From Methylophilaceae bacterium LSUCC0717 (GTDB lineage Bacteria > Pseudomonadota > Gammaproteobacteria > Burkholderiales > Methylophilaceae), in the NCBI GenBank assembly GCA_024919195.1, contig CP103436.1:434001-498000 (forward strand): 64,000 nt of DNA, written 5' to 3'. Both the position numbers and the translations under genes were made by a program. The notes below the pieces were generated by a model that searched no databases, was not told the origin of the DNA, and was given only the letters and a program-made list of their open reading frames with translations. Positions 1 to 64,000 of the stretch are shown one piece after another; within the stretch, counting starts at the first letter, position 1; every line of letters begins with the position of its first letter.

Positions 1-1374
1 TCTGCCGTAAGCAATATTTTCCTTAATTGAACGGTGAAGTAATGAATTATCCTGAGTAACCACTGAAATCTGGCTTCTCAAGCTGGTTTGTTTTAGGGAT
101 TGAATATTTTGATTATTAATTCTAATCCTGCCGTCATCAAGCTCATAAAATCTTAGTAGAAGGTTAACTAAAGTGGATTTACCAGCCCCTGATTTACCCA
201 CTAAACCAATTCGCTCATTAGGTTTTATCGTTAAATTAAAGTTATCAAATATTGGGTCTTGGTTATATGCGAATCGAATATTGCTGAATTCAATCTGTGG
301 GGTTTTATTAATAGTCAGTGTTTTAGCATTAGGACTGTCATTGATAACAATTTTTTTTGAGAGCATATTGTACCCATCCTGAGTCACTCCAATGTTCTCA
401 AAAAGACTGGCAATCTCCCACATGATCCAGTGAGATATCCCGTTTAGGCGTAAGGACATCGCAGTAGCTGCCCCAACAATACCGATATCAATTGTATTCG
501 TGGTCCATAGGTAAATCGACAATGTTGTGGTTGAAATAATTAAAAAGACACTGAGAGAGTGATTAACTACCTCAATGAGAGTCACCTGTCTCATTTGTTT
601 GTGAACTGTCAACATAAAATCTGACATCGATTTCTTTGCATAATCAGATTCACGTCCGGAGTGAGAAAATAACTTAACCAAGTTAATATTAGTATAGGCA
701 TCAGTAATCCTTCCCGTCATCAATGATCTAGCATCTGCCTGATTTTTTGATAGCTGAATAAGTTTGGGCACGAAAAAAATAAGGGATAAGATATATAGCC
801 CTAGCCAGATTAAAAATGGAACAGAAAGCAAGAGAGAAAAGGAACTGACAATACCAATCATGGTAAGGGTGTAAATGACTGCGTAAATTAAGATATCAGT
901 CATGGTAAAAACTAGGTCACGAATGGAGACCGCTGTCTGCATTACTTTGGCTGAAATTCTTCCAGAAAATTCATTGCTGTAAAAATCAAAAGTTTGATTC
1001 AATAAATGTTTATGAAATTTCCATCGCAAGATCATCGGAATATTTCCTGCCAATGTTTGACGTTTTAGGAATGACTGAAATAAAACCAAGATGATTGTAA
1101 AAATAAAAATAAAGGCGATGATAAATAACTCGCCACCAAAGTCAGAAATAAATTTTTCAGGACCAGATGACACCATGTTGGTTATTATTAGGCCAACGAT
1201 TAGATACAGACCAGCTTCGATACTGGCAACCAAGGCTGTCAGCAGAGACATTCCCAGGATATATCGTTTAATTCCATTTAAACAATTCCAAATAAAACCG
1301 TTTAAAGAAAGATTCCCAACTTTGAGATTATCTTTGGGGAATGGGTGAATTAGATTTTCAAATATCTTAAACAT
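1..1374 (-). CDS. ABC exporter, fused membrane and ATPase domains (partial)
   Basis: An ABC-type exporter half-transporter, cut by the window start after about 458 residues. The first ~300 residues are the hydrophobic exporter domain, with the coupling stretch 'FYSNEFSGRISAKVMQT' typical of type IV exporters. The ATPase domain follows, with Walker A GKSGAGKST near residue 395 and a Q-loop region 'SVVTQDNSLLHRSIKENI' at the cut. The signature motif, Walker B and C-terminus lie outside the window. The ATG overlaps the stop of the upstream FMN-binding gene (TGATG), so the two are translationally coupled. The substrate cannot be told from sequence; lipid or drug export is typical of the family. 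Confidence 0.88.
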   Translation of the reverse strand, partial: MFKIFENLIHPFPKDNLKVGNLSLNGFIWNCLNGIKRYILGMSLLTALVASIEAGLYLIVGLIITNMVSSGPEKFISDFGGELFIIAFIFIFTIILVLFQSFLKRQTLAGNIPMILRWKFHKHLLNQTFDFYSNEFSGRISAKVMQTAVSIRDLVFTMTDILIYAVIYTLTMIGIVSSFSLLLSVPFLIWLGLYILSLIFFVPKLIQLSKNQADARSLMTGRITDAYTNINLVKLFSHSGRESDYAKKSMSDFMLTVHKQMRQVTLIEVVNHSLSVFLIISTTTLSIYLWTTNTIDIGIVGAATAMSLRLNGISHWIMWEIASLFENIGVTQDGYNMLSKKIVINDSPNAKTLTINKTPQIEFSNIRFAYNQDPIFDNFNLTIKPNERIGLVGKSGAGKSTLVNLLLRFYELDDGRIRINNQNIQSLKQTSLRSQISVVTQDNSLLHRSIKENIAYGR

Positions 1375-1904
1375 CAGGGGCTTACCCAGGACTGGGTATT
1401 ATTTTCAAAATCATGAGTAGCTCGAATATGACCTTGGTCAGACAGTTGTAATACATCCATTGATTTAAAAGTGAGATTGATTACTGTAAAACGATTCTGG
1501 TCACTAAACTCATAATCATCATGAGCTTTTATTTCTGATTTTGGTGGAGGGTTAACGGTGTAGTCTTTTTGTTGTCTATCATTAATCTTTGACCAATGTT
1601 GAGAGCTATCTATTTCTACATGAGATTTTGATTGGACGCTGATTTGAAGTTTTTTTCTAGGATCCCAAAATAGCAGACTGCACTCGGGATGGTTTATAAT
1701 TTGTCCAACTTTTTGACTTTTAGAGTCAGTGAAGATCACAATACTTTTTTTTTCATAATTAAATTCTCTCATCACTACAATTCGCTGAAAAATATTTGGT
1801 CCATCCGTTGAGGCTAAGACGGGGTGTCGAAAAAAAGATTTACGGTCCACAACCCCGCGTTGTATGTGCTTAATTGCACTTTCTATAAAGTTAACTAAAT
1901 TCAT
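1374..1904 (-). CDS. Pyridoxamine 5'-phosphate oxidase-like FMN-binding split-barrel protein
   Basis: A 176-residue protein of the PNPOx-like flavin-binding split barrel group. The N-terminal part has 'GPNIFQRIVVMREFN' and 'FTDSKSQKVGQI', followed by 'CSLLFWDPRKKLQISV', a pattern seen in Alr4036-type members of the family. Such proteins bind FMN and reduce small molecules; the substrate is unknown. It is not the canonical PdxH, since the PNPOx C-terminal dimerisation segment is not evident. It is the first gene of a two-gene unit with the ABC exporter, whose start overlaps its stop by one base. Confidence 0.75.
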   Translation of the reverse strand: MNLVNFIESAIKHIQRGVVDRKSFFRHPVLASTDGPNIFQRIVVMREFNYEKKSIVIFTDSKSQKVGQIINHPECSLLFWDPRKKLQISVQSKSHVEIDSSQHWSKINDRQQKDYTVNPPPKSEIKAHDDYEFSDQNRFTVINLTFKSMDVLQLSDQGHIRATHDFENNTQSWVSP

Positions 1905-1995
1905 TTGGATATTTGGCTGTTAATCCCTATTAATGTTCATTTATTTTAAAGATAAAAATAACTTTTTTTTATTTTATGAGTCCATGAAATTTTAA

Positions 1996-2376
1996 ATGTT
2001 AAAAACAATGAAAATAACAGTTTTGTTTGATGGGAAGTGCGGCATCTGCTCAAAAGAGATATCCTTTTATAAAAAGATTTCACCATCAGGTCATTTTATT
2101 TGGCAGGATGTTAATTCGATTGACTCTAAGAAAAAATACAATATTGAGCTGTACGCAGCGTTAAAACATCTTCATGTGATTGACAATGATAAAGTTCTAA
2201 TTGGTGTCGATGCTTTTGCCAGGATATGGAAAAACATTAAATACTTTAAATTTTTGTCTTTTCTTATCCAACTCCCTGTAATTTACTCTTTAGCAAAGTA
2301 TTTTTATAACATCTTTGCTGAGTATAGATTTAAAAGACTTAAACATTGCCAGATTTTAATAAAGGAAACTGAGTGA
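1996..2376 (+). CDS. DCC-family thiol-disulfide oxidoreductase (DUF393)
   Basis: A 126-residue protein with the family signature DGKCGICSKE near the N-terminus, a CxxC pair in a thioredoxin-like setting, followed by 'WQDVNS' and 'VLIGVDAFARIWKNI'. The family is named for its D-x-x-C-x-x-C motif and is presumed to be redox active; no substrate is established here. A second in-frame ATG four codons later (2008) is an equally good start. It is the first gene of a tight run: the next gene's GTG start overlaps its TGA stop, and a photolyase gene follows. Confidence 0.82.
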   Translation: MLKTMKITVLFDGKCGICSKEISFYKKISPSGHFIWQDVNSIDSKKKYNIELYAALKHLHVIDNDKVLIGVDAFARIWKNIKYFKFLSFLIQLPVIYSLAKYFYNIFAEYRFKRLKHCQILIKETE

Positions 2377-2747
2377 AATTATTCATGCTTATTTTATTTG
2401 TGTTGTTAACAAGCTGCTCAACAGCTTATAAGGAACCTGTGGTTCTCATGGACCAGGCTTACCTTAATTGCGAAACCTTGCACAGTGAATTTATAGATGT
2501 ATTTGAATGCATACAGTCGGATGAAACCACAAAGAATCTTAAGACAGACGAGGTAGACTTGCTCCTTCTAAAAGGGGAGCAGTTAAAAGAACAAATTAAC
2601 CAGGGTAAATTGTCCTCTATTGATGCAAAGTTTGAATGGAAAAAGTTAATTTTTGATATCAAACAACAGTTATCTGAGTCAAGGTACAGAAGAATGTATG
2701 AGTCTATCTGCCGTGTAAACTACCGCGGCCATTGTGTACGTTGGTAA
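2373..2747 (+). CDS. Small predicted lipoprotein
   Basis: A 124-residue protein starting at a GTG that overlaps the TGA of the DCC gene. The N-terminus is a lipoprotein signal: a hydrophobic stretch ending in the lipobox LTSC, so Cys15 is the likely lipidated residue. The mature part is hydrophilic and largely helical in character, with four further Cys (ETLHSEF/CIQS region and CRVNYRGHC near the end). No family is recognised. Its position between a DCC protein and a photolyase gives no clear function. Confidence 0.7.
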   Translation: MKLFMLILFVLLTSCSTAYKEPVVLMDQAYLNCETLHSEFIDVFECIQSDETTKNLKTDEVDLLLLKGEQLKEQINQGKLSSIDAKFEWKKLIFDIKQQLSESRYRRMYESICRVNYRGHCVRW

Positions 2748-2750
2748 ATA

Positions 2751-4184
2751 ATGCGATCAAAAATAAACATTGTTTGGTTAAAACGTGACTTGAGATTGCA
2801 AGATCATGAACCACTCTATAGAGCACAAGAAGAAAATATCCCTTTTGTCTTGCTATATATTTATGAACCATCATTAATTTCAGATCCTCATTATGACAAA
2901 CGTCATTGGCGATTTATTCAAGAGTCTCTGAAAGATATTCAATTAGAGCTAGCTAAAACTCAAAAAAAACTTTCAATTACTTATGGCGAATCAGTCGAAA
3001 TTTTTAATGAATTATCAAATCGCTTTGACATTCAATACGTGTTTAGTCACGAGGAAACAGGATTGAATGTTACTTATGAGAGGGATAAAAATGTAGCTAA
3101 TTTTTTTAAGAGACAAAATATTACCTGGCTGGAGTCACAATCTAATGCGGTTATTAGAGGCCTTCAGGATAGGAAGACTTGGGATAAGGCATGGGCCAGA
3201 TTTATGAGGGATAAGACCATCAAGATCAATCCCCATAAATTAAATATAATTGATATCGACTTTGGTGAGGTAAATATTCCATCATTTGAAGTGGATAGTA
3301 ATTTTCAAAAAGGTGGGATGGTCGAAGCACAAGCTACCCTTGAAGATTTTTTTTCAACCCGAGGTCAGGATTACTATAAGTTTATTTCTAAGCCCCATAA
3401 GAGCAGAAGTAGTTGCTCAAGGATGTCGGCATATATCGCATATGGAAACATCAGTATCCGTCAAATCTATCAAAAAATTTTAGAGAATTGGAATCGGGTC
3501 GGATGGAGAAGATCCATGGCTGCATTGTCTTCAAGAATTCATTGGCACTGTCATTTTATACAAAAGTTTGAGAGCGAATGTCGTATAGAAAATGAAACAA
3601 TTAATAAAGGGTATCAAAACTTTCCATACCTTGTGGAAGATGAGGAGCATGCAGACTTCACTTCTTGGCTCAATGGAACTACTGGCTTCCCTTTAATTGA
3701 TGCATCAATGAGATCTTTAAGATATTCAGGCTATATCAACTTCAGAAGTAGGGCGATGGTGGTGAGTTTTGCATGTCACTATTTAAGGATTCATTGGAAA
3801 TTAGTGGCCAAAGCTTTAGCGCGACTCTTCCTTGATTTTGAACCAGGTATTCATTACCCACAGATTCAAATGCAGGCTGGAGTTACCGGCATCAATACGA
3901 TACGTATATACAATCCAAAAAAACAGGCGATGGATCATGATCCAGAAGCGACATTTATAAAAACATGGATACCGGAACTCAACTCTCATCAGCCTGAATA
4001 TATTATAAATTTACCGCTGCATTCCAATGATTTATTTTCAAATGAATCGAATTACCCTCAACCTCAATATAATTTTCAAGAACGTATTAGAGAATCCAAA
4101 GACTTGCTGTGGCAATGGAAAAAAAGTATTTTTGTTAAACAAAATAATGCAAAAATTTTAGCAAAACATGTCAGGCCACAATAA
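2751..4184 (+). CDS. Photolyase/cryptochrome family flavoprotein
   Basis: A 477-residue member of the DNA photolyase/cryptochrome family. The N-terminal antenna-type Rossmann domain opens with 'IVWLKRDLRLQDHEPL'; the C-terminal helical FAD domain has 'RSSCSRMSAYIAYGNIS', 'SRIHWHCHFIQ', 'TGFPLIDASMRSL' and 'GINTIRIYNPKKQ'. Photolyases repair UV-made pyrimidine dimers with blue light. The segment equivalent to the E. coli PhrB NNGGWQW loop reads IHYPQIQMQAG here (about residues 367-376), so the flavin-proximal Trp of the usual electron-transfer triad is not where expected. The protein therefore belongs to a variant subgroup, and repair versus photoreceptor function is open. A bidirectional terminator follows directly. 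Confidence 0.85.
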   Translation: MRSKINIVWLKRDLRLQDHEPLYRAQEENIPFVLLYIYEPSLISDPHYDKRHWRFIQESLKDIQLELAKTQKKLSITYGESVEIFNELSNRFDIQYVFSHEETGLNVTYERDKNVANFFKRQNITWLESQSNAVIRGLQDRKTWDKAWARFMRDKTIKINPHKLNIIDIDFGEVNIPSFEVDSNFQKGGMVEAQATLEDFFSTRGQDYYKFISKPHKSRSSCSRMSAYIAYGNISIRQIYQKILENWNRVGWRRSMAALSSRIHWHCHFIQKFESECRIENETINKGYQNFPYLVEDEEHADFTSWLNGTTGFPLIDASMRSLRYSGYINFRSRAMVVSFACHYLRIHWKLVAKALARLFLDFEPGIHYPQIQMQAGVTGINTIRIYNPKKQAMDHDPEATFIKTWIPELNSHQPEYIINLPLHSNDLFSNESNYPQPQYNFQERIRESKDLLWQWKKSIFVKQNNAKILAKHVRPQ

Positions 4185-4212
4185 AAAAAGGACCATTAGG
4201 TCCTTTTTTTTT
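4184..4212. terminator. Bidirectional intrinsic terminator
   Basis: Stem GGACC (4190-4194) / GGTCC (4199-4203) with loop ATTA, flanked by an A-run on the left and nine T on the right. It can end the photolyase unit on the plus strand and the small secreted protein gene on the minus strand, since the two genes converge on it. Confidence 0.85.
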
Positions 4213-4231
4213 GATAGATCAACAAATCCAA

Positions 4232-4531
4232 TTATTTTTTTGGATAGTATTTAGTTGGATCTTCGTACTCAATTTTTTTTGGCTCTTCAGCAGGCTTATC
4301 TTCCTCAGCTTTAGCTTCTTCTTTTGCGTCGCCGTGGTCATGATCACCATGGTTATCCGCAACTAAAATAGCTCTTTCAGCTTTATCTTTGTCGCCTTCT
4401 TTTTCGTCACCAGCTACAAAAAAGCCTCTTTCAGCTTTATCTTTGTCATCTTTTGTATCAGTTTCAACAGCAGCAAAAGCTGATAGAGATAAAGTTGAAG
4501 CAACTAGAGCTGCTAGTAATTTTGAATACAT
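4232..4531 (-). CDS. Small secreted charged protein with internal repeat
   Basis: A 99-residue protein with a clear Sec signal peptide (MYSKLL... to SAFA, cleavage near residue 20). The mature part is very rich in Asp, Glu, Lys and Ala and contains a repeated unit: DKDKAERGFFVAGD then DKDKAERAILVADN. A His/Asp patch HGDHDHGD follows, and the C-terminus ends DPTKYYPKK. It is predicted to be periplasmic and intrinsically disordered. Metal binding is possible from composition but not shown. No family is recognised. Confidence 0.65.
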   Translation of the reverse strand: MYSKLLAALVASTLSLSAFAAVETDTKDDKDKAERGFFVAGDEKEGDKDKAERAILVADNHGDHDHGDAKEEAKAEEDKPAEEPKKIEYEDPTKYYPKK

Positions 4532-4749
4532 ATCTAACCTTTCATGTTTTAAAAGTTTTAAAGACTAACAGATTGAAATGACATTGCAATGTTCAATTTA
4601 TTTTGATTTTTGAATCTTTATGGTGAATTGCTTGTCACAAATTTGTGCAATAAATAAATTGATTAAAAAAAATACTAATAAAATCAATTACTTATAAATT
4701 TTTACTATTGGTACAAAAATTGCATTAGTTATAGTTAAGGAGAATCAAA

Positions 4750-4884
4750 TTGTTTAATTTTTTTAGCTTAACCTATTGGCTTAACTTTTCAGAGTTATCC
4801 CAGACGCAATTTTTTGTCTTATTGTTTATCTTGTTTGTTATATATGATGTGAGCTTTCCAAAAAAAGCGAAAGTTAACAAATAA
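4750..4884 (+). CDS. Possible 44-residue membrane protein
   Basis: A short open frame with a TTG start preceded by a strong ribosome site AAGGAGA (4737-4743) at good spacing. The product is hydrophobic from about residue 20 to 33 (FFVLLFILFVIYD) and ends in a basic tail PKKAKVNK, so it would be a single-span membrane protein with a cytoplasmic C-terminus. The rest of the 4532-4946 spacer is AT-rich and shows no other gene. No family is recognised; support is the ribosome site and the membrane segment only. Confidence 0.4.
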   Translation: MFNFFSLTYWLNFSELSQTQFFVLLFILFVIYDVSFPKKAKVNK

Positions 4885-4946
4885 TCAACTAATAAACATA
4901 CAGAATATTTGTTATGATCTCATCTGAGTTCAATGGACTTCTTTAG

Positions 4947-5531
4947 ATGAGTATTTTTAAAAAAACCTACACCAAAACAATTGAGTTATCTGCTAAACCA
5001 GCAGCATCATTTTATCTGTTTCTTTTGAGCTTCACTGAAGCTTCCTTTTTTGTTGTTCCGCCCGATGTAATGTTGGCACCGATGTGCTTAGCCCAGCCTA
5101 AAAGAATTTGGAAACTCACTTTAATCGCTATTCTTGGATCAGTACTTGGCGGGGTACTTGGGTATTTTATTGGGATGTATGGATTTAATCTTGTGCAACC
5201 TTACATTGAACAATACGGTTACCAAAACCATTACGATCTTGCCCTTCAATGGTTTGCTGATTGGGGATTTTGGGCCATTTTTATTGCTGCAGTGACACCA
5301 ATTCCTTATAAGATTTTTACTATTGCCGCTGGGGTCTTGATGATGAATTTACCCCTTTTTCTAATTGCCTCTTTTTTGGGAAGAGGGTTGAGGTTATTTG
5401 GCGTTGCTTGTTTTGTAAAATTCTTTGGGGAGCGAGTGGATTACTTTATTCAGCGATACATTAATCAGCTTGGATGGTCCATAATTGGCTTAATTGGCAT
5501 AGTGATTATTTTTGAATTTTTAACGAATTAA
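4947..5531 (+). CDS. DedA/YqaA-type VTT-domain membrane protein
   Basis: A 194-residue polytopic membrane protein of the DedA (SNARE-associated/VTT) superfamily, YqaA-like branch. Family features are 'FTEASFFVVPPDVMLAPM' near residues 30-47, a Gly-rich helix 'GSVLGGVLGYFIGM', 'TPIPYKIFTIAAGVLMM' and 'GRGLRLFGVA'. DedA proteins act in membrane lipid or undecaprenyl-phosphate homeostasis; the exact role of the YqaA branch is not established. It stands alone between a spacer and the rhlE promoter. Confidence 0.85.
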   Translation: MSIFKKTYTKTIELSAKPAASFYLFLLSFTEASFFVVPPDVMLAPMCLAQPKRIWKLTLIAILGSVLGGVLGYFIGMYGFNLVQPYIEQYGYQNHYDLALQWFADWGFWAIFIAAVTPIPYKIFTIAAGVLMMNLPLFLIASFLGRGLRLFGVACFVKFFGERVDYFIQRYINQLGWSIIGLIGIVIIFEFLTN

Positions 5532-5538
5532 ATTTCGC

Positions 5539-5566
5539 TTGCTTAATATTTATACCTGTCTATAAT
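5539..5566 (+). promoter_or_regulatory. Sigma70-type promoter for rhlE
   Basis: TTGCTT (5539-5544), a 16-base spacer and a perfect TATAAT (5561-5566), followed by the GC-rich stretch GGCGC. Transcription would start about 65 bases before the rhlE ATG. The same CTATAATGGCGC block precedes typA at 28280. Confidence 0.65.
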
Positions 5567-5637
5567 GGCGCAACTAATTGATTGTCTTGATGTTTTTATG
5601 AGAGCCAGTCTGTTCATAAATAATTAAAAGGATTATC

Positions 5638-6978
5638 ATGTCGTTTTCAAATTTTGGCTTTATTCCACCTATTGGTAAGGCCATCAGTCGTATCAATTAT
5701 TCCAACCCAACTCCTATTCAAGAGCAATGCATTCCTGTTGTTTTATCAGGAAGGGATGTATTAGCCTCGGCACAAACTGGCACAGGTAAGACCGCTGCAT
5801 TTTGTCTGCCTCTACTGGATTTAGTGGCTAATAAGCCAAAACACAAACACAAGCGAAATATTAGTCCCGATGTTCTGATATTGTCTCCAACCCGTGAACT
5901 AGCGACTCAGATCGAACAAGAACTAAAGAGATTTAGTCACTTCATGGACACAAACATTGTTGCTGTTGTCGGCGGCGTGTCTTATAAGTTGCAAAATAAA
6001 TTATTAAAATCCAATGTAAATTTTTTAGTGGCCACACCGGGCCGTTTAATGGATTTGGTAAGACAAAGAAAAATTAATTTAAAGCATATTGATGCGCTTG
6101 TGATTGATGAAGCTGATCGTATGTTGGACATGGGTTTTATTCCTGACATCAAAAAGATTTTTGAATCAACATCCCAGGATCAACAAGTATTGATGTTTAC
6201 TGCGACATTAAATAAACAAATTGAAAAAATTGCGCAACAGTTTTTAAAAGATCCACAACGAATTGCAATCGAACAGGAAAATAAATCTAATAAAAACATT
6301 CAGCAGATAGCTTATCCAGTCGCAGACTATAACCAGAAAAAATTAGTTTTAGTGGATGTGTTGAATGAGGCTGATCTTAATCAGGCCATTATTTTTACAG
6401 CCACAAAAAGAGAGGCGGATCGCCTTTCAGATGAATTATATTTAATGAACCATCGATCAAAAACTTTACATGGGGATATGAGCCAAAGAGAGCGAACACG
6501 CACCATTAATCGTTTTAAAAATAATGAAATCCAAATTCTGGTGGCAACTGATGTCGCTGCAAGAGGGATTGACGTTGATGACATCACTCACGTTATTAAT
6601 TTTGACTTACCAAGGCAGGTTGAAGATTATATTCATCGAATTGGGCGTACAGGCAGGGCGGAGAGAAAAGGGAAGGCTATTAGCCTGGTCGTCGATAAAG
6701 AAAAATTTATGCTTCAGAAGATTGAAAAGTACGCAAACATCAAAATCGAGATCATTAAATCCACCCATAGCACCTCTGATGTTTCCTTGGTCTACAAGAA
6801 AAAAGAGAGCGGCTTTAAAAAGAAACGAAGATCAGCGGCTGGTGGTAAAAAGAGCGATAAATTTACTGCATCAAGAAAAAGAAAAAAACCTGGATTTAAG
6901 GCCGACGCAAAAACAAAAGCAAAACCAAGAAGAAGGCCAGTTAAAAAAAATACTAGGCCTCAAGCTTCAGTCTCTTAA
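5638..6978 (+). CDS. rhlE: DEAD-box ATP-dependent RNA helicase RhlE
   Basis: A 446-residue RNA helicase with all core motifs in order: Q-motif region PTPIQEQ, motif I AQTGTGKT, Ia PTRELA, TPGR, II DEAD, III as TAT, V ATDVAARGID, VI HRIGRTGR. The last 75 or so residues are a very basic Lys/Arg tail typical of RhlE-type helicases that act on ribosome assembly and mRNA turnover. The start is an ATG after a GGATTATC leader with its own promoter. The 3' end overlaps the convergent LPS-kinase-like gene by 12 bases. Confidence 0.93.
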   Translation: MSFSNFGFIPPIGKAISRINYSNPTPIQEQCIPVVLSGRDVLASAQTGTGKTAAFCLPLLDLVANKPKHKHKRNISPDVLILSPTRELATQIEQELKRFSHFMDTNIVAVVGGVSYKLQNKLLKSNVNFLVATPGRLMDLVRQRKINLKHIDALVIDEADRMLDMGFIPDIKKIFESTSQDQQVLMFTATLNKQIEKIAQQFLKDPQRIAIEQENKSNKNIQQIAYPVADYNQKKLVLVDVLNEADLNQAIIFTATKREADRLSDELYLMNHRSKTLHGDMSQRERTRTINRFKNNEIQILVATDVAARGIDVDDITHVINFDLPRQVEDYIHRIGRTGRAERKGKAISLVVDKEKFMLQKIEKYANIKIEIIKSTHSTSDVSLVYKKKESGFKKKRRSAAGGKKSDKFTASRKRKKPGFKADAKTKAKPRRRPVKKNTRPQASVS

Positions 6979-7686
6979 TTTTTTATTTACTCTTCTTAAA
7001 ATAAATTTCTGTAAAAAATTGAGTTTTTTATTTTTGAAATATTTTCTTAAAAAATAACTGATATCTTGTTCATCCATATATTCTCTGGCGTATTTTAAGA
7101 ACGCATAGAGATCTCTGATTGATGCTTGAAAAGAGAAAAATCGTTTCTTCATTTTCTCAAGGTCAATCAAGACTATATCTTCATTAGATTTATTGAGATA
7201 GATGTGTTTTGGAACCGGATAAGTGTGTTGAATATTATGGTTATGCATATTGCGCAATGTCATAGCAATTCTATTTAAATCAGTTTTTGAAAATAATTTC
7301 TTTTTTTCTATTATTTTTTGCAAAGATTGATTATTTTTATTCAGATCTCGTGTCACCAGAACACACTGATTACCTCTAATTCCAAAAAATATAACTTCTA
7401 AAGTTGGGATCTTGTGATCAATGAGATATTGGATATTTTGAAATTCTCTTAAAAAAGTTGGCTGCCCTGAAATGGGGTGTCTAATGCTTTTAAAGTTATG
7501 GTTTTCTTGTTTTTTTACGAAGAATAAATCTTCCCCAACCTTTTTTGTAATGACCCCACTCCATCCATTCCGCCTAGTATTTAATGGCTCGAACCAGTCA
7601 TTAGGCAGACTCCAAAAACTTTCAAAATTAATTAGTCGATTTTTTTGAAGTAATTTTTCCCATTTTGGATTTACATACTCATACAT
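6967..7686 (-). CDS. InaA-like Kdo/WaaP-family kinase fold protein
   Basis: A 239-residue protein of the lipopolysaccharide kinase (Kdo/WaaP/InaA) family. Seen are the ATP-lysine region 'GEDLFFVKKQ', the conserved 'REFQNIQYL' Glu segment, 'NMHNHNIQH' and the metal-binding 'VLIDLEKMKKR'. At the catalytic-loop position where kinases have HRD, it reads HTY (residues 154-156), followed by VPKHIYL, a pattern like InaA proteins. It may thus be a weak or inactive kinase; inference. It is four bases downstream of rbgA on the same strand and the two are likely co-transcribed. Confidence 0.72.
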   Translation of the reverse strand: MYEYVNPKWEKLLQKNRLINFESFWSLPNDWFEPLNTRRNGWSGVITKKVGEDLFFVKKQENHNFKSIRHPISGQPTFLREFQNIQYLIDHKIPTLEVIFFGIRGNQCVLVTRDLNKNNQSLQKIIEKKKLFSKTDLNRIAMTLRNMHNHNIQHTYPVPKHIYLNKSNEDIVLIDLEKMKKRFFSFQASIRDLYAFLKYAREYMDEQDISYFLRKYFKNKKLNFLQKFILRRVNKKLRD

Positions 7687-7689
7687 AGG

Positions 7690-8532
7690 TTATTTTTCAG
7701 GAAATTCCAAAGAGATTCTCCCAATTTTTTGGGAACGGTAATCTTGCAAAATAATAACTGCCGATTTTCTTAAATCGGGATTATTGCCTTTGACAAGCAT
7801 ATGTTTATTTACGGCAATGGCCTCAATAATATTTTCGGAGGGTTGATTGATGATGGTTGTATCAAGTTCATATCGGTCGATTAAGTTCTGTGAGTAATTT
7901 TCTTTCAAACAATCGAGTAAATATAATGCTGCTTCAGTTTCATCATACGCATTGATTCCGATAATGTTTGAGGCGGCTAAATAGTTACCTTGGATTTCAC
8001 TTTCAATTTTATGCCACATTAAACCTGGTGTATCAGTTAAAACAAAATCATTATCGACAATAATTCGTTGTTGCATTTGGGTGACCGCAGGAACATCCCC
8101 GGTTTTAGCAATCTTTTTTTGCGTTAATAGATTAATGAGGGAGGATTTGCCAACGTTTGGTATTCCAATAATGATAGCTCGAACAGGCTTAATACTTGTT
8201 CCTCGGTGAGGCACAAGCTTCATGCACGCATTTTTTATGTCAACTTTATTTTTTTTATTTTTAGCTGATACGGCAAGTGCCGTAATATTGGTCTCTTTTT
8301 GAAAAAAATTAATCCATTGTTGAGTGACTTTTTCATCTGCTATGTCAGACTTATTTAGTAATTTAAGATGCGGCTTAGCACGATTTTTAATAATTTGATT
8401 TAACATCGGATTTTCAGATGACTGAGGCAGTCTCGCATCTACCACTTCAATGACAAGATCGTTGTATTTAAGATTTTTTTCAAAATCTTTTTTTGCTTTG
8501 GTCATGTGACCAGGAAACCATTGAACCGCCAT
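7690..8532 (-). CDS. rbgA: Ribosome biogenesis GTPase YlqF/RbgA
   Basis: A 280-residue circularly permuted GTPase that acts in late 50S subunit assembly. It opens with the hallmark 'MAVQWFPGHMTKAKKD', then G4 'LLNKSD' precedes G1 'GIPNVGKSSLIN' and G3 'DTPG', as in the YlqF/YawG group. The start at 8532 is chosen because it has the ribosome site AGAGGGA (complement of 8538-8544) and gives the family N-terminus; a longer frame to 8580 exists but has no support. It leads a two-gene unit with the InaA-like gene. Confidence 0.92.
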   Translation of the reverse strand: MAVQWFPGHMTKAKKDFEKNLKYNDLVIEVVDARLPQSSENPMLNQIIKNRAKPHLKLLNKSDIADEKVTQQWINFFQKETNITALAVSAKNKKNKVDIKNACMKLVPHRGTSIKPVRAIIIGIPNVGKSSLINLLTQKKIAKTGDVPAVTQMQQRIIVDNDFVLTDTPGLMWHKIESEIQGNYLAASNIIGINAYDETEAALYLLDCLKENYSQNLIDRYELDTTIINQPSENIIEAIAVNKHMLVKGNNPDLRKSAVIILQDYRSQKIGRISLEFPEK

Positions 8533-8558
8533 ATTAATCCCTCTGTAGTTAAGCCTAT

Positions 8559-8564
8559 TATAAT
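8559..8564 (+). promoter_or_regulatory. -10 element close to a start codon
   Basis: TATAAT in the context ctatTATAATgtaaac, 14 bases before the ATG at 8579. A transcript from here would have a leader of only about 8 bases, and no ribosome site is visible, so the downstream gene may be translated from a nearly leaderless message. No good -35 is seen. Confidence 0.4.
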
Positions 8565-8578
8565 GTAAACTTAAACGC

Positions 8579-9382
8579 ATGGAAAAAACCTACGAGATAA
8601 GACCTGATCAATCAATTGAGCTATTAAAAGAGCTTCATATTTTGACTCGCGATCAAAAGCTCAATCAAGACTCCAGAAGAAAATTAAAGCAAATTTATCA
8701 TCTTGCAAACTTTATAGAACCCATTATTCAAACATATGAAAATAAGCCCTTTACCTTAATTGATCATGGGGCGGGGAAGTCTTATCTGGGGTTTATTTTG
8801 TATGATCTCATCATCAAAAACACATTGGGCAAAATTATAGGGGTTGAAATCAATGAGGAGTTGGTAAAAAAATCAAACCAATTGATGCAGAAATTTAAAT
8901 TTTCAAACATGTCGTTTATGTCACAAGATATTGCTTCCAGTAACGAGACAATTAAAAATGCAGAAATTGTCACTGCTCTACATGCTTGTGATACTGCAAC
9001 AGATGACGCGATTGATTTTGCATTACAAAAAAATGCAGACTGGGTTGTGGTTATTCCTTGTTGTCAGGCTGAGGTGTACCAACACTTGAAAAAAAATAAA
9101 TCTAATAATCTCAATCATCATTTAGTTGAACTGTATCGCCATGGGATTCACTCAAGGGAATTTGGAAGTATGTTATCAAACGTACTGCGGTGTCTAAAGC
9201 TCGAATATTATGGTTTTAAAGTCACGGTGACAGAGCTGGTTGGCTGGGAACATTCTATGAAAAATGAAATCATAATAGCTGAGAATATCAAGCAAAAGAA
9301 GCCATCTGCAGGCGCCCGTATTGAAAAATTATTGGCTGATTTTGACTTATCAGAGTTACAATCTCGATTCTTAAATATTTAA
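8579..9382 (+). CDS. SAM-dependent methyltransferase (Methyltransf_32-like)
   Basis: A 267-residue class I methyltransferase. The SAM-binding motif is 'LIDHGAGKSYLGFIL' (about residues 61-75), followed by the acidic strand 'IIGVEINEELV', 'ALHACDTATDDAI' and 'VVIPCCQAEVYQ'. The ALHACDxATDxAI and PCCQ segments are typical of the PF13679 methyltransferase group, whose members are suspected RNA or protein methylases; the target is unknown. It is divergent from rbgA with overlapping upstream regions and has a -10 box only 14 bases before the ATG. Confidence 0.82.
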   Translation: MEKTYEIRPDQSIELLKELHILTRDQKLNQDSRRKLKQIYHLANFIEPIIQTYENKPFTLIDHGAGKSYLGFILYDLIIKNTLGKIIGVEINEELVKKSNQLMQKFKFSNMSFMSQDIASSNETIKNAEIVTALHACDTATDDAIDFALQKNADWVVVIPCCQAEVYQHLKKNKSNNLNHHLVELYRHGIHSREFGSMLSNVLRCLKLEYYGFKVTVTELVGWEHSMKNEIIIAENIKQKKPSAGARIEKLLADFDLSELQSRFLNI

Positions 9383-9402
9383 ATAACTCAGTGGAGATTA
9401 TC

Positions 9403-9807
9403 GTGAACAAATATCTTTTTCTATTCTGTTTATTAACAAGCTCAGTATTCGCTAATGATTTTTCAGGGACTTACCAATGTGAAGGAAATGATACTAGCGA
9501 GGGGGCGTACCAAGGTGAAGTCATTATGAAAAAAATCCCTGAATTCAGCAAAGATAATTACGCGAGTTATGACTTTGTATTAAAGGTCCCAGGTTTTGGT
9601 GATTATCATGGATTTGCATCGGCGAACGGTCTGGATGCGGCTGTTTATTTCGCATTGGATGACCGCAAAAATGAAGATTATGGCGTAGGAATTGCAAAAT
9701 TTAAACAGTCAGAAAATCAATCATGGAGTTTTCACAAATTCTATTTTGAACCAGGATATAAAGGCGGTAATACCGGCTTTGAAGATTGTGTTCAAGTTAA
9801 AAAATAA
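9403..9807 (+). CDS. Small secreted protein
   Basis: A 134-residue protein with a signal peptide (NKYLFLFCLLTSSVFA, cleavage near residue 18). The mature protein begins 'NDFSGTYQCEG' and continues as an alternating, beta-rich sequence with two Cys, consistent with a small periplasmic barrel or sandwich. The GTG at 9403 is chosen over the GTG at 9391 because GGAG (9393-9396) sits at correct distance. No known family is recognised with confidence. hrpA follows within 12 bases. Confidence 0.65.
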   Translation: MNKYLFLFCLLTSSVFANDFSGTYQCEGNDTSEGAYQGEVIMKKIPEFSKDNYASYDFVLKVPGFGDYHGFASANGLDAAVYFALDDRKNEDYGVGIAKFKQSENQSWSFHKFYFEPGYKGGNTGFEDCVQVKK

Positions 9808-9818
9808 GGTGTTGATTT

Positions 9819-12800
9819 ATTAAGATTTTATACCCAGATTCCTTACCGGTTAGTCAAAATGTTGACGAAATCAAAAGGCTGATCGATCATAACCAAGTCA
9901 TTATCTTTTGTGGCGAAACAGGCTCAGGAAAAACAACACAACTGCCTAAAATCTGCCTTGATTTAGGTCGAGGACAAAAAAAAATAATTGGCCATACCCA
10001 GCCAAGAAGAATCGCAGCCCGCTCGGTTGCATCAAGGATTGCAGAAGAACTTGAGGTGGACTTGGGTCAGGAGGTCGGTTTCAAGGTCCGCTTTACTGAT
10101 AAAACGTCCAATAAAACTAAAATAAAGGTCATGACCGATGGCGTTCTGCTCGCTGAGACACAAACAGACCCATTGCTAAAAAAATATGACACCTTAATCA
10201 TCGACGAGGCACATGAGCGAAATCTTAATATTGATTTTTTAATTGGCTTCATCAAACAACTTCTCCCTAAAAGACCCGATTTAAAAATAATCATCACTAG
10301 CGCTACCATTGATGTCGATAAATTTTCAAAACATTTTAACAATGCGCCAACGCTTGAAATATCGGGAAGAACATTTCCAGTAGAGACGCTGTATCGCCCG
10401 ATGAAAAATATTGAAGAGGAGGATGTGTTATCGATTGAGGAGTCGGTCTATGATGTCATACAAGAGATAGGTCGCCAATCCGGAGATATCCTGGTTTTTC
10501 TTCCTGGTGAAAAAGACATTCATGACATCCGCCGTTATTTGAATGAGATGTTAAATCATGATTACGAGGTCCTCCCACTCTTTTCAAGGCTTCCTGTTCC
10601 AGATCAACAGAAAATATTTACGACCAGCACAAAAAAAAGAATCATCCTGGCTACTAACATTGCTGAAACATCATTAACCGTCCCAAATATTAAATTTGTC
10701 ATTGACTCAGGCCTGGCACGAGTGGTCCGATACAATCCAAGATTGCGGATCGAACAACTGCTAATCGAGAAAATTTCTCAGGCAGCTGCTAATCAGAGAA
10801 CCGGTCGATGCGGTCGAATTGCACCAGGCGTTTGTTACCGACTATATGACGAGGATGATTTTAATAACCGACCAGAGTATACCGATCCAGAAATAATGCG
10901 TAGCTCGCTTGCATCTGTGATTCTTAGAATGGCAAGTTTGAACTTAGGCGATGTGGAAGTCTTTCCATTTATTGATGCTCCATTTAAAAAATTTATTCAA
11001 GATGGTTATGACTTGTTATTTGAGCTGCATGCGGTTGAGAAAAACCGAGCCATTACTGAGCTGGGTCGTACAATGGCCCAAATACCAATAGACCCTGTTT
11101 TTTCCAGAATCATAATAGAAGCATCCAAGCAGCATTGCCTATCTGAAATTATTCCTATTATTGCAGCAATATCTGTGGCCGACCCCATTGAAAGACCATT
11201 TGACAAGCTGGAAGAAGCAGAGAAGGCTCAAATGAATTTTCATGATCCTAGGTCAGGATTTATGAGTTTTTACAGGCTCTGGGTACTTCTGTTAGATGAG
11301 GTGAGGAGCAAGAAGATTAAAGACTTTGCAGTCTTTTGTAAAAAGTATTTTTTATCTTTTACTCGGATGCGTGAGTGGCAAGAGATGCACAAACAACTCA
11401 TGCAAATCGTCGAAGAATTGGGTTATCGTTTAAATAAAAAAGAATCTACTTATGACCAGATACACCAATCTTTATTGAGTGGTCTATTAAGGAACATTGG
11501 GTTTAAAGAAGTTGAATCTAATTATTATTTAGGATGTAAAAGTTTAAAGTTTCTTATTGGGCCTAAGCTATTTCGAAATAAAAAATTTAAATGGATTATG
11601 GCTGCAGAAATCATTGATACGGGTAAATTCTATGCTCAATGTATTGCTGAAATTAATGACCAGTGGATTGAAAAATACGCAGAACATCTTCTCGAGGCTG
11701 AATATTCAAACCCTAGATTTAATAAAAAACTAAATCGTGTGGATGCCACACAGAAGCTATCATTATTTGGTCTGGTTGTCGTTCCTGACAGGACCATTCA
11801 TTACGGGCCAATTAATCCAGAATTATCTAAATCCATATTTATTCGGCAAGGAATAGTTGAAAACCAATATATCAGCCCAGGTCTTTTTTGGAAGGAAAAT
11901 CAAAAACTGATCAGAGAAATTGAGGACCTGGAGCATAAATCAAGAAGAAGAGACATTTTGATTAACGATGATGTTTTATTTGAGTTTTATGATGAAAAAA
12001 TTAATGAAAATGTCATTAATGCTGCTGGCTTTGAATACTGGCGAAAGGGAGTTGAAAAAAATAAACCTGAATATCTGTTCCTTACAAAAGAGTATTTGAT
12101 GCAGCATAGCGCCAAAGATATTACAGAAACTGTGTACCCTAATCACATCACCATTAATCAACAAAAGTATCAATTGAAATATCATTTTGAACCCAATCAC
12201 CCTCGTGATGGATTAACAATTGCAATCCCTTTACCCAACCTGAATTTAATTGATAGTTCAGCATTAGACTGGTTGGTGCCTGGGTTATTAAAGGAAAAGA
12301 TTACCTGGTCATTTAAAAACTTACCAAAGGATATTCGTAGAAAATGCATTCCGGTAAAAGATTGGCTGGAAAAATTCTTGGAGTACCCAAGGCAGGGAAG
12401 TTTTAAGGAAACATTTACTCGTTTTATTTGGAAATACGTCGACCCTCATTTTTTAATGTCAGATGATTATTTTGCTTCCATCCCTAGCCATTTAAAAATT
12501 AAATATGAAGTCATTAACGACCAAGGGAAGATGATTGATCTTAATGAAGACCTTGATTTATTAAAAAAAGAAAATAAAAAAAATGTTGAGGCAGTAGTTG
12601 AGCGTATTCAATTTAATATAGAACAGAATGGAATTACGAGCTGGCCGATAGACGAATTACCGATTAAGGTTGAACAAACCATTAATGGAAAAAAATTTGA
12701 GGCCTACCCAGCATTTGTTGATTATCATAATTCGATATCCATTGAGGTGTTTGATAACCCTAAGCTCGCGGAGCAACATCATTTTCAGGGGCTAAGAAGG

Positions 12801-13490
12801 TTGATCTATTTTCATTTTAAGGAGCGGTTTAAGCGGATCCAAAAAATACCACCTGATCTTTCTGAAGCAGCAATCGCCTTATCAACTCAGATACCTCCAA
12901 AAGATTTGATGGAAAATTTATGTGATGCCATTGTTGATGAAATGATTGGCCATAAGACTAACATAAGGAAACAAATTGATTATGAACAACTGATCAATGT
13001 AGGAAGAAATAATTTACCGAGAATGATTGACCATATGACAATACATTTTAATAAGATTGCTTCCATCTATAAAGAGATTCAGAAGTTACGTCAATCACAA
13101 AGTTATATCGAGGAGATTGAAGATGACATCGAGGAGCAGTTAGAAGCTCTATTGCCTCCTTATGAAAAACCACTATTTCAATATGACAAACTTCAATTTA
13201 TTCCAAAATACCTAGAGGCTCTTAAATTACGTATTGAAAAATACCCACAGCGAATGGACCATGATCAAGAGTGCATCTCGCAATACAACCGAATTAAAAA
13301 TAAATGGGTGGAAAAAGTATTGGGTTTTGTTGAAAATGAATTAGAAATACCAGAGGCATACATTGACTTTCAATGGAAACTCCAAGAGTTGAGGGTATCT
13401 TTTTTTGCTCAGGAGCTTAAAACGAACTCTCCCATCTCAGTGAAGCGGATGGATAAAGAATGGGCGCAAATATTAAGAGAATATCAATAA
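9819..13490 (+). CDS. hrpA: ATP-dependent RNA helicase HrpA (apparent ATT start)
   Basis: A 1223-residue DEAH helicase. With a start at ATT 9819 the N-terminus reads (M)KILYPDSLPVS, matching the family's usual opening, and Walker A GETGSGKT falls at residues 32-39, DEAH at 129-132, SAT at 161-163, then ATNIAETSL and QRTGRCGR; a long C-terminal HrpA region follows. No ATG, GTG or TTG occurs in frame between the upstream stop (9813-9815) and 10056, which lies after Walker A, so any usual start would destroy the ATPase. AAGG (9806-9809) provides a ribosome site for the ATT. HrpA rescues stalled or collided ribosomes. The next gene begins directly after its stop. Confidence 0.88.
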   Translation: MKILYPDSLPVSQNVDEIKRLIDHNQVIIFCGETGSGKTTQLPKICLDLGRGQKKIIGHTQPRRIAARSVASRIAEELEVDLGQEVGFKVRFTDKTSNKTKIKVMTDGVLLAETQTDPLLKKYDTLIIDEAHERNLNIDFLIGFIKQLLPKRPDLKIIITSATIDVDKFSKHFNNAPTLEISGRTFPVETLYRPMKNIEEEDVLSIEESVYDVIQEIGRQSGDILVFLPGEKDIHDIRRYLNEMLNHDYEVLPLFSRLPVPDQQKIFTTSTKKRIILATNIAETSLTVPNIKFVIDSGLARVVRYNPRLRIEQLLIEKISQAAANQRTGRCGRIAPGVCYRLYDEDDFNNRPEYTDPEIMRSSLASVILRMASLNLGDVEVFPFIDAPFKKFIQDGYDLLFELHAVEKNRAITELGRTMAQIPIDPVFSRIIIEASKQHCLSEIIPIIAAISVADPIERPFDKLEEAEKAQMNFHDPRSGFMSFYRLWVLLLDEVRSKKIKDFAVFCKKYFLSFTRMREWQEMHKQLMQIVEELGYRLNKKESTYDQIHQSLLSGLLRNIGFKEVESNYYLGCKSLKFLIGPKLFRNKKFKWIMAAEIIDTGKFYAQCIAEINDQWIEKYAEHLLEAEYSNPRFNKKLNRVDATQKLSLFGLVVVPDRTIHYGPINPELSKSIFIRQGIVENQYISPGLFWKENQKLIREIEDLEHKSRRRDILINDDVLFEFYDEKINENVINAAGFEYWRKGVEKNKPEYLFLTKEYLMQHSAKDITETVYPNHITINQQKYQLKYHFEPNHPRDGLTIAIPLPNLNLIDSSALDWLVPGLLKEKITWSFKNLPKDIRRKCIPVKDWLEKFLEYPRQGSFKETFTRFIWKYVDPHFLMSDDYFASIPSHLKIKYEVINDQGKMIDLNEDLDLLKKENKKNVEAVVERIQFNIEQNGITSWPIDELPIKVEQTINGKKFEAYPAFVDYHNSISIEVFDNPKLAEQHHFQGLRRLIYFHFKERFKRIQKIPPDLSEAAIALSTQIPPKDLMENLCDAIVDEMIGHKTNIRKQIDYEQLINVGRNNLPRMIDHMTIHFNKIASIYKEIQKLRQSQSYIEEIEDDIEEQLEALLPPYEKPLFQYDKLQFIPKYLEALKLRIEKYPQRMDHDQECISQYNRIKNKWVEKVLGFVENELEIPEAYIDFQWKLQELRVSFFAQELKTNSPISVKRMDKEWAQILREYQ

Positions 13491-14249
13491 GTGAAAGTGA
13501 ACCTTAAAAAATTACCAGTTGAAATTAGTGAGACAGATCGATTTCGCTCACTGCATCTTGAGACTGACTCCATTCAAAGCTCGATGGAAATTTCAGACCC
13601 GATCCATCTAACTCTAAAATATACCCAAGTCACAGCACTGCTGCTTTTATTTAAAAGACATCCAACAAATATCACCATCCTTGGCTTAGGCGCAGGATCA
13701 TTAACTAAATTCTTTTTCTATTTTTGTGCTAAAACCAAAATTCAAACCATTGAAATTAATAGGCAGGTAATTAATATAGCTAGGATGATGTTTGAAGTCC
13801 CTAAGGACACCTCAAGACATAAAGTGATTGAACAGGATGCAATGGAATTCTTAACAAAAAAGAATAAACATGAGGTATTAATTTCAGATTTATTTGACGG
13901 CTATGGAATTCCTAAACAATTTACACAAAAGAAATATTTTCAAATCTGTCATGACAGAATAACAAAACAAGGAATTTTTATTATTAATTTGTGGGGCTCT
14001 GATAAAAATACACCCAGGTACATTAAAGAACTCAAAGATATTTTTTCAAAGGCGATAGTTGTTGAATCTGATGATCCAGGAAATATCATGGTGTTTTGTT
14101 TCAAGGAACATTTTAAATTCTCTTCAAATAAGCAAATGGAATACCGATTGAAGCTCTTACAAGCCAAAATAAATTTTGATTTAAACTTTTTTTATAAGAG
14201 AATGCTGAAAAGAAATAAACAATTATTTGAGAATATACATTGTCACTAG
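13491..14249 (+). CDS. Spermidine synthase-like methyltransferase-fold protein
   Basis: A 252-residue protein of the spermidine synthase/methyltransferase superfamily. Motifs are 'ITILGLGAGSLTKFFF' (cofactor loop), 'IQTIEINRQVINIARM', 'VIEQDAMEFL' and 'VLISDLFDGYGIP', the layout of SpeE homologues. The aminopropyl-acceptor gatekeeping tetrapeptide is not evident, so true polyamine synthesis is uncertain; proteobacterial relatives are often annotated only as fused MFS/spermidine synthase-like. GTG start immediately after the hrpA stop (no spacer); its 3' end overlaps the next gene by 10 bases. Confidence 0.75.
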   Translation: MKVNLKKLPVEISETDRFRSLHLETDSIQSSMEISDPIHLTLKYTQVTALLLLFKRHPTNITILGLGAGSLTKFFFYFCAKTKIQTIEINRQVINIARMMFEVPKDTSRHKVIEQDAMEFLTKKNKHEVLISDLFDGYGIPKQFTQKKYFQICHDRITKQGIFIINLWGSDKNTPRYIKELKDIFSKAIVVESDDPGNIMVFCFKEHFKFSSNKQMEYRLKLLQAKINFDLNFFYKRMLKRNKQLFENIHCH

Positions 14250-15403
14250 AAAAAATTTCCCTTTTTGCCACATGCCCTAGAGGACTAGAAAAATTCCTCT
14301 TTAACGAAATTAGAACACTCGATGGTCAAAAAATAAAAGTTCATGATGGCGGGGTATCGTTTAATGGCAATCAAGACAGTATGTACTCCTTAAATTTAAC
14401 TTCAAGGTATGCTACTAGAGTATTAAAACGATTATCGTACGGTCAATTCAAGTCTGAAAATGACTTATATCAGGCAGCAATGAAAGTAAAATGGGACGAT
14501 ATTTTTCCCGTTAATAAAACCATAAAAGTCTCAACAACCTCAATTAAAACCTCTTTAAAGAGTATTGATTTTGTGACCCTAAAAATTAAAGATGCCATCT
14601 GCGATGTGTTTAATCAAAAATATAAACAGCGCCCAAATGTGGATGTGAGAGATCCTGATATTAAAGTACATCTTTTTTTAGAAAAGAATAATTTTATTCT
14701 TTACATTGATTCATCTGGCAAGCCACTGTATCAAAGAGGATACCGACAAAAAACAATCGAAGCTCCTCTAAAAGAAAATCTTGCGGCAGGGATAATTACT
14801 TTATCTGACTGGGATTTTAAGGAGCCACTATTAGACCCAATGTGCGGAAGTGGCACTCTCCCGATTGAAGCTGCCATGATGGCATTAAATATTTATCCTG
14901 GAATGAATCGCACTTTTGGATTTCACCATTGGCATGACTTTGATAAAGAAGTGTTTCACAAAATTAAAGTACAGTTAAAAGAAAAGCAAATAGAAAAAGA
15001 ATTACATATTTATGCTTCTGATATTGATCGCCAAGCGTTTAATGCGGCATCAACCAATATCGATCAAATGGGATTAAAGCCCTATATACGAATTAATAAT
15101 CACCGATTTGAAACATCAAATGCACCCATCGACCATGGTGTGATTGTATGTAATCCACCTTACGGGGTAAGGTTAGACGAGTCTGAAAAGCTCCTTGAAA
15201 GTTATCAACTTTGGGGATCTGTATTAAAAAAAGAATTCTCAGGCTGGAGAGCATACTTTATAAGCAACGATATGGCTTTTCCAAGAGGCTTGAGATTATC
15301 TGCCAGCAAAAAGACCCCGCTGTATAACGGGGCCTTGGATTGCAGATTATTTGAGTTTGTAATGGTTGCTGGTAGCAACCGTAAGCTTAAGCAAGAGAAT
15401 TAA
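14240..15403 (+). CDS. rlmL: THUMP-domain 23S rRNA guanine-N2 methyltransferase (RlmL N-half type)
   Basis: A 387-residue RNA methyltransferase. It has an N-terminal ferredoxin-like/THUMP region (LFATCPRGLEKFLFNEI, residues 8-24), the linker 'YQRGYRQKTIEAPLKENLAAGI', SAM motif 'LLDPMCGSGTLPIEAAM', and catalytic 'CNPPYGVRL'. This matches the N-terminal RlmL half of the E. coli RlmKL fusion, which makes m2G2445 in 23S rRNA; the RlmK half is absent, as in many bacteria. The start is a TTG overlapping the preceding gene. It converges with tpx with a 17-base overlap, and the tpx terminator lies within its coding strand. Confidence 0.85.
   Translation: MSLEKISLFATCPRGLEKFLFNEIRTLDGQKIKVHDGGVSFNGNQDSMYSLNLTSRYATRVLKRLSYGQFKSENDLYQAAMKVKWDDIFPVNKTIKVSTTSIKTSLKSIDFVTLKIKDAICDVFNQKYKQRPNVDVRDPDIKVHLFLEKNNFILYIDSSGKPLYQRGYRQKTIEAPLKENLAAGIITLSDWDFKEPLLDPMCGSGTLPIEAAMMALNIYPGMNRTFGFHHWHDFDKEVFHKIKVQLKEKQIEKELHIYASDIDRQAFNAASTNIDQMGLKPYIRINNHRFETSNAPIDHGVIVCNPPYGVRLDESEKLLESYQLWGSVLKKEFSGWRAYFISNDMAFPRGLRLSASKKTPLYNGALDCRLFEFVMVAGSNRKLKQEN
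15306..15332 (-). terminator. Intrinsic terminator for tpx inside rlmL
   Basis: On the minus strand, CCCCG (15332-15328), loop TTATACAG-type, CGGGG (15319-15315), then TCTTTTTGC. It lies about 55 bases past the tpx stop, antisense within the last 100 bases of rlmL. The T-run is interrupted by one C. Confidence 0.55.
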
Positions 15404-15890
15404 GCGCACTGTTGTAATCTGGTTCTTCGGTAATTTCAGAGACTAATTCACTGTGCATCACAGTATTATTCTCATCAACCACAATGACCGCTCTTGAAGT
15501 CAGTCCTTGTAGGCTTGAATCGTTAATTGCCACACCGAATGCATTAGCAAAACCAGCTATGTCTCTGAAGGCAGATAATGTTTCAACATTTTCCACACCT
15601 TCCGCTCCGCAGAATCTTTTTTGTGCAAATGGTAAATCTGCTGAGATACATAACACAACTGTATTATTTAGTTTGGCTGCTTCATCATTAAATCGTTTGA
15701 CTGAGAGTGCGCAGGTCGGCGTATCAATACTTGGAAAGATATTCAGTATTTTTCTTTTTCCGGAATAGCTTTCTAATGACACATTTTCTCTTTTTTGATT
15801 GGCAAGATTAAAATCTGGGATTGACGACCCTTTTTCTGGGAACTGTCCCCCAATTTTAACCGGGTCTCCCTTGAGTGTAACTGATGACAT
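15387..15890 (-). CDS. tpx: Thiol peroxidase Tpx
   Basis: A 167-residue atypical two-Cys peroxiredoxin that reduces lipid and alkyl hydroperoxides. Peroxidatic Cys60 is in 'SIDTPTCALS' and resolving Cys94 in 'QKRFCGAEG', the same 34-residue spacing as E. coli Tpx Cys61/Cys95. The start at 15890 has ribosome site GGAGAG just upstream and gives the typical 'MSSVTLKGDPV' N-terminus; a start four codons earlier (15902) is also open but less typical. It is monocistronic and divergent from dnaE. Confidence 0.95.
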   Translation of the reverse strand: MSSVTLKGDPVKIGGQFPEKGSSIPDFNLANQKRENVSLESYSGKRKILNIFPSIDTPTCALSVKRFNDEAAKLNNTVVLCISADLPFAQKRFCGAEGVENVETLSAFRDIAGFANAFGVAINDSSLQGLTSRAVIVVDENNTVMHSELVSEITEEPDYNSALNSLA

Positions 15891-15953
15891 TTTTCTCTCC
15901 ATAAAGTCTTAAAGATATCGTGAATAAATAAAGATATCAGGTAAAATTAAAAC

Positions 15954-18900
15954 ATGCAAAGTAATTCAGAATCCAAGTTTATTCACCTCAGATGTCATAG
16001 CGAATATTCAATAACAGACGGTATTGTTAGGCTTGGTGATTATGTTTCTTTAGCAAAAGAATTGGAATTAGAATCACTTGCAATCAGTGACCTGAGTAAC
16101 ATTTTTGCAGCCGTTAAATTTTTTAAATTAGCGACCAGCAATGGAATCAAGCCAATCATTGGAGCCGATGTTTACATTCAGAATGAAGACAATCGGGATC
16201 AACCAAGTCGCCTGTTATTGATTTGTCAAAATAAACAAGGTTATTTGAATTTATCCAAATTACTATCAAGAGCGTACACAGAAAATCAATACAGAGACCG
16301 GCCAGAAATAAAGCTCGAGTGGTTGTTTTCAGATTTGAACCATGGGTTAATTTGTCTTTCAGGGTTTAATTTTGGTGCGATTGGACAATACCTTCTTTCT
16401 CAAAAAAAAGTGAAAGCTATTCACGTAGCCAAACAATTAAAAGAGGCTTTTGATGATCGATTTTATCTTGAGGTCCAGCGTTACGAGGTGGCAAAAAAAG
16501 TCGAGGAGCAGGAGAGTTTAGTTTTAGCTATAGCACAGCTTGCATATGATTTAGATATTCCACTGGTCGCCACTCAACCAATTCAATTTATTAAAAAAGA
16601 AGACTTTCAGGCGCATGAGGCAAAAACATGTATTGCTGATGGATACGTGCTTGGAGATCAGCGTAGACCAAAAAATTTTACTGCTGAACAATACTTTAAA
16701 ACACCTGAGGAGATGACAGCTTTATTTGAAGATATTCCGTCAGCAATTAGTAATACTTTAGAAATTAGCAAAAGGTGTAATTTTGAATTTGAGTTAGGGA
16801 ATGTTTTTCTTCCTGATTTTCCAATTCCGGAAGGGTTAACGATTAATGAGTATTTGGAAAAAACTGCCATCGATGGATTAGAAAAAAAACTTAATAATTT
16901 ATACCCTGAAGTAGAGAATTTTAAAACTCAAGAAAAAAAATATCTGGATCGATTACATTTTGAGATCAATGTTATCAATCAAATGGGCTATGCTGGTTAT
17001 TTCTTAATCGTTGCAGACTTTATTAACTGGGCAAAAGAAAATAATGTTCCGGTTGGGCCAGGCAGGGGTTCTGGCGCAGGCTCTGTGGTGGCCTTTGCTC
17101 TTGGTATTACTGATCTTGATCCACTCTCTTACAACTTACTGTTCGAGAGATTTTTGAACCCTGAACGGGTTTCCATGCCGGATTTTGATATTGATTTTTG
17201 CCAAGAGGGTCGAGACCGAGTTATTGAGTACGTAAAGGAACGATATGGTTATGACGCCGTAAGTCAGATTGTTACCTTTGGTACCATGGCCGCTAGGGCG
17301 GTGATCAGAGATGTTGGTCGAGTACTGGATTTACCTTTTCCTTTTGTTGACGGTATTGCCAAGTTAATCCCTATGGAATTGGGCATCACCTTAAAAGACG
17401 CTATTGAAAAAGAAGAACAAATTCAACAAAGAATAAAAAATGAAGAAGAGGTAAAAGAGCTTTTTGATCTTGCACTAAAGCTTGAGGGTTTGGTTAGGAA
17501 TGTAGGGATGCATGCAGGAGGTGTTTTAATAGCCCCTGGAAAAATTTCAGACTACTCACCTTTATATTGCCAAGAAGGTGGTGAAGGTATTGTCAGCCAA
17601 TTTGATAAAGATGATGTGGAATCAATCGGCCTCATTAAATTTGATTTTCTCGGCTTAAGAACCTTAACAATTTTATCTATGGCTCTTAATAACGCCAATA
17701 AAATGAGAACCACCGAAGGCAAATCACCCATTCATCTAGATGATATTCCGCTTGATGATGAAGAGACCTTTGAGTGGTTAAGTAGTGCGAATACAACTGC
17801 AGTTTTCCAATTGGAATCAAGGGGCATGAAGGATATGCTGAAACAGGCTAAACCGGACTGCTTTGAGGATATTATTGCCTTGGTTGCTTTATATCGTCCT
17901 GGCCCAATGGATTTGATTCCAGATTTTTGTAAAAGAAAACACGGGCAACAATTGGTGTCTTATCCCCATCCATCCACAGAAGGGATTTTAAAAGAAACCT
18001 ATGGGATTGCCGTGTATCAAGAGCAGGTGATGCAAATCGCTCAGACTGTTGCTGGTTATACTTTGGGCGGAGCAGACCTTTTAAGACGGGCTATGGGTAA
18101 GAAAAAAGTTGAAGAAATGGATGCTCAGCGAGAGGTGTTTATTCAAGGAGCCACTCAAAACGGTTTAGAAAAACAACAGGCCTCAAACCTATTTGACTTA
18201 CTAGAAAAGTTTGCTGGATATGGTTTTAATAAATCTCATGCGGCTGCTTATGCAAAAATAGCTTACCAAACTGCCTATTTAAAAAGACATTACACTTCGT
18301 CATTTATCGCAGCCTCAATGTCTGCAGATATGAATAATACAGATAATATTGCACTCTTATTTGATGACTGCGTACTTAATAAAATTAAACTGCTTCCTCC
18401 ATCAATTAATAATAGTGTATTTAGATTTCAGCCATTAAATGATAAAGAGATCCTTTATGGATTAGGTGCTATCAAAGGAACAGGGTTGGCTGCGATTGAA
18501 GTCATTTTAGAGGATAGAAATAGTAATGGACCTTATCAGTCTCTATTTGAATTTTGTGCGCGACTTGATTTGCGAAAAGTAAATCGGAAAGTAATAGAAT
18601 CTTTGATTCGTGCCGGTGCCTTTGATGAGTTAGAAAAAAATAGAGCTTCCTTATTGGCTTCTATCAATCAAGCCATTTCTCTTGCAGAGCAATCAAAATC
18701 TCATATGGGTCAGGACTCTCTTTTTGGTGAAGAAGCAAACCAAGAAGTGACTAATTATGTTACAACAGATGAGTGGGACAGTAAAAGACAAATTTATGAA
18801 GAGAAGGTGGCCTTAGGTTTTTATTATAGCGGGCATCCATTCTCACATTACAAAGAAATGGTCCGTGCGATGTATCCTCAATCATTGCGTGATGCAAGAC

Positions 18901-19424
18901 CGTCTAATAATAATCAGTGGTTGTCTGGTGTAGTGATGGCAGTCAGAAACAGAATGACTCAGCGAGGAAAAATTGCCATCGTGACTCTTGATGATGGTGA
19001 GGGGAGATTAGATATGATTGTTGGAAGTAAATTATTATCCACGGTCTATCCACTTATTAAAGAAGATCAATTATTGATTGTGGAGGGCAAAGTCAGCCCG
19101 GATGAGTTTACCGGCGGTAATCGAGTTTCAGCAGTAAATATTTTTGATCTATTGACGGTACAAAGCCGAAAAACCAAACAAATAAAAATCAATGTGGGTG
19201 AGAATCTGAACCCTGAACAACTTAAGTTATTATTGAAACCTTACAGTAACGGTGCCTATCCGCAAGAGATTGGAAGGTGTCCAGTGGTGATTGAGTATCA
19301 AAATCAAGAGGGATCTGCAGAAATTAAATTAGGTGACAATTGGGCTGTTGCTCCACACGAAAACCTTATCTTTGATCTGAAAAAATCATTTCAAGATGAG
19401 AATGTTAAAATCATTTATAATTAG
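15954..19424 (+). CDS. dnaE: DNA polymerase III alpha subunit
   Basis: The 1156-residue replicative polymerase. The N-terminal PHP domain begins 'FIHLRCHSEYSITDG'; the palm catalytic acids are in 'MPDFDIDFCQEGRDR', preceded by 'GPGRGSGAGSVV'; the fingers include 'YQEQVMQIAQTVAGY' and 'LLRRAMGKKK'. The beta-clamp-binding motif QDSLF falls at residues 920-924, the same place as E. coli QADMF. An OB-fold domain ('WLSGVVMAVRNRMTQRGKIA') follows. Length equals the family norm. It begins the dnaE-accA-tilS run. Confidence 0.97.
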   Translation: MQSNSESKFIHLRCHSEYSITDGIVRLGDYVSLAKELELESLAISDLSNIFAAVKFFKLATSNGIKPIIGADVYIQNEDNRDQPSRLLLICQNKQGYLNLSKLLSRAYTENQYRDRPEIKLEWLFSDLNHGLICLSGFNFGAIGQYLLSQKKVKAIHVAKQLKEAFDDRFYLEVQRYEVAKKVEEQESLVLAIAQLAYDLDIPLVATQPIQFIKKEDFQAHEAKTCIADGYVLGDQRRPKNFTAEQYFKTPEEMTALFEDIPSAISNTLEISKRCNFEFELGNVFLPDFPIPEGLTINEYLEKTAIDGLEKKLNNLYPEVENFKTQEKKYLDRLHFEINVINQMGYAGYFLIVADFINWAKENNVPVGPGRGSGAGSVVAFALGITDLDPLSYNLLFERFLNPERVSMPDFDIDFCQEGRDRVIEYVKERYGYDAVSQIVTFGTMAARAVIRDVGRVLDLPFPFVDGIAKLIPMELGITLKDAIEKEEQIQQRIKNEEEVKELFDLALKLEGLVRNVGMHAGGVLIAPGKISDYSPLYCQEGGEGIVSQFDKDDVESIGLIKFDFLGLRTLTILSMALNNANKMRTTEGKSPIHLDDIPLDDEETFEWLSSANTTAVFQLESRGMKDMLKQAKPDCFEDIIALVALYRPGPMDLIPDFCKRKHGQQLVSYPHPSTEGILKETYGIAVYQEQVMQIAQTVAGYTLGGADLLRRAMGKKKVEEMDAQREVFIQGATQNGLEKQQASNLFDLLEKFAGYGFNKSHAAAYAKIAYQTAYLKRHYTSSFIAASMSADMNNTDNIALLFDDCVLNKIKLLPPSINNSVFRFQPLNDKEILYGLGAIKGTGLAAIEVILEDRNSNGPYQSLFEFCARLDLRKVNRKVIESLIRAGAFDELEKNRASLLASINQAISLAEQSKSHMGQDSLFGEEANQEVTNYVTTDEWDSKRQIYEEKVALGFYYSGHPFSHYKEMVRAMYPQSLRDARPSNNNQWLSGVVMAVRNRMTQRGKIAIVTLDDGEGRLDMIVGSKLLSTVYPLIKEDQLLIVEGKVSPDEFTGGNRVSAVNIFDLLTVQSRKTKQIKINVGENLNPEQLKLLLKPYSNGAYPQEIGRCPVVIEYQNQEGSAEIKLGDNWAVAPHENLIFDLKKSFQDENVKIIYN

Positions 19425-19454
19425 CCACAGATAAGATATTTAGATAATCTGATT

Positions 19455-20414
19455 ATGAAATTACATTACTTAGAATTTGAAAAACCATTACAACAATTAG
19501 CTTCCAAAGTTGAAGAGCTTGAGTCGGCTCATAGAGATAATCCAAAATTAAATATCTCAAAAGAAGTCAAACAGTTACAAAATAAAACAGATGATTTGTT
19601 GCATCAAATATACGATGAGTTAACCCCGTGGCAAATCTCTCAGGTCTCTCGCCATCCACAACGACCTTATACCAGTGATTACATTGAACATATCTTTACT
19701 AACTTTCAAGAGTTACATGGCGATCGAGCCTTTGCTGATGACCCTGCAATTATTGGGGGCTTGGCAGATTTTGAGGGTGAGCCTGTCATGGTGGTGGGAC
19801 AACAAAAAGGACGTGATACTAAGGAAAGACAGTACCGTAACTTTGGTATGCCACGACCTGAAGGTTATCGAAAAGCACTCAGGTTATTTCACTTAGCTGA
19901 AAAATTTAATCTTCCGCTCATCACGTTAATCGACACCCCAGGCGCTTATCCTGGAATTGGTGCTGAAGAGAGAGGTCAGTCAGAAGCGATTGCGAGAAAT
20001 TTATATGCGATGAGTGAACTTAAAACACCATCAATAGGAGTTGTTATAGGTGAAGGAGGTTCTGGCGGTGCATTAGCACTCGGAGTCGTCGATCATTTGA
20101 TGATGCTGCAGTATTCTACCTATTCAGTGATATCACCCGAAGGTTGTGCTTCAATCTTGTATAAAGACGCCAAAAAAGCGGACATTGCGGCAGAAAGTCT
20201 TGGGATCACTGCTGATCATCTAAAAAAAGTGGGTCTAGCTGATGAAGTTATTCCTGAGCCTCTCGGCGGAGCACATCGCAATAAAGAAGCGATCATGGAA
20301 TCTGTCCGACAGTCACTTATAAAACAATTGAGTCGCTTAAAAAAACAGCCAATAGATATTTTATTAAGCACAAGGTATCAGAGGTTAATGAGCTATGGTG
20401 AATTTCAGTCCTAA
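19455..20414 (+). CDS. accA: Acetyl-CoA carboxylase carboxyltransferase alpha subunit
   Basis: A 319-residue alpha subunit of the carboxyltransferase that, with AccD, transfers carboxyl from biotin to acetyl-CoA in the first step of fatty-acid synthesis. Conserved segments: '[17 protein letters not shown]', '[17 protein letters not shown]', '[20 protein letters not shown]', '[13 protein letters not shown]' and '[13 protein letters not shown]'. Full family length. It lies 30 bases after dnaE and 3 bases before tilS, the order common in proteobacteria. Confidence 0.97.
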
Positions 20415-20417
20415 TCT

Positions 20418-21743
20418 ATGAATGAGCTCGTTACCTTTCTTGAGCAATCATTTTTAAAACAGAAACTTAAAAAAAATTGTCATCTCCTCGTTGGAGTAAG
20501 TGGAGGTATCGATTCGGTTGTTCTTAGTCACGCCCTAAGTCAACTGAGATCACTGTACCCATTTGATTTAACTTTTATTTACGTTGATCATCAATTGCAT
20601 CCAGAATCAAAAAAATGGGCTAACACTGTAAAACAGCATGCAAAAAAATTATCAACCGAATACGTCTATGAAAAAGTTACAATAGATCAGGATCTTAAAT
20701 TAGGTACCGAAGGCGCTGCCAGAAAACATAGGTATCAAGCATTCCAAAAACATCAAAAAGATATCTTAGTGCTCGCCCAACATGAAGACGACCAGCTAGA
20801 GACTTTACTGCTTCAGCTTGCCAGAGGGGCTGGATCAAAGGGTTTGAGCTGCATGCCTGAGTACCATGAAAATTTAAAGATTTGGAGACCATTGTTAGGC
20901 GTGAGTAAGCATTTAATTCATGGGTATCAACAAGAATATAAACTCAAATTTATTGAAGATTCGTCGAACCAAGATAATAAATACGATAGAAATTATCTAA
21001 GAAATAAAGTGATTCCATTAATTAAAAAAAGATTTCCACAGTTTGCGACCACTTCAGGAAGATCTGTTAAGCATATTGCTGATGCCTATAACCACCAAAA
21101 TTTAATTCATGCAGAACTTTATGAGAATGTTCTTGAAGACAATAATCAATTGAATGGCCTAAAATTAAAAAAATTGTCTGATTACGATATGGGTAACGTC
21201 ATTCGGTTTTGGTTAAACGAACATCAGGTACTAATGCCGAGTATTAAAGTTCTAAGACAGATCATAAGCCAGGTTAAAAAAATTGATTTGGAAAGCCGTA
21301 TTAATATCAAAGTAGATGAAATGTCTATTCGATCTTACAATAACTCATTGTTTTTAATCAATAATTCAGAAAATTTATTCAAACCAGTACTTTGGAAAAA
21401 TCAAAATAGAGTCATACTTTCGAACAATAGAGAGGTGTTGGTAGACAAGAAAGTTGGGAAGGGTCTCTTACTTGATGAGTCAAAAAAAATTCTCATTGAT
21501 AAGCCACATAACATGAATCTTAAAATTAAGATAAGGGCTAACCAACCTGCAAGATCTTTAAAGTACATCTTTCAGGAAAATAAAATTCCACCATGGGAAA
21601 GAGAAAATTACCCTTGTGTGTACGTTGAAGATAAATTAATTGCACTGATTGGTCTGGCTGATTCTGTCGAATATGCTTCAAATAAGAAAGATATGGGAGT
21701 CACTTTTAAATATAAATTAAATCCCAGCAGTGCTGGGATTTAA
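20418..21743 (+). CDS. tilS: tRNA(Ile)-lysidine synthase
   Basis: A 441-residue enzyme that converts the wobble C of tRNA-Ile(CAU) to lysidine. The PP-loop SGGIDS is at residues 28-33, then 'YVDHQLHPESKKWA', 'EGAARKHRYQAF' and 'LAQHEDDQLETLLLQLARG', followed by 'NYLRNKVIPLI', all TilS hallmarks, plus a divergent C-terminal substrate-binding domain ending 'KYIFQENKIPPWERE'. Its last codons form half of a perfect palindrome that can act as a terminator. Confidence 0.95.
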   Translation: MNELVTFLEQSFLKQKLKKNCHLLVGVSGGIDSVVLSHALSQLRSLYPFDLTFIYVDHQLHPESKKWANTVKQHAKKLSTEYVYEKVTIDQDLKLGTEGAARKHRYQAFQKHQKDILVLAQHEDDQLETLLLQLARGAGSKGLSCMPEYHENLKIWRPLLGVSKHLIHGYQQEYKLKFIEDSSNQDNKYDRNYLRNKVIPLIKKRFPQFATTSGRSVKHIADAYNHQNLIHAELYENVLEDNNQLNGLKLKKLSDYDMGNVIRFWLNEHQVLMPSIKVLRQIISQVKKIDLESRINIKVDEMSIRSYNNSLFLINNSENLFKPVLWKNQNRVILSNNREVLVDKKVGKGLLLDESKKILIDKPHNMNLKIKIRANQPARSLKYIFQENKIPPWERENYPCVYVEDKLIALIGLADSVEYASNKKDMGVTFKYKLNPSSAGI

Positions 21744-21746
21744 TTT
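21714..21746. terminator. Palindromic hairpin between convergent genes
   Basis: Two perfect 16-base arms (21714-21729 and 21731-21746) around a single central G; the GC core is TCCCAGCA/TGCTGGGA and AT pairs flank it. The tilS stop lies inside. AT flanks give short T-runs in both directions, so it may terminate tilS and the opposing PepSY gene. Confidence 0.65.
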
Positions 21747-21756
21747 GGTTTAAGAT

Positions 21757-22284
21757 TTACGAATCTTCGCCGATATCGTAAATCTCAATTTCGGTTTCCA
21801 TAATCTCACCGGTCACGCCATTGATTTCAACCTCAACTTCATGACCAATTTTTTCTGAGTAGATATCAAACTCGTATACAGGAAGATCGCCTTCAAACGC
21901 ATACTCTCTCTCGGTAACTTTCCCTGGAGTATTGTCTAGGGCAATTTTTTCAGCCTCTTCAGCTGAAATTTTTACTGCAGAGTTAAACTTCTTGTCATCC
22001 TTAGCAACCTCGACTTCTTCATCAGATAGTTCTGCTGTTGCAACATTACATTCGATTTCAAGCTCTTTGCCATCTTTGGTTTTAACATCAAACTCATATA
22101 CGGCTTGTCCATCTTCTACCTCACGCTCAAGCGAAACGATATGGCCTTCATATTTTTTGTGGACTGCGATAAAACATTTATCCAAGTCTGAGGTAAGAAC
22201 TTTTTTAATATCATCTTCTGTGTGCGCGGCAAATGTGTTCATAGTAAAACCTGCAACAGAAAGGGTTAAAATAATTTTTTTCAT
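21757..22284 (-). CDS. Secreted PepSY-domain protein
   Basis: A 175-residue exported protein with a signal peptide (MKKIILTLSVAGFTMNTFAA). The mature part holds two PepSY-like repeats: one around 'YEGHIVSLEREVEDGQAVYEFDVKT' and one around 'ISAEEAEKIALDNTPGKV' with 'EYAFEGDLPVYEFDIYS'. It is strongly acidic. PepSY domains occur in periplasmic sensors and protease modulators; function here is unknown. It is adjacent to a TonB-dependent receptor and a two-component system, and could be a partner, which is inference. Confidence 0.82.
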   Translation of the reverse strand: MKKIILTLSVAGFTMNTFAAHTEDDIKKVLTSDLDKCFIAVHKKYEGHIVSLEREVEDGQAVYEFDVKTKDGKELEIECNVATAELSDEEVEVAKDDKKFNSAVKISAEEAEKIALDNTPGKVTEREYAFEGDLPVYEFDIYSEKIGHEVEVEINGVTGEIMETEIEIYDIGEDS

Positions 22285-22359
22285 TAGTATTCCAAAATAA
22301 ATTAATTGATAACCCTTAAGTGAGCATTTTAGGCTGGATAAGTTCTACAAAATCTAGAC

Positions 22360-22479
22360 TTAAAAAAATATTTTGTATATCGATGAACTAAAGGTGAGAT
22401 AAATTGCAAGGAATAAAAATAACCCGATAAGTGTTATAAGTACTAATAACATATCTTCTTTTATTTTGGTTTTATTCAT
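22360..22479 (-). CDS. Possible 39-residue membrane protein
   Basis: An ATG frame of 39 residues, MNKTKIKEDM then a hydrophobic segment (LLVLITLIGLFLFLAIYL) and a short polar tail. This is a typical single-span small protein. No ribosome site is visible, so it is a weak call. It lies 75 bases upstream of the PepSY gene on the same strand. Confidence 0.35.
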   Translation of the reverse strand: MNKTKIKEDMLLVLITLIGLFLFLAIYLTFSSSIYKIFF

Positions 22480-22516
22480 ATTGATATATTTATTTTCAAA
22501 TGAGTAAATATCAATA

Positions 22517-22591
22517 GGAAATATTCCCAAATGGCTAATAAATAGTAATTTCAGGAAAAATTCCTAAAGTTATTAAAAAAGGAAGATTTCC
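22517..22591. promoter_or_regulatory. Three GGAA-N3-TTCC operator-like sites
   Basis: Three 11-base inverted repeats with the same architecture: GGAAATATTCC (22517-22527), GGAAAAATTCC (22554-22564), GGAAGATTTCC (22581-22591). Start-to-start distances are 37 and 27 bases. They lie 62-136 bases before the TonB-receptor ATG, in a region without genes. The repeated symmetric form suggests binding by a dimeric regulator; the NarL-type regulator encoded downstream is a candidate, which is inference. Confidence 0.55.
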
Positions 22592-22652
22592 TATTGCACG
22601 GCATTAAACATCAGCTAAAATCATGGTTCATAAAATTTATTAAGTATTAGTT

Positions 22653-25079
22653 ATGAAGTTAAGATTATCATTATTAGGGTTGGTATCTGTGGCACTAACA
22701 GTAAATGCTGAAGATTTGCAGACGGGGAAAATTAATGTGTTTAGCCCAGGGCCATTACCATCCATTGGGATTTCAACCGATATTGTTCCTGGTTCAGTTC
22801 AGGTTATTAAACCAAAAGATGTGGAGCAACAAGCCGGTGTGTCACATGCTGACTATTTAATAAATAATACACAAGGTTTCTCTATCACAGAGGTTGGCGG
22901 AAACCCATGGCAACCTGATGTCCAGTTTAGAGGGTATTCAGCTGGGTCCATTTTAGGAAACCCAATTGGATTATCAATTTATGTTGATGGTGTTCGTGAA
23001 AACCAACCATTCAGTGATGTCATGTTATGGGATACGGTACCGATGTGGGCGATATCCGGCACTCAGGTGGTTGCAGGATCAAATCCAATATACGGTTTAA
23101 ATACTCTGGGTGGCGCGATTGCCTTCCAAACAAAGAACGGTAAAATTTTTAATAAAGGTCGAATTAGCGCAACTGCTGGATCATGGGATAGAACTTCTGG
23201 ACTTATAGAGTATGGCGGCGTTTTAGAAGGCTCTGATATTGATTACTATCTAGGTTATCAACACTCATCTGAAAATGGCTGGCGTGACTACTCACCATCT
23301 CACTTAAATCAAGCGTTTGGTAAGATCGGAAAAGATTTTGAGAATGGTCGTCTTGAGTTGAGTTATACGGGTGCGCACAACAATTTGACTGGTAATGGAT
23401 TAGCCCCAAAATATTTATTAGGCGCAGATAACTCCGGGGTGAATACCGTTCCTGATTTAACAGAAAACCGTTATAACAAATTCAACCTTGGGCTGACACA
23501 GTTTATTGATGAACAAACCATGTTTTCTGCGAATGCCTATTATGTTCAATCAAATCGTTACACTTTAAATGGTGATGCTGAAATATCATATGATGCAGGT
23601 GATGCCACTTACACAGACCTTGGTAGTGCTGTTTTTGAGGTCGAATATGGTGAATTAGAAACAGCAGGAGCTGAAGGTGAGGTTAATTTAACCAAAACTA
23701 AGCAAGATAAGTATGGTATCTCAGGTCAGTTTACATTCTCACAAGACTTGTTTGGTAAGCCAAATCATTTAGTAGTGGGCGCAAATGCTGAAACATCATT
23801 AATTTCATTTAATCAATTCGGAGTTGAGGAACAGACAATTTTGAGTTCCAGAAAAATTGCTTATGACAGCACCGCCGATCACGAAGAATCAACAAATTTA
23901 TCTGGCAGAACTAAAACGTTTGGCTTGTATGGCGTCAATACGTTATCGCTTAGTGAACAGTGGCATGTTACTGGTGGCGCGCGTTGGAATTACACAGAGG
24001 TTGATAATTCAGACAGACTGAATGGTGACTCAGCTACCAATACACTCACAGCAAAACAGAGCTGGTCTAGAATTAATCCAACCATCGGTTTAACTTATAA
24101 ACCAAGTGAGAACTATTCCACATACGTATCTTATAGTGAATCAAATAGAGCACCAACATCCATTGAGCTAGGTTGTTCAAATCCACAAGCAGCTTGCTTG
24201 CTTCCAACACAGATGGCTGACGATCCACCACTAGATGATGTGGTTTCAAAAACATATGAAGTCGGTGCTAGGGGAAGATTGACAGAAAATATTTCATGGA
24301 ATGCTGCCATTTATCATGCCATGAACCATGATGACATGATGTTCATCTCCACCAATGCAGTTAACGGTCTTGGCTATTTTGACAACATTGGACGTACTCA
24401 ACGTGACGGTCTTGATTTAGGCATATCAGGAAATAGGTTGCCACTGAATTTCTTGTCAGAATCAACTCAGAACAAAATTAGCTGGAATATGAATTACGGT
24501 TTAACTCATGCAACATATGATTCAGATCTCGAATTAACAGCAGAAGCAAATAGTTCTGCATCAGATTCTGATACATCTTATACATCGATCACTAGCGGTG
24601 AATTCTTCGATGAAGCAACAGCTGTCGGTGCTGCTGCTGTAGGAGCAACAGAATTGAGAGTTAATAATGATGTGATTCAGGTTAAAAAAGGTGATCAGTT
24701 AGCAAACATTCCAATGCATCGCCTAAAACTAAGACTGAACTATGACGTAACTGACAACTTCCGTATTGGGGGAAATGCAATCGGTTTTTCAAAAGCATGG
24801 GTAATGGGTAATGAAAACCAAAAACATGATGGTGACGGTGAAGTACCAGGTTATGTTCTTGTTAATCTCGATGCAGCCTACAAGCCTGCGCAGAATTGGA
24901 CGGTAGCTTTTAAAGCAATTAATATCTTTGACAAAAACTACTATACTGGAGGAAGGTTGATTGAGAATGCTTTCACAGGCGTTGGAAGTAACACGAGAAC
25001 TAATGCTTTCTCAGGCATTGGAGTGATGCCGGGATCACCTCAGGCGGCATGGTTAACAGTCACATATGACTTCAAATAA
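22653..25079 (+). CDS. TonB-dependent outer-membrane receptor
   Basis: An 808-residue TonB-dependent receptor. A signal peptide (to about residue 19) precedes a TonB-box-like segment 'GKINVFSPG'. The plug domain has 'DYLINNTQGFSITEVGG', 'PDVQFRGYSAGSILGNP' and 'NPIYGLNTLGGAIAFQTKNG'; the rest is a 22-strand barrel ending 'AAWLTVTYDFK'. Such receptors import siderophores, vitamins, metals or sugars using TonB energy. The ligand is not readable from sequence. Three operator-like repeats lie upstream and an intrinsic terminator follows; a histidine kinase and response regulator are next. Confidence 0.9.
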   Translation: MKLRLSLLGLVSVALTVNAEDLQTGKINVFSPGPLPSIGISTDIVPGSVQVIKPKDVEQQAGVSHADYLINNTQGFSITEVGGNPWQPDVQFRGYSAGSILGNPIGLSIYVDGVRENQPFSDVMLWDTVPMWAISGTQVVAGSNPIYGLNTLGGAIAFQTKNGKIFNKGRISATAGSWDRTSGLIEYGGVLEGSDIDYYLGYQHSSENGWRDYSPSHLNQAFGKIGKDFENGRLELSYTGAHNNLTGNGLAPKYLLGADNSGVNTVPDLTENRYNKFNLGLTQFIDEQTMFSANAYYVQSNRYTLNGDAEISYDAGDATYTDLGSAVFEVEYGELETAGAEGEVNLTKTKQDKYGISGQFTFSQDLFGKPNHLVVGANAETSLISFNQFGVEEQTILSSRKIAYDSTADHEESTNLSGRTKTFGLYGVNTLSLSEQWHVTGGARWNYTEVDNSDRLNGDSATNTLTAKQSWSRINPTIGLTYKPSENYSTYVSYSESNRAPTSIELGCSNPQAACLLPTQMADDPPLDDVVSKTYEVGARGRLTENISWNAAIYHAMNHDDMMFISTNAVNGLGYFDNIGRTQRDGLDLGISGNRLPLNFLSESTQNKISWNMNYGLTHATYDSDLELTAEANSSASDSDTSYTSITSGEFFDEATAVGAAAVGATELRVNNDVIQVKKGDQLANIPMHRLKLRLNYDVTDNFRIGGNAIGFSKAWVMGNENQKHDGDGEVPGYVLVNLDAAYKPAQNWTVAFKAINIFDKNYYTGGRLIENAFTGVGSNTRTNAFSGIGVMPGSPQAAWLTVTYDFK

Positions 25080-25104
25080 AAAAAGGGCGTTAGCCCTTTT
25101 TTTT
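25076..25104 (+). terminator. Intrinsic terminator after TonB receptor
   Basis: Stem AAAAGGGC (25081-25088) / GCCCTTTT (25093-25100) with loop GTTA and a T-run to 25104. It separates the receptor from the histidine kinase gene, which starts 22 bases later. Confidence 0.88.
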
Positions 25105-25125
25105 CGCCTAGAGTAAAATTAACTT

Positions 25126-26427
25126 ATGAGTCTTAAACTAAGATTAATCTTAATTGTTAACCTTCTTTTATTCATAGCCATTTTTATAGGTTTCTTTTCT
25201 GTCGTCTTTACCTCTAAAAATGCCGTTAGGTCTGAAATTGAATCTTCACTTAAGCTTGCGGAATTCTCTATAAAAACAGGCATTCAAAAAAATCCTGATC
25301 TATATCTTTTTCAAGATAATCTATTAGGTCTAAAAGATCTTGATCAGATTCGTCACTTATCTATTCAGTTGCTGGATAGTAATGGTAGTGTGATCGACGA
25401 AAATAAAAATTTAAATACCAAAGTCCATATTCCTGTTTGGTTTCAAAATGCATTAGATATTTACTCTAAAGATTTAAAAACCATGGACTTTCCCTTAATG
25501 CAGTTTGGTGATCAAATCGGTACCGTGAAAGTGATTCCCAATCCAATCTATGAGTATGATGAGATATGGCAGCAATTCAAAAATGGATTAATTATTGCAG
25601 TAATATTTTTTGTGTTTGTAAATTTATCCATCTTCTTTTTATTTGAAAAAATTATTTCCCCAATAAGCCAACTCATTCAGGGTTTTCGAAACTTAGAGCA
25701 AGGTAGTTATAAAAATAATAAAGAAAACTTTGGCATATCTGAATTAGATATTTTGAGAGTGAAATTAAATCAACTGACCGTAAAATTAAAAAAGAATGAT
25801 GAAAGAATTCATGAGCTGAACCAGAAATTAATTACCATTCAAGAACAAGAAAAAAAAGAAATTTCACGAGATTTGCATGATGAAATTGGACAGTCATTAG
25901 CAGCGATTCAGGTTCAGGCCGCCGCAATCAAGACATCCAAAAAACCAAATACTCAGGCAGATCTTATCATTAGCACCACGAAAGACTTGATGCAGCAAAC
26001 GCGTAATCTTATCAAGCGTCTGAGTTTAATTATTATTGATGACCTTGGCATTGAAGACGCGTTAGTTGATTTAATTAAAAATTGGTCACGAAGAACAGCA
26101 TGTAAAAATATCAATGTGAATATTGACTTACCAAACGCAAGGACATTTAAAACTCAATTGAATGAGACAGTGTACAGATTGACCCAAGAGGCGTTAACAA
26201 ATATTTCAAAACACTCTCGACCAAAGGAAGTATTGATTTCAATTCAGAGAAATGACAATGTGATTCTTTTAAGTTTCATGAATAACGGTATTTTAAAGAG
26301 AACAAAAAAAACAGATGGGATTGGAATGTTGGGTATGCAGGAAAGAGTAAAGAATTTGTCAGGGTCCTTTAAACAAAGCATACACAAAGGTTTTTATAAA
26401 GTTGACATAGGCTTGCCAATCAAATGA
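25126..26427 (+). CDS. Sensor histidine kinase, NarX/NreB-like (HisKA_3)
   Basis: A 433-residue membrane kinase. Transmembrane helices lie near residues 8-30 and 150-175, enclosing a ~120-residue periplasmic sensor domain, followed by a HAMP-like linker and coiled coil. Phospho-acceptor His251 is in 'EISRDLHDEIGQSLAA', the HisKA_3 signature. The HATPase domain has 'YRLTQEALTNISKHS' and 'GIGMLGMQERVK'. The stop overlaps the response regulator ATG (ATGA). Signal is unknown; adjacency to the TonB receptor suggests a link to import or envelope state (inference). Confidence 0.92.
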   Translation: MSLKLRLILIVNLLLFIAIFIGFFSVVFTSKNAVRSEIESSLKLAEFSIKTGIQKNPDLYLFQDNLLGLKDLDQIRHLSIQLLDSNGSVIDENKNLNTKVHIPVWFQNALDIYSKDLKTMDFPLMQFGDQIGTVKVIPNPIYEYDEIWQQFKNGLIIAVIFFVFVNLSIFFLFEKIISPISQLIQGFRNLEQGSYKNNKENFGISELDILRVKLNQLTVKLKKNDERIHELNQKLITIQEQEKKEISRDLHDEIGQSLAAIQVQAAAIKTSKKPNTQADLIISTTKDLMQQTRNLIKRLSLIIIDDLGIEDALVDLIKNWSRRTACKNINVNIDLPNARTFKTQLNETVYRLTQEALTNISKHSRPKEVLISIQRNDNVILLSFMNNGILKRTKKTDGIGMLGMQERVKNLSGSFKQSIHKGFYKVDIGLPIK

Positions 26428-27023
26428 AGAGCTTGCTTCTAGTAGATGATCATAAGATTGTGCGATCAGGCCTCAAAACCTTATTGTCTGATTTGAATTT
26501 TGACCAGATTGATGAGGCTGACTCTGGAAGAGTAGCCTATAGTTTAGCGCAAGAAAATTCTTACAGCTTGATTATTATGGATATCTCCATGGAGGGAATG
26601 AGCGGTTTAGATGCGCTGTCTAAAATTATTACCAGGATTCCAAAGCAAAAGATCTTAATTTTAAGCATGCATGACAGTGACTTAGTGATTGAAAAAGCAA
26701 AAAAATTGGGTGCGATGGGCTTTGTGACTAAATCAGATATTTCTGATAATTTATTTCAAGCTGTGGAGCAGATTCTTAATGGTCAGAATTTCTTTCCAGA
26801 AACAAAAGCTACTGACAATGAATTGAATCAACTTAATGAAAGAGAATTTGAAATTTTTAAAATGATTGCCTCTGGAAAGAGTATAAAAAATATTGCTACA
26901 GATATGAATATCAGTCAGAAAACGGTGGCTAACTATCAGACCAGTATTAAGCAAAAGTTAGAAATTGATAACCCGATTGAGTTTTACAAGCTAGCAGTTG
27001 AGTTAAATTTAATTAAATCCTAA
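26424..27023 (+). CDS. Response regulator, NarL/FixJ (LuxR-HTH) type
   Basis: A 199-residue regulator with an N-terminal receiver domain (LLVDDHKIVRSGL; phospho-acceptor Asp53 in 'IIMDISMEGMSGLDAL'; Lys in 'GFVTKSDIS') and a C-terminal LuxR-type HTH ('LNEREFEIFKMIASGKSIK', 'NISQKTVANYQTSIKQKL'). It is the cognate partner of the overlapping kinase gene. Candidate targets include the TonB receptor, whose upstream region holds three symmetric repeats. Confidence 0.93.
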   Translation: MKSLLLVDDHKIVRSGLKTLLSDLNFDQIDEADSGRVAYSLAQENSYSLIIMDISMEGMSGLDALSKIITRIPKQKILILSMHDSDLVIEKAKKLGAMGFVTKSDISDNLFQAVEQILNGQNFFPETKATDNELNQLNEREFEIFKMIASGKSIKNIATDMNISQKTVANYQTSIKQKLEIDNPIEFYKLAVELNLIKS

Positions 27024-27068
27024 TGAGCTCAATGTATAATTACTGTTAATTAAATATAAGGTACATTC

Positions 27069-28265
27069 ATGCAATTCTCATCTCCACTTAAAACAAATTC
27101 AACCAAGGTGATGTTATTGGGAAGTGGTGAGCTAGGTAAAGAAGTTATTATTTCACTTCAACGACTTGGCATGGAAGTTATTGCTGTTGACCGTTATGAG
27201 AATGCACCAGGCCATCAAGTGGCCCATCGTGCTTATTCAATTGACATGACTGATGCTGCGGCACTTGAACAACTCATTCAAAAAGAAAAACCTACCTTAG
27301 TAGTTCCTGAGATAGAAGCGATCAACACGAAGCTGCTTGAAAAGCTTGAAACTGACAATGTCACTAAAGTTATTCCTAATGTAAGAGCAGTGCAACTCAC
27401 CATGAATCGTGAAGGTATTAGAAAGTTGGCTGCCGAAGAGCTTAAGATTCCAACATCACCATATGCTTTCGCCCGAAGCAGTGATGAGTTAAAAGAAGCG
27501 GTTAATAAGGTTGGCTTACCATGTTTTATTAAGCCAACCATGTCCTCATCAGGCAAAGGTCAATCTCGTATTGAATCCATGGATGATGTTGAGAGGGCCT
27601 GGGACTATGCAGCAACCTCGGGGCGAGTTAACGAAGGTGTGGTGATTGCTGAAGGTCAAATCGATTTTGATTATGAGATCACATTATTAACAGTTCGATC
27701 TTTAAATCCCGATGGAGATATCATCACCTCATACTGTGAGCCGATTGGTCATCGTCAGGAAGATGGAGATTATGTTGAGAGCTGGCAGCCACAACCAATG
27801 AATGAAAAAGCCTTAGCTACATCAAAAGAAATTGCCGAAAAAGTGACCTCAGCATTAGGTGGCTTAGGTATTTTTGGTGTTGAGTTCTTTATCAAAGAGG
27901 ACCAGGTCTGGTTTTCTGAGGTGAGCCCTCGTCCTCATGACACCGGCATGGTGACTATGATTACACAACAGCAATCTGAATTTGAATTGCATGCAAAAGC
28001 CATCCTGGGATTGCCTGTTGATACCTCATTAACTAATCCAGGTGCTTCAGCAGTCATTTACGGTGGGCATGACTGCGATGCTATTTCATTTGAAAATATT
28101 CCAAAAGCATTAGCAGAGCAGGGGATAGATATACGCTTATTTGGCAAACCTCAATCTTTCAAGAAAAGAAGAATGGGTGTTATTTTGGCCCATGCTGATG
28201 ACATTCAACACGCTAGAAATAAAGCGCAACAAGCAAGATCTCAAATCAAAACCAAACCTGTTTAA
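27069..28265 (+). CDS. purT: Formate-dependent GAR transformylase PurT
   Basis: A 398-residue ATP-grasp enzyme that makes formyl-GAR from formate, ATP and GAR in purine synthesis. Seen are the N-terminal '[21 protein letters not shown]', the ATP-grasp '[16 protein letters not shown]', '[15 protein letters not shown]', '[27 protein letters not shown]' region and 'ASAVIYGGH'. Full length. Use of formate fits a C1-metabolising organism but the gene is widespread. Confidence 0.95.
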
Positions 28266-28280
28266 TTTATATAACGGTGC

Positions 28281-28286
28281 TATAAT
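28281..28286 (+). promoter_or_regulatory. -10 element for typA
   Basis: Perfect TATAAT in context gcTATAATGGCGCG, 28 bases before the typA ATG. No convincing -35 is visible. The GC-rich stretch after the -10 resembles a stringent-type discriminator and is shared with the rhlE promoter. Confidence 0.5.
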
Positions 28287-28314
28287 GGCGCGTTAATTTT
28301 TACGAAGAACCATC

Positions 28315-30126
28315 ATGTCCAGAAACCTCAGAAATATCGCTATTATTGCCCACGTTGACCATGGTAAAACCACCTTAGTTGATAAGCTACTTCAACAGTC
28401 CGGTACCTTTGCTTCTCATAAAGAAGTGTCTGAGCGAGTGATGGATTCTAATGATTTAGAAAAAGAACGTGGGATCACTATTCTAGCTAAAAATACTGCA
28501 CTGACCTTTAATGATACGCTGATTAATATTGTCGACACCCCAGGCCACGCTGATTTTGGTGGCGAGGTAGAGCGAGTCTTAGGTATGGTGGACGGCTGTT
28601 TATTATTGGTAGATGCCGTTGACGGACCTATGCCACAAACACGATTTGTGACAAAAAAGGCATTAAGCCTTGGTTTAAAACCAATTGTTGTATTAAATAA
28701 AATTGATAGACCCGGGGCTCGTTGTGATTGGGTTATTAATCAAACATTTGATCTCTTTGCTAATCTTGGAGCCAATGATGAGCAATTAGATTTTCCAGTG
28801 GTGTATGCATCCGCATTAAACGGCTATGCAAAACTCAAGGAAGAAGATAGCAATGACGATATGAAGCCTTTATTTGAAACAGTGTTAAGTCATGTTCAAC
28901 CTCCCGAAGGTGATCCATCCGCTCCCTTACAGATGCAAATATCTGCTCTTGATTATTCAAGCTATACCGGAAGATTAGCTGTAGGACGAGTGCAAAATGG
29001 CACAATTAAACAAGGCATGAGTGTCTCTGTGATGGCTGGTGATAAAAAAGTATCTCAGGGGCGTATTAACGAGGTTCTTGGATTTAAAGGATTAGAGAGA
29101 GTAGCTATTCCAGAAGCATCTGCTGGCGACATTATCATCATCTCTGGCATTGAACAAATTGGTATTGGATATACGATCTGCTCTAATGATAAACCAGTAG
29201 GCCTACCTTTAATGAAGGTGGATGAACCTACCTTAACAATGGATTTTGTGGTGAACTCATCACCTCTGGCTGGACGAGAAGGAAAGTTTGTTACCAGTCG
29301 ACAAATTAAAGATCGGTTGGATCGTGAATTATTAACCAATGTTGCTTTAAGAGTAGAAGAAACATCCGATGCAGATGTGTTTAGAGTGTCAGGTCGAGGC
29401 GAACTTCATCTCACTATTTTATTGGAAAATATGCGCCGTGAGGGTTATGAAATCGCCGTGGGTAAACCACGAGTTGTGTTTAAAGAAATTGATGGTGTTA
29501 AATCTGAGCCTTATGAGTTTCTGACCGTGGATATTGATAATGAGTCTCAGGGCTCAGTCATGGAAGAATTGGGCCACAGACGCGGCGAGTTGGCTAACAT
29601 GGAGAATGATGGTGTGGGTCGAACACGACTAGAATATCGAATTCCTGCACGTGGGTTAATTGGTTTTCAAAGTGAGTTCTTAACATTGACACGTGGTACA
29701 GGCATCATGGCACATATTTTTGATAGCTACGGCCCGATAAAGGATGATATTCCGGGTAGAAGAAACGGTGTCTTAATTTCTGCAGAACATGGCGATGCGG
29801 TGGCTTATGCATTATGGAAGCTTCAGGATCGTGGAAGAATGTTTGTTCATCCAGGTGATAAATTATATGAGGGAATGGTGATTGGCATTCATTCTAGAGA
29901 TAATGATCTTGTTGTGAATCCAATCAAGGGAAAACAACTGACTAACGTTCGAGCGTCTGGTAAGGATGAAGCGGTAAACCTTACTCCGCCTATACCTATG
30001 TCTTTAGAATATGCTGTTGAATTTATTGACGACGATGAATTGGTGGAAATAACACCGCAATCCATTCGTATCCGTAAAAGATTTTTACTTGAACATGAGC
30101 GTAAACGAGCTTCTCGAGAAGTATAA
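28315..30126 (+). CDS. typA: Ribosome-associated GTPase TypA/BipA
   Basis: A 603-residue translational GTPase. G1 is '[17 protein letters not shown]', switch II '[17 protein letters not shown]', G4 '[10 protein letters not shown]'. EF-G-like domains II, III and V follow, and a C-terminal BipA domain '[18 protein letters not shown]'. BipA assists 50S assembly and stress/cold adaptation. Its own -10 box lies 28 bases before the ATG. It converges with the nitroreductase gene with a 2-base gap. Confidence 0.96.
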
Positions 30127-30128
30127 CT

Positions 30129-30725
30129 TTATCTGAAATTGACCACTTGGTTTAAGTTTAATTGTCCTCCTCGTGGCCAAGCATCTTTAAGTTTTTTCCC
30201 TATAGCCACAAACATGACTGGTATTTGGTTTTTGGGAAATTGAAGAAGTTTTGATAACTCTGGAAAGTCAAATCCATCCATTGGGCAGCTATCGTAACCA
30301 ATATTTTTAGCGCAAAACATCATAGTCATCGCGGCCATACTACAAGATCGCATCACTTCATCACGCTGCATTTCTTTTTTATTGATATAAAAATTAGTAA
30401 TCATGGACTCCATCATATTTTGCACATTCTCATCAGCATTTTTCCAATATCTTTTTGGATTTTTTTTCCAGGCATCTAAGTCACCTGAGATAACAACCAG
30501 TAATGACGCATCAGTTACTTGCGATTGATTAAAACTAATTTTTTTAATTTGCTCACGTAACTCTTTATTTTCAATGACATCAAATCGCCAATGTTGAATA
30601 TTAAATGCGGTAGGTGATAACAAAGTCATTTTGAAAAGTTCATTGATTTCATCCTTCGTCATTTTATGATTTGCATCAAAATATTTAATTGATCTTCTCT
30701 CTTTAACTATTTTTTTAAAATCCAT
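30129..30725 (-). CDS. Nitroreductase-family flavoprotein
   Basis: A 198-residue FMN/NAD(P)H-dependent reductase. Family features: 'VKERRSIKYFDANHKMT' (FMN phosphate-binding Arg pair), 'LSPTAFNIQHWRFDVI', 'CSMAAMTMMFCAKNIGYDSCPMDGF'-type dimer/FMN segment, and 'VMFVAIGKK' near the end. Members reduce quinones and nitroaromatics; the natural substrate is unknown. It follows greB on the same strand with an 8-base gap. Confidence 0.88.
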   Translation of the reverse strand: MDFKKIVKERRSIKYFDANHKMTKDEINELFKMTLLSPTAFNIQHWRFDVIENKELREQIKKISFNQSQVTDASLLVVISGDLDAWKKNPKRYWKNADENVQNMMESMITNFYINKKEMQRDEVMRSCSMAAMTMMFCAKNIGYDSCPMDGFDFPELSKLLQFPKNQIPVMFVAIGKKLKDAWPRGGQLNLNQVVNFR

Positions 30726-30733
30726 ACCACCCT

Positions 30734-31228
30734 CTAATAATTTATAGAATCGATAAAGACGACACGGTTGCCGTCAGCTCTTTTCCAGATGACGTCATCC
30801 CCAATTGATGAGCCAATTAATTCTTTGGCTAATGGGGAGACGTAACTTAATTTCTTTTGCTTAATATCAGCCTCATCCTCACCAACGATTTGAAATTTAT
30901 AAGCCTCATCGTTTTCATCAATTAAGACAACATGAGCACCAAATAATACTTTGTTGCTATCTTCATGTTTATCAATAAGAATCGCTGTTTCAAAGCGTTT
31001 TAAATAATAACGTAAATCACGCTCTAATTTCATCTTATTTTGTTTATTTTCTGGAGAGTCTTCTAATTCTTTAATTGATTTTATTTTTGTCTCAAGTAAT
31101 TGAATGGTTTCTTTTAATTGTTTATGTCCGTTTGGCGTGACGTAATTCGGTAACTGACTTATCGGTCTTTCTGGAATATCAATGCCAGCATGTTCTAAAT
31201 CATTTTCTTTTACAAAAGCTCTACTCAT
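30734..31228 (-). CDS. greB: Transcript-cleavage factor of the GreA/GreB family (GreB-like)
   Basis: A 164-residue protein with the GreB-type opening 'MSRAFVKENDLEHAGI', a coiled-coil N-terminal domain and a FKBP-like C-terminal domain ('SPLAKELIGSSIGDDVIW'). The catalytic coiled-coil tip reads EDSPENKQN, with Asp57 and Glu60 aligning to the D-x-x-E pair of GDxxENAxY, but the Gly, Ala and Tyr around them are lost and the tip looks a few residues shorter than in E. coli. It would rescue backtracked RNA polymerase if still active. Confidence 0.82.
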   Translation of the reverse strand: MSRAFVKENDLEHAGIDIPERPISQLPNYVTPNGHKQLKETIQLLETKIKSIKELEDSPENKQNKMKLERDLRYYLKRFETAILIDKHEDSNKVLFGAHVVLIDENDEAYKFQIVGEDEADIKQKKLSYVSPLAKELIGSSIGDDVIWKRADGNRVVFIDSINY

Positions 31229-31257
31229 ATTGAATCTTTTTAAATAATACGTATATT

Positions 31258-31512
31258 ATGGGGATGAAAAGGTTTTTTACCACTTTTTTGTTTATTTTTT
31301 ATCACAATCTTTTTGCTGATGATGAAAACTCGCTTCATTGGACCCAACAAATTTTTAGTAAATCTGAGAGTCGATTAATTAAGTTGACGCAAGATTTTAA
31401 ATGTATTGATTCATCATCGACAGATTTTCAAAGCATAGTCCCCATCGAAAAATTTAGTTCGATGAGTGATTGTGAGTTTTATTTAAACAACATCAATCAA
31501 AGTAACCATTAA
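31258..31512 (+). CDS. Small secreted protein
   Basis: An 84-residue frame (82 from a second ATG at 31264) with a signal peptide 'MKRFFTTFLFIFYHNLFA' and a hydrophilic mature part of about 62 residues with two Cys. Divergent from greB. No ribosome site is visible; a TATATT-like stretch directly before the ATG hints at a leaderless message. The 3' end overlaps the opposing membrane hydrolase gene by 20 bases. No family is recognised. Confidence 0.5.
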   Translation: MGMKRFFTTFLFIFYHNLFADDENSLHWTQQIFSKSESRLIKLTQDFKCIDSSSTDFQSIVPIEKFSSMSDCEFYLNNINQSNH

Positions 31513-32497
31513 AAATCATTTGGAAAAATTGCCTAAAATCTCTTTTTTGTAATGACCTATTTGATATAAATTCAACATGCTTTTCCGTATTTGGAGATAA
31601 ATGAATTCCCCATAAGCCTCCAATCTCGTTTGGTAGGTTTGAATAACGAATATCAAGCAACTCATATTCATTTTGTGGGTTTGTAGATACAAAATCCTGG
31701 CTAAACCATAAAAATCTATCGATATCTTTCTTCTGTGTGTCGCTCAGCTCATCGAAGTAGGAAAGGTCAGACTTATTAAATTTTTTTATTTTTTGACCGG
31801 TAAATATTTCTTTTTTTGGGCCAATATTGATCGCGTCGATATAGAAGTAATCATTATGTTGATAAATTATCTTCCACAAGATTAAGTTACCAAAACTTGG
31901 TTTTACGCTAATAATTTCTGGGCCATGATTTCTTTGTGAAACTATTTCTTTTGCTACTTGTTCTGCTCTATGGTTTTGTATAAATCCAATGATTAGATAG
32001 ATTAGAGCCCACCCTAAAGCAATTTTTGCCCAGAATGGCCTTCTTTTTAAAAGTGACAGGATTAAAAAAATTAAAACAGGGATCGTAAATAAAGGGTCAA
32101 TGATTGAAATATTATTCCAACTAATACGTTCATTTGAAAATGGCCACAGTAACTGAGTTCCATAGCTGGTACAGGCATCAAGCAATCCATGTGTAGCATA
32201 TCCCAAGGTGGCAAATAACCATGTTTTTAAAAAACTAAAAGGGATTAATCTATAAAATAAACCATAAAAGATTATAGTAAAAATGAAACTACCCAGAGGA
32301 ATGAAAATTAATGAGTGTGTGAACTGTCGATGAAATTCAAGAAATAAAAGTGGGTCATGATTGGAGCGAATAAAAATGTCGATATCCGGGAACATGCCGC
32401 CAAGAAAACCAACAATAAAAACAAAAACAATATTTTTTCTATTAGAAAAACTTTGTGATAGAGAGGCGCCAAGGACACCCTGACTTAACGGATCCAT
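31493..32497 (-). CDS. YdjM-like membrane-bound metal-dependent hydrolase
   Basis: A 334-residue inner-membrane protein of the YdjM/DUF457 family. It opens 'MDPLSQGVLGASLSQSF', has the metal-ligand motifs 'MFPDIDIF', 'HRQFTHSLIF' and 'HGLLDACTSYGT', and several transmembrane helices in the first 190 residues, then a soluble C-terminal domain. Enzyme activity is inferred from conserved His/Asp residues; substrate unknown. Last gene of the ratA-rnfH-guaB-guaA-fkbM run, with no spacer after fkbM. Confidence 0.82.
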   Translation of the reverse strand: MDPLSQGVLGASLSQSFSNRKNIVFVFIVGFLGGMFPDIDIFIRSNHDPLLFLEFHRQFTHSLIFIPLGSFIFTIIFYGLFYRLIPFSFLKTWLFATLGYATHGLLDACTSYGTQLLWPFSNERISWNNISIIDPLFTIPVLIFLILSLLKRRPFWAKIALGWALIYLIIGFIQNHRAEQVAKEIVSQRNHGPEIISVKPSFGNLILWKIIYQHNDYFYIDAINIGPKKEIFTGQKIKKFNKSDLSYFDELSDTQKKDIDRFLWFSQDFVSTNPQNEYELLDIRYSNLPNEIGGLWGIHLSPNTEKHVEFISNRSLQKRDFRQFFQMIFNGYFD

Positions 32498-33196
32498 TTA
32501 GCTCGAAGATTTTATATAAATATCATCACTAAAACTAAAAGTGGGATACGTGAAACTTTTTTCTAATTTATAACCATTATTTTTTAAAAATTGCTTAACT
32601 TTGTCATTATTATTAATTTCATACATGTTATTTTTTGCATTTTCAACTTGAATAAATTTAACATTCATTGTCTTTAATATTTTGGAGGCACCCTTTAAAA
32701 CCGAAAGCTCGCTTCCTTCAACATCTATTTTTAAAAGAACTTGATCTTGCTTCTTTAATTTTTTTATCAGCACATAATCAAGCTTATTTGTTTTAACCAT
32801 TATTTTCTTTTTAATAAGGCTTTTTTTCCCAAGAATAAACTTTTTAAACTTTATCCATAAGTTTTCTTCATTTGATTTTAAAAAGGACGAAGTTAATGAA
32901 AGTTCATTTATATACAATTCTCTTAGATCATTTTTTTCATCACATGCGATATTAAATAATTCAACTTCCTTGAAATTACTTATATTTTTTTTTAAAATTT
33001 TATATATCTCTGGTTGGGGTTCAAATGCATAAATTTTTTTATAGTTATTTTTTCGCATTTTTTTTAAATACTCACCTTTGTGAGACCCAACATCAATTAA
33101 TTTATCAATATTTTTATTCTTAAAATAATTTTTAATTCTATTCTGATGATATAAATCAAGAATATTAATAAGATTTTCAACTAGATTTGAAAGCAT
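32498..33196 (-). CDS. FkbM-family methyltransferase
   Basis: A 232-residue SAM-dependent methyltransferase of the FkbM family. Motifs: 'LIDVGSHKGEYLKKM' (SAM loop), 'IYAFEPQPEIYKIL', 'LLKIDVEGSELSVLKGAS' (family hallmark). FkbM proteins often O-methylate sugars of surface polysaccharides. The gene is notably AT-rich and Lys/Asn-rich compared with guaA next to it, like the 37.5-44.6 kb sugar cluster, and may have been inserted into the gua operon. Confidence 0.87.
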   Translation of the reverse strand: MLSNLVENLINILDLYHQNRIKNYFKNKNIDKLIDVGSHKGEYLKKMRKNNYKKIYAFEPQPEIYKILKKNISNFKEVELFNIACDEKNDLRELYINELSLTSSFLKSNEENLWIKFKKFILGKKSLIKKKIMVKTNKLDYVLIKKLKKQDQVLLKIDVEGSELSVLKGASKILKTMNVKFIQVENAKNNMYEINNNDKVKQFLKNNGYKLEKSFTYPTFSFSDDIYIKSSS

Positions 33197-33209
33197 TTCT
33201 TTTCTTTAT

Positions 33210-34769
33210 TTATTCCCACTCAATTGTTGAGGGCGGTTTACCTGATATGTCATATACAACCCTATTAATTCCTTTTACCTCATTAATGATTCTATTAGAA
33301 ATTTTGGCTAATAATGAGTAAGGTAATTCAGACCACTTAGCAGTCATAAAATCTGTTGTTTCAACCGATCGTAATGCAACCACATACTCATAAGTTCTTC
33401 CATCACCCATCACACCTACAGATTTTACTGGTAAGAAAACACAAAATGCTTGAGAGGTTTTGTCATACCAGCCTGATTGTTCTAATTCCTGGATAAAGAT
33501 ATCGTCAGCCTCTCTTAATAAATCAGCGTAATCTAATTTAACTTCTCCAAGAATTCTGACTCCTAAACCCGGGCCAGGGAAGGGGTGTCGGTAAACCATA
33601 TGATTTGGTAGACCCAATGCGACACCGAGTTTTCTGACTTCATCTTTAAATAGCTCACGCAAGGGCTCTAATAATTTAAGGTGTAATGTTTCAGGCAATC
33701 CGCCAACATTATGATGGCTTTTAATATTGTGTCCTTTTTTAGTTTTACCGCCGGCTGATTCAATGACATCGGGATAGATAGTGCCTTGAGCTAACCATTT
33801 CGCATTTTTAATTTTTTTTGACTCATCCTGAAAGACTTCAACAAAGTTTCTGCCAATTATTTTTCTTTTTTCTTCTGGATCATGAATACCTTTTAAATCA
33901 TCCATAAATTTTTTTGTTGCATCGATATGAATGACTTTTACACCAAGATTTTTTTTAAATAAGGACAAGACCTTTGTGGCTTCATCTTTTCTCAATAAGC
34001 CATGGTCAACAAAAATACATGTGAGTTGGTTACCAATTGCCCTATGAAGTAAAGCTGCGGCAACCGATGAGTCAACTCCTCCAGAAAGACCCAAAATTAC
34101 ATGTTCATCATGAACTTGATTTTTTATATCCTCAATCGCTGTTTCAATATAATCTGGCATATTCCATTCAGGCTTGCATTCTGCTATATCTAATACAAAT
34201 CTAGCTAAGATCTTTTCGCCTTGGCTGGTATGAGTGACCTCTGGATGAAACTGGACACCATAAATTTTCTTTTCATCATTAGCAATGGCAGCAATGGGCG
34301 TTGAGTCATTGCTAGCAATGATTTTAAATTGATCTGGAATACTTTCTACCTTATCTCCATGACTCATCCAAACGTCAAGCAATCCGTGCCCATCGGTATT
34401 GGTATGATCTTGAATATCTTTCAAAAGGAGTGAGTGACCATGCGCTCTAATTTGGGCATGACCAAATTCACGCTTCGTGCTGTTAATTACCATACCACCA
34501 AGCTGTTCACATAAGGTTTGCATTCCATAACAGATACCAAGGATCGGAACATCCATTTTAAATATCTCTTGAGGGGCTTTTGGAGTTTCGTCCTCATAGA
34601 CTGAGTTTGGCCCACCTGAGAGAATAATTGCATTAGGAGAAAAATCGTTAATCTTTTCTAAACTCATATCATAGGGATGAATTTCACAAAATACATTCAT
34701 TTCACGAATGCGTCTGGCAATCAATTGCGTATATTGCGAACCAAAATCTAAGATTAGTATTTTATCCAA
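33210..34769 (-). CDS. guaA: GMP synthase (glutamine-hydrolysing)
   Basis: A 519-residue enzyme making GMP from XMP. The amidotransferase domain has '[18 protein letters not shown]', nucleophile Cys in 'GICYGMQTL' and His/Glu in '[11 protein letters not shown]'; the ATP-pyrophosphatase has '[13 protein letters not shown]', and the C-terminal part '[16 protein letters not shown]' and '[16 protein letters not shown]'. I choose the TTG at 34769, one base after the guaB stop, because it gives the standard N-terminus; a longer frame to 34859 only runs into guaB. Confidence 0.95.
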
Positions 34770-34770
34770 C

Positions 34771-36603
<1,833 letters not shown>

Positions 36604-36611
<8 letters not shown>

Positions 36612-37038
36612 AATTATTTCTATTTGCTTCTTTTATAAATTCATCAATAAATGTATTTGCGATCATGTTAAATACAGGTGAAATTAGTTTTTCAAGAATG
36701 ATATTGCTAAATTCATATTCTAACTTTAATTCAATCTGGCAGCTATCTTTGTCTAAATTTTTAAACATCCATTGTCCAGAAAGCGATTTAAAAGGCCCAT
36801 CAATCAGTTTAATGCTCATTTCTTGATTTTGCTTTTTAGTGTTTTTTGTAGTGAAAGTTTGTCTTATCCCTTTATAGTTAATTTCAATGGACGCGATTGT
36901 TTTATTGTTATCTCTTTCAATGATTTGTGTTGATCCACACCAAGGTAAAAATTGAGGGTAATTTTCAACCGAGTCCACAAGCTCAAACATTTTTTGTGCA
37001 GAATGAAGAACGATGGCTGATTTATGGATGTTATGCAT
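36604..37038 (-). CDS. ratA: RatA-family START-domain protein
   Basis: A 144-residue START/Coq10-like protein: 'AQKMFELVDSVENYPQFLPWCGST' near the start and 'GPFKSLSGQWMFK' later. RatA was described in E. coli as a factor blocking 70S formation, while relatives bind ubiquinone (Coq10); which role applies is open. First gene of the ratA-rnfH-guaB-guaA-fkbM-hydrolase run and divergent from smpB with a 61-base spacer. Confidence 0.92.
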
Positions 37039-37099
37039 TTATTTTATGGATAATGAACTATCAAGTACAATGCTATTTTAAATTAATTTCAACCTGATT

Positions 37100-37552
37100 T
37101 TGATTATTATTACGAATAAAAAAGCTTTCCATGACTACTTTATTGAAGAGAAGTATGAGGCGGGTATTGTCCTAGAAGGCTGGGAAGTGAAAGCAATTCG
37201 AGACAATCGGATCAACATTAAAGAGTCCTACGTTATTATCCAAAGAGGTGAAATCTACCTATTAGGTTGTCATATTACTCCTTTAGGAGCAGCCTCAACA
37301 CACATTAGGCCGGATGCCATTCGCACTAGAAAGCTTCTTTTAAAAGGTCATGAAATCGTCAAGCTCATTGGTAAAGTAGAACGCTCTGGTTTTACTCTAG
37401 TACCATTAGACTTTCATTTTTCCAGAGGAAAAATAAAGGTGCAGGTTGGTTTGGCAAAAGGTAAGAAGCAGTATGATAAACGTCAAACTGAAAAAGAAAA
37501 AGATTGGAATAGGGAGAAATCTAGAATTTTAAAGGCATCTAATGCAAAATAA
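37100..37552 (+). CDS. smpB: SsrA-binding protein SmpB
   Basis: A 150-residue protein that delivers tmRNA to stalled ribosomes. Conserved: '[29 protein letters not shown]' core, '[17 protein letters not shown]', '[26 protein letters not shown]' and the C-terminal tail '[13 protein letters not shown]'. TTG start at 37100; no ribosome site is visible. In this genome it is parted from its RNA partner ssrA by seven kilobases of AT-rich sugar-lipid genes. Confidence 0.96.
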
Positions 37553-39134
37553 ATTAAATATTTTCGTTATTATATTTTTTCTTATTAGTTATCTAATTGG
37601 GATTTTTTTAAACTTATCTCCAATACCTTTACAAGACACCTGGGATCAAATTTATTCTTTTTTAAATAATAAAAATGATTTTGACAGTTGGGTTAGCCTA
37701 CATAATGAACATTTAATTTATACGGCTAGAATATTTTATTATTTCAACTTCTTTCTCACAAATGGACATCCTTATGGATTAGTTTTTTTGAATAATTTTT
37801 TTGTTTTTTTTAGCTTATTTATTTTTATATATTGTTTAAAAGAAATGTATTTATTGAGTAATTATGATTTACTGAAAAATTCTACTATTATTATTATTCC
37901 TATTTTATTTTGGTCGCAGAAATCAAATTTTATCTGGGATGTTCAAGCTCAGATGATATACACTCAAATTTTTCCTCTATTGCTATTTTTGTTACATTTT
38001 TTAATTAATTATCAGAATAAGCAAAGATTACTTCCTATTTTTTATTTATTCCTATTCTTAACTCTTGGTGGAATGGCAAATGCTTTTTTATCAGCATTGA
38101 TGCTGATTTTTATTTCATTTATCGATATAAAAAAAATTAATAAATATTATTTATACCCTCTCATAATTTATACAGTTTTAATTATTTGTTTATATTTATA
38201 TGGATTACAACCAAGTCAAGAATTTGTTGTAGATTTTTCACTAATATTTTTAAAATTATTAAAGGCTTTAGTTTTTTCTACGATTCTTTTAGGCTCTGTT
38301 GTTGGGTTTTTGCTCGGAAAAAGTACACTATCGATGTTTGTAGCTTCATTGATAGCTTTAATGTGTATGGTATTAATATCTAAATCCTTTTTGTCTTTTA
38401 AAGCAAAAAAAAATGAAGATAATGTTTTTCATGTATCAATATTTCTCTTTAGTATTTATCTTGTAGGTACAGCAATTTTAATTGGCTTTGGCCGAGTTGA
38501 TGATGAAGGTTTCAAAGCTGCTTATTCAGGTAGATATTCAACAATCTCTGTTTACTTTTTTATATCTACTTTTTTATTGTGTTTTAATTACTTAAAAAAA
38601 TATATTAATGGAAAATTTTATTTTTTTCTTCTTATTCTTTTCAGTAGTTATCAAGCAACATCTTTCACAAACAAAAGTTTTAAGCTTAAAGAGAAGGAGT
38701 GTGCTTTCATAGAACCTTTTTTAAATGATAGATTGTTTTCATATGAAAAACTACATCCATCAGAGAATCATGTAAGAAGTATTTTTGATGAATCATTACA
38801 TAATGAATATTATATATTTAAAAAATTTAACTACTTTGTTTTAGATAAAGAAAATGCATTAACTTCGATAGATTCTAGTAATGAAGTTGTATATGAAATC
38901 GAACCTGGTATAAATGCAGAAAAATACTCTAAGGTTTATCTGACTTTTAATAAAAAAATTCCTTCTGATTTTTCCGGTAAGTCATTTATAAAGATTAGTA
39001 ACAATACAAAAGAAATAGGCTTTTTTATAAATACAAATGATACGAAAAAAAAATTAATACTTTGTGGGTATGTTGATAAGGATAATTTTGATAGCTTGGA
39101 ATTGTCTAATTATAGCTTTAGATTATATGAATAA
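37542..39134 (+). CDS. Polytopic GT-C-like membrane protein
   Basis: A 530-residue membrane protein with about ten to twelve helices and a C-terminal soluble part of ~130 residues. The first extracytoplasmic loop has '[12 protein letters not shown]' and '[12 protein letters not shown]', the Asp/His arrangement expected for lipid-phosphate-sugar-dependent GT-C glycosyltransferases. Overlaps smpB by 11 bases. In this neighbourhood it is a candidate for the enzyme that uses polyprenyl-phosphoryl-arabinose, but no family was recognised with certainty. Very AT-rich. Confidence 0.6.
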
Positions 39135-40008
39135 AGTTATTAAGATTTTAATAACAGCTCTTGCTCTCTATGTATGCTCAATGCAATTAAATATATTTAG
39201 CATAAGAGAAATGCTAAATAATCTTAATTATCTATTTTTAATTCCCATTTTTGTTTCAATAATTTGCCATCTCTACTTTTTGGCATTAAGGTGGCATTAC
39301 TTAAATAAAACTCTTCACATCAAACAATCAAAAAAAAAGATATATTATGCGACCTTTTATGGTTTTGCTCTAAATCAAATACTTCCTACGTCAATTGGCG
39401 GCGATGGATACAGGGTATACAAATTAAAACAATTTAAAAATAAAATAATGAATTCAATATATGCGGTAACACTTGATCGTTTTTTTGGATTATATTTCTT
39501 AGTTTTGATTACAATGCTATCAAGCTTTTATCTTGGCAAAATCAATATATTATTTTTGTTTCTATCCCTAACCATTTTTTCTATATTTGTAATTAGTTTT
39601 ATAATATTTCTTATTAATATTCAGGTTAAAAATAAAGTCGTTAACTTTTTTTTTAAGCTCAATTATGACCTCAATAGTATAATTTTTTCTAAAAACAACT
39701 CGAGTATCATTGTTTTTAGCATAATCAGTAAATTTTTTAACATATTAATATTCTTATTTACTTTGTATTTACTAAACTTTGATATTACATTGGATAAAAT
39801 TTTAATTATTCCACTCATTCTTTTTTTTGGATCGCTGCCTATATCTTTTGCAGGCTGGGGTTTACGAGAGGGTGTATCAATTTATTTATTTTCTTTTTTA
39901 TATATTGATATCAATCAAAGTTTTACAGTATCTTTTATGTTTGGTTTTTTGCAGCTTATGTTTGCTTTATTTGTGTTTATTTTGAATCTGTTATATGCAG
40001 AAAAATAA
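39127..40008 (+). CDS. Lysylphosphatidylglycerol synthase TM-region (YbhN/UPF0104) family protein
   Basis: A 293-residue membrane protein with ~7-8 helices of the PF03706 type: 'ALRWHYLNKTL', 'YATFYGFALNQILPTSIGGDGYRVYKL' region, 'VTLDRFFGLYFLV' and 'LPISFAGWGLREG'. Members are often transporters or flippase-like accessory proteins in glycolipid pathways; no direct reaction is known for the isolated TM domain. ATG 39127 overlaps the preceding stop; an earlier in-frame start at 39064 would overlap the preceding gene and is not favoured. Confidence 0.8.
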   Translation: MNKVIKILITALALYVCSMQLNIFSIREMLNNLNYLFLIPIFVSIICHLYFLALRWHYLNKTLHIKQSKKKIYYATFYGFALNQILPTSIGGDGYRVYKLKQFKNKIMNSIYAVTLDRFFGLYFLVLITMLSSFYLGKINILFLFLSLTIFSIFVISFIIFLINIQVKNKVVNFFFKLNYDLNSIIFSKNNSSIIVFSIISKFFNILIFLFTLYLLNFDITLDKILIIPLILFFGSLPISFAGWGLREGVSIYLFSFLYIDINQSFTVSFMFGFLQLMFALFVFILNLLYAEK

Positions 40009-40537
40009 AAATATCTTTGTAGATCTTGATGGCACATTAATTTATGAGGATTGTTTTAAACTTCAGATTCAATCATTTATAAAAAAAAATTATTTTAATT
40101 TTTATAAATTAGTACTACTTTTTATATTTTGTAAAAGATCAGCTGTTAAAATAAAATTATTTAGCTATTTAGGTTTTGATATAAATCAAGTTACTTTTAA
40201 TATGAATCTCATCAATTATTTAAAAAAAAAGAAGCAAAATGGATACTCACTTCACCTGTACTCAGGCTCATGCGATCCAATTGTAAAAATTATATTTGAT
40301 CATTTAAAAATATTTGATTCTTATTGTGGATCAAAAAAAAATACCAATCTCACAGGTCGTTTAAAAAGAGATCATATTCTTAAAATTTGTGCGTTAGGTA
40401 ATTTTTCATACATTGGGAATTCTTTGTCTGACTTATATATATGGAGGGTCTCAAACAATCCATTGGTTGTAAGTAATTCTAAAATAGTTAAGATAGGTCT
40501 TCACAGACTTTTTAATTTAAATGTTATAAATGATTAA
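39995..40537 (+). CDS. HAD-superfamily phosphatase
   Basis: A 180-residue HAD hydrolase with all motifs: I 'IFVDLDGTLIYED', II 'YSGSCDPI', III Lys in 'TGRLKRDHI' and IV 'YIGNSLSDLYIW'. In many bacteria such a domain is fused to, or next to, a UbiA-type phosphoribosyl transferase; it would remove the 5-phosphate from polyprenyl-phosphoribose-5-phosphate (inference). Overlaps its neighbours on both sides (14 and 8 bases), so it is part of one operon. Confidence 0.82.
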   Translation: MQKNKNIFVDLDGTLIYEDCFKLQIQSFIKKNYFNFYKLVLLFIFCKRSAVKIKLFSYLGFDINQVTFNMNLINYLKKKKQNGYSLHLYSGSCDPIVKIIFDHLKIFDSYCGSKKNTNLTGRLKRDHILKICALGNFSYIGNSLSDLYIWRVSNNPLVVSNSKIVKIGLHRLFNLNVIND

Positions 40538-41396
40538 TTTTTATAAATTACTTCGCTTGCAACAATGGTTAAAAAATATTTTAATTTTTATTCCATTACT
40601 TCTTTCATTTGAGAGCTTTGATTTAGAAAATTATCTTCAATTATTGTTAGGTTTCATAATTTTCTCTTTAGCATGTTCCGCAAATTATATCTTAAATGAC
40701 ATATTTGATTTGGAAGATGATTTAAAGCATCCAGTAAACAAAAACAGGGTCATTGCTTCTGGCATGATTTCGTTGAATTTATCAAAAATTATTTTTTTGT
40801 TATTATTTTTCACATCATTCATATCAGCCTACCTATTTAATTTTAATTTTTTCATTCTTGTTTTATGTTATTTATTTACAGCTTTAATCTATACATTATT
40901 TTTAAAAAAATTTCCTATCATTGATTTAGTAGTTCTAAGCAGTTTTTACATCTTTAGGATATTTATTGGAATTTCGATTGTTGGATTTTATTATTACTCA
41001 CATTGGTTAATTATTTTCTTATTTCCATTTTTTTTAAATTTAGCAATCTTAAAAAGATTAGCAGAAGTAAAAAATAGAGCAGATATCGATGATTCCAAAA
41101 AGAGACCATACGGTAAATCTGATTTTTCTAAACTTCGATTCTTTTATTTTTTTTCACTCACAGTAACTACTGTTTGTTTTTTTATGTATGGAATTAGAGA
41201 TGAGTCTAATGATCCTAATTTAATATTCTTGCTAATGTCATGTTTTTTAGTTTTTTTATGGAATTACTATATTTATAAAAAAATGTTAAATAATGTAGAT
41301 TATTTTGATCCATTTTCAGCCTCAATTTTGGATAATCGAAGCATATTGTTGGGTGCTTTATTTATTTTCTTTGTGTATTTATCAAATATCTTATGA
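40530..41396 (+). CDS. UbiA-family prenyltransferase, likely polyprenyl-phosphate phosphoribosyltransferase
   Basis: A 288-residue, ~8-helix UbiA protein. It opens 'LRLQQWLKNILIFIPLLLS', has first Asp motif 'YILNDIFDLEDDLKHPVNKNRVIASG' region and second 'LKRLAEVKNRADIDDSKKRPYG'. This pattern matches decaprenyl-phosphate phosphoribosyltransferases (DppR synthase/Rv3806c-like) better than UbiA or Cox10. Product would be polyprenyl-phosphoribose phosphate. Between a HAD phosphatase and a DprE1-like gene, supporting that role. Confidence 0.82.
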   Translation: MINFYKLLRLQQWLKNILIFIPLLLSFESFDLENYLQLLLGFIIFSLACSANYILNDIFDLEDDLKHPVNKNRVIASGMISLNLSKIIFLLLFFTSFISAYLFNFNFFILVLCYLFTALIYTLFLKKFPIIDLVVLSSFYIFRIFIGISIVGFYYYSHWLIIFLFPFFLNLAILKRLAEVKNRADIDDSKKRPYGKSDFSKLRFFYFFSLTVTTVCFFMYGIRDESNDPNLIFLLMSCFLVFLWNYYIYKKMLNNVDYFDPFSASILDNRSILLGALFIFFVYLSNIL

Positions 41397-42691
41397 AGAA
41401 TGTTTTTAAATCATGGGGGAATTTAAATAAGAATACTCTAAGTAATTTTGTTTACTTAAATAAAAATTTAACTATCAAAGTAAACGATATTGAACAATAT
41501 ACAACATTTGGTAATGGCAGAAGCTATGGCGACGTATGTCTTACAGATAGAGGATTGTATGTTGATACAAGCAATAATAATAAAATCCTTAAATTAAACA
41601 AAAAGAAGAAATTGCTAAATGTTCAATCAGGTGTAATGTTATCTAAGATTTTTGAATATTTAACTGACTCTGATTTAACGCTTCCTGTTGTCCCTGGAAC
41701 AAAATTCATTACCGTTGGTGGGGCAATTGCAAATGATATACATGGAAAAAATCATCATTATTCTGGTACATTCGGAAATCATATTGAGTCAATAAAGATA
41801 TTAAGGTCAGACGGTAAAATTTATACATGCTCTAAGAGGGCTAATAAAGATTTATTTTATGCAACTATAGGTGGTTTAGGATTAACAGGAATAATAATAG
41901 AAGCCACATTAAGATTGGTTAAACATTATTCAGATTTTGTTAACGTTAAGAATATACCTTTTTACTCTATTGGTGAATTTATTGATTTAAGCAGTAAATA
42001 TAAAAACTACAAATACATCGTTGGCTGGCTCGATGTAACTTCCAAAAAGAATAGAGGAATATTAGAGTTAGCTAATTTTTCAAATATTACAAATAGAGTA
42101 AAAAAAAATAAGATCAATAAATGTTTATTTAGCTTTCCTAATTTGAGATTTAATATTTTATTTAAACCAATAATCATATTATTTAATTATCTATACTTTT
42201 ATAATTTATCTTTATTCAAAAAAAATATTACATTAAGCTTTTTTAAATACCATTTCCCGCTGGATAGCATTAAAAGTTGGAATAACATGTATGGATCAAA
42301 TGGATTTTATCAGTTGCAATTTTCATTTCCAAAAGAAAGTGCAAAATTTCATATTGACTATATTTTAAATTTTTTTAAAAATTTAAAGCAAAATTCATTT
42401 TTAACAACAATAAAATGTTTTGGAATCTACGATAGCCCAGGAATGCTTGGATTTGTTCAAAGCCACCATATTACCGTAGCTCTAGATTTTATTAATACAA
42501 AACCCTCGGTTAATTCAATAAAAGTAATTCAAGATTATGTAGCTGATAATAATGGGAGAATTTATCCTGCAAAAGATGCATTGATGTCAAAATCAAACTT
42601 CTACAAAATCTATGGGGAAAAAACAATCCAAAAATTTTTAAAGCATAAGGATAAAAATTCATATTCATTATTGTATGAGAGGTTATTTTGA
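41393..42691 (+). CDS. DprE1-like FAD-binding oxidoreductase
   Basis: A 432-residue flavin oxidase of the DprE1 type (decaprenylphosphoryl-ribose 2-oxidase). Clear matches: 'FGNGRSYGDVCL', 'LPVVPGTKFITVGGAIANDIHGKNHH' region, 'YSGTFGNHIESIKILRSDG', 'IGGLGLTGIIIEATL'. The catalytic Lys of mycobacterial DprE1 (K418) aligns with Lys394 in 'YPAKDA', and 31 residues earlier, where Mtb has Cys387, this protein has Ala363. Start overlaps ubiA-like stop (ATGA). Acts on the polyprenyl-phosphoryl-ribose made by the upstream enzyme (inference). Confidence 0.88.
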   Translation: MKNVFKSWGNLNKNTLSNFVYLNKNLTIKVNDIEQYTTFGNGRSYGDVCLTDRGLYVDTSNNNKILKLNKKKKLLNVQSGVMLSKIFEYLTDSDLTLPVVPGTKFITVGGAIANDIHGKNHHYSGTFGNHIESIKILRSDGKIYTCSKRANKDLFYATIGGLGLTGIIIEATLRLVKHYSDFVNVKNIPFYSIGEFIDLSSKYKNYKYIVGWLDVTSKKNRGILELANFSNITNRVKKNKINKCLFSFPNLRFNILFKPIIILFNYLYFYNLSLFKKNITLSFFKYHFPLDSIKSWNNMYGSNGFYQLQFSFPKESAKFHIDYILNFFKNLKQNSFLTTIKCFGIYDSPGMLGFVQSHHITVALDFINTKPSVNSIKVIQDYVADNNGRIYPAKDALMSKSNFYKIYGEKTIQKFLKHKDKNSYSLLYERLF

Positions 42692-43353
42692 AAAACTTAT
42701 TATTTATTGGATCAAACTCAGACCTTGCTCGTGATTTAAAAGTGTATTTAAACCAGAAAGATTATGGTTTAAATATTTCAGGCATCTCCAGAGCAAAAAA
42801 GTCTTTGTATGTTGATTACTGTATTAAAAACTATTTATCTAATAACTTTACAACTTTATTAAGAAATATTTTATCTAATAACAATATTGATACGGTATTT
42901 ATTTTTAATGGATCTTCTGATGAAAACTTATCTAAGGATGAACTTATCAATACCAATTTAATTGTTCCTTCTAATATTGTTGATATCTGTAACACATTTT
43001 CTCTTAAGACCCGCAGACCCATTAAGATAATATTTGCATCCAGTGTGGCATCACAATTCATAAAAAAATCAAACTATACTTATGGCCTTTCAAAATACTT
43101 TGTCGAAAATTATCTAATTAGAACTTCAACTTCTAATCCATATTTATCCTATTTAATTTATAGATTAGGGCCTTTTAATAGCAAATTAACCAAAAATTAT
43201 AAAAAAAAGTTTGCAATTGTAGGTATTCGTCTAATAACAATAGGGATTTATAGAAAAATGTTTCAAATTGATTCTGTCTATTCCATCCCATCAATTTGGT
43301 TCCTAATAAATATTATTCTTAATTTTTTTCCATTTCTAAAGAAAAGGCTATGA
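42688..43353 (+). CDS. SDR-family reductase, DprE2-like
   Basis: A 221-residue short-chain dehydrogenase: 'LLFIGSNSDLARDLKVYL' cofactor loop, catalytic Ser in 'IIFASSVASQFI' and 'YTYGLSKYFVENYL' (YxxxK). Next to the DprE1 homologue it would reduce the 2-keto intermediate to polyprenyl-phosphoryl-arabinose, as DprE2 does. TTG start overlapping the upstream stop. Slightly shorter than mycobacterial DprE2 (about 254). Confidence 0.78.
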   Translation: MKNLLFIGSNSDLARDLKVYLNQKDYGLNISGISRAKKSLYVDYCIKNYLSNNFTTLLRNILSNNNIDTVFIFNGSSDENLSKDELINTNLIVPSNIVDICNTFSLKTRRPIKIIFASSVASQFIKKSNYTYGLSKYFVENYLIRTSTSNPYLSYLIYRLGPFNSKLTKNYKKKFAIVGIRLITIGIYRKMFQIDSVYSIPSIWFLINIILNFFPFLKKRL

Positions 43354-44645
43354 GAAATAATAAGTCAATTGCAATTCTTGGGGGTGGTCCAATGGGTTTA
43401 GCCTTTGCTTACGAATTAAATAAACTTGGTTATGATATTTCAATTTTCGAGGCAGATGACAGGCTAGGCGGAATGACCTCAGTTTTTGAATTTGGTGATC
43501 TTAAAATTGAAAGGTTTTATCATTTTCATACCACATCAGATACAGATTATTTTCAATACTTAAAGGAGCTTGGTATTTATGATAAATTAGTTTGGCGAAA
43601 TACCAAGATGAGTTTTTTTATTAATGGAAAATTATTTCCATGGGGAAGTTTATTTTCTCTACTTAAGTTTCCTTACATTAATTTTTTAGACAAATTTAGA
43701 TATATCTTACATATTTTTTACTCTACTAATCTAGCTAACTGGAAACAATTAGACAAAATTGATGCAATTTCATGGTTAAAAAAATGGTTAGGACCTAAAA
43801 GTTATAGTCTTTTTTGGAGATCCTTATTAGATTATAAATTTTATGAACTAAAAGATAATCTTAGTGCGGCTTGGATTCAATCTAGAATAAAGCGTGTAGC
43901 CAAATCACGAGATATTTTTTTAAAAGAAAAACTGAGTTATCTTAAAGGATCATCACAGCTTTTTTTAGATGCTATTGAGAAAAATTTAATAAATAGCAAT
44001 GTTCGCATTCACAAATCATCTCCGGTTAAAGAGGTTCTTGTAAATAACAACACTGCGAAGCACATTCAACTTTTTGATGGTCGAAAATTCAGTTTCGATC
44101 AGATTATAAGTACCATTCCAACCCCTTTTATTAGTAATATTTTTCATGGTTTGCCTACAGATTATTATAAAAAAATACAATCAATTCAAAATGTAGGCGT
44201 TGTTTGTTTAATTTATAAAATAAAGGGGAAATTTACCGACTCATTTTGGTTAAATATTAATGATTCAAAAATGGACATCCCTGGTGTAATTGAATATTCG
44301 AATTTAAATCCATTAAAACATGGAATACTTTATATCCCTTACTATATGCCAATAACAAATATATTATTTAATAAAAAAGATGAATTTTTTATAAAAAGAA
44401 CAAATAATTTTTTGAAATCAATAAATCCAAATTTTTCTGATAAACAAGTTCTTGATGTAAAAGTAAACAGATACAAGTATGCACAGCCTGTTTGTGGAAA
44501 GAATTTTAAAAATATGTTGCCTAATTTCAAGGTCGATAATATTGATAATCTTTTTATTGGCGATACCTCTTTTTACTATCCTGAAGATAGGGGAATTTCT
44601 GAAAGCATTAAGTTTGCAAAAAAAATGGTAAAGTTACACTTCTAA
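43350..44645 (+). CDS. FAD-dependent amine-oxidase/protoporphyrinogen-oxidase-like protein
   Basis: A 431-residue flavoprotein with N-terminal dinucleotide fold 'IAILGGGPMGLAFAYELNKLG' and 'ISIFEADDRLGGMTSVF', and a C-terminal FAD motif 'NLFIGDTSFYYPEDRGISESI'. It belongs to the NAD(P)/FAD oxidoreductase group that often sits in glycan clusters and resembles UDP-galactopyranose mutase-type folds; the reaction is unknown. Its start overlaps the SDR gene by four bases, and it ends 13 bases before ssrA, so the likely ssrA promoter is inside it. Confidence 0.8.
   Translation: MRNNKSIAILGGGPMGLAFAYELNKLGYDISIFEADDRLGGMTSVFEFGDLKIERFYHFHTTSDTDYFQYLKELGIYDKLVWRNTKMSFFINGKLFPWGSLFSLLKFPYINFLDKFRYILHIFYSTNLANWKQLDKIDAISWLKKWLGPKSYSLFWRSLLDYKFYELKDNLSAAWIQSRIKRVAKSRDIFLKEKLSYLKGSSQLFLDAIEKNLINSNVRIHKSSPVKEVLVNNNTAKHIQLFDGRKFSFDQIISTIPTPFISNIFHGLPTDYYKKIQSIQNVGVVCLIYKIKGKFTDSFWLNINDSKMDIPGVIEYSNLNPLKHGILYIPYYMPITNILFNKKDEFFIKRTNNFLKSINPNFSDKQVLDVKVNRYKYAQPVCGKNFKNMLPNFKVDNIDNLFIGDTSFYYPEDRGISESIKFAKKMVKLHF
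44614..44640 (+). promoter_or_regulatory. Possible ssrA promoter
   Basis: TTGCAA (44614-44619), 15-base spacer, TACACT (44635-44640), within the 3' end of the oxidoreductase gene and 18 bases before the mature ssrA 5' end. Spacer is short, so the call is weak. Confidence 0.35.
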
Positions 44646-44658
44646 AGGAATTTTTTTT

Positions 44659-45009
44659 GGGGCTGACCCGGTTTCGACGTGGGTTACAAAACAGAATAGG
44701 GCATACCGAGGCCTAGTGTCCTCGTAAAAAAAGCTAGAAAATTAGTAATCGCACACGACGATAACTACGCTTTAGCTGCTTAATCCAGCTAAACGCTGTC
44801 CTGATATGCCACTCGCTCAGGTTTCAGCGTCATATAGAGAGGCTCGGAAATTATTGGGTTACTTAGTAGTTTCTTAAATTTAAGGTGACTCGTTAATATA
44901 TTTGGTTGCTTGTTACTGAAGTATTAATTAAATTAAATAATAAGCTAAGTATGTAGAACTATCTGCGGAGGATTCGCGGACGGGGGTTCGATTCCCCCCA
45001 GCTCCACCA
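44659..45009 (+). ncRNA. ssrA: tmRNA (ssrA)
   Basis: Transfer-messenger RNA of 351 bases that rescues stalled ribosomes with SmpB. The 5' end GGGGCTGACCCGGTTTCGAC and the 3' end with T-arm GGGGGTTCGATTCCCCCC and CAGCTCCACCA form the tRNA-like acceptor. The tag frame starts at GCA 44751 after 'TTAGTAATC' and reads AHDDNYALAA before TAA 44781-44783. It is one unpermuted piece. Its last 20 bases are duplicated downstream at the ends of two islets. Confidence 0.97.
44751..44783 (+). other. tmRNA proteolysis-tag reading frame
   Basis: Ten sense codons from GCA to GCT then TAA: AHDDNYALAA. The ALAA end is the usual ClpXP/ClpAP degron. Most betaproteobacterial tags begin AND; here the second residue is His. 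Confidence 0.9.
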
Positions 45010-45010
45010 T
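44991..45010 (+). repeat. att-like core, copy 1 (3' end of ssrA)
   Basis: ATTCCCCCCAGCTCCACCAT, the last 19 bases of ssrA plus one. An identical 20-mer lies at 46884-46903 and one with a single change at 45215-45234. It is the likely integration site. Confidence 0.8.
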
Positions 45011-45234
45011 GTTTTTAAGCAACAAACCCAGTAAATACAAGGGTTACAAAGAAAATTTAAGACTTCATATTGTTTAAGTTGTGTGCCATTTTGTGAGCCA
45101 CTACGACTTAGATTCTATTAGATAACATTAAACTGGGTTGGGTAGCAATTTTGATATACTCGTTGTAGTATAAAGCCTGGAGCCATTAATTACAGGGGTT
45201 TTGAGAGGTTATTTATTCCACCCAGCTCCACCAT
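45010..45234. mobile_element. Islet A at ssrA, no genes
   Basis: A 225-base segment between att-like copies 1 and 2. No gene is visible. Its last ~155 bases (45081-45234) are nearly identical to the end of islet B. It begins with an AACCC-N11-GGGTT potential hairpin (about 45026-45046). It looks like an emptied or minimal integrated element. Confidence 0.6.
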
Positions 45235-45236
45235 TA
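45081..45236. repeat. 156-base direct repeat, left copy
   Basis: Matches 46750-46905 with six mismatches in 156 bases (offset 1669). It starts with two GTGTGCCA-type motifs and ends in the att-like core, so it forms the right end of each islet. Confidence 0.9.
45215..45234 (+). repeat. att-like core, copy 2
   Basis: ATTCCACCCAGCTCCACCAT, one mismatch from the ssrA end. Confidence 0.75.
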
Positions 45237-45296
45237 AATATTTATGAATTATTTATTTCCTTGAATGTTACGAAGCAATCAATTAACTTAATAACT

Positions 45297-45779
45297 ATGA
45301 CAAATTTTTCCAATTTACTCTTAAAAAATCAGCTCTGCTTTGCATTATATTCTGCAACAAATGCAGTAACTCGATATTATCGGTTTTACCTAAAAGAATT
45401 TGGCATTACCTATCCTCAATACCTTGTTTTATTGGTTGTTTGGGAAAATGAAGATACGACAGTTACTGCCAGTGAAATTGCAAAAAAACTCAATCTTGAT
45501 GCACCAACAGTTACACCAATAATTAAGAAGCTTATCGATCAAGGTTTGATCAAGAAACAAAGAGATAAATCTGATGAAAGATTAATTAATATATCTTTAA
45601 CAAAAAAAGGTCGAGACCTCGAGGAGAAAGTAGCTTTAATTCAAGATAAAGTTGCTTGTAAAACACATCTTCCGAAAAAAGATTTTGAGGATTTAAAACA
45701 AAGACTTAATGAGTTATCACAAATTATGGATATTAGCGAAGAGGATCGTGAATCTTTAAAACTAATATTGTGTAAATAA
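45297..45779 (+). CDS. ohrR: OhrR-like MarR-family peroxide-sensing regulator
   Basis: A 160-residue MarR-type winged-helix regulator. The N-terminal 'LLKNQLCFALYSATNAVTRYY' carries the conserved reactive Cys14 of OhrR, with 'ITYPQYLVLLVVWE' following; the HTH/wing has 'LDAPTVTPIIKKLIDQGLI' and 'RDKSDERLINISLT'. OhrR represses organic-peroxide defence genes until its Cys is oxidised. The usual partner ohr is not next to it. ATG 45297 is chosen because it gives the family N-terminus; a frame from 45201 would start in the att repeat. Followed by a terminator. Confidence 0.88.
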   Translation: MTNFSNLLLKNQLCFALYSATNAVTRYYRFYLKEFGITYPQYLVLLVVWENEDTTVTASEIAKKLNLDAPTVTPIIKKLIDQGLIKKQRDKSDERLINISLTKKGRDLEEKVALIQDKVACKTHLPKKDFEDLKQRLNELSQIMDISEEDRESLKLILCK

Positions 45780-45810
45780 AAAAGAGGGGCTAACCCCCTC
45801 TTTTTTTTAA
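45779..45810. terminator. Bidirectional terminator between ohrR and globin gene
   Basis: Stem GAGGGG (45784-45789) / CCCCTC region (45795-45800) with A-run before and T-run after; serves both convergent genes. Confidence 0.85.
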
Positions 45811-45820
45811 ATACTTTTTT

Positions 45821-46357
45821 TTAATTTCTATATTTTTCTTGAATCTGATAAGGACTCTTATAACCTTCTGTAGGGTTAGTTACAATATCACCCCTAAAGC
45901 TTTGAAGATCAGCCATTAACTCAGATATTTCCTGATCAGGTACATTGAAGTTATAGAATGTTTGTAAACATTCAGTCATAATTATGTCAAATTCACGATC
46001 GGTAATTTTTAAATGTGGATGTGAATCTTTCATATTTTTACCTCTACCAAATTCATCAGGTTTATAAACATCTGGACCTCCAGTTCTTTTTGCAACCCAA
46101 TTGGTTAACCAAACTTTAAAACCCGCTTTAGTATGAATTTGGTCATGAACATTTTTAATGTTCGGATTAGCATTAAGTGCATGATTTGTATAGAGTTTAT
46201 CAACCAAGTGGTCCACTGTGATTGCGATATTATAGATACCACCTAATCTCGTGTACAAACTCTCTTTTTTATCTTCAGCTAATACAGATTGACTAAAAAT
46301 TGTTGCAAAAATAAAACTTATTGCAACAAATGAGTTAAATAAAATTGCTCTTCCCAT
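45821..46357 (-). CDS. Exported group 1 truncated hemoglobin
   Basis: A 178-residue globin with an N-terminal signal peptide (to about 'SQSVLA', residue 27). The globin domain has 'SLYTRLGGIYNIAITVDHLVDKL' (helix B region), 'GRGKNMKDSHPHLKI' with the proximal His, and 'FDIIMTECLQTFYNFNVPD', matching GlbN-type proteins. Export to the periplasm is unusual-looking but seen in some relatives. The start at 46357 has the strong ribosome site GAGGAGG; a longer frame to 46459 lacks support. Possible role: NO or O2/peroxide handling, inference only. Confidence 0.85.
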   Translation of the reverse strand: MGRAILFNSFVAISFIFATIFSQSVLAEDKKESLYTRLGGIYNIAITVDHLVDKLYTNHALNANPNIKNVHDQIHTKAGFKVWLTNWVAKRTGGPDVYKPDEFGRGKNMKDSHPHLKITDREFDIIMTECLQTFYNFNVPDQEISELMADLQSFRGDIVTNPTEGYKSPYQIQEKYRN

Positions 46358-46379
46358 AATATTCCTCCTCGAAGAATTT

Positions 46380-46478
46380 TTAAGACAACACAAAATAAAG
46401 AGATAAATATGCTGAGATTGCAATCCCAAAAAGCAGATAAAGAATAACAAATAAATCAAAAACTGTATTTTTAAACAT
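46380..46478 (-). CDS. 32-residue membrane protein
   Basis: ATG frame with AAGGA ribosome site nine bases upstream. The product (MFKNTVFDLF then a hydrophobic stretch to VLS) is a single membrane helix. It lies 22 bases upstream of the globin start on the same strand and is probably co-transcribed. No family recognised. Confidence 0.5.
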   Translation of the reverse strand: MFKNTVFDLFVILYLLFGIAISAYLSLYFVLS

Positions 46479-46538
46479 ATTTATGTCCTTATAATTTGTG
46501 AACCAATATAATTATTAGCACACTAAGTATTAGAACAC

Positions 46539-46570
46539 TAATTAATTTTACTTATCAGTAATTAATTTTA
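46539..46570. repeat. AT-rich direct repeat upstream of the globin unit
   Basis: TAATTAATTTTA occurs at 46539-46550 and 46559-46570, a 20-base period (two helical turns). It sits about 60 bases upstream of the small membrane protein gene and could be an operator, for example for OhrR; not shown. Confidence 0.3.
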
Positions 46571-46600
46571 TTATTATTTGTTCGTTAAGTTTATAAACAT

Positions 46601-46772
46601 GTATACCAATTCTGTATAGCACTTCATTTGTATGCCAATTTGTATACCACTTTTAAGTAGGTATGAAGCAACAGACTGAGCACTGGATCAGCAAGGATAT
46701 TGATTCAAGGTTGTTTTAAATTATAAAACTTGTGTGCCATTTATTATTTGTGTGCCACTTTGTGTGCCACTA
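46601..46772. repeat. Array of seven GTRTRCCAMTT motifs
   Basis: Sites at 46601-46611, 46614-46624 (degenerate), 46630-46640, 46642-46652, 46732-46742, 46750-46760 and 46762-46772. Neighbouring sites are often 12 bases apart. Two more are at 45081-45091 and 45093-45103 in islet A. Same-strand, near the att core: the layout of tyrosine-integrase arm-type sites (inference). Confidence 0.6.
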
Positions 46773-46905
46773 TGACTTAGATTCTATTAGATAACATTAA
46801 ACTGGGTTGGGTAGAAATTTTGATATACTCGTTGTAGTATAAAGCCTGGAGCCATTAATTACAGGGGTTTTGAGGGGTTATTTATTCCCCCCAGCTCCAC
46901 CATTA
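46750..46905. repeat. 156-base direct repeat, right copy
   Basis: Partner of 45081-45236, six mismatches. Ends with the perfect att-like core and just touches the stop codon of the cupin gene. Confidence 0.9.
46884..46903 (+). repeat. att-like core, copy 3
   Basis: Identical over 20 bases to the 3' end of ssrA (44991-45010). It marks the boundary with the resident chromosome. Confidence 0.8.
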
Positions 46906-47322
46906 TTTTATTATTGTATTTTTTAAATCTTCAGTTCCCATATAAAATACAATAAATTTTGTAACACTGTCTCCTGGGTTCACTCCGGAATGTTTTTTGT
47001 TGATCATCTCTATAACCACATCACCTTTAGAAAAAGTCCTTATATCTCCTGATTCACTCTGAACTGTGATTTTTCCTTCCAAAATATAACCAAATGATGG
47101 CACCTCGTGGTAGTGCATTTGCATTTTTGCTTGGGGCTGCATTTCAACAAGCAGGGCGGTAATCTTTGAATCACCATTCGGGTATATAATTTTTGTTTTT
47201 TCCCAGCTCGTATCGGTTTCTATAAGTTTAGTGACTTTTATATTATTTGTATTCTCAATTGCAAAAGAGGTGAGTGGAAGAAATAATAATGAGAAAAGCA
47301 AATATAAGGTAATTTTTTTCAA
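46903..47322 (-). CDS. Secreted cupin-domain protein
   Basis: A 139-residue exported single-domain cupin. Signal peptide (MKKITLYLLFSLLFLPLTSFA) then cupin motifs 'MQMHYHEVPSFGYILEGKITV' region and 'GDVVIEMINKKHSGVN', giving the usual His/Glu metal ligands. Function unknown; small secreted cupins often bind a metal and a small ligand. Its stop codon abuts att copy 3, but the protein looks complete. Confidence 0.8.
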   Translation of the reverse strand: MKKITLYLLFSLLFLPLTSFAIENTNNIKVTKLIETDTSWEKTKIIYPNGDSKITALLVEMQPQAKMQMHYHEVPSFGYILEGKITVQSESGDIRTFSKGDVVIEMINKKHSGVNPGDSVTKFIVFYMGTEDLKNTIIK

Positions 47323-47346
47323 AGCGGTATTCCTTTCAAACTGTTA

Positions 47347-47907
47347 TTAAAAGTTGACTTTAAAGTTCAGGCCGATACTGTCGAATTGACTTTCACCACG
47401 TGCATGATTGAAGTTAGTTGTGAAACTGTATACATCTGAAATTTTATAAACCAATCCCATCTTATAAGTGCGATCAAACTCATTCCATTTCTCTTGATTA
47501 AAACTCTCACGAAATCTGAGTGAAACAACCCCATCAATCTTTTTACTAATATTTAACTTCAAGCCATTTTCAATACTCCAATAACTATAGTTGTCAGCAT
47601 GTAAATACTTTTTACCAACAGCCACCCTTGAAAAAAAACTTAAGTTCTCATTTAATTTATTTTTATACTTCGCACCAATCTCAACCCTTGAATTTGAGAT
47701 ACCGCTATGTGGATATTTTTTTCTGGTAAAGATATCAACTTCAAAATTTGAATTTATGTATTTCCCAAAAGCGAGTCCATAGGTTTCAGAATCAGACAGA
47801 CTGTTTCTCCCCGCCCGATCTTCAAATCTTATTTCAGAAAAATAGTCTGCAGCGACGGCAGGACATGATAGAAAAAAAAGCATTAGAAGTTTTGATAAGG
47901 TTCTCAT
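47347..47907 (-). CDS. Outer-membrane beta-barrel-like protein
   Basis: A 186-residue exported protein: signal peptide to about 'CPAVAA', then alternating polar/hydrophobic strands rich in aromatic residues and a C-terminus ending in Phe (FDSIGLNFKVNF), as in outer-membrane barrels with about eight strands. ATG 47907 preferred over the TTG one codon earlier. It precedes the cupin gene by 24 bases and is likely co-transcribed. No family recognised. Confidence 0.65.
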   Translation of the reverse strand: MRTLSKLLMLFFLSCPAVAADYFSEIRFEDRAGRNSLSDSETYGLAFGKYINSNFEVDIFTRKKYPHSGISNSRVEIGAKYKNKLNENLSFFSRVAVGKKYLHADNYSYWSIENGLKLNISKKIDGVVSLRFRESFNQEKWNEFDRTYKMGLVYKISDVYSFTTNFNHARGESQFDSIGLNFKVNF

Positions 47908-47972
47908 CAATGTAATTATAAGTAAAAATTTTATGTTTATAATCTAATTTAATCTAATTTCCAAGGGTATTT

Positions 47973-48983
47973 ATGCAGTCAAGAACTTTGAGAATAAAAA
48001 AGGGCGGTGGTTTTGATTCGGTATCTATTTCAACAGCTGATATTCCGGCTATTACTGAGCACCAAATTCTGGTGAAAATTAAAGCCTCATCGTTAAATTA
48101 CCATGATTATGCTGTTGTTTCCGGAATGTGGGGACCAGTGGAGGATAGAATTCCAATGTCAGATGGAGCCGGAGAAATTGTTGCCATCGGGTCAAAGGTA
48201 AAAAAATTCAAAGTGGGAGATTATGTAGTTAGCACCTTTTTTCCTTATTGGGACAAAGGGGAGCCAATTTATTCAGACTTTAAAACAGTTCCTGGGGATG
48301 GTGTTGATGGGTATGCGCGTGATCATGTTGCAGTGGATGAAAATTTTTTTACCAAGGCTCCAAAAAATTGGACTCATCTTGAGTCTTCAACATTGACTAC
48401 AGCCGCTTTAACAGCCTGGCGGGCCCTGTTCGAAGACGTTCACATTACAAAGAATGACACTATTCTTATTCAAGGTACCGGCGGGGTATCTATTTATGCC
48501 TTACAGTTTGCCAAGATGATTGGGGCAAGGGTTGTTGCAATAAGCTCTAGTGATGACAAAATAAAAAGACTGTATGAGCTTGGAGCCGACCATTGTCTTA
48601 ATTATAAAAAAATCCCTGAATGGGGAAAAGCAGTTCTAGATTGGACTAATGGCCAAGGAGTTGATTATGTTGTTGATGTTGGAGGTCCAGACACCATCAA
48701 TCATTCACTGACAGCTTGTAAAGTGAATGGCCATATTTCTTTTATTGGGATTTTAAGTGGCCTCGATGGAAGATTAGATATGATCAATTTGCTTTTAAAA
48801 CAGATTAAAATTCAGGGAGTTCTCGTTGGAAGTCGTCAGCATCAGCTGAATATGATTAGTGCAATTAATCAATATCAATTTAAGCCAGTTGTTGACAAAG
48901 TGTTCCCGCTTGAAAGTTTGATTGATGCCTTCAAGTATCAAGAATCCAATGAACATTTTGGTAAAATTTGTATCCAGTATTAA
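47973..48983 (+). CDS. Zinc-free MDR/quinone-oxidoreductase-type dehydrogenase
   Basis: A 336-residue medium-chain dehydrogenase/reductase. N-terminal GroES-like domain 'ILVKIKASSLNYHDYAVVSG' and 'DGAGEIVAIGSKVKKFKVGD'; NADPH-binding 'ILIQGTGGVSIYALQFAKMIGARVVA'. Zinc-site Cys residues are missing, as in quinone oxidoreductase and zeta-crystallin-like members. Substrate unknown. Confidence 0.85.
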   Translation: MQSRTLRIKKGGGFDSVSISTADIPAITEHQILVKIKASSLNYHDYAVVSGMWGPVEDRIPMSDGAGEIVAIGSKVKKFKVGDYVVSTFFPYWDKGEPIYSDFKTVPGDGVDGYARDHVAVDENFFTKAPKNWTHLESSTLTTAALTAWRALFEDVHITKNDTILIQGTGGVSIYALQFAKMIGARVVAISSSDDKIKRLYELGADHCLNYKKIPEWGKAVLDWTNGQGVDYVVDVGGPDTINHSLTACKVNGHISFIGILSGLDGRLDMINLLLKQIKIQGVLVGSRQHQLNMISAINQYQFKPVVDKVFPLESLIDAFKYQESNEHFGKICIQY

Positions 48984-48996
48984 TGAATAGCATTTA

Positions 48997-50211
48997 ATGT
49001 TCTTTAATATTCTCAAGCATGCCCTTAGTCGGGGATCAATAATTCTCACTAACCAACTCTCGGTTCTTATTGCTATTCCTATATTAGCTTCACGATTGGA
49101 TTTTTTTATTTTTGGTCAAGTGGCCATTGGATTTGTGCTTGTGCAATTATCTTGGGTCGTTAGTGACTGGGGGGTCCAGCATTTCAGTATAGAGAATTGG
49201 AGTAGGGCAAAAACACTACGTGATAAAAATAGATTAATTAGTCTTCTGCTGAGTCTAAGATTAAGTGTCGCTGTTGTTTGTTTATTGATTATCCTTTTTT
49301 TAATTCAGGCAAATTTACTTAACTTTCCTCTGTTATTTTGGTCTAGCATAATTCCAAGCATCTTAATGGGCGGCGCATACCCACTGTGGTTTTTTCAAGT
49401 CAACAAAATTCCACAAACCATAATTTTGCCAACGTTTATGTCTCGACTGGTTTATTTGCTCGTCATATATTTTTTGGTTAACGATAATTCATCAGCTTAC
49501 TGGGCTTTCCTAGCTCAAGGAATTAATATGGGGGCGATTACGTTGTATGCATATTGGCATATGATTATGCGACATTCTTACTCCTGGATAAATTTTAATA
49601 ACAAACAGTTCACGCTTGTTATTCGATCTAGTTTTCCTTACTTGTTAAATGCAGTTACTAATAATCAAATTAATACCTTATGGGGATTTGGTCTTGCTGT
49701 TGTAGGAGGACCAATGGCTATGGCAATCTTTAACTTAGGTGATCAAATTTATCGATTAGGAGGTGCTTTAACCAATGTGATTGCCCAGTCGGTCAGAATA
49801 TATTCTAAGGAGAGTAGCTTTGACAAAACCTTACCCAGTGTTTTATTTTTCATCTCAATTTATTTGATGCTCGCTTTTATTGTTAGTTTTTTTGCTAAAG
49901 ACATCGTTATGAAATTTTTTAGTGAGGACTATTATGAAGCAATCAAGTTAATTCAAATAATGACAATAATATGGGCTTTGCATGCCATTATTAAAATACT
50001 GAATTATCCTATCTTGGGAAAATTTTTTAGCACTCATTTTATAAATAGGCTTACCTTTAAATTTTTAATACTCCATGTATTTATATTTTTAGTATGGATT
50101 AATTTATACAACTCACCATTAACTATGTCCTATTTCTTCGGATGTGTCGTGTTAATTCATTTAATAACATTTATCTATCTTGTTTACCTAAAAGTATATT
50201 TAAAGAAATAA
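48997..50211 (+). CDS. Wzx-type polysaccharide flippase
   Basis: A 404-residue, ~12-helix membrane protein of the MATE/MOP flippase group: 'LSRGSIILTNQLSVLIAIPILASRLDF', 'GQVAIGFVLVQLSWVVSDWGVQ' and 'SSFPYLLNAVTNNQINTLWGFGLA', the layout of O-antigen/polysaccharide translocases. It would flip undecaprenyl-linked sugar units. No glycosyltransferases lie directly beside it; the rfb cluster is 8 kb away. Confidence 0.82.
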   Translation: MFFNILKHALSRGSIILTNQLSVLIAIPILASRLDFFIFGQVAIGFVLVQLSWVVSDWGVQHFSIENWSRAKTLRDKNRLISLLLSLRLSVAVVCLLIILFLIQANLLNFPLLFWSSIIPSILMGGAYPLWFFQVNKIPQTIILPTFMSRLVYLLVIYFLVNDNSSAYWAFLAQGINMGAITLYAYWHMIMRHSYSWINFNNKQFTLVIRSSFPYLLNAVTNNQINTLWGFGLAVVGGPMAMAIFNLGDQIYRLGGALTNVIAQSVRIYSKESSFDKTLPSVLFFISIYLMLAFIVSFFAKDIVMKFFSEDYYEAIKLIQIMTIIWALHAIIKILNYPILGKFFSTHFINRLTFKFLILHVFIFLVWINLYNSPLTMSYFFGCVVLIHLITFIYLVYLKVYLKK

Positions 50212-50294
50212 GTCCCTAATTTTGAGATTTAGAAATTTTGAATTTTATTCTTAAAACCCTAAAATGATATTAAACACACAATTAAAGGATAGCC

Positions 50295-51572
50295 ATGAAC
50301 TTAGAAAGCATAGCGCTGCACTCCGGGTACACATCTGAATCTACCACCAAGGCAGCCACAACTCCAATCTATCAGACAACATCATTCACATTCGATAACA
50401 CACAGCATGGAGCCGACCTCTTTGATCTAAAAGTTGAAGGCAATATTTATTCAAGAATCATGAATCCAACCAATGCTGTTTTGGAGCAGAGAATTGCTGA
50501 AATGGAAGGGGGTATTGGCGCATTGGCCTTGGCTTCCGGTATGGCAGCTATTACATATTCAATCCAGTGCATCACAAGGGCTGGAGATAATATCATTAGT
50601 GCAAACCAGTTGTATGGAGGAACATTTAACTTATTTGCACATACATTCCCTCAGCAGGGTATTGAGGTAAAGATGGTTGACGCTTCTGATTTTGACTTAA
50701 TAGAACAATCTATTGATGACAAAACGAGGGCTATTTATTGTGAATCGATTGGTAATCCACTAGGCAATGTAGTTGATATTGAGAGCTTAGCAAAAATTGC
50801 TCACAAACATGGGATTCCCTTAATTGTAGATAACACAGTCCCAACACCTTATTTGTGTAGACCTATAGATTTTGGTGCAGATATTGTTGTTCATTCATTA
50901 ACAAAATATATAGGTGGTCATGGAACAACCGTGGGCGGAATAATTGTTGATTCAGGAAAGTTTGATTGGGTAAAAAATAAAGAAAGGTTTCCAATGTTGA
51001 ATGAACCTGATCCCTCTTACCATGGAGTTGTTTATACTGAGGCGTTAGGTCCTGCAGCGTTTATTGGAAGATGTCGGGTCGTACCATTGAGAAATACCGG
51101 ATCAGCGCTGTCAGCCTTTAGTGCATTTCAGATTCTTCAGGGTTTGGAGACGTTAGGCTTGAGGATTGAAAGGCATTGTGAAAATGCCCAAGCACTAGCA
51201 GAACATTTAAGAAATCATGCAAGTGTAAATTGGGTTAACTATGCAGGACTTCCCACGGATAAGTATCATGATGTTTGTAAAAAAATATCTAAAGGAAAAG
51301 CATCTGGTATTATAAGCTTTGGTGTAAAGGGAGGCCGGGAGGCTGGAGCAAAGTTTATTGATGCCCTGCAAATGATTCTTCGTTTAGTGAATATTGGCGA
51401 TGCAAAATCATTGGCATGCCACCCTGCATCGACCACACATCGACAACTTAACCCTGAGGAGTTAAAAAGTGCTGGTGTTTCGGAAGATATGGTCAGAATT
51501 TCTGTGGGTATCGAACATATTGAGGATATTATTGCGGATATAGATCAGGCTTTAAAAGCGTCCCAGGAATAG
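50295..51572 (+). CDS. metY: O-acetylhomoserine sulfhydrylase (MetY type)
   Basis: A 425-residue PLP enzyme of the Cys/Met gamma-family making homocysteine from O-acetylhomoserine and sulfide. Schiff-base Lys204 is in 'VVHSLTKYIGGHGTT'; other hallmarks are 'YSRIMNPTNAVLEQRIA', 'ALASGMAAI' and 'HPASTTHRQL'. The length and the 'ESTTKAATTPIYQTTSF' opening fit MetY better than MetZ. Ribosome site AAAGGA before the ATG. Followed by the DnaA-box-rich spacer. Confidence 0.93.
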   Translation: MNLESIALHSGYTSESTTKAATTPIYQTTSFTFDNTQHGADLFDLKVEGNIYSRIMNPTNAVLEQRIAEMEGGIGALALASGMAAITYSIQCITRAGDNIISANQLYGGTFNLFAHTFPQQGIEVKMVDASDFDLIEQSIDDKTRAIYCESIGNPLGNVVDIESLAKIAHKHGIPLIVDNTVPTPYLCRPIDFGADIVVHSLTKYIGGHGTTVGGIIVDSGKFDWVKNKERFPMLNEPDPSYHGVVYTEALGPAAFIGRCRVVPLRNTGSALSAFSAFQILQGLETLGLRIERHCENAQALAEHLRNHASVNWVNYAGLPTDKYHDVCKKISKGKASGIISFGVKGGREAGAKFIDALQMILRLVNIGDAKSLACHPASTTHRQLNPEELKSAGVSEDMVRISVGIEHIEDIIADIDQALKASQE

Positions 51573-51871
51573 TCGAAATCAAGTTATCCTACGATTTATC
51601 CACAGTTTTATATTTTTTTATACAAAAAAATTAAATCTCTTTGATTTGATCTATGCTTGTTACAATTTTTTGTATTATAAATAAATTATTGTTTTTATTA
51701 TTAAATTTTTAATAAGATTTATTAAATTAAATCTTAATTATTGAAATTTGGGTTATTATTTTAATTTATCCACATAGTTATCCACAGTAAATTAATTATT
51801 GCATCGTAAATTTTTATATGCTAATTTATAATTAATATAAGCCTATTTTCCAAAAAGGGAGTGATTTGGAA
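51573..51871. other. AT-rich spacer with three perfect DnaA boxes
   Basis: No gene is visible in about 300 bases. TTATCCACA occurs three times on the same strand: 51596-51604, 51766-51774 and 51778-51786, the last two 12 bases apart. Between them is a very AT-rich stretch (about 51605-51765). This resembles an origin-type or DnaA-titration region; function unproven. Confidence 0.55.
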
Positions 51872-52279
51872 ATGTTTGAATTAATTTATGTAAGTACTGC
51901 CGCTAATAGGATGACTAAGGACGACCTACAGTCCATAATGTTTGAAAGTATGCGTCATAATTCTGATTACAGTATTACTGGCTTATTACTTTACGATCAA
52001 GGTTCCTTTTGTCAGGTTCTTGAGGGTGAGGAAAAAGATCTAAAAAATCTTTATAAAAAGATTTGCAAAGATCCACGTCACTTCAACGTCAACCTAATTT
52101 CTGAGAAAAATATTGATATCAGAGAATTTTCAGCTTGGTCCATGCGTTTTATTAATTTAGATTTTTATGATCGAGATAAAATTAAAGGCTACCAAAAAGA
52201 TAATGGCAATCTAATGGATTGGAATGCAATCAATGCCTCACTTGCTAAGAACATTCTTATGCAATTCAAGAGTATTTAA
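51872..52279 (+). CDS. BLUF-domain blue-light sensor
   Basis: A 135-residue single-domain BLUF photoreceptor. Flavin-site residues Tyr6, Asn30 and Gln48 have exactly the spacing of AppA Tyr21, Asn45 and Gln63. Seen in 'FELIYVSTAA', 'MRHNSDYSITGLLLY' and 'SFCQVLEGEE'. It has no attached output domain, so it must act through a partner. ATG 51872 chosen with AGGGAG upstream; a TTG two codons before is possible. Confidence 0.93.
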   Translation: MFELIYVSTAANRMTKDDLQSIMFESMRHNSDYSITGLLLYDQGSFCQVLEGEEKDLKNLYKKICKDPRHFNVNLISEKNIDIREFSAWSMRFINLDFYDRDKIKGYQKDNGNLMDWNAINASLAKNILMQFKSI

Positions 52280-52297
52280 CCTAAGATTTAATATCCT

Positions 52298-52675
52298 ATG
52301 AAAGACCAGTTTAAAGATTCCATCATGTATGCTGAAAAGTTATTATTGATTCTTGTTGCGATTGCAACATGTTGTGCAGCAATTATTGAAATAAAAACCA
52401 TGATTTTGGAAATGCACGTCACACTTGCTGACCTATTATTGCTGTTTATCTATTCTGAAATACTGGGAATGGTTGCTGTGTTTTGTAAAAGTCAAAGAAT
52501 CCCAATATCTATACCGATGTTTATTGCTATCACAGCGCTATGCCGACTCATAATCCTTAAAGGTGATGGTTCAGATCCAACCAATATTCTTATTGAGGCT
52601 GGTGCAATTTTACTTATTGCTTTAGCAATTTTAATAATAAATTATCGTCCCACCAATAAACTTCTTGATGAATGA
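52298..52675 (+). CDS. PsiE-family membrane protein
   Basis: A 125-residue protein with four hydrophobic helices, resembling phosphate-starvation-inducible PsiE: 'LLILVAIATCCAAIIEI', 'DLLLLFIYSEILGMVAVF', 'IPMFIAITALCRLII'. Molecular function is unknown. It starts 19 bases after the BLUF gene and overlaps the next gene by eight bases, so the three form an operon. Confidence 0.8.
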   Translation: MKDQFKDSIMYAEKLLLILVAIATCCAAIIEIKTMILEMHVTLADLLLLFIYSEILGMVAVFCKSQRIPISIPMFIAITALCRLIILKGDGSDPTNILIEAGAILLIALAILIINYRPTNKLLDE

Positions 52676-54071
52676 TGCAAAGCAAGCCATTAAGAAAATT
52701 GGCTTTTGGTTTGGTTTAATAATATTTTTATTCATATCTTTTGGTGATTTTACTTCATCTTTAAATTCTGAGGCTTGGGCAGTTTTATCAATTATGCTGC
52801 TAATGATTGTTTGGTGGCTCTTTGAAGTCATTCCTATTTATGTTACAGCTTTACTTCCTTTAATTCTGATACCTTTATTGACCAATCAGAATTTCCAAGA
52901 GGTAGCAACTCCTTATGCAAGCCCTAGTATTTTTCTATTTTTGGGTGGATTTATGCTGGCTATTGCAATAGAAAAATCTGGCTTACATAAAAGATTCGCC
53001 TATCTCATGATTGCAAAATTTGGACGTAGCATGTTTAGTATTTTGGCATGTTTTATGCTGGTGTCTTATTTCACAAGTATGTGGATCATTAATACAGCTA
53101 CAGCCTTAATGCTTCTCCCCATTGCAATTCAGGTGTGCAAAGAGTTGAAGGTAGAGAATACGCAATTTGAAATTTTACTGCTATTAAGCATTGCTTATTC
53201 AGCAAGTATTGGAGGAATGAGTACCATTATTGGCACAGCTCCAAATGTTTTTTTTGTTGGCTTTATGCATGAAAATTTTGATATACAGATATCTTTCTTG
53301 GAATGGATGGTATTGGCCTTACCGATATCAGCAATCATATTATTTTTATCTTTTTTTATTTTCTTTTATTTGATAAAAAAAAATAAAAATATTGATCAGC
53401 GTAATTGGCAAAATATTTCATTAGAAAAATTACCTAACATGAGCAGCGATGAAGTTAAGGTGTTATTGGTATTTGTTGTGACCGTTGTTGCATGGGTATT
53501 TCGTGGTTACTTAAATCAGTTTAATTTTTTATCTAACTTAACAGACTCAGGCATTGCTATCACCTCAGCTTTTTTATTTTTTTTGATCCCATCTTCAAAC
53601 AAAAAAAATGATTTATTGCAATGGAGGCATATGAAACAATTGCCTTGGGGCCTATTATTACTATTTGGGGGCGGCTTGGCCCTGGCAAAAGCAATTATGG
53701 TCAGTGGCTTGGGTGATTGGCTTGGTGCTCAATTAACTTTTCTTGATAACTTTTCTGTACTCTATATGATTTTTATTTTGATTTTTGCAACAGTATTTTT
53801 AACTGAGGTTTTGTCTAACACAGCTTTAACCATATCTTTTCTTCCGATCATTGGTGTAATAGCTATCAATATAGGACTGCCAGTTAATTTTATTGGTATG
53901 GCTGTTGTGATGGCTGCCAGCTGTGCTTTTATGTTGCCAATTGCGACTCCGCCAAATGCTGTTATTTTTGCAACTGAAAAAATTAAGGTCATGGATATGG
54001 TAAAAGTAGGTTTTATCATGAATATTTTTACAATATTTATTATCACCTCAATTTTTTATATTATGATGTGA
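52668..54071 (+). CDS. SLC13 (DASS) family sodium-coupled anion transporter
   Basis: A 467-residue permease with about 12 helices: 'SAWAVLSIMLLMIVWWLFEVIP'-type first segment, the sodium-site hairpins 'WIINTATALMLLPIA' and 'EVLSNTALTISFLP', and the substrate loops 'IGTAPNVFFVGF' and 'PIATPPNAVIFAT'. Transports dicarboxylates or sulfate, not distinguishable. ATG 52668 preferred over TTG 52665. Confidence 0.9.
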   Translation: MNDAKQAIKKIGFWFGLIIFLFISFGDFTSSLNSEAWAVLSIMLLMIVWWLFEVIPIYVTALLPLILIPLLTNQNFQEVATPYASPSIFLFLGGFMLAIAIEKSGLHKRFAYLMIAKFGRSMFSILACFMLVSYFTSMWIINTATALMLLPIAIQVCKELKVENTQFEILLLLSIAYSASIGGMSTIIGTAPNVFFVGFMHENFDIQISFLEWMVLALPISAIILFLSFFIFFYLIKKNKNIDQRNWQNISLEKLPNMSSDEVKVLLVFVVTVVAWVFRGYLNQFNFLSNLTDSGIAITSAFLFFLIPSSNKKNDLLQWRHMKQLPWGLLLLFGGGLALAKAIMVSGLGDWLGAQLTFLDNFSVLYMIFILIFATVFLTEVLSNTALTISFLPIIGVIAINIGLPVNFIGMAVVMAASCAFMLPIATPPNAVIFATEKIKVMDMVKVGFIMNIFTIFIITSIFYIMM

Positions 54072-54099
54072 TTAATAAATAACTTAATCTATTTGTCAT

Positions 54100-54510
54100 A
54101 TGAATCCACTCATGGAAGTTGCAAGCGCTATTCAACTGGCTGTTGCCCCAGCTTTTCTTCTCACGGCCATCGGTGCGACTTTAACGGTTATGACTAATCG
54201 GTTAGCACGAATTATTGATCGCTTTCGAGTGCTAAATGAGGTTCGATCTAAATTGAGTAATGATGATTTGCTAGAACTAAATATGTTGCGGTTAAGAGCT
54301 AAATGGACGCATTGGGCGATTGCCTTGACCACCTTATCAGCACTGCTCACCTGTATTGTTATTGCCTCAATATTTATTGGTACGGAAATACAATTTAACT
54401 TTGATCAGTTTATTGCTTTCTTGTTTATTGGAGCGATGAGTGCACTAATTTTAGGATTAATATCTTTTACGAGAGAGGTGACACTCTCAAAGAATGTGGT
54501 AAAACAATAA
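54100..54510 (+). CDS. DUF2721 membrane protein
   Basis: A 136-residue protein with three membrane helices and the DUF2721 signature 'AIQLAVAPAFLLTAIGATLTVMTNRLARIIDR'. Function unknown. Follows the SLC13 gene by 28 bases. Confidence 0.85.
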   Translation: MNPLMEVASAIQLAVAPAFLLTAIGATLTVMTNRLARIIDRFRVLNEVRSKLSNDDLLELNMLRLRAKWTHWAIALTTLSALLTCIVIASIFIGTEIQFNFDQFIAFLFIGAMSALILGLISFTREVTLSKNVVKQ

Positions 54511-54513
54511 GAA

Positions 54514-54645
54514 CTAAATTAGTGAAGCAGAATTAACTACAATAGCTACAACTGCAATCAGAGATAAAATTCCAACATAGTAAACACTCTTGCTAGTTTT
54601 TTGTTTTTGTTGGTGATTCTTTAAGTATTTTTCAAAATCTGTCAT
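54514..54645 (-). CDS. 43-residue membrane protein under a likely Fur box
   Basis: ATG frame: polar N-terminus MTDFEKYLKNHQQKQ, then one hydrophobic helix (VYYVGILSLIAVVAIVVNS). The ribosome site is weak. A near-consensus Fur site lies 35 bases upstream, which supports it being a real iron-regulated gene. It is convergent with the DUF2721 gene. Confidence 0.5.
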   Translation of the reverse strand: MTDFEKYLKNHQQKQKTSKSVYYVGILSLIAVVAIVVNSASLI

Positions 54646-54679
54646 TTGTATTTATAATTTTTGTTAACCTTAATGCTAA

Positions 54680-54694
54680 TGATAATGATTCTCA
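54680..54694. promoter_or_regulatory. Fur-type operator
   Basis: TGATAATGATTCTCA differs from the 7-1-7 Fur consensus TGATAATNATTATCA at one position; flanking sequence ctaA... ATTT continues the AATGAT pattern. Between kbl and the 43-residue ORF; orientation favours control of the ORF, whose start is downstream on the minus strand. Confidence 0.65.
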
Positions 54695-54736
54695 TTTAAA
54701 AAATCAATAGTATCACTCAGCTTTTTAAATATTTTT

Positions 54737-55927
54737 TTAAGAAACGGCTTCTCTGGCTTTACTAAAAGCAGCTATAGCAATATCAAGGTCTTCAAAACTA
54801 TGCGCAGCGGAGAGCTGAGTACGAATCCTGGCTTTACCTTGAGGAACAACTGGATAAAAGAAGCCAATTGCATACACACCAAGTTTTAGTAATTCTTGAC
54901 TCATCTTTTGCGCAAGCACGGCATCACCAAGCATAATTGGGACAATTGGATGATCACCGTTATCTACATCAAAACCTTGGGCCTGCATTCCTTTTCTAAA
55001 ATAGTGAGTATTTTTTTCTAATTTATCCCTCAACTCGGTCGATTGGTTAAGCATTTCAAATACTTTTAACGAGGCTGCGCATATATTAGGTGCTAAGGAA
55101 TTAGAGAAGAGGTATGGTCGAGATCGCTGTCTGAGCATATCTATAATTTCTGCCCGACCTGACGTGAATCCACCGGATGCCCCACCAAGTGCTTTCCCAA
55201 AGGTGCTGGTGATGATATCTACACGATCCATGACATTGCGATACTCATGCACACCTTTACCGTGTTTGCCCATAAAGCCTGTGGCATGACAATCATCATG
55301 ATGCACCATGGCACCAAATTCATCAGCAAGATCACAAATCTCATCGAGTTTGGCAATCGTGCCATCCATTGAAAATACACCGTCGGTAGTAATTAAAATA
55401 CGTCGCGCTTTATTTTTTTTGGCTTCCTCAAGTTTTGCTCTTAAGTCTTGCATATCGTTATTCTTGTAACGATAACGTTGAGCTTTACACAATCGGACAC
55501 CATCAATAATGGAGGCATGGTTTAATTCATCAGAGATGATCGCATCTTCATTATTGAGTATAGTTTCGAATAACCCGGCATTAGCATCGAAACAGGCTGC
55601 ATACAGGATAGTATCTTCAGTACCAAGAAATTTTGATACTTCTTCTTCTAATCTTTTATGCAGGGTTTGTGTTCCACAAATAAATCTAACAGAAGCGACA
55701 CCAAAGCCCCAGCGATCCAGACTTTCTTTCGCAGCTTGAATGATCTCTTGATTATTAGCTAATCCGAGGTAGTTATTCGCACACATATTGATAACGGAAG
55801 ATCCATCTTGTAGCGTGATTTTGCTTTTTTGATCCGAATCAATAAATCGTTCGTTTTTCCATAATCCAGAATCTTTAATATCTTGTAGATCTGTTTGAAA
55901 AGATTTTTTTAATGTTTTGAAGCTCAT
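54737..55927 (-). CDS. kbl: 2-amino-3-ketobutyrate CoA ligase
   Basis: A 396-residue PLP enzyme that cleaves 2-amino-3-ketobutyrate to glycine and acetyl-CoA. Schiff-base Lys is in '[15 protein letters not shown]'; others are '[11 protein letters not shown]', '[15 protein letters not shown]', '[12 protein letters not shown]'. Three bases after tdh, forming the threonine-to-glycine operon. Confidence 0.95.
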
Positions 55928-55930
55928 AAC

Positions 55931-56962
55931 TTATATCCAGTTTAAGATGACTTTTCCAGAATTTCCAGAGCGCATGACATCGAACCCCTCTTGAAAGTCT
56001 TCATGAGAGAATCTGTGAGTGATTATTTTTTCTAATGGTAAGCCGCTTTGTACCATCATTGAACCTTTATACCAAGTCTCAAAGATTTCACGTCCGTAAA
56101 TTCCTTTGATGGTTAAGCCTTTAAATACCACCATGTCCCAATCAATTCCTGATCCAGCAGGCATGATGGCTAGCATGGCAATATTGCCACCGTTAATCAT
56201 GAGATCCAGCATCCCACTGAATGCTTGTGGAGAGCCTGACATCTCTAAACCAACATCAAAACCTTCAAAGATACCGAGTTTAGCCATCATTTCTTTGGTG
56301 ATTTTTTCCTTAGATACATTGATGGTAATCACTTCAGGCAATATTTTTTTAATCAGATCGAGACGGAACTGGTTCATATCAGTTATAACAATATTTCTGG
56401 CACCCGCATGTTTGGCAACAAGCGCAGCCATACTTCCAATGGGCCCTGCTCCGGTAATTAAAACATCTTCACCCACCATATTAAAGGATAGGGCAGTGTG
56501 CACGGCATTACCATAGGGATCAAACACAGATAGAAGATCTGTCGAGATTTCACGACTCGGTTTAAAAATATTTTTGGCTGGAATAGACACGTATTCTGCA
56601 AATGCCCCTGTCCGATTCACACCCACACCAATAGTATTTGGGCACAAATGAATTCTGCCTGCTAAACAGTTGCGGCAGCGTCCACAAGTGATATGCCCCT
56701 CACCAGACACAATATCGCCCACAGATAAGTCAGTGACATTTTGACCCACTTCGACAATCTCACCAGCATACTCATGGCCGGTTATCATCGGAACGGGAAT
56801 GGTTTTTTTTGCCCATTCATCCCAATTGTAGATATGAATATCTGTGCCACAAATAGCCGTTTTGTGGATTTTTACTATGACGTCATTGTTGCCACATTCC
56901 GGCTCAGGCATGTCTTGAAGCCAAATACCCTCTTCAGCTTTTGCTTTAACTAAGGCTTTCAT
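55931..56962 (-). CDS. tdh: L-threonine 3-dehydrogenase
   Basis: A 343-residue zinc MDR enzyme oxidising threonine to 2-amino-3-ketobutyrate. Catalytic Zn ligand Cys in '[17 protein letters not shown]', '[10 protein letters not shown]', structural-zinc cysteines in '[15 protein letters not shown]', NAD loop '[20 protein letters not shown]'. With kbl it converts threonine to glycine, a C1/serine-cycle precursor. Confidence 0.96.
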
Positions 56963-56964
56963 GG

Positions 56965-57273
56965 TTATTTACACTTATAGATAGCGTAAACGGCGATGCC
57001 TGGTTCAGGCTCTTCAACTTTTACGATTGTGTCTCCACCTTGATCCACTGCAGCATTTTTACCCATCATATCGAGTTTTTCTGCAACATACTCATCCATT
57101 AAGTCAGCAAAACCAATTTCAGACAACACGGTGACACGAGATTTACCTTTAGATTGACAACTGACAACAGCATCATTGTCTGTGACTGTGACATTTTCTG
57201 AGCCAGGTTTTTGTTCTACAAAAGAACAAGCAGATAGACTGGTTAGAGCGGCAATTACTAGATATCGCAACAT
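56965..57273 (-). CDS. DUF4156-like lipoprotein
   Basis: A 102-residue lipoprotein with lipobox LSAC (Cys16). Mature part has '[25 protein letters not shown]' and '[18 protein letters not shown]', a pattern of DUF4156 proteins, and ends in Cys-Lys. Function unknown. Two bases before tdh on the same strand, so probably in the operon. Confidence 0.75.
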
Positions 57274-57384
57274 ATATATATGAACCCTTAAAAAATTTGA
57301 TTAAGAGTGCAAACTTTATCACGAAATAGACGATGAAAAAACTATATTTAAAGTATGGTTTTTATAAAGATTTATAAATAAAAG

Positions 57385-57483
57385 TTAGAAGTAAACTTGT
57401 GTAAAAACTAAAATACACATCAAAATAGCAAATAAAATTCCTGATGCAATTAGTACTTCTTTCATTTCTTTAATTATTTTCAT
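57385..57483 (-). CDS. 32-residue membrane protein
   Basis: ATG frame with GGGAG ribosome site at good spacing (complement of 57489-57493). The product is MKIIKEMKEV followed by one hydrophobic helix and TQVYF. No family known. Confidence 0.5.
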   Translation of the reverse strand: MKIIKEMKEVLIASGILFAILMCILVFTQVYF

Positions 57484-58029
57484 TTTTTCTCCCTAAAAAC
57501 TACAAAAATAATACACATACTTCGTAAAATTTGACAACCCCTTTTTTTAAAAAAGAGGTTTTAATAAGAAAAAAAAATCAAAAAAAAGGATTGACTTATG
57601 CACACCTTTGCACATCATCCTATTTTTCACTAATTTTTCTGAATCATGCCATATATAAATCAAAGACTTAATTATAAGTTACTGATTTTATTGATATTTT
57701 TTTTGATTAAAAATTAATCAATTTTATAAATCGCTATAAAAAAAAGGGGATTTAAACTAATTTTCAGGGTTTATACACAATTTTATCCACAGATAATGTG
57801 GAAAAAATATAATAATTTTTGAACTTATTTCAATGCACTATTATTGAGCAATTCTCTAAGTATTTGATTGGCATAAATTTTTACAATTTTGTTACAAATT
57901 ACCCCTTCATTTTTGTATATTTTAGGAGTAACTTGAAGATGTGGGTCTAATAAATCCATAGAAAAGGAGATGTAAATTTAGTAACAAATTCTATTTTAAA
58001 TATACAACGTATTAATTGAAGGAGTTTTA
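57484..58029. other. AT-rich spacer with DnaA-box-like sites
   Basis: About 546 bases without a convincing gene. DnaA-type 9-mers: TTATGCACA (57596-57604), CTTTGCACA (57606-57614, one mismatch to TTWTNCACA), TTATACACA (57771-57779), TTATCCACA (57783-57791), and TTTTCCACA on the minus strand (57797-57805). A-runs and T-runs abound, and a potential hairpin AACCCCTTTTTTT/AAAAAAGAGGTT lies at about 57536-57560. Promoters for the flanking genes must lie here but none is clear. Confidence 0.5.
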
Positions 58030-58185
58030 ATGAATTTACAACATTTACAATCAAGACATAAAGAATTAAGTGAAAAAATCGTTGATGCTTATCAACATTA
58101 CCTATCAGATAACGTGATTACCAAACTGAAGAAAGAAAGATTGAGAATAAAAACATTAATTATTAATGAGTTGAATAATACATAG
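58030..58185 (+). CDS. YdcH/DUF465-like small protein
   Basis: A 51-residue protein, ATG with AAGGAG (58019-58024) five bases before. It reads 'LQSRHKELSEKIVDAYQHYL' then 'KLKKERLRIKTLIINEL', the two-helix coiled-coil layout with KKERLRIKD-like motif of DUF465. Function unknown. Followed by an intrinsic terminator. Confidence 0.8.
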   Translation: MNLQHLQSRHKELSEKIVDAYQHYLSDNVITKLKKERLRIKTLIINELNNT

Positions 58186-58210
58186 CTAAGAAAAACTCAG
58201 TAATTGATAA

Positions 58211-58237
58211 AAAAACCAGCTTAGGCTGGTTTTTTTA
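58211..58237 (+). terminator. Intrinsic terminator after DUF465 gene
   Basis: Stem ACCAGC (58215-58220) / GCTGGT (58225-58230), loop TTAG, flanked by A-run and T-run. Confidence 0.9.
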
Positions 58238-58274
58238 TATCTAAAAGATTCATGATGGAATGTAATTCCTTAGT

Positions 58275-58280
58275 TATAAT
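58275..58280 (+). promoter_or_regulatory. -10 element just before gmhA
   Basis: Perfect TATAAT seven bases before the gmhA ATG at 58288. The transcript would start at or within a base or so of the ATG, so translation may be leaderless. No convincing -35. Confidence 0.4.
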
Positions 58281-58287
58281 AGGGTTT

Positions 58288-58860
58288 ATGAACGAAATCA
58301 TTAAAAAACACCTCGACGAACATCAAACTGTATTATCCACCCTTGAGTCTTTAGCTCCTCAAATCGAAACAGTGGCTAAACAGATGATTCAAGCCTTACA
58401 GAATGGCAACACCATCTTCTGGTGCGGGAATGGCGGCAGTGCCTCAGACGCACAACACCTAGCAGGCGAGTTAGTTGGTCGTTTCGTTGGGGATCGGAAA
58501 GCCCTCAAATCGATATCACTGAATGCAGACTCGGCGGTCATGACTTGTATTGTGAATGACTATGGCTATGAACACATCTTTTCACGCCAGGTGGAGGGTT
58601 TAGGAGTTGAGGGTGATGTATTAGTGGGTATCACTACTTCGGGTAACAGTCAGAATGTGTTAAACGCTCTGGCAGTCGCTAACCAAAAACAGATGACCAC
58701 GATTGGCTTATTGGGCAAGGGTGGGGGCAAAGCATCATCTTTGGTTAATGAGGCGATTGTGATTGACTCCAACACCACCGCACGCATCCAGGAGATGCAT
58801 ATCACCATCGGTCATATTTTGTGTGACCTCATTGAAGAAGGATTACAGTTAAAAGCATGA
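58288..58860 (+). CDS. gmhA: Phosphoheptose isomerase (GmhA/SIS domain)
   Basis: A 190-residue SIS-domain isomerase converting sedoheptulose 7-phosphate to D-glycero-manno-heptose 7-phosphate for LPS core. Seen: '[23 protein letters not shown]', '[15 protein letters not shown]', '[20 protein letters not shown]'. ATG 58288 chosen over 58252 since it gives the family N-terminus. Its stop overlaps rfbB (ATGA). GC is well above the region's (33 of 60 on bases 58441-58500). Confidence 0.92.
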
Positions 58861-59915
58861 GTATTATCGTCACCGGCGCGGCCGGCTTTATCGGCTCCAA
58901 TTTTGTCCTGAATTGGCTAAATAACAATAACGAAAAGGTGATCGCTCTAGATAAGTTGACCTACGCTGGTAACCTTGAGAATTTAAAGTCTGTCGAATCA
59001 AACCCTAATTATGTTTTTGTGAAGGGAGACATTGGCGACTCTAAACTCACTGCTAAATTATTACTGGAACATCAGCCCAGAGCGATTGTGAACTTTGCCG
59101 CGGAGAGCCACGTGGACCGATCGATTCATGGACCCGATGACTTTATGCAGACCAACATTATCGGCACCTATCGGTTATTAGAAGAGGCCCGTTCTTTCTT
59201 CAATACATTGAGCGATGATGAAAAAAAACAATTCCGATTTTTGCATGTGTCCACCGACGAAGTGTACGGCACTTTAAGTTCAACCGACCCAGCGTTTAAA
59301 GAAACCAATCAGTACGAACCCAATAGTCCTTACAGTGCCTCCAAGGCGGCATCAGACCACCTGGTCCGTGCCTGGCACCATACTTACGGGTTGCCTGTGT
59401 TAACCACAAATTGTTCGAACAATTACGGACCCTATCACTTCCCAGAAAAGCTCATCCCTCTCTGTATCTTAAAGGCCCTGCAGGGCCAAGATCTACCGAT
59501 CTATGGCGACGGGCAACAGATTCGAGATTGGCTCTATGTGGTCGACCACTGCAAGGGCATTGCGACCGTGTTGGAGAGGGGTGGTGTGGGTGAGACTTAC
59601 AACATCGGTGGCTGGAATGAGAAGGCGAATCTGGAGGTGGTAAATACATTATGTGATTTATTAGACGAGCTTAAACCGCGCGAGGATGGCCAGTCTTATA
59701 AAGACCAAATCACCTTTGTTAAAGATAGGCCCGGGCACGATCGACGCTACGCGATTGACGCGACCAAGATTAGTAATGAGCTTGGCTGGAAACCGGAAGA
59801 GACCTTTGAGACCGGGATTCGCAAGACGGTCCAGTGGTACCTCGACAACCAGGACTGGGTCGCCAACGTGCAGTCGGGCGAGTACCAAAATTGGTTAACT
59901 AAAAATTATTCATGA
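58857..59915 (+). CDS. rfbB: dTDP-glucose 4,6-dehydratase
   Basis: A 352-residue extended SDR enzyme, second step of dTDP-rhamnose synthesis. NAD motif '[17 protein letters not shown]', catalytic '[11 protein letters not shown]' and '[15 protein letters not shown]'. Overlaps gmhA and rfbD by four bases each. GC is high for this genome: 39 of 60 on bases 59821-59880. Confidence 0.96.
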
Positions 59916-60766
59916 AGATCCTCATCACGGGCGTCAACGGTCAGGTGGGGCATGCCTTGATGCAAGAACTCATCAAACATGAATTGATCGGCCTCACCCG
60001 ACAGGACTGTGACCTCACCAACTTAGACCAGATCAGACAAGTGATCGATCAGCACCAACCGGACCTGATTATTAACCCTGCGGCCTATACGAAAGTGGAC
60101 CAAGCGGAGGACGAACCGGAATTGGCATTTCAGATTAATCGGGACGCACCGAGGGTGATGGCAGAGAAGGCTCGTGAATATAATATCCCGTTCATTCACT
60201 TCTCCACCGACTACGTTTTCAATGGTGAGAAAGAAGCAGCTTATGTGGAGGATGAACCCACCCATCCATTGGGGGTGTATGGCCAGTCCAAGTGTGCGGG
60301 CGATGAGGCCATTCAAGAGGTCGGTGGGTTAACTTATATCCTTAGAACCAGCTGGGTGTATTCTAATATTGGTCATAACTTCTACCTCACCATGAAACGA
60401 TTGAGCCAAGAGCGTGACGAATTGAAGGTGGTGGCAGACCAAATAGGTGTCCCAACCTCGAATGTTTTTATAGCTGAACAAATCAAACGCATCATCCCGC
60501 AACTCAATCAAAACAATACCGGGGTCTATCACCTGGTGCCGGATGGATCCTGTTCTTGGTATGAGTTTGCCAAACAAATTATTGGTCATACGAATCCTCA
60601 ATTTCATTTGGAACATTTACATGCGATTCAGACCCATGAGTTCCCAACAAAAACCAAACGACCAGCGAATAGTGTGTTGAGTAATGTTAAAATAAAACAG
60701 GTATTTGATTTAAATTTTAGTGACTGGCAAAGATGTTTAAGCCAAGTCATAGCGGAGGAACAGTAA
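59912..60766 (+). CDS. rfbD: dTDP-4-dehydrorhamnose reductase
   Basis: A 284-residue SDR reductase, last step of dTDP-L-rhamnose synthesis. '[15 protein letters not shown]', '[19 protein letters not shown]', '[12 protein letters not shown]', '[13 protein letters not shown]'. The 3' part (for example 60661-60720, 16 GC of 60) falls back to local base composition. Confidence 0.95.
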
Positions 60767-60767
60767 C

Positions 60768-61640
60768 ATGAATCGGAAGGGCATTATCCTAGCGGGAGGG
60801 TCAGGCACGAGGCTTTACCCGGTCACACAAACTATCTCCAAACAGTTACTCCCAGTCTATGATAAGCCGATGATCTTCTACCCGCTCACTACACTCATGC
60901 TTGGCGGTATGCGCGACATCTTAATCATCTCCACACCTGAAGATACTCCACGTTTTGAGTCACTCTTAGGTGACGGGTCACAGTGGGGTGTGAATTTTAA
61001 GTACAAGGTGCAGCCTAGCCCGGATGGCTTAGCGCAAGCGTTCCTGTTAGGCGAAGAATTTATTGGTGACGATCCGTCTGCTTTAATTCTCGGTGACAAT
61101 ATTTTTTACGGGCACGACCTGCAAGAGTTACTCCAATCAGCTGATCAGCGAGAAGAGGGTGCTACGGTATTTGCTTACCACGTGCATGACCCTGAACGCT
61201 ATGGCGTCGCCGAGTTTGATGACAATAACCAAGTCATCTCATTAGAGGAAAAACCCAGCAAGCCGAAATCGAACTTCGCAGTGACGGGTCTCTATTTTTA
61301 TGACGAGCAAGTCGTGGATTTAACCAAGAGCCTCAAGCCCTCGCCACGCGGTGAGTTGGAAATTACCGACCTGAATAAACTGTACCTATCGCAAAAAAAT
61401 CTCAGCGTCGAGATCATGGACCGCGGTTATGCCTGGCTGGATACCGGCACGCATAACTCATTGCTTGATGCTGGACAATTCATATCCACCATTGAAAATA
61501 GACAAGGTTTAAAGGTCGCCTGTCCGGAAGAAGTCGCTTATCGTCAAGGTTGGATTAGCGCATCCCAGTTGGAAGATTTAGCCAAGCCGTTACTGAAGAA
61601 CCAATACGGTCAGTACCTCATGAAGGTCTTATCTGAATAG
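60768..61640 (+). CDS. rfbA: Glucose-1-phosphate thymidylyltransferase
   Basis: A 290-residue nucleotidyltransferase making dTDP-glucose. '[32 protein letters not shown]' region, 'LGDNIFYG', '[19 protein letters not shown]', '[16 protein letters not shown]'. One base after rfbD. The order rfbB-rfbD-rfbA lacks rfbC. Confidence 0.96.
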
Positions 61641-61649
61641 CGTTGAAGA

Positions 61650-62654
61650 ATGACTGACGCGAACACATTTCCACATCCTATTTTAATTACCGGAGGAGCC
61701 GGTTTTTTAGGATCACATATGGTCGCCCTCTGTTTAGAAAAACTAGTCGATGTGGTGGTGATTGATAACTTAAGCAATAGTGACCCCTCGAATTTACAAA
61801 CCTTAGAAAAACATTTCAATGTCACCATCCCCTTTTTTAATATTGATATCCGCGATCAAGACAAATTAAAAGATTTTTTTAATGAGCATCAATTCAGCGC
61901 GGCGATTCATTTTGCCGGATTGAAGTCGGTGTCGGAGTCGGTCGCCAATCCTGATCTCTATCATGACAACAATGTGGTCGGTTCACAGAATGTGATTGAT
62001 TGTATTAAGGAGCAGGGCATTAACAATGTCATCTTCTCATCCAGTGCCACGGTGTACGGCGACCCAGAGTATTTGCCCATTGATGAAGATCACCCGGTTC
62101 AACCCTTTAACCCATACGGTGAAACCAAAGCTCAGGTTGAACAACTTTTTTTACAAGATGATTACTTTAAAACAGCTTCAGTCAAGCTATTGCGATACTT
62201 TAATCCGGTGGGTTCTTATAAAGGCATTGTTGGTGAAAAACCCAACGGCGTGCCTAATAATTTGATGCCATATATTTTAGGAGTGGCTCGAGGAGATTAT
62301 GATCACCTTAATATCCATGGGGATGATTATGAGACTGAAGACGGGACTGGGGTGAGGGATTATATCCATGTGATGGATTTGATTGAGGCACATTGGAGTG
62401 CGTTAATGAATGATAATCCAAGTTGTGAAATTTATAATGTGGGTTGTGGCAAAGGATTTTCTGTGAAAGAAATGGTGAAGGCTTTTGAAGAAGTTAATCA
62501 AGTGAATATTTCGTATCAAATTCAACCTCGACGTGATGGGGATATCGCCAGCTGTTATGCTAAGGTGGATAAAATAAAAAATCATTTAAATTGGTCTGCA
62601 CAGTTAACATTAGAAGATATGTGTCGTGATGCGTGGAGAGTTGAAGTCAAATGA
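61650..62654 (+). CDS. galE: UDP-glucose 4-epimerase (GalE)
   Basis: A 334-residue SDR epimerase of UDP-glucose/galactose type: 'ITGGAGFLGSHMVALCL', 'HFAGLKSVSESVANP', 'SSSATVYGDP', 'YGETKAQVEQLFL', 'LRYFNPVGSY'. UDP-GlcNAc epimerase activity cannot be excluded. GC drops within the gene from 31/60 (61921-61980) to 19/60 (62461-62520). Confidence 0.93.
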   Translation: MTDANTFPHPILITGGAGFLGSHMVALCLEKLVDVVVIDNLSNSDPSNLQTLEKHFNVTIPFFNIDIRDQDKLKDFFNEHQFSAAIHFAGLKSVSESVANPDLYHDNNVVGSQNVIDCIKEQGINNVIFSSSATVYGDPEYLPIDEDHPVQPFNPYGETKAQVEQLFLQDDYFKTASVKLLRYFNPVGSYKGIVGEKPNGVPNNLMPYILGVARGDYDHLNIHGDDYETEDGTGVRDYIHVMDLIEAHWSALMNDNPSCEIYNVGCGKGFSVKEMVKAFEEVNQVNISYQIQPRRDGDIASCYAKVDKIKNHLNWSAQLTLEDMCRDAWRVEVK

Positions 62655-64000
62655 AATTTTTGGATTTAATAAAAAATAAACTTTCATTTTTGCCCGGGAT
62701 GTGGATATTACTATTTATTGTTGCTGCTTGGTCCATATTAAATCAAGGAGGTTCAATTAACAGGGATGGTCTAGGCTATCTCGAGCAAGCAACTTATTTT
62801 ATCAATGGTGAATGGAAGGAAGGATTTTTATTTTATCCATGGCCATTTTTTAGCTTGTTATTAACTATATTATATTTTTTTACTCATTTACCTCTGCAAA
62901 TTTTAGCTCATATAATCTGCCTAATTTTATTTGGTATAGCGGTATATTATTTTCTAAGAATATTACAGTTTATTACAAGAGATAGAGATTCAGTATTTTA
63001 TGGTGGTTTAATTTTAATTTCCTCAATTCCAATAATGGATGACTATGTTGGAATGATTTTAAGAGATCATGGTTTATGGGCTGCGTGCATGGCAGGTACA
63101 TATTTTTACATTATTGATCAAAAAAATCCTACATTACATAACTCATTAAAATGGCAATTTAGTTTTTTTATTGGCGGCTTTTTCAGACCTGAGTCATTCA
63201 TATTCTTAATATTATTACCTCTATGGCATTTTGTAAGCATCAATAAAAAAAACTTATCGATTTTTTTAATTAATTATTTGCTATTAATTTCAATCTTTAT
63301 TGTTTTCTCTCTTTTTGTTATGTTCTCAGATAATGCTTTTGAATTAATTACTAACTCTAGGCTATCTGAAATAATTTATAGACCAGTAACTATTATAGAA
63401 AAACTTTTTAGCCCCATCCCAATAATATCCGAAGATCCAATGCTTAAGATTTTAATTGATAGTCACAAGATATTCATTAGTGTGGTAACCATGTTCTCTA
63501 TAATATTTATTAAATGGTTTTATGCTGTGGGGTATTTAAATTCTTTTATATTTTTATATGGATTATCAATTAAAAAAATAAAGCTCAATCCTGAAATTTA
63601 TAAAAATATTATATTTTTCTTGTTGCTTAGTTTTTTTATTGTTTCTGTAAACACTTACTATGTTTATGTATTATCTAATAGGTATTGGGTTTTTCATCTT
63701 TGGTGGATTTTTTTAATAGTTGTTCCAATTTTTATAAACTTAATTCGTGATGAAGAGACAAGTGGTAAGGTAAGATTTCTAATTTGGGCTGGCATATTTG
63801 TCAGTTTTTTTAATATCATATTCGATAAGGGAGATGATCTTGAAATGATAGTTGCAAATTATGTCAAAACAAATCTAAAAGAATCAGTTGATTTTGGTGA
63901 CTTTGAAAGAATTTCTTATTATATAAATTATGACCCATTTACCTTTAAAGATTATCATCAAATTCAGGACCATAAATACAAGCTGATTAAATCAGAACAA
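62651..64000 (+). CDS. GT-C family membrane glycosyltransferase (partial)
   Basis: Open frame of 450 codons running off the window. ATG overlaps the galE stop (ATGA). It is a polytopic protein with at least nine helices; the first loop 'NRDGLGYLEQATYFINGEW' has the Asp expected for GT-C (ArnT/PMT-like) enzymes, and 'ILRDHGLWAACMAG' follows. Likely transfers a lipid-linked sugar in the polysaccharide pathway; acceptor unknown. AT-rich like the backbone, unlike rfbBDA. Confidence 0.72.
   Translation, partial: MKFLDLIKNKLSFLPGMWILLFIVAAWSILNQGGSINRDGLGYLEQATYFINGEWKEGFLFYPWPFFSLLLTILYFFTHLPLQILAHIICLILFGIAVYYFLRILQFITRDRDSVFYGGLILISSIPIMDDYVGMILRDHGLWAACMAGTYFYIIDQKNPTLHNSLKWQFSFFIGGFFRPESFIFLILLPLWHFVSINKKNLSIFLINYLLLISIFIVFSLFVMFSDNAFELITNSRLSEIIYRPVTIIEKLFSPIPIISEDPMLKILIDSHKIFISVVTMFSIIFIKWFYAVGYLNSFIFLYGLSIKKIKLNPEIYKNIIFFLLLSFFIVSVNTYYVYVLSNRYWVFHLWWIFLIVVPIFINLIRDEETSGKVRFLIWAGIFVSFFNIIFDKGDDLEMIVANYVKTNLKESVDFGDFERISYYINYDPFTFKDYHQIQDHKYKLIKSEQ

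Follow-up and report, generated by a model that had tools for sequence, protein, structure and literature searches.

What does a TonB-dependent receptor encoded beside its own two-component system import, and does that system control its production? This question is raised by a locus within a 64-kb window (the whole stretch of DNA analysed) of a complete 1.27-Mb genome, the close relatives of which include the Methylophilaceae isolates LSUCC0401 and LSUCC0665. We take the host and these relatives to be OM43-type coastal methylotrophs. The receptor (808 aa; 22653..25079, forward strand) has the Pfam Plug and barrel domains and belongs to an XoxF-linked family. A gene for an acidic, lanpepsy-like periplasmic protein of 175 aa with two Pfam PepSY domains (21757..22284, reverse strand) diverges from it. 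A sensor histidine kinase with a LapD/MoxY periplasmic domain (25126..26427, forward) and a NarL/FixJ-type response regulator (26424..27023, forward) follow on the other side. The kinase has matches to PF16448 (LapD/MoxY; LapD_MoxY_N) and PF07730 (HisKA_3) above the cut-off and is, thus, of the MoxY/MxaY type, while the regulator contains both the receiver (Response_reg) and LuxR-type DNA-binding (GerE) domains of the NarL/FixJ family. The original prediction had this pair starting 47 bases after the receptor; the kinase ATG at 25126 lies 46 nt past the receptor stop, and the regulator and kinase genes overlap by 4 nt. An intrinsic-terminator-like hairpin (GGGC-GTTA-GCCC with A and T runs on either side; 25078..25103; folding energy of -14.2 kcal/mol), which the original prediction had not mentioned, lies between the receptor and kinase. 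It was not flagged by a simple terminator scan; similar hairpins were present at the same place in two related loci (L091 and L092). Since no palindrome precedes the pair itself and this hairpin intervenes, the pair is probably not simply co-transcribed or co-regulated with the receptor.

Upstream of the receptor, GGAANNNTTCC was matched exactly at 22517..22527 (TAGGAAATATTCCCA), 22554..22564 (CAGGAAAAATTCCTA), and 22581..22591 (AAGGAAGATTTCCTA), giving three GGAA-N3-TTCC palindromes within 75 bp, 60 to 140 bp before the receptor ATG. The only other exact palindrome in the window, at 1037, is within a gene, and shuffling gives an expectation of 1.3 per 64 kb. Among 2000 first-order Markov windows, two sites fell within 75 bp in one and three in none, and just 0.16% of base-shuffled copies of the intergenic region contained at least one site. 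The three sites of one architecture that had been described before the receptor ATG are, therefore, exact and form a cluster beyond chance. The whole genome contains 30 palindromes, mostly within genes, against 22 for a reversed-pattern control. The bare motif is not enriched genome-wide; the clustering is the special part. The few intergenic palindromes in the genome comprise the three before the receptor, one before a second TonB receptor, and others that look incidental; no good palindrome was found upstream of the xoxF gene of this genome. A genome-wide regulon based on relaxed matches (up to two mismatches) was rejected because these were no more common than in the reversed control (86 against 112), and the regulon search was consequently confined to exact-core sites. 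We noted a core palindrome identical to CAGGAAAAATTCCTA at genome position C1:425852 (L089:3853); a 72-aa DNA-binding-like gene begins 36 bp further on, and the palindrome is possibly an incidental, chance occurrence.

In an alignment of the receptor promoter with those of four near relatives, the three palindromes were the main conserved blocks. In four of the five sequences, the proximal palindrome is followed at a distance of exactly 24 nt by a TAAAAT-like element (22616..22621, forward strand), within a conserved TTAAAATC block. Taking this element as the -10 would put the centres of the palindromes near -106, -69, and -42 of the putative start, the last being a class-II activator position. 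A generic scan for sigma-70 promoters gave no complete match before the receptor, and there is no consensus -35; the promoter assignment is, thus, based on conservation. The absence of a consensus -35 is usual in activator-dependent promoters of LuxR/NarL-type regulators. Since the present promoter resembles these, we infer by analogy that the regulator would activate it.

We consider it probable that this streamlined, XoxF-dependent OM43-type methylotroph uses the unit for uptake across the outer membrane under local control, with lanthanides as the most likely substrate. The MoxY-type kinase would monitor the lanthanide status of the periplasm and phosphorylate the adjacent NarL-type regulator, dimers of which would bind the three palindromes at about -42, -69, and -106. 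The bound regulator would then control the receptor promoter, which lacks a good -35. The receptor would carry the metal, free or chelated, into the periplasm, where the divergently encoded lanpepsy-like protein could hold it for XoxF. We infer that the cargo of the receptor is also the signal of the kinase, which would make the circuit a closed one.

Several observations point to a lanthanide as the most likely ligand. The only PQQ alcohol dehydrogenase above the cut-off in this genome is an XoxF with DYDG (DYDGIN), and it is the only methanol dehydrogenase. The extra Asp of this motif (D-Y-D-G) marks lanthanide-type enzymes. In a 150-genome sample of the order, the receptor family was present in 21 of the 24 genomes with XoxF and in 13 of the other 125 (p = 7e-14); these 13, among the 34 receptor-bearing genomes, had no XoxF match at the threshold used. 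An XoxF with DYDG is encoded near the receptor in seven loci (L254, L255, L146, L167, L174, L180, and L189), and one of them (L254) has XoxF, the receptor, the PepSY protein, the regulator, and the kinase in a single cluster. The likely metal cargo is also suggested by the lanpepsy-like neighbour. Lanpepsy of Methylobacillus is induced by La and binds it (PMC11899968). The protein encoded here is secreted and approximately 19 kDa, with two PepSY domains and a mature pI of approximately 4.3, and it resembles lanpepsy (LanP) of Methylobacillus flagellatus in each of these features, in its periplasmic location, and in its length and C-terminal motif. It is 38–44% identical to PepSY proteins of Methylobacillus, Methylophilus, and Methylopumilus and matches the PDB 9vy3 series. 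However, it is only approximately 38% identical to the strain L1B protein, and its gene is divergent to the receptor here, which is not the case in L1B. La binding by the present protein is putative. The suggestion in the original prediction that the PepSY protein is a partner of the receptor gained support: the gene stands beside the receptor in close relatives of the genus, and lanpepsy-like genes adjoin the receptor family in OM43, Methylopumilus, Rhodocyclaceae, and other orders.

Known systems also provide parallels. MxaY, a LapD/MoxY-domain kinase of Methylotuvimicrobium, controls the lanthanide switch (PMC5018670, PMC6115532) and is active without La (PMC5018670). The present kinase shares the MoxY-type sensor domain of MxaY of M. 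buryatense, and the present regulator, similar to PedR2 of the PedS2/PedR2 system of Pseudomonas putida, is of the LuxR type. The known targets of MxaY and PedS2/PedR2 are methanol or alcohol dehydrogenase genes, whereas the candidate target here is the neighbouring receptor. By analogy with MxaY, the receptor may be induced under lanthanide scarcity, in contrast to the induction of lanpepsy by La in Methylobacillus. The kinases of GC-rich relatives often have no recognizable LapD/MoxY domain; therefore, the signal may differ among lineages. LanA and LutH, on which the lanthanide switch of other methylotrophs depends (PMC12482762), are similarly TonB receptors, the level at which their likeness to the present receptor is known.

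The main alternative, which we regard as unlikely although it leaves the circuit unchanged, is that the receptor imports PQQ, alone or complexed with a metal, as a divergent PqqU that recaptures the cofactor of XoxF. PqqU (YncD), the TonB-dependent PQQ importer of Escherichia coli, is the closest solved relative by profile and fold. Its chains were the top two hits in a profile search against solved structures (119 bits; the next was 81), and PqqU 9c4o was the top Foldseek match to the receptor model (E 5e-38; mean pLDDT 70), with other TonB receptors close behind. The residue equivalent to Q84 of PqqU is invariant in the receptor family, both are linked to PQQ-dependent metabolism, and pqq genes and genes for YncE-like beta-propellers (TIGR03866, PQQ-dependent catabolism-associated) adjoin receptors in several loci, as do xoxF and lanpepsy-like genes. 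PQQ-metal co-transport has been proposed for some PqqU homologues (PMC12124388), which we counted for this alternative. On the other hand, an aromatic residue at 99, R304, and R365 are the defining signature of PqqU (PMC12124388), and these positions are L101, S300, and F386 in the receptor by profile alignment to the PqqU/YncD chains and mostly L, S, and F across the family; an Arg lies two residues from the R304 position in approximately half of the family, and misalignment is possible there. Further differences from PqqU are an invariant Cys pair (C508 and C515) in the family, a long acidic insert in the OM43 receptors, and the local kinase/regulator pair. Moreover, the genome contains pqqC, and the host, thus, probably makes its own PQQ, while the lanpepsy-like neighbour points to metal.

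A circuit serving another metal chelate, of copper or iron, is less probable still. This genome has five TonB receptors, the second of which in the present context (L080/L114; genome C1:987148-989393) is Met/His-rich, related to copper receptors, and preceded by one palindrome approximately 70 bp upstream. Two of the closest relatives have this palindrome in exact form, which counts in favour of such a circuit. Against it, the palindrome has decayed or been lost in other relatives, where the comparison also shows the main receptor next to xoxF and lanpepsy-like genes in relatives.

Three further features of the receptor, which we favour as a lanthanide importer, were noted. The OM43 receptors carry an acidic insert of 55–104 residues (11–26 Asp/Glu and 1–4 Lys/Arg) that is mostly missing in other members of the family. 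In the present protein (P0001), it spans residues ~628–672 (window ~24534–24668) and forms a low-confidence loop in the model; it is possibly extracellular and metal-binding. A comparison of the same gene in L090–L093 and L153 revealed that the receptor is incongruent with its neighbours: relative to L092, flanking genes are 90–98% identical and the receptor 65%, whereas relative to L090, the receptor (83%) exceeds the PepSY protein (77%) and kinase (68%). This mismatch in identity suggests cassette-like exchange of receptor alleles, for which phages or the ligand may have provided the selection. In several lineages (L257, L258, L176, L178, L181, L194, and L195), the receptor has ExbB-like genes beside it, which suggests a dedicated energizing complex.

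Does the neighbouring pair own the palindromes? Receptor homologues were gathered from the family, order, and class and by a scan of named genomes; they represent best hits rather than a random sample, and motif counts are for loci with sufficient context. The exact palindrome was present in 34 of the 57 loci with an adjacent NarL-type kinase/regulator pair and in none of the 28 without it. Many of the 23 pair-bearing loci without the exact palindrome have a one-mismatch form, such as CGGGAGTTTTTCCCG. In a larger set with one-mismatch variants allowed, the numbers were 59/70 with the pair and 4/35 without it. Across 14 phylogenetically independent contrasts, the relaxed motif followed the pair in ~10 and opposed it in none (p ~0.002); the contrast was weaker for the exact motif (~6.8:1.5, median p 0.125). 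Most palindrome-bearing loci share the recognition helix KTVANYQ..I.QKL, while different helices (GTHLYNIKQKL) occur in the regulators of some loci that have the pair but not the palindrome. One locus (L109) has the palindrome and a regulator with a different recognition helix, and three class-level loci (L260, L262, and L263) have it with no pair nearby. In one close relative (G163), the kinase/regulator pair has been replaced (~42% identical, against up to 95% in other near relatives); its palindromes are gone, and its recognition helix is SPKTVANKLALIKEKM in place of SQKTVANYQTSIKQKL. The comparison with homologous receptors that the original prediction had called for, thus, showed the palindrome tracking the adjacent pair across lineages, and the proposal that the adjacent regulator controls the receptor was strengthened by these contrasts and by the loss in G163. 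We consider the adjacent NarL-type regulator to be the probable binder of the three palindromes, as judged from comparative sequence data. A cluster of 16 apparent conserved neighbours was discarded because it arose from reading the regulator gene on its antisense strand in GC-rich loci, and a link to the ebo operon, present in one locus only, was dropped.

Most of the receptor homologues without a NarL-type pair occupy the same chromosomal site, beside homologues of dnaE, accA, tilS, and purT (names taken from the proteins of the window). An NtrC-type regulator, the family membership of which was confirmed, is encoded in 26 of the 35 loci without the pair. A sigma-54 type -24/-12 element was predicted from this neighbouring gene and then searched for, and is, therefore, more than a post hoc pattern; it was found ~80 to 125 bp before the receptor in 22 of the 28 loci without the NarL-type pair and in 0/57 with it. 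The palindrome TGGTT-N6-AACCA emerged from an unbiased count of palindromes and occurs in 24/35 loci without the pair, but in none of the 70 with it. Orthologous receptors at one site appear from these loci to alternate between two unrelated local control systems, a local regulator swap. It is highly improbable that the palindromes serve some other, unlinked regulator, or are a repeat with no regulatory role, and lie next to the pair by coincidence: some loci do carry the palindrome where no pair is visible, but the association between motif and pair is strong, the motif is lost where the pair is replaced, and another operator and promoter are present where the NtrC-type system replaces it.

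More tentatively, and with some doubt, we propose for the whole XoxF-linked family that it is related to PqqU but differs in its ligand site, takes up lanthanides (possibly complexed with PQQ or a lanthanophore), and has interchangeable control modules for each copy: GGAA-N3-TTCC under the NarL-type pair, or a sigma-54 promoter and TGGTT-N6-AACCA under the NtrC-type regulator. The parts are of known kinds; in the limited open-access literature searched, we found no operator for a lanthanide receptor and no earlier description of the combination, namely, an XoxF-linked receptor under a NarL-type pair that has its own operator and is swapped for an NtrC/sigma-54 module.

If correct, this proposal would make the palindromes a first operator governing the uptake of lanthanides, and the locus would clearly illustrate how regulators can be exchanged as modules while the chromosomal site stays the same. 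The lanthanide-switch regulators known so far target dehydrogenase genes, and the present locus bears on how lanthanide uptake is sensed and rationed. It offers a short candidate operator together with a candidate kinase and regulator, and its receptor family may be traced across dozens of genomes. It also represents a natural experiment in regulator swapping, in which orthologous receptors at one chromosomal site appear under two unrelated control systems.
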